Source: Thermoplasmata archaeon HGW-Thermoplasmata-1
GTDB lineage: Archaea; Thermoplasmatota; E2; GCA-002838935
DNA length: 32,320 nucleotides
Assembly: GCA_002838935.1 (NCBI GenBank)
Contig: PGXE01000001.1
Span: 1-32,320 of the forward strand
Reading direction: 5' to 3'
In this document: positions 1-32,320 of the stretch, in pieces
Position numbering within the stretch: position 1 is the first letter of the stretch
Layout of the letters: each line of letters begins with the position of its first letter
Position numbers and translations under genes: made by a program
Notes under the pieces: generated by a model
Seen by the model: only the letters and a program-made list of their open reading frames with translations
What the model was told of the DNA's origin: nothing
The model's database searches: none

Positions 1-54
1 ATTCGAGAAATATGGCCGGCCTTTATATATGAGAATCAGATGATCATTTATAAA

Positions 55-894
55 CTATTTAAATGAAATACCTGAAAAAGACAATCGTGCCACACAGCAG
101 TTGTATGCGGACAGCGCGGATGCGAAGAGCAGAATTACGAGAGGGATTGCAACCCCGTAATATATCGGTTCGAGCGTCCCGGCCATTGGCGAGTTGTTCT
201 CGAAGTAGTAGAATATGGTCGCCTTCTGCGCATCCGCGAACTTTTCAACGATTGGCGCTATGAGGTTGACAAGCCAGGTGAATCCCGCGAGCATGATCCC
301 TATGCCCATTGCCGCTTTCCTCCTGCCCGATATGGCCGAACCGAGGAATGCCATGCCGCCAAATACCATGCATGCGGGTGCGGCATCAAGCACCTCGAGG
401 AGCAGGTCGCCGGGGTCTGACACGAAGCCCTCGGTCAGTGCCGCCGCAATCTCCATAGACCCTCCGATGAAAAGCAGTATGAGCAGCAGCCCGCCGACGA
501 CCGCAAGATATTTTTCGGTCGCGATCCTCCAGCGCTTCACGGGCTGGGCCATCAGCAGATCGATGGTGCGTTCCTCCTCTTCGCCCGCAAGCAGTTTGGC
601 GCACTGCGTCACGGCGAATATTGAGAGTGCGATGCCGAGGAATTTGAGGAACTCCATCTGGAGGAAACCGTGCGGCGTCATCATGTCCTCGAACTCGCCG
701 AACATCTTTTTCATGGCATCCGGCATGGTTTCCCAGAATCCTTCAATGCCTTCTGTCCCACTCTCTCCCCCTTCCCCTAGGAAAACAGGATAAATTGCGA
801 CCATCATGACGCCGTAGAGAGCGAATGCCACCCCCCATCCGACGAGCGCCCACTTCATGTCCTTTAGGGTCTTGCTGAAGATGTGGAATCCCAT
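55..894 (-). CDS. ABC-2 type transporter permease
   Basis: 279 aa ORF with about 6 hydrophobic segments and the motif LLAGEEEERTIDLLMAQPVKRWRIATEKYLAV typical of ABC-2 permeases; abuts the ATPase gene. Confidence 0.85.
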   Translation of the reverse strand: MGFHIFSKTLKDMKWALVGWGVAFALYGVMMVAIYPVFLGEGGESGTEGIEGFWETMPDAMKKMFGEFEDMMTPHGFLQMEFLKFLGIALSIFAVTQCAKLLAGEEEERTIDLLMAQPVKRWRIATEKYLAVVGGLLLILLFIGGSMEIAAALTEGFVSDPGDLLLEVLDAAPACMVFGGMAFLGSAISGRRKAAMGIGIMLAGFTWLVNLIAPIVEKFADAQKATIFYYFENNSPMAGTLEPIYYGVAIPLVILLFASALSAYNCCVARLSFSGISFK

Positions 895-1842
895 TCACAC
901 GCCCCCGTTGTAGTAGGTCATGAAAACCTCTTCCAGGTCGGGCTCGTGGCTTATGAAGTCGATTACGTCGTATGCGGCGGCGGCTCTTATCAAGGGGCCT
1001 ATTGCACCCTGAACCGTGCAACGCACCATATCCTTCTCGGCTGCTATGTCGCTGACACCGGGAACTCCAAGGAATGGACCTGTACCGGGGCTTCTATCAA
1101 AAGTCATCTCGACCCGCCTCCTTGCGATTTCCTTTAGCTGCGCCACCTTCCCTACAGTTGCGAGTTTCCCCTCGCGTATTATGCCGAATCGGTCGCAGAC
1201 GCGCTGGACCTCGGGCAGTATGTGGGAGGAGATGAATACCGTGGCGCCGCGTTTTGTCGCCTCGCGTATCATGCGGTGGACCTCCTGCTGCATCAGGGGG
1301 TCGAGGCCGGAGGTCGGCTCGTCGAGTATGAGGAGCGGCGGGCGGTTCATAAATGCCTGTATTATCCCTATCTTCTGCTTGTTGCCTTTGGAGAGGTCGC
1401 CTATATTCCTCTCAAGTTCGTCTTCGCACCTCAGCCTGCCTGTGAGATGTTTTACATAACTCCAGTCCGCGCCTCCGCGCAAGCTTGCCACGAATTTGAG
1501 GAACTGCCACCCCGTCATGTTTTCGTAAAGCGAGAATTCGCCCGGAAGGTAGCCGACGCGCTTTCTTATCTCAAGACTGTGCGTCCGGTGGTCATGCCCG
1601 AAGATGCGCGCGGCTCCGCCCGTCGGCCTTATGAAATCCAGGATGGTTCGTATGAGCGTCGTCTTGCCTGCGCCGTTGGGACCGAGAAAACCGAACACTT
1701 CCCCTTCGTAAACGTCGAGGCTGAGGTCTATGACACCTCTTGATTTTCCATAGAATTTGGTAAGGTGGCGGGTGGAGATGACGCTTCTTCTGTTTATTGA
1801 AGTGTGAATTTGTTGATGGCCCGAAGAAACCTGTAATAACAT
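895..1842 (-). CDS. ABC transporter ATP-binding protein (true start may be internal, near VISTRHLTKFYGK)
   Basis: Walker A GPNGAGKTT, signature LSKGNKQKIGI, Walker B LLILDEPTSGLDP, H-loop SSHILPE. Confidence 0.93.
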   Translation of the reverse strand: MLLQVSSGHQQIHTSINRRSVISTRHLTKFYGKSRGVIDLSLDVYEGEVFGFLGPNGAGKTTLIRTILDFIRPTGGAARIFGHDHRTHSLEIRKRVGYLPGEFSLYENMTGWQFLKFVASLRGGADWSYVKHLTGRLRCEDELERNIGDLSKGNKQKIGIIQAFMNRPPLLILDEPTSGLDPLMQQEVHRMIREATKRGATVFISSHILPEVQRVCDRFGIIREGKLATVGKVAQLKEIARRRVEMTFDRSPGTGPFLGVPGVSDIAAEKDMVRCTVQGAIGPLIRAAAAYDVIDFISHEPDLEEVFMTYYNGGV

Positions 1843-1954
1843 AATAGGAGATTGAAGTAGATATTAGAAAAAGATTTGCGTTGCCGCGAGCATAGAATTG
1901 CGGTTGGGGGATATGGGAGAACAAGGGATGGGTTTTAGCTGTTCGGTTTACCGC

Positions 1955-4900
1955 TTATGCTTTCCCCATCTCTATTATGATTTTATCCCCTTCAATATCC
2001 CATTCCTTGCCGTTTGCAATCTCTTTTGCATCGACAAAACCGAATGACGAAGCGCGCGTTTCGCCTGCGATATGCTTTATCCACTCGTCGCCTAGAAGGC
2101 TCGTCCATTCCCCGGGCGCATTCACGAGAACGCCTATCCTGTCCTCTATGTGCAAATCGGCCTCCTTTCTCATCTCCTGTATCCTTCTGACGAGTTCGCG
2201 TGCGAGTCCCTCGGCCCGGAGTTCGTCGGTTATGTGCGTGTCCAGCATGAGCGAGAATTCGCCCACGTCCATCCTTCCGATCCCTTCCTTTTCGTGGGAT
2301 TCCAGCTTGAAGAACGAAAGGTCGAGTTCGTGTTCGCTTCCGCCAAGGTTTATCTTCACAGGCAGGCCCGCGGAAAGCGTTGCCGCTATCTTCTCGCCGC
2401 CCATCTCGTCGAGTATCGCCTTTACCTTGCCCGCGTCCGCTTTGAATGTCGGCCCGATCTTCGCGGGATTCGGCCTTGCCGTCTTCTCCATGAACGACGC
2501 GGCGTCCGGCGCGAACTCGACCTCCTTGACGTTTATCTCCTCTTTGAGTATGTCGAGCAGAGGCTCTATGTCCGCCCGTTCCTTAGCGGGACAGACGAGC
2601 GTCGCAAGGAACAGCGGCTGCCGCACCTTTATGTTTACCTTCGCCCGCAGAGCCCTTCCGCCTTCCGCAAGCTCCCGTATGCGCTCCATGCCGCGCTCCA
2701 GGTCCGGCAGGTCGAGTTTCTCGTCGTAGGACGGATAATCGGTGAGGTGGACCGACTGCGCCATCGCGCCCGTCCTGAGGTTTTGGTATATCTCCTCCGC
2801 GATGAACGGTATGAAGGGGGCAAGCAGCGCCGAGACCCCGGAAAGCACCTCCCACATAGTCGAGTAGGCGGACCGCTTGTCAGCCGTCATCTCCTCGCTC
2901 CAGAACCTCTTGCGGCTCCTCCTTACGTACCAGTTGGAGAGGTCTTCGATAACGAAATTCTCCATCGCCCGGGCCGCCCTGTGAGGTTCGAAGGAATCGA
3001 GAGCGAGCGTCGCTTCGCGGACAAGCGAGTTGAACCTGCTTAACAGCCACCTGTCGAGTAGTGGCCTCTTTCCAGCAGGAACGTAATGCGGGTCCCTGTC
3101 GAATCCGTCGAGTTCGGCATAGCTCGTGAAGAATCCGTAGGTGTTCCAGAGCGTCAGTATGAACTTGCCAAGCGCCTCCTTTATCGCGTCCTCGTAGAAC
3201 CGTTTCGGCATCCAGGGGGCGTTAGTCGAGGCGAAGTACCAGCGCGTGGCGTCCGCGCCCTCCCGGTCGAACACCGCCATCGGGTCGAGGTAGTTGCGCT
3301 TCGACTTGCTCATCTTGTTGCCGTCCTTGTCCAGCACGAACTCCATGACGAGGACGTTCCTGTATGGATTGCGGTTGAAGACGGCTGTCGATATCGCCAT
3401 CAGCGAGTAGAACCATCCTCTCGTCTGGTCTATCGCCTCGGAAATGAAATCGGCGGGGAAATTCTCCTCGAATTTCTCCCTGTTCTCGAACGGGTAGTGC
3501 CACTGCGCGAACGGCGCTGAGCCGGAATCGTACCACGTGTCTATGACTTCAGGAGTCCTCTGCATCGCGCCGCCGCACTTAGGGCAGCGCACGTCCAGTT
3601 CGTCAACGTAAGGCTTGTGAAGGTCGAGGTCATTCGGTGCGTTCTTCGAGAGCGAGCGAAGTTCTTCGATGCCGCCGACGCAAAGCTGGTGCCTGCACCC
3701 TTCGTTCCCGCACGTCCATATCGGCAGCGGCGTCCCCCAGTACCTGTCGCGGGAGAGCGCCCAATCCCTGACATCCGATATGAACGAGCCGAAGCGCCCT
3801 TCCTTCACGTGCGCCGGCACCCAGTTCACGTTCTCGTTGTTGGCCACGAGGTCGTCCTTTATCCTGCTCATGGCTATGAACCACGATTCCCTTGCGTAAT
3901 AGATAAGCGGCGAGTCGCAGCGCCAGCAGAAAGGATACTGGTGCTTGTGCATCTTCCTTGCCACGAGGAGTCCGCGCGCCTTCAAGTCCTCGATTATCTT
4001 CTCGTCAGCGTCCTTGACGAACATGCCCTTCCACGGCGTAACGGCATCGGGAAACGTGCCGTCGAGGTTGACTAACTGTATTACGGGAAGGCCGTAGAGC
4101 TTTCCGACCTCGTAGTCGTCCTCGCCGAAAGCGGGCGCTATGTGCACTATGCCGGAGCCGTCCTCCATGGTCACGTACTCGGCGAGCGTAACGAAGTGTG
4201 CCGGCTTGTCAGGCTTTGCGAAATCGTAGAGCGGCTCGTAGCGCATCCCTTCAAGGTCGCTTCCCATGTAGCGTTCGACCACCTCGTATTTCTCGTTCTT
4301 GAACATCTCTTTGGCTCTTGTCTCGGCCATCACCAGAAGTTCGCCGGTCCCCCTTTTTATCCGGGCGTAGGTCTCACGCGGATGGACCGCAAGCGCGACG
4401 TTGGAAATAAGGGTCCAGGGCGTGGTGGTCCAGGCCAGGAAATAGGATTCCGGCTCTACGCCCGCCATGCGGAACTTGACGAATACCGAAGGGTCCGAAA
4501 TCTCCTTGTATCCTTGCGCGACCTCGTGGCTTGAGAGCGCTGTCCCGCAGCGCGGGCAGTAGGGTATGACCTTGTGGCCGCGATATAGAAGACCCTTTTT
4601 CCATATCTCCTTTAGCGACCACCAGACGGATTCGATGTAGTCGTTCTTCAGGGTGATGTAGGGATCGTCCATGTCGAGCCAGTAGCCAAGGCGCGACGAC
4701 ATCTCCCGCCACGCCTTCTCGTAGTGGAAGACAGACTCGCGGCAGTGCTCGTTGAACTTGGCTATACCGTAGGCCTCGATGTCCGTCTTGTCCTTCAGGC
4801 CGAGCTTCTTTTCGACCTCTATCTCGACAGGAAGGCCGTGGGTGTCCCAACCCGCCTTGCGCAGGACGTAGTGCCCCTGCATCGTCTTGTAGCGGTTGAA

Positions 4901-5104
4901 GAGGTCCTTCATCACGCGCGTGAGGACGTGCCCCGGGTGCGGCATGCCGTTAGCGGTCGGCGGCCCTTCCAGAAATACGAACGGCGCACAGGTCTTGCGG
5001 TTCTCTATCGACTTCCTGAAGATATCCCCCTCTTTCCAGAAACAGGATACTCTCTTCTCGACTTCGAGGGGGGTGTATTTCTTCGGGGCTGCCTTTATCA
5101 TCAA
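1955..5104 (-). CDS. ileS: Isoleucyl-tRNA synthetase
   Basis: 1049 aa; class I signatures PPTANGMPHPGHVLTR and KMSKSKRN; editing-domain WTTTPWTL; Zn-type CPRCG motifs; HGLPVEIEVEKKLG. Confidence 0.97.
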   Translation of the reverse strand: MMIKAAPKKYTPLEVEKRVSCFWKEGDIFRKSIENRKTCAPFVFLEGPPTANGMPHPGHVLTRVMKDLFNRYKTMQGHYVLRKAGWDTHGLPVEIEVEKKLGLKDKTDIEAYGIAKFNEHCRESVFHYEKAWREMSSRLGYWLDMDDPYITLKNDYIESVWWSLKEIWKKGLLYRGHKVIPYCPRCGTALSSHEVAQGYKEISDPSVFVKFRMAGVEPESYFLAWTTTPWTLISNVALAVHPRETYARIKRGTGELLVMAETRAKEMFKNEKYEVVERYMGSDLEGMRYEPLYDFAKPDKPAHFVTLAEYVTMEDGSGIVHIAPAFGEDDYEVGKLYGLPVIQLVNLDGTFPDAVTPWKGMFVKDADEKIIEDLKARGLLVARKMHKHQYPFCWRCDSPLIYYARESWFIAMSRIKDDLVANNENVNWVPAHVKEGRFGSFISDVRDWALSRDRYWGTPLPIWTCGNEGCRHQLCVGGIEELRSLSKNAPNDLDLHKPYVDELDVRCPKCGGAMQRTPEVIDTWYDSGSAPFAQWHYPFENREKFEENFPADFISEAIDQTRGWFYSLMAISTAVFNRNPYRNVLVMEFVLDKDGNKMSKSKRNYLDPMAVFDREGADATRWYFASTNAPWMPKRFYEDAIKEALGKFILTLWNTYGFFTSYAELDGFDRDPHYVPAGKRPLLDRWLLSRFNSLVREATLALDSFEPHRAARAMENFVIEDLSNWYVRRSRKRFWSEEMTADKRSAYSTMWEVLSGVSALLAPFIPFIAEEIYQNLRTGAMAQSVHLTDYPSYDEKLDLPDLERGMERIRELAEGGRALRAKVNIKVRQPLFLATLVCPAKERADIEPLLDILKEEINVKEVEFAPDAASFMEKTARPNPAKIGPTFKADAGKVKAILDEMGGEKIAATLSAGLPVKINLGGSEHELDLSFFKLESHEKEGIGRMDVGEFSLMLDTHITDELRAEGLARELVRRIQEMRKEADLHIEDRIGVLVNAPGEWTSLLGDEWIKHIAGETRASSFGFVDAKEIANGKEWDIEGDKIIIEMGKA

Positions 5105-5191
5105 AACGCACCTTCATAAAGCTCGATATACTTAAGCAGAATGGGGGAACGGTTAAAAATGGTTTTGGGGAGGGAATCCCGCCCTGCGGCA

Positions 5192-5932
5192 TCAAAGGGA
5201 ACCTATCTTTTCAAGCAGACGCACCATCTCCCCGGTGAACGGATGCTCCGGGTTTTCCCTTACAAAAACGCTCGAACTGAAGCTCTGCGGGAGTTCGCAG
5301 TAGCAGGGTATCGCGGCGAGCATCGGCGCGTCTATCGCATTTGCAACCCTCTCCGCGTGTTCCGGTCTTATCACTTTGTTTACGACGAGCCCCATCTTCT
5401 TCTGGAGACCGCCGTAGAACTCCTGTATGAGCCGCGATGTGCCGTCTATGTCGAAGTTGTCGGGCTTTGCGACCAGCAGTATCTTGTCTGCCGAGAGCAC
5501 GGCGTTTATCGATGCGTAGGTCACGCCCGGCGAGGTATCGATTATCACATAGTCGTAGTCTTTTAGCTCCTTCTTTGCCTGCATGAACCTCTTTAGCGAG
5601 TTGAGTTGCGCATTGCGATCGCTTGAAACCGATTTCCTTACAGCGTCCATCTCGGGGTTCGCGAGGCCGACCCGCAGTTCGCCCGAAACGCCGTTTCCAA
5701 GCAGGCCCGTCGCATCCGTCAGCACGTCGGGCACGCAGCCGTTGCCGTCGAGATAGTCGTTTAGCCACATCTCGCTTTTCATTGGTATTATGTTGTGCAG
5801 GTTCGGCGACTCCAGATCGAACTCCAGAAGGCAGACCCGTTTGCCCTGCATCGCCGCGACCGCCGCAAGATTTAACGAGATGTTCGTCTTGCCTGTCCCG
5901 CCCTTGTAGGAATGCACCACAATCGTATCCAT
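5192..5932 (-). CDS. MinD/ParA-family P-loop ATPase
   Basis: Deviant Walker A SYKGGTGKTNISLNLA; VCLLEFDLESPNL; YDYVIIDTSPG. Confidence 0.9.
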   Translation of the reverse strand: MDTIVVHSYKGGTGKTNISLNLAAVAAMQGKRVCLLEFDLESPNLHNIIPMKSEMWLNDYLDGNGCVPDVLTDATGLLGNGVSGELRVGLANPEMDAVRKSVSSDRNAQLNSLKRFMQAKKELKDYDYVIIDTSPGVTYASINAVLSADKILLVAKPDNFDIDGTSRLIQEFYGGLQKKMGLVVNKVIRPEHAERVANAIDAPMLAAIPCYCELPQSFSSSVFVRENPEHPFTGEMVRLLEKIGSL

Positions 5933-5933
5933 A

Positions 5934-6299
5934 TCACTCGCCGCCCAAGTAGAAATAAACCTTCTTTGGCGCCTCGCCGGAAAGCTTTCCCCGTTCGCGC
6001 TTCACGTAACCGCGCCCCACGAGCTGGTTGAGATATGCCGATTCTATCGAACGCGAGCGCCCGGTTTTAGCCGAAACCTCCTCAGCCGTCGCCCTTTCGA
6101 GTTCGTAGAGGGACATGGCGCTCTGCCGCAGATGGTCGGGTAGTTCCAGCAGGGCCATGGCGTCAAGAGGACTGCCCTTTGATTTCGAAAAATCGGCGAT
6201 GCGCCTTCCGGTTACCCCCTGTTCTATTAGCTGTTCCATCTTTGAGTTCAACTCAACGAGATTGTCCCTTATCTGCTCGAGAAGCACCTCTATGTCCAT
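5934..6299 (-). CDS. Winged-helix/HTH DNA-binding protein (start at MDIEVLLEQ, shorter than the ORF track)
   Basis: LPDHLRQSAMSLYELERATAEEVSAKTGRSRSIESAYLNQLVGRGYVKRERG reads as a MarR/TrmB-like wHTH; 1-nt gap to the MinD-like gene. Confidence 0.75.
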   Translation of the reverse strand: MDIEVLLEQIRDNLVELNSKMEQLIEQGVTGRRIADFSKSKGSPLDAMALLELPDHLRQSAMSLYELERATAEEVSAKTGRSRSIESAYLNQLVGRGYVKRERGKLSGEAPKKVYFYLGGE

Positions 6300-6422
6300 G
6301 AATCGTAATATGGCTTGCAGTATATTTGTTTTTATGTAAAACAGAACCACACTCGTTTTCCTTGGTTTTGCCTTATTTTTCATTGCAAACCCTTTTTTAA
6401 TGCGAACGGATTTTGGAAGTTC

Positions 6423-7643
6423 ATGCGAAACGGGAAAGGGACGGGGGTGATACGTCGCATTGTCGTACAGTCTGCCTGTTTTAGCTCCGTAGCCGTATCC
6501 TTCGTAGTTTTGCAAAATCACCTTCCACTGCTCTCTTCCGCCGGCAGGGCGTTTGTCAACGTCTCGCTGTTCCCCCTTTTCATCGCCCTTCTTGCGGTGA
6601 CCCTGATTGCGCTGCGGTTGTCACGCGCCAGACTCGCAGTGTCTGTTATAATAAATCTCTCAATCTCGGCGTCCCTGCTTTTATCCATGGCTATTTCGTC
6701 GATAGCGGGAGCAGCGGCAAGCCCGGTTCTAGTATTAATAGCGCTCGCGCAGGCTGGTGCCGGCTACGTAACCGGATTTGCGCCATTGTCGGAATACCTG
6801 CCGCGTTCGAAGCCGCAGGATTACATCCGCCACGCTTTAATCGCTTCCGCGTGTCTGGGCGGAACGATTGCGGTATTTCAATCGGTCTATATCGTTTCGG
6901 CGTCGCTTCTGTCATTGTCCGACATTTCTGCGCCATTCTCAATCGCGGCACCGCTCTTGCCTGTGCTTGTCCTCTGCATATCGCTTTTGGCTGTCGCTCT
7001 CGCGTCCGCGTTTCGCATTGACTATCGGGAAATCGACAGGTCGGAGGATTGTGAAATCGTCCGCCACACGCCGAGCGCAGTGCAAATCGCGGTGGCTGCG
7101 ACCTTCTTTGCGATGATGCTTTTTTCATTCGGCATCGCCTACGCCCATAACTACGACTCACTGCCCCAGACGGGATACGCAGTGCTATTTACCGGACTTG
7201 CGGCACTCGCCTTCACCCCTCTTTTCTGGCAGCTTGCGAAAAACAGGAAGATACAAACCACATTTTACCTATGTGCTGTCGTGATAGGAATCTCGCTTGC
7301 CCTCCAGATAGGCCTTGGCGGCTCGATATCCAATTATATTATCGACGGTTTGATACTGGCCTGGCTTCCATTCTCCCTCGTTTACGTCTATGAGCTGGCA
7401 GGCCGAAAGGACGCAGATGCCGTGACCGTCGGCAGCGCTTCGATACCGCTGCTTCTATTTGCAGGAAGCACGGTGGCAAGATTTTTCGGTGGCACGGGGC
7501 CGCTCATAATAGGCGCCACAATAATCGCATTCTCGGTGGTTTTCGCGGCAGCGCTCCCCCACGTAGAGACGCGGCTTTCGGAAAGCGACGAGATGCGCGA
7601 TTATCTTGAAGCCGCGAAAAGGGAGAAAGGATCGCTTGATTGA
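6423..7643 (+). CDS. Polytopic membrane protein (about 12 TM, MFS-like), function unknown
   Basis: Long hydrophobic ORF with repeated TM segments; start chosen at MRNGKGTGVIRR, downstream of the ORF-track start. Confidence 0.65.
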   Translation: MRNGKGTGVIRRIVVQSACFSSVAVSFVVLQNHLPLLSSAGRAFVNVSLFPLFIALLAVTLIALRLSRARLAVSVIINLSISASLLLSMAISSIAGAAASPVLVLIALAQAGAGYVTGFAPLSEYLPRSKPQDYIRHALIASACLGGTIAVFQSVYIVSASLLSLSDISAPFSIAAPLLPVLVLCISLLAVALASAFRIDYREIDRSEDCEIVRHTPSAVQIAVAATFFAMMLFSFGIAYAHNYDSLPQTGYAVLFTGLAALAFTPLFWQLAKNRKIQTTFYLCAVVIGISLALQIGLGGSISNYIIDGLILAWLPFSLVYVYELAGRKDADAVTVGSASIPLLLFAGSTVARFFGGTGPLIIGATIIAFSVVFAAALPHVETRLSESDEMRDYLEAAKREKGSLD

Positions 7644-7866
7644 CATGGAACTGGATAAATGAATCGATTGGTAAGCGGGAGACTGGGACGGGCGGCTTTT
7701 CGCGAACAGCCGGGCATTCTGTTGAACAAAATATCATCTGGCGGTCAAAAAAACATTTAAGCCGGCAACGCGCTATGGTATGATGTGAAAAAACATCCCG
7801 GCGACTTTCGTCGGCGGGGCGAAAACTGAAAAACCAGGATAGAATCAAACGAAATGGGCGATTGAG

Positions 7867-9516
7867 ATGGTCATAAACGGGCGCGGCAAACAGTTGACGG
7901 TGGTGTTGGCATTCTTTGCGATGTTGTTTGCGTCGCTTGCCGGGTGCGTTCTGCCTGAGGGCGGGGCCGGCTCTGCGAATTTAGCATCGCCCGCTCCGTA
8001 TAATGAGAACGAACGCACTAGCAACGTTTTGCTCGACGAGCGGCATCCTACGCCGGAAAAGAACGTGTTGTATCTACACGGCGGAACTGTCGACAAAGGA
8101 TCTTCACGACCCCAGACCGTATTATGGATGAATCCGCTTTTGGACGACCCGGCTGCAACTGAGGACACCGCGTATTCCGTGTGGTTCGGGGGAGCCGGCA
8201 TGTCGGTTACCCATAGAAAAGTCAACGTTTCGTTCCCTCTCAACGCGCCGCTGTCAAAAAACCTCGTGATGCAGGAGGGGGGAGAAGCCGTTGCCCGTAT
8301 ACGTGTGGAAGTTATCCAGACGCATGCGAGTTATTCGCTTTGGACCGCGTTTTGGGTGGACGGGGCCGAATACTCTTCTAATAAAGTAGATTACGAGGTC
8401 GCATCAACCGATAGCTCACATGAATTCAGGATGTCGGTGCCGGCGCAGATAGATTCCGGGAGTAATGTTTCTTTTTCCATCTACGTGCAGGGCGTTTCCG
8501 ATATTACCGAGTTGGAAGCAGATGTCATCTATGTAAATGTATACGTGGACGGTTCAAGCAGTATAACTCTGCCTATAGCGGCCTTATCCGACAAGGTCGA
8601 ATCGCCGTCACCAGAAGACGACGGCACGGACGACGATTCCGACGAAAGCGGTGAAAATGAAGATGACGACGAGGACTCCGGGGATGGCGACAATGAAACG
8701 TCAAAGAGCAAAGGGGAGAGGGGAGCTTCGATAGAGGAGAGTGGCACCACCGTCCAGCAGGATCAGAACGGCAGGTGGATAGCATATAAGACAGTGACGA
8801 TAAGCAACGATTTCGGGGGCGCCGCCTCTTGTTCGCTATCCCTCGACACAGTCAACGGCAACCTCGTCGCCGAAGCTTGGGACAATAAGGGATACGCGGT
8901 AGGCATAATTCTTCAGGGCATGGGCAACACGCGGGAAGCGGCCATGTCGAATCTCAACGACCTGTATTACACCCACCAGGATTTCGTAAGCGGCAAAACC
9001 CTTTCGCTTTCGACCTGCGTGGACGACCAAAGCGACAACTGGAACGACAAGTCCGCATCCATCTACGCGAACGTTCCCAAGACCGCCGAATATTCGCTAT
9101 ATCTCGACACCGTCAACGGCAATCTGGCCGCGCGGCAGCTTACCGGGACATATCTCGAGGCCGACACATGCAACGGCAACATCGAGAGCAGATCCACGTT
9201 CGACGACCTTGATTTAGACACCACGAATGGTAATATAGAAGTCGAGACGACACCGCGCGCGAGCGGCAAATACGTTCTAGATACCACGAACGGCAACATA
9301 CGATTGTCGCTTGGAACGACCAACGACCATGGCTATGACGTATATGCAGACGTTACAAACGGCCGCATACAGATAGACCTGCCGGACACCGAACCGGTGG
9401 GCAGCCAGGAGCCTGAGTCGCAGCACGTTAGGACGAAGGGCTACGATTCTAAGAAGATAAAAGTGTCGCTGAGTCTTGATACGACTAATGGGAATATTAA
9501 TGCGGAGGAAAATTAG
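7867..9516 (+). CDS. Secreted lipoprotein with acidic linker and C-terminal DUF4097-like beta-solenoid repeats
   Basis: Lipobox-like signal VVLAFFAMLFASLAGC; Asp/Glu-rich linker EDDGTDDDSDESGENEDDDEDSGDGDNE; seven D(T/V)xNGx repeats (DTVNGNL, DTVNGNL, DTCNGNI, DTTNGNI, DTTNGNI, DVTNGRI, DTTNGNI). Confidence 0.8.
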   Translation: MVINGRGKQLTVVLAFFAMLFASLAGCVLPEGGAGSANLASPAPYNENERTSNVLLDERHPTPEKNVLYLHGGTVDKGSSRPQTVLWMNPLLDDPAATEDTAYSVWFGGAGMSVTHRKVNVSFPLNAPLSKNLVMQEGGEAVARIRVEVIQTHASYSLWTAFWVDGAEYSSNKVDYEVASTDSSHEFRMSVPAQIDSGSNVSFSIYVQGVSDITELEADVIYVNVYVDGSSSITLPIAALSDKVESPSPEDDGTDDDSDESGENEDDDEDSGDGDNETSKSKGERGASIEESGTTVQQDQNGRWIAYKTVTISNDFGGAASCSLSLDTVNGNLVAEAWDNKGYAVGIILQGMGNTREAAMSNLNDLYYTHQDFVSGKTLSLSTCVDDQSDNWNDKSASIYANVPKTAEYSLYLDTVNGNLAARQLTGTYLEADTCNGNIESRSTFDDLDLDTTNGNIEVETTPRASGKYVLDTTNGNIRLSLGTTNDHGYDVYADVTNGRIQIDLPDTEPVGSQEPESQHVRTKGYDSKKIKVSLSLDTTNGNINAEEN

Positions 9517-11076
9517 ATGAAAAAAAATCATCTGCTGCCGGCGGTTCTCGCCTTGCTGCTCGTTGGTACCATATTATCCGGCGTGGCGCTTTCGTCGCCA
9601 TGGTGGGGATTCAAATACGATATGAGCGTGGAGATGAGTTACTACGGCTTTAGCTACGACGAGGATTACAGCGTAAAAGGCGAGTTCTATTTCGATGAGC
9701 TACGGGTAGATTACAGGGGTGACAACGAGAAATCCACGACCACCATGTCGTACGAGAACGACGAATTGAAGGATAGCATGCCCTCCACCATAAAGGTGTT
9801 TAAAACAACGGCCATCTTCGCATGGCTCGGTTTTGGTTTTTCTCTTGCCGCCTTTTTTGCCTGCCTGTTGTATGTTCTCTCTGCGCAGGGGCTCGAAGAC
9901 CCTCTTAAGAGAATATCGTCAAGATTCGGCAGCGGGCATCTTGCCGCCGCCTTCGCGGTGATAGCGCTCGTTTTTCTGATAACGGCACCAGCCTACTTTG
10001 CATCCGAACTTCCGGAAGCGTTGTCGGACGACGACGCGGGCATATACTCCTTTAAAGGCGAAGAGTCCGAGAAGGACACTTATTACAGTTACGAAAGGAC
10101 GTGGGGGCCGATGAAGGGATATTCGCTTGATATAGCGGCGGCGTGCTTGGTATTCGCCTGTTTCGCCGCAGCCGGCGTTGCCGCATACTTGTCGGTGGCG
10201 ATGGGCGCTAGCGCGGCCGCCGGAATTCCTGCGGATGGACTAGCGCAAAACGGTGCGGTAATCGTGCAAAGCGCCGCAAAGCCGTTTGCGCTCGATGCCA
10301 CAGCCGAAAAGAAGGCGCAAAAAGCAGCCCGCACTGCGCCCGCGGCTGCCGGTGGCGGCGAGCGCGCCGCGCACGTCAAAGTTTCCAAAAAAGAGTCGCG
10401 CAGGGAAACCGGAGGTGCGGTCGGACCGGGCAGGCGCAGGGACGTCGTAGTCGCAGGAATAGCCGCGGCGGCTGTTGTGATAATCGCCCTTTCGCTAGTC
10501 CTCGCCTATTTCTACGGAGACTTCGGCATGGTCGGCTCATCGGAAGAGATCGGGGCGCAAGGCAGCGATTACCTGATAACGTGGCAGTCGGTGCAGAAGC
10601 CGGCAGGCTCGTCGAGCTGGTATTCGGAAGAGAGTGAGTCGCGCGAGGTAGAATTCAAGATAGATGATTATAATGTGAGGGACGTAACCTTTAATCTCAC
10701 TTGGGAAGATGACGAGACAGACCTAACGGACTACGATTCGTTTTCACTTGTCGTCTATGATCCCAAAGGGGCGCAGGTGGCGTCGGGCTCTTCCTCCGAC
10801 GGCAAGATAACGATGAGAATCGACGTTTATTCGCTTCCGCCGGCAATGACGGTCAATGCGGATTCGGAGGCTGGTGCGATAAACGAAACGAACCGGATAT
10901 TCCCTCCAAACAGCCTTGGAAAAGGGACGTGGAGAGCGGTCGTGAAACTCGACGACACCGGAAGCCCGCTAAATCAATTGCCGGTATCCTCGCCATTGCC
11001 GCTTGATGAAGGGAATTCGTGGAAACTCGAGGCCGCGTACAGGGTGAACGAACCGATGGCCAAGAAACTTGAGTGA
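9517..11076 (+). CDS. Multi-TM membrane protein with Lys/Ala-rich linker and C-terminal extracellular beta domain
   Basis: 519 aa; N-terminal TM, three further TMs, basic/Ala-rich linker, a fifth TM (VVVAGIAAAAVVIIALSLVLAYFYG), then a beta-rich domain (FNLTWEDDETDL...SLVVYDPKGAQV...GTWRAVVKLDD). Starts directly after the upstream TAG. Confidence 0.75.
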   Translation: MKKNHLLPAVLALLLVGTILSGVALSSPWWGFKYDMSVEMSYYGFSYDEDYSVKGEFYFDELRVDYRGDNEKSTTTMSYENDELKDSMPSTIKVFKTTAIFAWLGFGFSLAAFFACLLYVLSAQGLEDPLKRISSRFGSGHLAAAFAVIALVFLITAPAYFASELPEALSDDDAGIYSFKGEESEKDTYYSYERTWGPMKGYSLDIAAACLVFACFAAAGVAAYLSVAMGASAAAGIPADGLAQNGAVIVQSAAKPFALDATAEKKAQKAARTAPAAAGGGERAAHVKVSKKESRRETGGAVGPGRRRDVVVAGIAAAAVVIIALSLVLAYFYGDFGMVGSSEEIGAQGSDYLITWQSVQKPAGSSSWYSEESESREVEFKIDDYNVRDVTFNLTWEDDETDLTDYDSFSLVVYDPKGAQVASGSSSDGKITMRIDVYSLPPAMTVNADSEAGAINETNRIFPPNSLGKGTWRAVVKLDDTGSPLNQLPVSSPLPLDEGNSWKLEAAYRVNEPMAKKLE

Positions 11077-11097
11077 TATGGATAAAGGAGGCAAAAA

Positions 11098-11494
11098 ATG
11101 AAGAAAGGGAAAAACAACAGTCCGGTCATGGCAATACCGGTCGTAGCGGCGGTCATGGACAGTTTGGCATTCAGCGGCTGCTTTGACACCGGTTTTTTCA
11201 CCGATGCCGACGAAGCCTTTTCCGAGTCCGTCGGAGGTTATGCGAATAAAACATATTAGTTCACTGTGCCATCAGGGAGCGAAGAGATGGAGATAAAATA
11301 CATTTTTCGGGCGGCGGCTCATGTCCGGTCTCGCTGAAAAATCCCGGCGGCGGAACCGTAAAATCATTCAACTTCGACGGCGGCAGCGCCGAAACCGGCA
11401 CCTTCTACAAGAAGAGCAGTCCAGAGCCGGGCGAATGGAGCCTCGAGGTCAGGGTAGCCGGCGGAGCGGCCTACTCCTTCGGGGTTTATTACTA
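11098..11494 (+). pseudogene. Broken small lipoprotein gene (in-frame TAG plus a 1-nt frameshift at a T-run)
   Basis: MKKGKNNSPVMAIPVVAAVMDSLAFSGCFDTGFFTDADEAFSESVGGYANKTY*FTVPSGSEEMEIKYIF | (frame change at T5, about 11303-11307) | SGGGSCPVSLKNPGGGTVKSFNFDGGSAETGTFYKKSSPEPGEWSLEVRVAGGAAYSFGVYY*. Protein-like sequence continues past both lesions. Confidence 0.7.
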
Positions 11495-11588
11495 ATGGAC
11501 TCGGCATCGCCCCGGCTCTTCTCATTTATTTTCCTTCTGCACGAATCTGGTTAATACGATGGCCGCCCGGGGGTTGAACGGGGATCGG

Positions 11589-12755
11589 CTAAACCCTGCC
11601 CTCTTTTTTGAAAATTCTAAGCAGCGAATCAAAATCCGCATCCGTCTTGAAAGCCTTGGGCGAGAAGTGCGAACGTGCGGCCGCAAAGCCAGCTTCCCGA
11701 AGCCGTTCCAGCAAAAGTCCGGTCGGCATCGGCTGCGTCTTGGCAACGCTCGATATCTCGTCGGTCGTGTAATGAAAGGGAGGCATGCCGATCTCGCCCC
11801 TTGCGATTTCAAGCAGCTTGATAGCTTTCTCGCGCTTATCGAGCGTCATCTGCGGGATTATGCGAAGCAGCCCCTCCACGAACTCCTTTTCGTGAAGCTC
11901 CCCGAGCCAGAGCGGCCCGGCATACTCCCTGCCTTGCAGTTCGTGCGGGTGTTTTATCGCTTCGTAACCAGCCCCCTCGCGCTTCTCCAGATACCCGATA
12001 TTCGCAAGTCCGTTAGCGGCTGCGGTCCTGCCTTTTCTTACGCGCACGTAAGTCCTGAAGTAATGGTCGGAGCAGTAGGAAAAAAGCGGTTCTATCGCGC
12101 GGTCGTGTTTTGCCCCTTCCCTTGCGATGAAACCCAGCAATATCCTTATGCCGTGCTCGTGCATCCCGACGTTGCGCATCGGCCTTGCCCCGTATCTTCT
12201 CAGGCAGACCTTGGCGTAGGTGCCGCAAAGGGGCGCGGTATCGGTCGCCGTGATTGCGAGGACCCCGTCGCGGTTTATCGCCCTGAAGCAGTTATCCACG
12301 AAAAGCGCGGGGCTGCCAAAAGGATCCACGTCGATGTAGTCGAAATGGTCGGAAACGAGCAACGCGTTGAGGTCGCGTCTCGTTATCGTGACGTTTTCAA
12401 GAGAATTAAGCCGAACGTTTTCTTCTATAATGCGCACCGCGTTTTCGCTGATGTCGTTTGCCACAACGTCGATGCCGCAGCCGCACTCGTTCGCTATCCT
12501 GACGGCTCGCGCACCGCTTGCGGCAAGGCCGTCGAGGATGCGCATAGGCCTTTTGCTAGTTTCGGCAAGCAGTCGGCAGGCGGCTATCGATATATCCCTC
12601 GACATCGTCATTGCAGGGTTATAGAAAACGGTGCCGTCCTTTATTCCCGGCCCGCGCTCTCCGAACTCTTTTGAATGATCGCAAAAAGAGGGAACCGGGA
12701 GGGTCAGGCGTGTCGCGCCTTCCCTTGTTTCCCGCGTATCGAAATTCTTTTTCAT
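11589..12755 (-). CDS. trm1: tRNA (guanine(26)-N(2))-dimethyltransferase
   Basis: REGATRLTLPVP, VFYNPAMTMSRDIS, LDGLAASGARAVR, DVDPFGSPALFVD, ITATDTAPLCGTY; typical archaeal Trm1. Confidence 0.95.
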   Translation of the reverse strand: MKKNFDTRETREGATRLTLPVPSFCDHSKEFGERGPGIKDGTVFYNPAMTMSRDISIAACRLLAETSKRPMRILDGLAASGARAVRIANECGCGIDVVANDISENAVRIIEENVRLNSLENVTITRRDLNALLVSDHFDYIDVDPFGSPALFVDNCFRAINRDGVLAITATDTAPLCGTYAKVCLRRYGARPMRNVGMHEHGIRILLGFIAREGAKHDRAIEPLFSYCSDHYFRTYVRVRKGRTAAANGLANIGYLEKREGAGYEAIKHPHELQGREYAGPLWLGELHEKEFVEGLLRIIPQMTLDKREKAIKLLEIARGEIGMPPFHYTTDEISSVAKTQPMPTGLLLERLREAGFAAARSHFSPKAFKTDADFDSLLRIFKKEGRV

Positions 12756-13315
12756 GCTTGGAATGAAGGCAGTTTGTCCTTTAGAATCTTCTCTATCTTG
12801 TAGGGTAACAGGTTCTGGTTGACTGGCGTGACTTCAAGTATGCGCACGTCGTCCCTTCTCCTGATGTCCTGCAGAAGCGGGTTCCTGCTCTTTTTGTGCA
12901 GCGTCATGAGCATGGGCTTGTTGCAGTCGAGGGCGTCCTTTACCGCCTGGCAGAACTCATCCGACAGCATCTCCATCTTTCCCACCTCGTCTATGACGAT
13001 TATCTCGGTCTTTTCGTCTTCTATCGCATTCCTTATGGCGCCGACGCCTATCCGCACCAGCGTCTTGAGGTCTATGCCGTAGTCGCCGACGTGGTCTGCG
13101 CTGTCCATGCCGACCTGCGAGAAAATGGCCTCTTCCTTGGTTTTCCAGTCGAGGATCTTGAAGCCCACCCGGATTTTGTTCTCTTCGATAGTTGGGGTTA
13201 TCATGCCGCCTACCTGATGGTCATGCGCCTCAAGTTTGGCTATTATTTTCATAAGCGTCTCGGTCTTTCCCACGCCCGGCAGACCGGTTATGCCTATCTT
13301 CGGTACATCGTCCAT
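12752..13315 (-). CDS. THEP1/NTPase_1-family nucleoside-triphosphatase (start at MDDVPKIGI likely)
   Basis: GLPGVGKTETLMKI Walker A, IIVIDEVGKMEMLS Walker B, MLMTLHKKSRNPLLQ; 4-nt overlap with trm1. Confidence 0.9.
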   Translation of the reverse strand: MDDVPKIGITGLPGVGKTETLMKIIAKLEAHDHQVGGMITPTIEENKIRVGFKILDWKTKEEAIFSQVGMDSADHVGDYGIDLKTLVRIGVGAIRNAIEDEKTEIIVIDEVGKMEMLSDEFCQAVKDALDCNKPMLMTLHKKSRNPLLQDIRRRDDVRILEVTPVNQNLLPYKIEKILKDKLPSFQA

Positions 13316-13367
13316 ACGCAAGCCCCTTATCCTTACCCATATCATCAGTCCGATTAGAAAGCTTTCG

Positions 13368-14138
13368 CTACCTGAAAGACGGCGTTTGCGCCGCCGTAGC
13401 GTTTTTTTCTTTTAGGTAGACGTAGGGCGGTCCCAGCAGGATGTATGCGCCAGCGGCCACGATGAGCGACCAGGGGGCGAACAGGTAAAACCTTGTTCCG
13501 AAAAGAATGGTCAGGACGATTGGTATCGCGAACGCGTATGCTATCCACCCCTTGACTTTGGGCCACTTGAGCCTTGACGAGACCATGGCAGCCGACATTA
13601 CCACTACCGGAGGCAGGACGAAAGCCCAGTGCAGGTCGAGGGCGACGGTTGCGCAGACCCACAACTCCACTGCAAGCGTGGGAAGTCCAAGGAATATCTT
13701 CCTGTTCGAGCCGCCGTCCGAGTACTCGAAGCGGGCGAGCCGGAGCATGCCGAGCACAAGAAGGAAGCCTATCGTTGCGGTTACGAACAGGTTTCCGGCA
13801 GTAATGCCTATGCTGGAGGCAAAAGCGTCCGAGCCGTAGAACTTCCCGAATATCAGCACGGAAGGCGCTATGCAAAACGAGGTCATATCGGAGAAACCGT
13901 CGAGGTATTCCCCGAGCCTGCATTCGCTTTTCACCAATCTTGCCACTATGCCGTCTATGCCGTCGGCGAGCGATGCGAGCAGCATGAACGTGACCGCCAA
14001 ATCGAAACGCTGGAGCATGACGGAGAACATCGAAGCCATGCCGAAAAGACCGTTTAGTATGGTGACTATATCCGCAAGCGATATGAGTTGCAAGAGAGAT
14101 AGTTTCCCTGCGTTTTTTTCTGCAGCCGATTTTTGCAT
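13368..14138 (-). CDS. CDP-alcohol phosphatidyltransferase (archaetidylserine synthase/PssA-like); start at MQKSAAEK
   Basis: CDP-OH-P motif DGIDGIVARLVKSECRLGEYLDGFSD (DGx2ARx8Gx3Dx3D), multiple TMs. An AT-rich TATA-like element about 26 nt upstream supports the shorter start. Confidence 0.88.
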   Translation of the reverse strand: MQKSAAEKNAGKLSLLQLISLADIVTILNGLFGMASMFSVMLQRFDLAVTFMLLASLADGIDGIVARLVKSECRLGEYLDGFSDMTSFCIAPSVLIFGKFYGSDAFASSIGITAGNLFVTATIGFLLVLGMLRLARFEYSDGGSNRKIFLGLPTLAVELWVCATVALDLHWAFVLPPVVVMSAAMVSSRLKWPKVKGWIAYAFAIPIVLTILFGTRFYLFAPWSLIVAAGAYILLGPPYVYLKEKNATAAQTPSFR

Positions 14139-14285
14139 AGGCCATAGATAGCGTGCGGCATTAAAAATTATTTGCGGGTAGTAAGAGTAAACCGTCGAGG
14201 TAAAACAGATTACGTTTTCGACGATAGGCGAAATAATTGTTTGTGCGTGGGGGAACATGTAGTTGGCAAATGAAACGTTCGAGGC

Positions 14286-14305
14286 GCCTCGGACGTGACT
14301 CACGC
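14286..14305 (-). repeat. Partial repeat of the tRNA-Phe T-arm/3' acceptor end
   Basis: gcctcggacgtga-ctc-acgc (14286-14305) against gcctcggacgtga-tttgaac-acgc in the tRNA (14381-14404): 13-nt exact block plus acgc. Confidence 0.6.
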
Positions 14306-14376
14306 ACCGATAATCCCTGCGGTCGCATTGGTGCTAAGCCCCGCCCCCGTTTGGTTAATTGGAGAAGTAGGTTACT

Positions 14377-14452
14377 TGGTGCCTCGGACGTGATTTGAAC
14401 ACGCGACTTCCAGATCTTCAGTCTGGCACTCTCCCAGCTGAGTTACCGAGGC
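14377..14452 (-). tRNA. tRNA-Phe(GAA), 3' CCA encoded
   Basis: Minus strand GCCTCGGTAACTCAGCTGGGAGAGTGCCAGACTGAAGATCTGGAAGTCGCGTGTTCAAATCACGTCCGAGGC-A-CCA: 7-bp acceptor stem, D arm ACTC/GAGT, anticodon stem CCAGA/TCTGG with GAA, T arm with TTCAAAT. Confidence 0.96.
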
Positions 14453-14515
14453 GAGAAGTAAAGTCTGGAATATAAAGAGGGGTTAATAAGCATTACTGGA
14501 TTTTCCAAAATAAGG

Positions 14516-14833
14516 TTATTGGAGGATGCTTTCGAGTTCGAGAAGGGTCCGTGACATATTATTTATCATTTCTTTTAGATGGCTGATGAATCCCTTTACC
14601 TCGTTTGATGTTACCGCTCCCTGTGCCGAGGGGGCTATCAGCATCTCCTGCTCGAGCATACGCAGGGAATATCTGACCTTGTGCTGCGGGTAACCCGTGG
14701 TCTCCGAAAGCCGTATTATCCCTATCGGCTCGTTGTCTATTACCGCCTTGAGTATCGATACATGCCGCTCAAGCAGTTCCATCTCATTTTCTAGCTTGCT
14801 TGTAAGTACGCTTCCACTGTCAATCATTCTCAT
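14516..14833 (-). CDS. Small wHTH-like regulatory protein
   Basis: 105 aa; ILKAVIDNEPIGIIRLSETTGYPQHKVRYSLRMLEQEMLIAPS reads as a winged HTH, followed by a coiled-coil-like C-terminus. Confidence 0.7.
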   Translation of the reverse strand: MRMIDSGSVLTSKLENEMELLERHVSILKAVIDNEPIGIIRLSETTGYPQHKVRYSLRMLEQEMLIAPSAQGAVTSNEVKGFISHLKEMINNMSRTLLELESILQ

Positions 14834-14957
14834 TCACCTTCCCCATGTCACGGGATGCCGTGCTTATTGGCATATCACGTGCTAGCATGAACCGTAGCGC
14901 TCCTCGATATTTAAACATATTCCAGTCCTGCTCCAGCTATGGCAGAGGTCGGACGCG

Positions 14958-15572
14958 CTACTTCCCCTTGCGTTTTGTCTTGTCGGGAGAGAGCGCGGTT
15001 TTTTTGAAAAACAGTTTTTTGTACAGGTTTTTGTCCGGGAACATGCCCTCCTTTGCGAACCGTACGTCCTCGACCGAGTAGAAAGCGTCTGGTGAGCAGG
15101 TTGTTATATCCCCGACTATGTCCTTCAGGTTGGCCCTCTGTATCACCGTGAATATTATCTTCACGTCGCCCTTTACCCCTTTGGCGTCTATCATGGTGAT
15201 GCCGTATTTCTTTTCCTTTAGCTTTTCTATTAGCGCTTCCGGATTCTGTTTGGTTATTATCCTGACTATCAGCAGACCAAGCGATAGCCTGTTCTCTATC
15301 AGCATGCCGACGTATGTGCCGGTGGCAAAGCCTGCGCCGTAGGCGAGGTAGGATACCCAGTTCGTAAGGTTCTGGACAATCTGCCCTATCGCAAGCAGCC
15401 ATATTATGACTTCGAAGAAACCGAGCACGGGCGCGATGTACTTTATCCCTTTCGATATGAATATGACCCTGATCGTTCCTATGCTTACGTCCACTATGCG
15501 TGCAAGAAATATGAGTACGGGTATGACGACCCAACTCCATATGCCCGAATCGATGAAGGATGGTATGTCCAT
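14958..15572 (-). CDS. UPF0316/DUF2179-family membrane protein
   Basis: FLARIVDVSIGTIRVIFISKGIKYIAPVLGFFEVIIWLLAIGQIVQNL plus C-terminal DUF2179-like GVKGDVKIIFTVIQRANLKDIV. Confidence 0.88.
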   Translation of the reverse strand: MDIPSFIDSGIWSWVVIPVLIFLARIVDVSIGTIRVIFISKGIKYIAPVLGFFEVIIWLLAIGQIVQNLTNWVSYLAYGAGFATGTYVGMLIENRLSLGLLIVRIITKQNPEALIEKLKEKKYGITMIDAKGVKGDVKIIFTVIQRANLKDIVGDITTCSPDAFYSVEDVRFAKEGMFPDKNLYKKLFFKKTALSPDKTKRKGK

Positions 15573-15639
15573 GCTAATCGCTTCCTGTGCCTGATGTGGC
15601 GATATCTCCGGTGGATATTAATTCTTTTATCCTCATCGT

Positions 15640-15751
15640 GAGGATGCCGCTAATTGAGGATGCCGCTAATTGAGGATGCCGCTAATTGAGGATGCCGCTA
15701 ATTGAGGATGCCGTTAATTGAGGATGCCGTTAATTGAGGATGCCGTTAATC
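15640..15751. repeat. Tandem minisatellite, 16-bp unit x 7 (gaggatgccg[c/t]taatt)
   Basis: Units at 15640, 15656, 15672, 15688 (gctaatt) and 15704, 15720, 15736 (gttaatt; last base of the last unit is c). Confidence 0.98.
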
Positions 15752-16037
15752 GGCGCATACCGTCGGCATCGGCATAACCAACAACCGGCAGGAATGACGG
15801 CGAAATGAGCGATGAGGAGCTGGACTGTTAATGTGTGAAAAAGTCATTTTTAGCGGTTGGTGAATAATTGCACGATTGTGTCAATCTAATCGTCCGCTAA
15901 TCAGACATTAATCGATATGCAAATAACGGATTTTCGGATAATATGATTAGAGCCGCATAGTGCAGATGAAGCGACAGGTGCGGCATAGGTCCGCATGAAA
16001 CAGAAGGGTGCGGCCGTAGTGCGGCATATAGACAACC

Positions 16038-16045
16038 CTATAAAC
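16038..16045 (+). promoter_or_regulatory. TATA box for the CDF transporter gene
   Basis: ctataaac centred about 25 nt upstream of ATG 16067. Confidence 0.5.
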
Positions 16046-16066
16046 GCAAAAATCATCATCCCACTC

Positions 16067-16933
16067 ATGTCGATGTGCAAAAAGCATATGGGCCTTCTGA
16101 TAGCCGGCACCTCGGTCATCTTGAACGTGGTGCTTTTCGGGTTCAAGTTCTGGGTGGGGGAGATATCGAATTCGGTATCGCTTGTGGCCGACGCGTGGCA
16201 CACGCTTTCCGACAGTTTCACCTCGATAATCGTCATATTCGGTTTCTGGATGGCATCGCGCCCCGAAGACGAAAAGCACCCCTTCGGCCACGGGCGTGCG
16301 GAATCGGTGGGCGCCGTGGTTGTCGGAACCCTGCTCGGCGTAGTGAGCGTGGGTTTTTTCAGGCAGGCGATTCTGAGGTTAACCCATTACGAAGCCGCAA
16401 ATTTCGGGCTGCCTGCAATAATAGTCACCGCCGTCTGTATCATAGTAAAAGAGGGGATGGCGCAGGTTTCTATACGCGCGGGCCGCGGGGCGAATTCGCA
16501 ATCGCTTGTCGCCGACGGCTGGCACCACAGAAGCGACGCCATAACCTCGGTGATAATACTCGCCGGAATATTCATGGGTAAGTATCTATGGTGGATAGAC
16601 GGCGCGATGGGGATAGTCGTTTCGGCGTTCATACTTTATGCCGCAGTAGGCATCGTAAGGGAGGCCGCGAGCACGCTTTTGGGTGAATCGCCGAAAAAAG
16701 AGTTCGAAGACAGGATACGGAAGATAATCTGCGATGCGGCGCCCGAGGCGTGCAAGGCGCATCACCTGCACATGCATCACTACGGCGACCACACCGAGGT
16801 AACCGTGCATCTCTGCCTTCCGCCGCGAATGACCGTGAGGCGGGCGCACATCATCGCCAAGGGGGCGGAGGTCGCATTAAAAGAGAAGATGGGCATAGAT
16901 GCGACAATCCACATGGACCCGGACGACAACTGA
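16067..16933 (+). CDS. Cation diffusion facilitator (CDF) family transporter
   Basis: VSLVADAWHTLSDSFTSIIVIFGF and SLVADGWHHRSDAITSVIILAG (HxxxD metal sites), HPFGHGRAESVGAVVVG, C-terminal cytoplasmic domain HHLHMHHYGDHTEVTVHLCLP. Start moved from 15995 to 16067 on TATA spacing. Confidence 0.93.
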   Translation: MSMCKKHMGLLIAGTSVILNVVLFGFKFWVGEISNSVSLVADAWHTLSDSFTSIIVIFGFWMASRPEDEKHPFGHGRAESVGAVVVGTLLGVVSVGFFRQAILRLTHYEAANFGLPAIIVTAVCIIVKEGMAQVSIRAGRGANSQSLVADGWHHRSDAITSVIILAGIFMGKYLWWIDGAMGIVVSAFILYAAVGIVREAASTLLGESPKKEFEDRIRKIICDAAPEACKAHHLHMHHYGDHTEVTVHLCLPPRMTVRRAHIIAKGAEVALKEKMGIDATIHMDPDDN

Positions 16934-16955
16934 GAATTGAGCGGGGGCAAAAAGC

Positions 16956-18221
16956 GTGTCTGCAAGCGATATGGAACGGATTCTGCACGGTTTTCTCGCA
17001 TCCGATTGTAACCTCGGGGAGGGTTCGCCCGAAAAAGGGATGGGATGTGCGACGCTTGTCGAGGAGACGGAGATCGATGGCGGCTGTTTTCCGCGTTACG
17101 TAAACGAGTTCTGGACCCCCATGCAGCGGCAGGCAGGCTCCATTCACGAGATATCTTACCGCGCCTGCTTCAAGGCGCAACTCCCAAGGTTCTTCATAGA
17201 GCGCCTGAGCGGGGAAGGGGACGTCGTTTACGACCCGTTTTCAGGCAGGGGGACGACCGTGGTCGAGGCGGGCATCATGGGAAGACGCATAATATCAAAC
17301 GACGTGAATCCGCTCAGCAGCATACTGTCGCGCCCCCGATTCTTCATACCCGACCTCCATGAAATCGAGTCGAGGCTTTGCGGCATAAGGTTCGACGATG
17401 CCGCGCCTTGCGATATCGACCTCTCCATGTTCTATCACCCGCAGACGCTCAGGGAGATAGTGTCGCTAAAGAATTACCTTCAGGAGAAAAGCCGCGAAGG
17501 GACAGAGGACGACGTAGACCGGTGGATTCGGATGGTGGCGACTAACAGGCTGACGGGCCACTCGCCAGGATTCTTCTCGGTATACACGCTGCCGCCGAAC
17601 CAGGCGATTTCGCGAGAGCGGCAACTTCTGATAAACGAGTCGCGCAAGCAGGCCCCTGAATACCGGGACGTAAGGAAGATAATACTGCGCAAGTCGAAAA
17701 GCCTGCTAAGGAACGTCAGCGAAGGGCAGAGGGCGAACCTGTCGAAAGCCGGGGAAACGGCGTTATTCCTCTCCAGGGGCGCGCGCGGCACGCCTGAGAT
17801 ATGCGAAGGAAGCGTGCAGCTTACGGTCACCTCGCCACCGTTCCTGGATGTGGTCCACTATGCGAACGACAACTGGCTTCGCTGCTGGTTCAACGATCTC
17901 GATGCCGCAGGCATAGAATCCGGGATAACGATGGCAAAAACGGTCGCAGGCTGGTCGAAGGAGATGGCTGCCGTATTCGGTGAGCTTTACAGGGTAACGC
18001 GGCAAGGGGGTTTTGTCGCTTTTGAGGTTGGGGAGGTCAGGGGCGGAAAGGTGAATCTTGACGAGTGCGTCATCCCGCTGGGGATAGCCGCAGGTTTCGA
18101 GTGCCTGGGGGTGGTTGTCAATTCCCAGCAATTCACCAAGACCTCCAACATCTGGGGCGTGAGCAATATGTCGCGCGGAACGAACACCAACCGCATAGTT
18201 GTTTTCAAAAAGGAGAGGTGA
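16956..18221 (+). CDS. DNA amino-methyltransferase (N4-cytosine/N6-adenine type), probable R-M modification enzyme
   Basis: GTG start; motif I DPFSGRGTT at aa 93 (17232-17258), NDVNPL, motif IV TSPPF at aa 292 (17829-17843), GGFVAFEVGEVR; C-terminal FTKTSNIWGVSNMSRGTNTNRIVVFKK. Confidence 0.9.
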   Translation: MSASDMERILHGFLASDCNLGEGSPEKGMGCATLVEETEIDGGCFPRYVNEFWTPMQRQAGSIHEISYRACFKAQLPRFFIERLSGEGDVVYDPFSGRGTTVVEAGIMGRRIISNDVNPLSSILSRPRFFIPDLHEIESRLCGIRFDDAAPCDIDLSMFYHPQTLREIVSLKNYLQEKSREGTEDDVDRWIRMVATNRLTGHSPGFFSVYTLPPNQAISRERQLLINESRKQAPEYRDVRKIILRKSKSLLRNVSEGQRANLSKAGETALFLSRGARGTPEICEGSVQLTVTSPPFLDVVHYANDNWLRCWFNDLDAAGIESGITMAKTVAGWSKEMAAVFGELYRVTRQGGFVAFEVGEVRGGKVNLDECVIPLGIAAGFECLGVVVNSQQFTKTSNIWGVSNMSRGTNTNRIVVFKKER

Positions 18222-18835
18222 GCGGTTTGAACGGATTTTTCGAGTCATGCAGCGACGGAAGAACGGGCAGCGACGGAAGAACGGACGGCAGCGTCTTGGC
18301 GATAAGTGGAAACGGCGGCAGGCCGCTTCCGGCCGCAGTCGTATTGACGGACGAGATGATCCGCTCGGCAGAGGAGAAGGTGCCGTATACGAACGTCAAC
18401 CGCACAGTCGCTTCGCGGATAGACACGCTGACAGGCCTTCTCGGGGAATATGCATTCGCGCAGTATCTCTACGGCGACTGGAGGATGAACCGCGCCGAGG
18501 AGAACAGGGGGCGGGAGGACTTCGACGGCGTGGAGGTCAAGACCTCGGCGTTCCCGTACAGCGACAGGCTGCACCTGCTCGTGAGAGAGGACTATGCGGC
18601 GAAGAGAAAACCCTCATATTACGTACAGATAATAATAGACGTTCCCGACAGGAAAGCGGAGAGCATAGCTTCCGGCACCGTCGCGTATATCTGCGGCTAT
18701 GCAACGAGCGCGGAGGTGGACGATGCGCCAAAGAGGGATTTCGGTTCAAAGCGCGGGGGCGACGGCGGCTACCGTTGCCACTACATACCGCTTGGCAGGC
18801 TTCATCCCATAAGCGAGTTTGGTCCCGTCCATTAG
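18218..18835 (+). CDS. Putative type II restriction endonuclease (PD-(D/E)XK-like), GTG start
   Basis: About 205 aa, in frame with the ORF-track 18065 ORF but starting at a GTG that overlaps the MTase stop (gtga, 18218-18221). Candidate catalytic core REDFDGVEVKTS (18518-18541 spans DFDGVEVK), upstream GLLGEYAFAQYLYGDW, downstream YYVQIIIDVPD...YICGYATSAEV. Confidence 0.65.
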   Translation: MSGLNGFFESCSDGRTGSDGRTDGSVLAISGNGGRPLPAAVVLTDEMIRSAEEKVPYTNVNRTVASRIDTLTGLLGEYAFAQYLYGDWRMNRAEENRGREDFDGVEVKTSAFPYSDRLHLLVREDYAAKRKPSYYVQIIIDVPDRKAESIASGTVAYICGYATSAEVDDAPKRDFGSKRGGDGGYRCHYIPLGRLHPISEFGPVH

Positions 18836-18911
18836 ACCCGCCGCGCACGGTCAGACTGTTCTTTCTTCCAATCATCATATAAATCATATTTTGCTATATC
18901 CCCTCGCTAAC

Positions 18912-20813
18912 ATGCCGCGCAAGCTGAGGTCAGACTACCGCCGTCCGGTCACGGAGAAGTGCATCAGGGAGATATCCGAGGGTACGCTTTCGCGCTACGG
19001 CGAGACGATGTACGCAAACCTCAACAGCGGGCTGCTCGAGGAGTATTTCGACTACGAGAACGGCCTTGGCGAGAAAGGCCGCAGCGGAGGCGAGTGGAGC
19101 CTGAAGTCGATGATTCCCGCATTCATCATCGGTCTGCTTTTCGTTCCGATATCGATGTTCGCCGGTCTTAAGACAGGCTCCATGGCAAGCGGGCTTTTCT
19201 ACGTGGTCTACATCGTGTGCATCCTTCTCAAACAGGACGACAGGCAGACCAACATGGCGACGGCGCTTGCGACCTCGATAACCTCTGCCGGGGCGGGTTT
19301 CATATTCGTATTCCCTGCGATATATATACTGCGGTCCGAGGGCCTTTTACCCGAGATGGGCATTTCCGGGGTGATCGCGGCAGTCGTCCTCTCCGCGATA
19401 TGCGGCTTCATCGGCCTTCTCTACGTGCAGTTCGTAAGGCACAGGTGGATAATCGAGGACCCGTTGCCGTTTCCGGGGCTGCAGGCGAACATCAAGCTGA
19501 TGGAGATACCCCATTTCCTCTCACGCGGCGTGAGGGACAAGGCAAAGAGGTCGGTAAAATGGCTTGCGACGTCAACCGCGGCATCTCTCGCATTTACGTT
19601 CCTCCGGGAATTCCCGTTGAAGGGAAAGACCGCATTTGGCCGACTCTTTGGGCACTCCCGCCTGTATAACTCCGGAAACTTCGTGTTCGCGTCCGGCAGG
19701 TACTTCCAGATCGATTTCTTCCTAAGCCCGATGATGGTCGGGACAGGTTGGTTCCTCGGCCTGAAGAACTCGCTTCTCGTGGTCGGCGGCAGCCTGCTCA
19801 CGTGGTTTGCGGTAAACCCGCTGCTCATAACCCTGAAGTGGACATACTGGGATTCGGCTTCGGGAAGTTACCTCTGCGCAGCGGATACCTTTTCGGCTTA
19901 TGCGAACCTTGCCAGATACATAGCGATAGGCGCCATACTCGGCGCCGGAATCACCAGCCTGATAAAGATGATCGGCAAGATAAAGCCCTCCCTCGACAGG
20001 CACCTGTTCCCGGCATGGCTGCTCGCGATGTTCTCCGTCCTGCTCGTGGCAAGCGGCTTTGCGCTCTTCTGGTGGATGGGGCTGCCGATACACATAGCCA
20101 TCATCATGCCGCTGCTCATATTCCTGCTATATACGCTCCTTTCCCTCATAGCCTTGAAGGCGCAAGGCGAGGTCAGCATGCTGCCTGTATCCTCGATGGC
20201 GTTCGTTGCCATACTTGCGACGGTCGGGGTCGCAAGGGCTTTTCCATCATTCCTCGGACCGGCGGTAATCGCGGCGCTCGTGGGCGTAACCGCATTCGGC
20301 GTCGGCGTCGGCAATTCGGGTGGCGCCATGACATCCCTCAAGATTGGGTTATACGCGGGCAACCGCCCAAAATCCGTGATGCTTACCCAGTTCTTTGGCA
20401 TAGTGCCGGGAGTCATCGTCGCGGCGATATTCGGCGTGGCGCTAAGCACGGCCATGGTGAACGGGCAGATAATCGTGGCCGCCCCGCAGGCGAACGCGTC
20501 CGCATTTCTCACGAGGATGTTCATCAACGGCCACGTCGACTACCTGCTCTTTGGCATCGGCGGCGCAATCGGCATAGCTGTCGAACTCCTGACCGGGAGA
20601 GGCGTATCCTTCGCTCTTGGAATGTATTTTCCGCTTAGCCTGTCGCTTCCGTTTCTTGCGGGCGGGCTTTCAAGGGGAATATTCGAGAAGAGGTGCAAAA
20701 CCAAAAGGGAAGAGAAAATCAACACCTCTTATCTCGTCATATCGGGCCTAATAATCGGCGAGGCGCTCGTAGGGACGATAGTTGCGATATATGCGATAAT
20801 GGCGATTGGCTGA
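18912..20813 (+). CDS. OPT-family transporter
   Basis: About 633 aa polytopic; EWSLKSMIPAFIIGLLFVPISMFAGLKTG..., RQTNMATALATSITSAGAGFIFVFPAIYIL, GNSGGAMTSLKIGLYAGNRPKSVMLTQFFGIVPG. Start at MPRKLRSDYRRP. Confidence 0.8.
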   Translation: MPRKLRSDYRRPVTEKCIREISEGTLSRYGETMYANLNSGLLEEYFDYENGLGEKGRSGGEWSLKSMIPAFIIGLLFVPISMFAGLKTGSMASGLFYVVYIVCILLKQDDRQTNMATALATSITSAGAGFIFVFPAIYILRSEGLLPEMGISGVIAAVVLSAICGFIGLLYVQFVRHRWIIEDPLPFPGLQANIKLMEIPHFLSRGVRDKAKRSVKWLATSTAASLAFTFLREFPLKGKTAFGRLFGHSRLYNSGNFVFASGRYFQIDFFLSPMMVGTGWFLGLKNSLLVVGGSLLTWFAVNPLLITLKWTYWDSASGSYLCAADTFSAYANLARYIAIGAILGAGITSLIKMIGKIKPSLDRHLFPAWLLAMFSVLLVASGFALFWWMGLPIHIAIIMPLLIFLLYTLLSLIALKAQGEVSMLPVSSMAFVAILATVGVARAFPSFLGPAVIAALVGVTAFGVGVGNSGGAMTSLKIGLYAGNRPKSVMLTQFFGIVPGVIVAAIFGVALSTAMVNGQIIVAAPQANASAFLTRMFINGHVDYLLFGIGGAIGIAVELLTGRGVSFALGMYFPLSLSLPFLAGGLSRGIFEKRCKTKREEKINTSYLVISGLIIGEALVGTIVAIYAIMAIG

Positions 20814-20920
20814 AAACTTTTTTCGCGTCCGCAAGCCCGAAAAGGCGGAACCTGCCCCGGCGCGGCGTGCTTGGCAAAACATTGCACAATAATCGAGGCA
20901 CCCGCAGCCTTGCATAATTC

Positions 20921-22138
20921 TTACATAAAGTAGTAAATCAGGTTTGCAATCGCCGCGGCTGCGACCGAGGCGGCGAGAAACAGCAGGTAACCGCGAAATT
21001 CCGGCCTGTAGTATTCATAGGTTAGCGCCAGGCAGAGATGCAGCGGCGATATCATGTAGCCAAGGAATGACGAGATGTAGAAAAGCGCGGCCACGCCTGC
21101 GCCGTCGATCAGGTCGGCCATCACAGGGTAACAGAGGCCTATCGTTCCGGGCGCGCTCCCAAGCAGGAATCCTATGATAAACGGGAAAAGCGACACGAGC
21201 AGGGTCGGCGGGACGAACGAGAAGAGGGCGAGTATCTCCGATGCGGCGCCTGAAGCCAGCACGAGGTTCTTGAAGAGGAATATGCCCACTATCGAAAGGG
21301 GAAGCTTGAACGCCACCCCTTCCCGCAGATGGGAGAGTTTTCCGTTGTTTAACATCGCAAGCCCGATGCCGACAGGAAGGGCTATGAGAAATGCGAGGTA
21401 CGATGGAAGGATAAACGAAAGCCCTATGGAGAGGGCGACAGGCACGGCTATCGGGAGAAACGGCAAGATGCCGATCCTGCCGCGCTCCCGGTCATTTCGT
21501 TTTTCGCTTTTACCCACTCTCAGAATAAGATATGCGGCCCCGATGAAGAGCGTGACGCCCGTCATCGGCAGCAGGTAGAGCAGGAGCCTGTATATCGACA
21601 CGCCTGCAAGCTCGGACATCAGCACGAACGAGGAGGCTATCGGAAATATCAGGACGAGCATGTGCCGAAACCAGATGTTGATAAAGAAGAGGTCCATCGC
21701 CTTCAATCCTTCGCCCTTCTCCTTTACCAACGGCGCCGAGATGAGCGCGCCGCCCGGAACAGGCAAAAGCCCGAGAATCGCAGGGATGGACGCAAGAAGG
21801 GCGCGCTTTGAAAGGACTCCTTCAAGCCCTAGAAGAATCTCCTTTATCTGCCCGTTTCGCTTCATCAGCGTCGCAAGCATGCCGATCATCAGCATTATCG
21901 CGGCAAGTGACCAGGTAAGCGGGTCGATTAGTGTCTCCGCCAGCACGCGCAAAAAGAGATCCCTCACCGCCAAAATTCCCATTACGAGCGAGCCTGCAAA
22001 AAGCCCTAGCGCGATGTTCTTTTTCCATATCGTGAGCCCGACTACCGTTGCGAACGAAACGGCGAGCACGGCGAGGGTGAATGACGACACAACCCTGAAT
22101 CCGGAATCGGTCTTTAAAACATATAGGGAAACAAACAC
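20921..22138 (-). CDS. DUF401-family membrane permease
   Basis: LPVPGGALISAPLVKEKGEGLKAMDLFFINIWFRHMLVLIFPIASSFVL and FLLGSAPGTIGLCYPVMADLIDG...SSFLGYMISPLHLCLALTYEYY. Confidence 0.85.
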   Translation of the reverse strand: MFVSLYVLKTDSGFRVVSSFTLAVLAVSFATVVGLTIWKKNIALGLFAGSLVMGILAVRDLFLRVLAETLIDPLTWSLAAIMLMIGMLATLMKRNGQIKEILLGLEGVLSKRALLASIPAILGLLPVPGGALISAPLVKEKGEGLKAMDLFFINIWFRHMLVLIFPIASSFVLMSELAGVSIYRLLLYLLPMTGVTLFIGAAYLILRVGKSEKRNDRERGRIGILPFLPIAVPVALSIGLSFILPSYLAFLIALPVGIGLAMLNNGKLSHLREGVAFKLPLSIVGIFLFKNLVLASGAASEILALFSFVPPTLLVSLFPFIIGFLLGSAPGTIGLCYPVMADLIDGAGVAALFYISSFLGYMISPLHLCLALTYEYYRPEFRGYLLFLAASVAAAAIANLIYYFM

Positions 22139-22273
22139 CTAGGGAAACCGGTGGCAGACCGGCGCAAGACGCCGCGGTCGGGAGAATCGGGAATTAGAAT
22201 TACTATAAATCAAATAGGCCGGTCAGACAGTAGATGATGAATGGAATGAGCGAGCGGGGCGCGAAAAAGAATC

Positions 22274-22711
22274 TTACCCAGACAGCTTCATTATCGCTTC
22301 GGCTATGTCGCCTTTCGCCTCTTCGAGCGCCTTCCTTGCGGTCTTATTGTCAACTCCGGCCTGGCCTGCCACGAGCGCGACGTCGTCGTCGGATATCTCC
22401 AATACCACATCGTCCATGCTGCCCGTCACGGCGGCAGTTTCGGCAGCCCTGTTTTTCTGCTCTTCCGCGGCACCGGCCTTATTGACTACGGTCGGGGTTC
22501 CGGAAAGCTGGTAGGTCTTGCCCTGCGGGGTGTTCATTATCGTGACCTCGGCGTCCCTGAAAACGTAGTCCTTTGTCGGGGTCTTTATGACGACCTGCTC
22601 GACATCCGGAATCTCCTCTACGTTTATACCAAGGCGCCTCATCATCATGTTCATCTGCTTTGCGTTCATCTTGCCCATTCCCGGCATCATGAAGGTCACT
22701 TCCCGACTCAA
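22274..22711 (-). CDS. nac: Archaeal nascent polypeptide-associated complex protein (NAC)
   Basis: MPGMGKMNAKQMNMMMRRLGINVEEIPDVEQVVIKTPTKDYVFRDAEVTIMNTPQGKTYQLSG plus C-terminal UBA-like VALVAGQAGVDNKTARKALEEAKGDIAEAIMKLSG. Confidence 0.96.
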   Translation of the reverse strand: MSREVTFMMPGMGKMNAKQMNMMMRRLGINVEEIPDVEQVVIKTPTKDYVFRDAEVTIMNTPQGKTYQLSGTPTVVNKAGAAEEQKNRAAETAAVTGSMDDVVLEISDDDVALVAGQAGVDNKTARKALEEAKGDIAEAIMKLSG

Positions 22712-22839
22712 GGTATTGCGCCTTTGCGTTTAACGTTTTCTGGTGGTTGTCTGTTTGCCCCACTCTAGCGGATAAGGCAAAGTTTATCCGCACCGCAGAC
22801 TTAACATATAACGCCTAATTCCTAATCGCAGGTGGTCAT

Positions 22840-24315
22840 ATGATATCCGCAACCCGCGCAAGAGCGATAGACCATAACGCCCAGCATCTCGGCGTAAAGG
22901 CAAGCGACATGATGGAAGCCGCAGGAAGGGCGGTCGCCGGGAAGTGCGTGGAGCTATATCCGAAGGCAATGCAGGTGCTGTTACTTTGCGGATCCGGAAA
23001 CAACGGCGGCGACGGTTTTGTTGCGGCAAGATATCTAAAGGATGCCGGCTATGAATCCGAGATACTTTTATTCGCACCGCACCCGTTGGCGGGAGACGGC
23101 GGCATGGCAGCCGATAACCTGAAGAAGGCAAAAGAACACGGGGTCAAGGTTATGGAGCATCGTCCCGGCGGGCTGCCTGATGCACCGCTTGCCGAGATGT
23201 TCGACGGGTATGATCTGTTGGTGGATTCGATGCTCGGCGTCGGTGCATGCGGCAAGCTGAGAGAACCCTATCTTTCGGCCGCAAGGATGCTAAACGCTTC
23301 GGGCAGGCCGGTGCTTTCGGTGGACGTCCCGACAGGGTTTGGAACGGGCGAGGCCGTGCTGCCTCAGGTTACCGTGACCTTCCACGATGCCAAGGAGGGG
23401 ATGACCGGGGAGAACAGCGGCAGGATAATAATCGTGCCAATCGGCATCCCGGATAGGGCGGCGACCCATTTCGGCCCCGGCGACCTGCGTTTTTGTTTTC
23501 CGGTTCCGGCAGCCGATTCGCATAAGGGCGACAACGGCAGGGTCCTGGTCATCGGCGGCGGCCCTTACCCGGGTGCGCCGGTTCTTGCGGCAATGGCCGC
23601 GCTTCGCTCCGGCTGCGACCTCGTCTTTTTGGCAGTGCCGCAGCCCTGCTATAACTCGGCCGCATGCCACTCACCCGACCTCATAGTCCGCGCCCTGCCG
23701 CACGAAACGCTTTGCGAAGAGGACGTTCCTGCGATAGAAGCACTTTTGCATAAGGCGGATGCCGTGCTCGTGGGGCCGGGCCTTGGCGACTCGAAAGAGA
23801 CCCGCGCGGCCGTGCAGTCGGTTCTTAGAATCTGCATCGCGGCGGGAAAGAGAGTCGTCGTGGACGCGGATGCCGTTTCGCCGGCGTCAGGCATCCTGCG
23901 GGAACTGCGCGACAAAGGCGTCGTTTTCACCCCCCACGCGGGAGAGTTCTTCGAGCTTACCGGAAAGAGGCTGCCGCAAGGCGTCCAAAAAAGGGCGGAA
24001 CTGGTCGATTCCGAAGCCCGCTCGATAGGCGCGACGATATTGCTAAAGGGCAAAGAGGACATCGTGAGCGACGGAAAAGAAACCAGATTCAATTCCACGG
24101 GCTGCGCCGGCATGACCGTAGGCGGCACGGGCGACGTTCTTGCGGGTGTTACCGCATCCCTGCTTTCGAGGGGGGTCTGCCCGCTGGATGCAGCTGGGCT
24201 CTCTGCTTTCATAAACGGAAAGGCAGGAGAGCTATGCTTCGAGGAATTTTCCTACGGCATGGTCGCAAGCGACCTGATTGCGGCTATACCGAAGGTTCTG
24301 AAAAGCCTTCTTTGA
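22840..24315 (+). CDS. nnr: Bifunctional NAD(P)H-hydrate epimerase / ADP-dependent NAD(P)HX dehydratase
   Basis: LLLCGSGNNGGDGFVAARYL (YjeF-N), and C-terminal carbohydrate kinase-like KGDNGRVLVIGGGPYPGAPVLAAMAALRSG, VVDADAV, TPHAGEFFELTG, STGCAGMTVGGTGDVLAG. Confidence 0.96.
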   Translation: MISATRARAIDHNAQHLGVKASDMMEAAGRAVAGKCVELYPKAMQVLLLCGSGNNGGDGFVAARYLKDAGYESEILLFAPHPLAGDGGMAADNLKKAKEHGVKVMEHRPGGLPDAPLAEMFDGYDLLVDSMLGVGACGKLREPYLSAARMLNASGRPVLSVDVPTGFGTGEAVLPQVTVTFHDAKEGMTGENSGRIIIVPIGIPDRAATHFGPGDLRFCFPVPAADSHKGDNGRVLVIGGGPYPGAPVLAAMAALRSGCDLVFLAVPQPCYNSAACHSPDLIVRALPHETLCEEDVPAIEALLHKADAVLVGPGLGDSKETRAAVQSVLRICIAAGKRVVVDADAVSPASGILRELRDKGVVFTPHAGEFFELTGKRLPQGVQKRAELVDSEARSIGATILLKGKEDIVSDGKETRFNSTGCAGMTVGGTGDVLAGVTASLLSRGVCPLDAAGLSAFINGKAGELCFEEFSYGMVASDLIAAIPKVLKSLL

Positions 24316-24422
24316 TTCGCCGCAAATTTCGGGCCCGCCGCAAAATATGCAACTTTTATAAACCCCCGGACACATAAACCCCTAGACACAAACACTTACC
24401 TATCTTGCGAGGGGAAAATACA

Positions 24423-25184
24423 TTGAAGCTCGGCAACGTGAAATCATTCTGTCAGAATAACCGCATCTTCGTTTTGGGGCTTGCGACCTCGCTTATGCTG
24501 ATCGGCTTGTCCCTGTATGTGCACTTCGCCCTCCAAGACACGATATACTACCGCGAGAACGGCATCGAATTCCGCGCACTGGTATGGCGCAGCTATTGCC
24601 TCGAAGCCGCCGCCCTTACCATAATACTAATGTCCATACTGAATTTCTTCCCTGTTTCGCTTATGGCAGTTTCGATAGGCCTCTTTGACGTTTTGCTGCA
24701 CATCCTCGGCGGCATGTTCGACTGGTATCACACAATAGATTTCTGGGATCACATAACTCACGGATTAAGCCACCTCGCCATCGTAATAGGCGTGGCGTAT
24801 TGGTTTCGCATGGGCGAAGATCGCGGCAAGGTTTCGATTTCACCCCTACTCTGCCTGTCGGCGGTAATACTCATCTCGATAGGGGTCGGCGCAATATTCG
24901 AGGTAAGGGAATACGCATTCTCATACGTTTTCGACACCATCGACCAGGGCGGCTACGACAACACCCTTCAGGACATAATGTTCAATATAATCGGCTCGCT
25001 TATCGGCGGGATTATCATGATAGCGATAACGTCAAGCCCGAAGAGCGAAAGCGGCGGGAGATTCGTCAGGTACGTCGGGAAGAACGGCAGAAAGCTATGG
25101 ATAATGGCCGCAGTCTGTCTTGCCCTGATTGCGGTCTTGCTATTCGTCTGGTACGGCAAGGCCATTACGTTGGACAAATGGTAG
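24423..25184 (+). CDS. Integral membrane protein (DUF2238-like)
   Basis: Several TMs; DFWDHITHGLSHLAIVIG, AIFEVREYAFSYVFDTIDQGGYDNTLQDIMFNIIGSLIGGI. TTG start (LKLGNVKSF) with a purine-rich GAGGGG upstream. Confidence 0.7.
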   Translation: MKLGNVKSFCQNNRIFVLGLATSLMLIGLSLYVHFALQDTIYYRENGIEFRALVWRSYCLEAAALTIILMSILNFFPVSLMAVSIGLFDVLLHILGGMFDWYHTIDFWDHITHGLSHLAIVIGVAYWFRMGEDRGKVSISPLLCLSAVILISIGVGAIFEVREYAFSYVFDTIDQGGYDNTLQDIMFNIIGSLIGGIIMIAITSSPKSESGGRFVRYVGKNGRKLWIMAAVCLALIAVLLFVWYGKAITLDKW

Positions 25185-25191
25185 TTTTCGG

Positions 25192-25317
25192 CTAGCAGGC
25201 ATCGCCGAATTTATCAACTGGGTGGCGGGAGAGATGGCCTTTGAAAACCTTTCGTATGGCATGAACTCAAGCGGTATGATTGAGTTTCTGCCCCCCGTTC
25301 TGAACGAATTTCTGTAG
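25192..25317 (+). pseudogene. Orphan C-terminal fragment of a second nnr-like gene
   Basis: LAGIAEFINWVAGEMAFENLSYGMNSSGMIEFLPPVLNEFL* aligns by eye with the Nnr C-terminus AAGLSAFINGKAGELCFEEFSYGMVASDLIAAIPKVLKSLL*, about 20/40 identities, no gaps. Confidence 0.75.
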
Positions 25318-25341
25318 ATGCTGGCGGGGTCGACCAAAACC

Positions 25342-25349
25342 CTATATAT
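25342..25349 (+). promoter_or_regulatory. TATA box for the MscS gene
   Basis: ctatatat centred about 25 nt upstream of ATG 25371. Confidence 0.5.
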
Positions 25350-25370
25350 TACCGCATGCTATCCCTGGCC

Positions 25371-26420
25371 ATGGCAGATTTCGTTCTTGCTGCGGCACGC
25401 TGGGCATTTCCCTTCCTCCTTATTCTCGAAGGGATTTTCGCAGGGATAGTCTTTGAGCACTACGTTCTAAAAAGGGTAACCCGGGGAAAATCCAGATTCC
25501 GGGAGAGCTTTTTTAAGGCCTTCAACCGCATGGGAATAGTCTGGTTCACGCTCGCGGGCGTCTATGCCGCGGTCAGAAGCGCGGACATCATACCCGGCAT
25601 AGTCATCAGCGCCCGCATTCTGGAGATACTGAACAAAACCATTCTCGTGGTCTTCGTGTTGAGCTTGAGCCTCGTTATCGCGCGTATCTGCGGAGGGGGG
25701 GTTCGGCTCTATACGAGAAAGACCAAGGGCCTTGAACAATCAACCTCCATATTTGTCAGTTTCCTCAACGTTCTTATTTTTGTTATAGGGCTAATGGTGA
25801 TACTACAAAGCTTCGGGGTCTCTATCACACCCCTGCTGACAGCTCTTGGAATCGGCGGTATCGCGATTGCGCTGGCTCTGCAGGACACCCTCTCCAATCT
25901 CTTTGCGGGATTCCAGATAATCGCATCGAAAAAGATCCGGGTCGGCGACTACATAAAACTCGATTCCGGTGACGAGGGGCATGTAACAGACATAACATGG
26001 AGGAATACGACAATCCGTTCACTGCCAAACAACACCGTTGTCCTTCCGAATTCGAGGCTCGCAAACTCCATCGTGACCAACTACAACATTCCGGAAAAGG
26101 AGATGTCGTTCCTCGTGCAGGTCGGGGTGAGTTATGGCAGCGACCTCGAAAAAGTGGAGCGTGCCACGGTGGATGTCGCGCGAGAGATCATGAAAACGGT
26201 ACCCGGCGGCGTGCCCGGATTCGAGCCGTTCATCCGGTACCACACATTCGGCGATTTCAGCATCGGGTTCACGGTCATTATGCGTGCAAAGGAGTTCGTT
26301 GACCACTATCCGCTAAAGCATGAGTTCGTGAAGAAGCTTCACGCCCGCTATATAAAAGAAGGCATAGAGATACCCTTTCCGATAAGAACCGTCCGCATGC
26401 AGGGCGGGGACGTTTCCTAA
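25371..26420 (+). CDS. Small-conductance mechanosensitive channel (MscS family)
   Basis: LTALGIGGIAIALALQDTLSNLFAGFQIIASKKIRVGDYIKLDSGDEGHVTDITWRNTTIRSLPNNTVVLPNSRLANSIVTNY. Confidence 0.95.
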   Translation: MADFVLAAARWAFPFLLILEGIFAGIVFEHYVLKRVTRGKSRFRESFFKAFNRMGIVWFTLAGVYAAVRSADIIPGIVISARILEILNKTILVVFVLSLSLVIARICGGGVRLYTRKTKGLEQSTSIFVSFLNVLIFVIGLMVILQSFGVSITPLLTALGIGGIAIALALQDTLSNLFAGFQIIASKKIRVGDYIKLDSGDEGHVTDITWRNTTIRSLPNNTVVLPNSRLANSIVTNYNIPEKEMSFLVQVGVSYGSDLEKVERATVDVAREIMKTVPGGVPGFEPFIRYHTFGDFSIGFTVIMRAKEFVDHYPLKHEFVKKLHARYIKEGIEIPFPIRTVRMQGGDVS

Positions 26421-26483
26421 AACGGGCGAGAGGGACTTTTTCAAGAAAGCCTTTTTATAATCTGTTTATTAATACGTAAGCCG

Positions 26484-28034
26484 ATGGCCATGAGACATAT
26501 CGGAGCAGCCGCGATTGCGGCATTGGCGGCCCTGTCGCTTCTTTCCGTGAACGGTTCTGCATTGATGAACAAGCCGGTCGAAGGAACGTTCGTCATCGAT
26601 TCGCTCGAGTCGCAAGGCGGACACCTGATAACCGCAGGCAGGATAAGCGCATCCAGCGACACTAACGGACTTTACGCCTTTCTTGCGATGGACAGTTCGG
26701 CGACCGTCTTCAACGGCAACCTTCTCATAGTCGATACCGACGATGCCGAGCTTTACAACTACAGCGGAAGCCTGACGATTACATTCGAGGGCGGCGGCAT
26801 CGCCTGCGACACCTCTGACGCCTCATCCACCCTGTTCTCCGGCAGTTCGGACTACGCGATAAGCCTGCCGATGGGCGAGTTCGCCGATGCGGCAAACGAA
26901 ACCGGTTTCGACTTCTTCCCGCTCAGTTTCGCAGGTGCCTTCTCGTCAGCCCTCGACGTTCAGGGCAGGACACGGCTCTTTACGGTGGCGGCCACAACTG
27001 TCACCATAACACTCGACGGCGCGGTTATCTCCGACTGGAACGGCAGGGGTGCAAGCGAGGGCGAGTTCTTCTTACAGCTAACACCTTCCGCAGGCTCGGT
27101 CGCCATTTCACAGCACTCTCTTCTCTCTGTCATGGGCGTGCCGTACGGCAGCAGCGCCGGCGGCGTAAGCGTTATAATGTCATCTGCCGACGCCGAAGAC
27201 ATCTCCGGGTTTTTCGAAGATTTTCAGGATGCAATCAATGCGATTCAGGGGGAAGGACAGGAGGACGCATTGCCGCCGGAACTGGGGGAGATAGGTGAGC
27301 TCGAGGGCATATTGCCGCTTGCAAACAACCTTGCGGTGATAATAGACATGAATGTCAGCGGAACAATCGGCGAGGAGGCCGCACCGCTCAAATCGCCTAT
27401 CGTGATGCGCGGCACAGGCGAAACCATTGTGGACTACGCCGGAACGGCCAGCGGCGTATCGGCGACGCTTTCAGGCGATTATGCGGTCATATTCCTTGGC
27501 GAGGAATTTTATTCGCCCAATGCGTGGTATACCAATAAAATCCCGCTTCCGCAGACCTCGATAGGGCTATGGTCGGTCGCTATAGGCGCGTTCGTTCTCG
27601 CGCATGTGCTCGTGAAGAAGAAAAAGCTCAACGTGGAGCGGTCTAAGAAGGCGAGGTGGCCGGCGATTGGCCTGCATCTCGTGACCGCCGTAGGCCTGCT
27701 CGTGCTGTGGGATTTCGAGGTGGCGGGCTTTTTTGGCACTAGTATATTGACTATGGCGAGCACGGGCGGTTTCGCGCTTCCATCCTCCTTGATAGGGGCC
27801 GCGCCCTGGGCGGTCGTCATAGCGATACAGATGATGCCGCTCGCGCTCGCCAGCGTCGCCTTCGGCCTTCCCGCGAGTATAATAGCGAACGATGCCTTGC
27901 GTTTCTTCAAGTTGGGCCGCAAGGCGAGAGGAGTCGGCCACGCGGTTGGCGACGTAGTCACCTACACCGTCGGCTCGCTGTTCATACTGCCGATACTCAA
28001 CCTGATAATCTCGCAACTCGTCGGCAGATTATAG
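26484..28034 (+). CDS. Secreted/membrane protein with N-terminal signal, large extracellular beta-rich domain and C-terminal TMs, unknown function
   Basis: 516 aa; N-terminal hydrophobic AAAIAALAALSLLSVNGSA; at least 4 C-terminal TMs. Confidence 0.7.
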   Translation: MAMRHIGAAAIAALAALSLLSVNGSALMNKPVEGTFVIDSLESQGGHLITAGRISASSDTNGLYAFLAMDSSATVFNGNLLIVDTDDAELYNYSGSLTITFEGGGIACDTSDASSTLFSGSSDYAISLPMGEFADAANETGFDFFPLSFAGAFSSALDVQGRTRLFTVAATTVTITLDGAVISDWNGRGASEGEFFLQLTPSAGSVAISQHSLLSVMGVPYGSSAGGVSVIMSSADAEDISGFFEDFQDAINAIQGEGQEDALPPELGEIGELEGILPLANNLAVIIDMNVSGTIGEEAAPLKSPIVMRGTGETIVDYAGTASGVSATLSGDYAVIFLGEEFYSPNAWYTNKIPLPQTSIGLWSVAIGAFVLAHVLVKKKKLNVERSKKARWPAIGLHLVTAVGLLVLWDFEVAGFFGTSILTMASTGGFALPSSLIGAAPWAVVIAIQMMPLALASVAFGLPASIIANDALRFFKLGRKARGVGHAVGDVVTYTVGSLFILPILNLIISQLVGRL

Positions 28035-28056
28035 CGAGTAAACTCTTTTAACCAAA

Positions 28057-29817
28057 ATGACATTCCGCAAGACCATGGAATCGCCTTTCAAGTCTTTTGG
28101 GCGCGAAGTCTCCGCCCTGCTGTGCAAGGCCTACGGTTCGCTGGGGCTCGATGCGGAGCCGGTAGTAGAGACGCCGCCGGATCCTTCTATGGGGGATAGC
28201 GCTTCCCCATGCTTCAACCTTGCAAAGCTTGCACGCAAGTCGCCAGTAGCCCTAGCATCCGGGATAGCAAACGCCATACGCGGCATGGAGAGGGACACCG
28301 TCTACCGCGTCGAGGCCGCAGGCCCGTACGTGAACTTTTTCATAAACGAAGAAAGAGTCGTCGAAATGACGATGGATGCCATATCAAAAGAGGGCGATAG
28401 ATACGGAGTTCTGCCGCCCACCGGCAATAAGGTCATACTCGAGCACACCTCCGCAAACCCGAATGGCCCTTTCCACGTGGGCCGGGCGCGAAACCCGATA
28501 ATCGGCGACACGCTCGTGCGCATATTCAGAAAGGCCGGCAACGAGGTGGACGCCCAGTTCTACGTCGACGACATGGGAAAGCAGGTGGCGATACTCGCGT
28601 GGGGGGTCAACAACCTTAAACCCGGCGACATTACCGCGGTAGAGCGCGAGAAGCACGACCACAAGCTCGTCGTATATTACCAGAAGGCGAACGCGCTGAT
28701 GGGCGAGGACGAAAAGGTAAAGGCGGAGATACATGACCTGCTCAGGCGCACAGAGGAGTGCGAACCGGAAGCGCTCGATTACGTCACTTCGGTCTATACG
28801 GGCGTACTCGAAGGCATGGTCGAGTCGATGGAGAGAATGAACGTCCGCGTCGATTCCTTCATACCCGAATCCAACGTCGTTAAGGACGGCTCCACCGCCC
28901 GCGTCATAGAGGCGCTGCAAAAGAGCGGCTACGCGGAGAAAGAGCCGGACAGCAAGGCGTGGGGCGTCGATATGGCGCAGTTTGGCGTCACGGGACGAAG
29001 CACGAAATTCTACTTCGTGCGAAGCGACGGCACGTCGCTCTACGCGACGCGCGACATAGCCTATCATCTCTGGAAGAGCGAGCACTGCGACCGTATGGTG
29101 AACGTGCTTGGCGAGGACCACCGGCTGGAGGCAAAGCAGGTCGCGGAGTGTCTCAAACTCGTCGGCGCAGGCAAACTGCCCGAAGTGGTATTCTACTCAT
29201 TCGTATCGCTTCCCGAAGGAAAGATGTCAACCCGCCGCGGACGCGTGGTATTCCTCGACGACCTTCTCGACGAGGCTGTCGGACGGGCTTACGACGAGGT
29301 GAAGGCGAGGCGCGGCGACGAGCTTTCGGAAGACGAGATGAGAAGGATAGCCGAGAGCGTGGGAATCGGCGCAGTGCGCTACAACATAGTCAAGGTCCAG
29401 CCGGAAAAAGCCATCACGTTCAAGTGGGAGGAGGCGCTCGCGTTCGACGGCCAGACTGCGCCGTTCATCCAGTATTCCCACGCAAGATGCGCATCCATAC
29501 TGAGAAAGGCGAAAGAGGCGGGTGCCCTGTCCAAGCCGGATTCCGGCAAACTCTTCCATCCGTCCGAGATAGACCTCGTCAAGAGTCTCGCAAAATTGCC
29601 TGACGTCATCGGCGAGGCGGCCGAAACCTGCAAGCCCCATGCGGTTGCGACCTATGCCTACGAGGTGGCGGCAAATCTCAACGTATTCTACCGCGACTGC
29701 CAGGTTATAGGTTCCGGCGAGTTCGAGGGCGCGAGGCTTTCGCTGATCGGGGCGGCAAAGGCGGTGCTTGCAAACACGCTCGATACCCTTGGGATAGACG
29801 CAATCGAAACGATGTGA
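28057..29817 (+). CDS. argS: Arginyl-tRNA synthetase
   Basis: HTSANPNGPFHVGRARNPIIGDTLVRI; YATRDIAYHLWK; EGKMSTRRGRVVFLDDLLDEA; C-terminal DALR-type helices. Confidence 0.97.
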   Translation: MTFRKTMESPFKSFGREVSALLCKAYGSLGLDAEPVVETPPDPSMGDSASPCFNLAKLARKSPVALASGIANAIRGMERDTVYRVEAAGPYVNFFINEERVVEMTMDAISKEGDRYGVLPPTGNKVILEHTSANPNGPFHVGRARNPIIGDTLVRIFRKAGNEVDAQFYVDDMGKQVAILAWGVNNLKPGDITAVEREKHDHKLVVYYQKANALMGEDEKVKAEIHDLLRRTEECEPEALDYVTSVYTGVLEGMVESMERMNVRVDSFIPESNVVKDGSTARVIEALQKSGYAEKEPDSKAWGVDMAQFGVTGRSTKFYFVRSDGTSLYATRDIAYHLWKSEHCDRMVNVLGEDHRLEAKQVAECLKLVGAGKLPEVVFYSFVSLPEGKMSTRRGRVVFLDDLLDEAVGRAYDEVKARRGDELSEDEMRRIAESVGIGAVRYNIVKVQPEKAITFKWEEALAFDGQTAPFIQYSHARCASILRKAKEAGALSKPDSGKLFHPSEIDLVKSLAKLPDVIGEAAETCKPHAVATYAYEVAANLNVFYRDCQVIGSGEFEGARLSLIGAAKAVLANTLDTLGIDAIETM

Positions 29818-29822
29818 TTTTT

Positions 29823-31013
29823 TCAATACCCCACGAGTCTTTGCAGATCGGTTATGACGTTGAGGTAGTTTATGAACGCATCGTAGGGGTTGTCGTAAGG
29901 CGAAAAGTAGGTGTGGACGTCCCCGTCGGCAAAGAACTTGGTCGAGCAGTAATAATAGTGGTCGGAGGTTTGAAGCAGGCGCCATGCGTGTTTTATCTGC
30001 CGGTTGCCTGTTTTAAGGACCGCGTCCCTCATGTCCCGCAGCGTATTGAACGCATATTGTTGCATCCTGTTGTCGAGGCACGCCGAAACGTCGCGTTCGC
30101 TGTCCGCCCAGCTTATTGCGAACGGCGCGTCTATCCTGCCTTTCGCCTCGAGCGAATCTATGCATTCTGACGGCGTCGCGAACCGCAGGTCGTCGTAGCC
30201 CCTCATCTCTTCGGGCAGCTTTTCCATAAAACCGAATATGCCCGTTTCCTTCCATTGGTGCTCTCCGAAGGTCTCGTAATCCATGAAAAGATTGATCGTC
30301 TCGCCCGGAGATGCGGCAAGCCATCGCGCGTATTTGTCGGCAAACAGGGGGTATTCGTTCCATCCGCGATCACCGAACCGGAACGCCACGTCATCCGAGA
30401 GGCGGTAGTTCTTGAGAAGCACCTTAATCCCAGGAACTGACGAAGGTTCATACAGATAGTTTGGCAGTCGGCTTCCCAATATCCTTTCGGTGCCTTCCGT
30501 CACGATGCCCTCGTAGCCCAGGTTTTTTATAGTTCCGGCAATCCTGTTGTCGAATATCAGTTCGGTGTTCCGAAACACGCGCGGCGTGACTCCGATCTCA
30601 TTACGCATGACCCTTTTATGTTCGGCCACCTGTTCTGTGAATTCGGTCTGATCCTCGTAAAGCCCTGCTAGCGAGTGGTAATATGTTTCCTGAAGGAATT
30701 CGACGCACCCGGTCTTTGCCAATTCCCGAAAAGAATCGATAACGCCGCCGTCGAAGAGGAGGGCCTGTTCGATGAAAGTCCCGGAAAGCGAGTAGGAAAT
30801 CCGAAAATCCCTGCCACATGCGTCTATCAGCCTAAGCATCATGTCGTTAGCCGGATAGTAGCACCTCTCTGCGACCCGTTTGAATATCGCTTTGTTTTTT
30901 TCCGTATCGAAATAGTCATCTACCGGATTACCGCACGATCTGTCGAATGCCCGAAAACGCCCAAGCCGCATCGGCTGGTGCACCTGGAAGTAGAAGCAGA
31001 CGTTTTTCATCAT
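29823..31013 (-). CDS. Glycoside hydrolase family 57 (alpha-amylase-like)
   Basis: FYFQVHQPMRLGRFR, FLQETYYHSLAGL, VFRNTELIFDNRIAGTIKNLGYEGIVTEG, LFMDYETFGEHQW. Confidence 0.93.
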   Translation of the reverse strand: MMKNVCFYFQVHQPMRLGRFRAFDRSCGNPVDDYFDTEKNKAIFKRVAERCYYPANDMMLRLIDACGRDFRISYSLSGTFIEQALLFDGGVIDSFRELAKTGCVEFLQETYYHSLAGLYEDQTEFTEQVAEHKRVMRNEIGVTPRVFRNTELIFDNRIAGTIKNLGYEGIVTEGTERILGSRLPNYLYEPSSVPGIKVLLKNYRLSDDVAFRFGDRGWNEYPLFADKYARWLAASPGETINLFMDYETFGEHQWKETGIFGFMEKLPEEMRGYDDLRFATPSECIDSLEAKGRIDAPFAISWADSERDVSACLDNRMQQYAFNTLRDMRDAVLKTGNRQIKHAWRLLQTSDHYYYCSTKFFADGDVHTYFSPYDNPYDAFINYLNVITDLQRLVGY

Positions 31014-32197
31014 CCCCCTCCCTCGTTCCCCACGATTCCGTTCGCGGCCTGTACGGCACTTTCGTAAACACGCATCGTCTCGTTAGCGCATTTTGCCCAG
31101 GTGAACTTGCGGCATTCCGTCTTGCCGGAGTTTCCGATGCATTCCCTGAGTTCCCGGCTTTTCAACAACGCTATTATCTTGTTCGCCATCTCGTCGGTAT
31201 CCCAGTAGGGCACCTTCAGCGCGTTTTTGAGCGCCTCGCCGACACCCGTGCTATCGCTCACCACCACAGGCAAACCGCTCGCCATGGCTTCGAGAATGCT
31301 TATGCCGAAAGGTTCGGATACGCTTGGCAGAACGTAGACTTCACTGTCGTTGTATAGATCCATTATCTCATCATCTGGGACGAAGCCGACGAATCTTATC
31401 CTGTGCGGGATGCCGAGTTCGAGCGAGAGTTCGATCAGTTCGCCCAGCATTTCGCCCTTGCCCGCGACCACGAATTCAGCGTCGCCGACCTCATCCAGCA
31501 CTTTTTTTGCGGCCGTAATAAAATACCGGGGGCCTTTTTGTCTGGTCAATTGGGCGAGAAAAAGCACCCTTTTGCCGCCTTGCTCATAATCCCGGCCGCC
31601 GACGCGAGCAAACGCCGAGACGTCGATGCCATTATAAACGGCATATATCTTTACTGACGGTATGCCGTATTTGTCCATTAGCATATTCTTAGTCCAGTTG
31701 CTGACGGCGATGACCGCGTCGGCTGTATTCATCCCCTCTCTTTCCACATCTATTATCCAGTCCTGCGGCATGAAGAACGCAGACCGGTCGTACTCCGTCG
31801 AATGGATGGTCAGGACGAGCGGTATGCCGTAGCGCCTATTTATCTCGATCCCGGCTTTTACCGTTATCCAGTCGTGGCAGTGCACCACCTCGGCATCAAA
31901 ACTCTCGAATGATTCGACGACGCGGGCGTTATACTCCTCGACCGCGGCAAAGAAATTAGAATCGTAGTTCTTTTTGGTTAGCGGATACGGATTTATGCCC
32001 CCCGAAGCAGGAACTTCTATTATTTTCAGGTGGCTGTGGTGCGAGCCGACTCCGCCTTCATCCATGCGCGGCATGTAGAAATCCACGCCCGCGCCCGACC
32101 GGGATAACTCTCGCGTAAGCATCAGGCAGTGGACCCCGAGGCCGCCGGAGATGAAAGGTGGAAACTCCCACCCTATCATCGCTACCCTTTTTATCAT
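31010..32197 (-). CDS. GT4/GT5-like glycosyltransferase (glycogen synthase type)
   Basis: IGWEFPPFISGGLGVHCLMLTRELSRSG, VVHCHDWIT, LVLTIHSTEYDRS, KRVLFLAQLTRQKGPRYFITAA, VYVLPSVSEPFGISILEAMASGLPVV. Start at MIKRVAMIGWEFPP (TATA about 24 nt upstream); 4-nt overlap with GH57. Confidence 0.93.
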   Translation of the reverse strand: MIKRVAMIGWEFPPFISGGLGVHCLMLTRELSRSGAGVDFYMPRMDEGGVGSHHSHLKIIEVPASGGINPYPLTKKNYDSNFFAAVEEYNARVVESFESFDAEVVHCHDWITVKAGIEINRRYGIPLVLTIHSTEYDRSAFFMPQDWIIDVEREGMNTADAVIAVSNWTKNMLMDKYGIPSVKIYAVYNGIDVSAFARVGGRDYEQGGKRVLFLAQLTRQKGPRYFITAAKKVLDEVGDAEFVVAGKGEMLGELIELSLELGIPHRIRFVGFVPDDEIMDLYNDSEVYVLPSVSEPFGISILEAMASGLPVVVSDSTGVGEALKNALKVPYWDTDEMANKIIALLKSRELRECIGNSGKTECRKFTWAKCANETMRVYESAVQAANGIVGNEGGG

Positions 32198-32237
32198 AAT
32201 GATATAAGCATTATGAGTTATATGCTGTGTGGCACGA

Positions 32238-32320
32238 TTAGTCCTTTCTAACCAACACATACACCTTTTTTCCGATGTACTTCTTTGAGGATAGTATCAT
32301 CGCGCCGTTCCCTATCTTTT
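32238..32320 (-). CDS. C-terminal end of a small AbrB/DUF2080-like protein (partial, runs off the window)
   Basis: Minus-strand reading ...KIGNGAMILSSKKYIGKKVYVLVRKD* ; xxGNGAxIxxxKxxIGKKVxVxV is the pattern of archaeal DUF2080/AbrB-like proteins. Confidence 0.5.
   Translation of the reverse strand, partial: KIGNGAMILSSKKYIGKKVYVLVRKD

Follow-up and report, generated by a model that had tools for sequence, protein, structure and literature searches.

We found that two overlapping genes in an archaeal contig very probably constitute a Type II restriction-modification (R-M) system whose endonuclease belongs to an uncatalogued family. The window, by which we mean the whole stretch of DNA that was analysed (32,320 nt), is an entire contig of a MAG (1.45 Mb, 83% complete) that genes such as NAC and Trm1 mark as archaeal, and the two genes encode an amino-methyltransferase (M) and, immediately after it, a putative restriction endonuclease (R). 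In the proposed system M, with its alpha-type order of motifs, would make N4-methylcytosine within a short site, and R, as the cognate endonuclease with a D-x4-E-x-K metal site, would cut the unmethylated site in incoming DNA. A preliminary description of this DNA had proposed a compact Type II pair, and the proposal is supported by the co-occurrence of R with methyltransferases, by the overlap of R with a methyltransferase of a second family, by the correlated divergence of R and M and by the conservation of active-site residues. As in other two-gene Type II systems, an amino-methyltransferase adjoins a small putative nuclease gene and the two co-occur. Our best reading is that the kind of system is ordinary (Type II R-M), and that the R family is uncatalogued and sometimes 'separated'. 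The family is widespread and is not recognised by the defence and domain libraries used, such that systems of this type may be counted as orphan methyltransferases.

Gene layout and the methyltransferase

The features of the pair are as follows.

16956..18221, + strand: amino-methyltransferase M, 421 aa, GTG 16956 to TGA 18221; alpha-type motif order, probable N4-cytosine methyltransferase
17232..17258, + strand: motif I (SAM binding) of M, DPFSGRGTT, aa 93-101; D-P-F, G and G-T invariant in 67 aligned sequences
17829..17843, + strand: motif IV (catalytic) of M, TSPPF, aa 292-296, ~190 aa downstream of motif I; all 67 aligned sequences have SPPF
18218..18835, + strand: putative restriction endonuclease R, 205 aa if begun at the GTG, with TTG 18227, TTG 18296 and ATG 18356 as other possible starts
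18249..18284, + strand: perfect tandem duplication of 18 nt, within an N-terminal extension of R that other family members do not have
18446..18448, + strand: Glu77 codon of R, in GE[FY]AFA, predicted helix (67-85 in model); Glu in 34/34 aligned sequences
18518..18541, + strand: Asp101-Lys108 codons of R, DFDGVEVK, candidate D-x4-E-x-K active site; E106 and K108 in 34/34, strand 105-111 in model

Reading frames and motifs confirm that an amino-methyltransferase with DPFSGRGTT and TSPPF overlaps an ORF that opens at GTG 18218 and contains DFDGVEVKTS, as the preliminary description had stated. The overlap is 4 nt, the GTG of R lying within the stop of M (GTGA), and the two genes may be translationally coupled. 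The sequence AAGGAG stands just 2 nt upstream of GTG 18218, and GGAGAGGTGA stands 5 nt upstream of the alternative TTG 18227; the start codon of R is not fixed, and the earlier claim about it is weak. Relatives of R mostly start ~8-18 residues ahead of a conserved T-x-E-M, so the first ~28 residues of the window R, which include the 18-nt duplication, are extra. It had also been claimed that ATG-based calling misses the start of R. The start is indeed shortened, to ATG 18356, but the gene itself is not missed: ATG-only calling trims it to an ORF of 159 aa that retains every candidate catalytic residue.

An uncertain start codon, together with an extension and duplication unseen in relatives, is what might be expected if R in this archaeon were a relict that has lost its function or its expression, next to a methyltransferase that is still active and orphan-like; the window R is also the only copy found among the 60 nearest genomes. 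Set against this, the frame is full-length, all of the invariant residues are kept, and identity to most of the bacterial homologues is 53-65%, and we regard loss of function as highly improbable.

M belongs to a catalogued Type II methyltransferase family of PADLOC, PDLC03325; the match to the profile spans residues 43-420, with E = 1.5e-152. In two stretches M also matches the Pfam family N6_N4_Mtase (E = 1.6e-13). Among the 67 aligned sequences of the M family, DPFxGRGTT, NDxNP, SPPF and EVGE are near-invariant, and the motifs run in the alpha-class order: X-like (69-81), I (93), a long insert, and IV (292). The placing of motif I before motif IV had been remarked upon as a departure from beta-class enzymes. 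That difference stands, but the order is not unusual overall, since alpha-class N4-cytosine methyltransferases such as M.CbeI are known (PMC3425538). M.CbeI is like the M family in having motif I ahead of motif IV and in the N4-cytosine type, which for M is probable, and differs from it in the catalytic motif, which is DPPY in M.CbeI and SPPF in the M family. The SPPF/TSPPF motif suggests that M, too, is probably an N4-cytosine methyltransferase. As is characteristic of Type II R-M systems, M combines a SAM-binding motif I with a motif IV of the form (D/N/S)PP(Y/F), and is accompanied by a separate putative nuclease gene without a helicase or ATPase domain; no Pfam match above cut-off was to an ATPase in either M or R.

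The pair is flanked by a gene for a CDF-type cation exporter (15995-16933, with a gap of 22 nt to M) and by an OPT transporter gene. Among the related methyltransferase loci listed, we noticed none with an adjacent CDF gene, so this neighbour looks incidental, and the suggestion that it is co-transcribed with M and R is weak. A scan for promoters and terminators returned signals at or below shuffled expectation. Upstream of the exporter gene, positions 15639-15750 hold a tandem array of ~7 copies of a 16-bp unit (TGAGGATGCCGCTAAT).

The R family and its predicted fold

Searches of Pfam, NCBIfam, PADLOC, PHROGs and the PDB gave no significant match to R, and neither did those of plasmid and phage collections. 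The family, which is one of putative endonucleases, is absent from the reference libraries searched and is uncatalogued; in this the pair differs from known Type II R-M systems, R being known only as a putative nuclease. Scanning one genome per species, we identified R homologues in 34 genomes (34 loci), mainly Bacteroidota and other bacteria, at 40-65% identity. A 'viral' contig (L040) appears to be identical to the Humitalea rosea locus (L074) and does not constitute independent evidence.

The alignment of these 34 sequences bears out the expectation that the D, E and K of R would be conserved: E106 and K108 are present in all, as is Glu77, and the Asp101 column has D in 31 and N in three. 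A stretch RT-x2-S-x2-D and the motif VREDY are also invariant. The residues have the form of the PD-(D/E)XK signature, D-x(n)-(D/E)-x-K, with a short D-x4-E spacing. Among the observations that count against an R-M system are the absence of a library family or solved structure that matches R, the N at position 101 in three homologues and the fact that most relatives of M are without R, which occurs in just 2 of the 392 genomes of the phylum.

Two AlphaFold2 models of R are confident (pLDDT 84 and 87). A fold search of these models against the PDB gave no match under E 0.001. EcoRV, MspJI and influenza PA endonuclease, all three of them PD-(D/E)XK nucleases, are among the highest-ranked of the weak matches, E being 0.5-1.5 for matches such as EcoRV and MspJI. 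The R model also matches predicted phage proteins (E of 1e-8 to 1e-6), two of which are annotated 'restriction endonuclease', and among the small phage and giant-virus proteins of BFVD, including a DUF5843 protein, there are predicted folds like that of R at E down to 4e-9; identity between these viral proteins and R is only ~6-22%. R may adopt a PD-(D/E)XK fold and is probably a nuclease, which would cleave DNA by means of the D-x4-E-x-K metal site.

Two further loci deserve mention. In one (L042:4959-6977) the R homologue runs in frame into the following gene, giving a 672-aa ORF that is either a fusion or a sequencing error. In the other, a Psychrobacter plasmid (L002:5004-5582), a protein with a GEFA...DYDF...EVKT-like motif lies near a gene annotated as DNA cytosine methyltransferase; it is a possible distant relative of R, and was set aside at 27% identity and E = 0.3, with no M-family methyltransferase seen nearby.

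Association of R with methyltransferases

The pairing seen in the window recurs in other genomes. An amino-methyltransferase partner is present in 34 of the 34 R-bearing genomes. M lies in the same locus as R in 18 and elsewhere in 13, and one further case (L054), in which R and M are both at contig ends, is ambiguous. Where the two are linked, M usually precedes R directly, in the same orientation, and in most loci R starts ~0-20 nt from the M stop. A genome-wide search recovered M at E <= 1e-15 in 33 of the 34 genomes, of which 32 were counted, the match in G416 being weak and partial. In two Chloroflexi without M, R overlaps instead a beta-order TSPPY methyltransferase of family PDLC03295, an unrelated family whose alignment with M is confined to the region of the motif. 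The preliminary description had treated homologues consistently unlinked to methyltransferases as evidence against its proposal; every R genome does have an amino-methyltransferase, but in 13 of them the partner is unlinked.

Of the 199 genomes in the order that contains genome G394, 14 encode full-length M and 8 encode R, and all eight R genomes are among the 14 (Fisher's exact test, P = 5.7e-11, uncorrected for shared ancestry and with the eight already known from an earlier scan). The identity matrices of R and M are correlated, with r = 0.80 over 28 pairs and r = 0.91 over the 13 pairs treated as unlinked, a Mantel set that includes L054. Strict co-occurrence of R with a methyltransferase is what one would expect if R were a toxic nuclease that needs protective methylation. 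Non-adjacency in 13 genomes could be taken to mean that R and M have come to lie side by side by chance and have nothing to do with each other in function, but with 18 linked pairs across phyla, strict co-occurrence at the level of genomes and correlated divergence, the probability of this is negligible; nor is the pair itself a chance arrangement, because M fits a Type II methyltransferase profile over its full length and R has homologues with an invariant E/E/K.

In the 13 genomes with unlinked partners, R and M occur as single genes among housekeeping genes, several of the R copies being downstream of guaA-like genes. Separated R-M systems are already established as a concept: Ershova et al. 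2012 (PMC3488263) predicted 57, of which three were confirmed. Such systems are like these 13 genomes, in which R and M are far apart among unrelated genes, and differ from the window pair, which is adjacent; the parts of that paper covered here yielded no mention of the R family. Very few separated Type II systems have been confirmed, and the 13 genomes provide a clean set of them that can be tested.

The placing of R and M in these 13 genomes is like that of dam and mutH. R might be not the restriction enzyme but an accessory nuclease that depends on methylation and is linked in function to M, for example a nickase of the Vsr or MutH kind acting on unmethylated or hemimethylated DNA sites, and restriction, where present, might be left to another enzyme; several R loci do carry an REase of a catalogued type as well, and the local motif KGxxDFxxxExKT of R resembles MutH. 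We consider this unlikely. In most of the M-R loci, and in the window genome, we saw no additional REase of either catalogued type, and R is also paired with an unrelated methyltransferase. A MutH-like role in particular is not supported: hhalign gave R and E. coli MutH a probability of 0.5% (homology not significant), the MutL endonuclease motif is retained in many R-bearing genomes, from several phyla, and a match to MutL is absent from the window genome. Among the Pfam matches of 33 R members there was no MutH or Vsr family. For the Bacteroidota with unlinked R and M, we think it very unlikely that the function is now methyl-directed (strand discrimination or replication control) and no longer defence, with R as a nickase in an analogue of Dam/MutH operating on probable N4-methylcytosine. 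Retention of the MutL motif is not universal: the order of G394 includes several R-bearing genomes whose MutL is without the DQHAxxE endonuclease motif (L241, L249-L252, L254-L257).

Other nucleases beside M and a possible recognition site

A Type II system remains our preferred reading of the M-R pair, and R is one of three nuclease families that accompany the M family. A full-length member of the M family is present in ~21 of the 296 genomes of the phylum that were sampled, and its neighbours vary: R in the window and at L003, a PDLC03550 REase at L004 and, by sequence resemblance, at L007 and L018, and a PDLC03511 REase at L012 and L023, with no recognised nuclease at the other loci. At four loci of the same phylum (L004-L007, family f24), the M-family gene overlaps at its start, or just follows, a putative NAD-dependent DNA ligase gene. 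Elsewhere, M and R are joined by a PDLC03511 REase (L060, L064) or by one of PDLC03550 type (L070, L074, L058 and L059, the L058 copy looking frameshifted), and at these six loci R might be accessory. No PDLC03550-type REase was found in plasmids, and a search of 12 genomes for PDLC03511 found none.

These associations permit a guess at the recognition site. The specificity of MjaV is GTAC. M. jannaschii, which has the N4-cytosine methyltransferase M.MjaV (PMC8557920), yields matches to both the PDLC03295 methyltransferase and the PDLC03511 REase profiles, which are linked to the R/M group. M.RsaI, from Rhodobacter, is an m4C GTAC methyltransferase (PMC6256690), and for an R-carrying Paracoccus locus the scores are 741 bits against the methyltransferase profile and 319 bits against the REase profile, which has 160 positions, as if the profiles had been built from near relatives. 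Persistent archaeal orphan m4C GTAC methyltransferases have also been reported (PMC10609329). The profiles of the M group look like RsaI and MjaV systems; R differs in that it matches neither of the Type II REase profiles (PDLC03550, PDLC03511). Because the M family adjoins these two PADLOC REase families, and because the second methyltransferase family of R and one of the REases match in M. jannaschii, our guess is that the M/R site could be GTAC (m4C).

The observed/expected ratio of GTAC is 0.40 in the MAG itself, 0.31-0.51 in four R-bearing genomes of one order and 0.58-1.05 in genomes without R; in three other R-bearing genomes it is 0.94-1.05. CTAG and GATC are likewise low, and tetranucleotide avoidance singles out no one site. 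With three nuclease families on one methyltransferase family, and R with two methyltransferase families, one methylome would settle the site of the whole group.

Beside R, the PDLC03550-type REase and M, the Humitalea rosea locus also has an ORF of 218 aa with PDFVLRWQGGWCCAEVKS (L040:1149-1805, the same as L074:6197-6853); it has no Pfam or PADLOC match and is perhaps a third nuclease.
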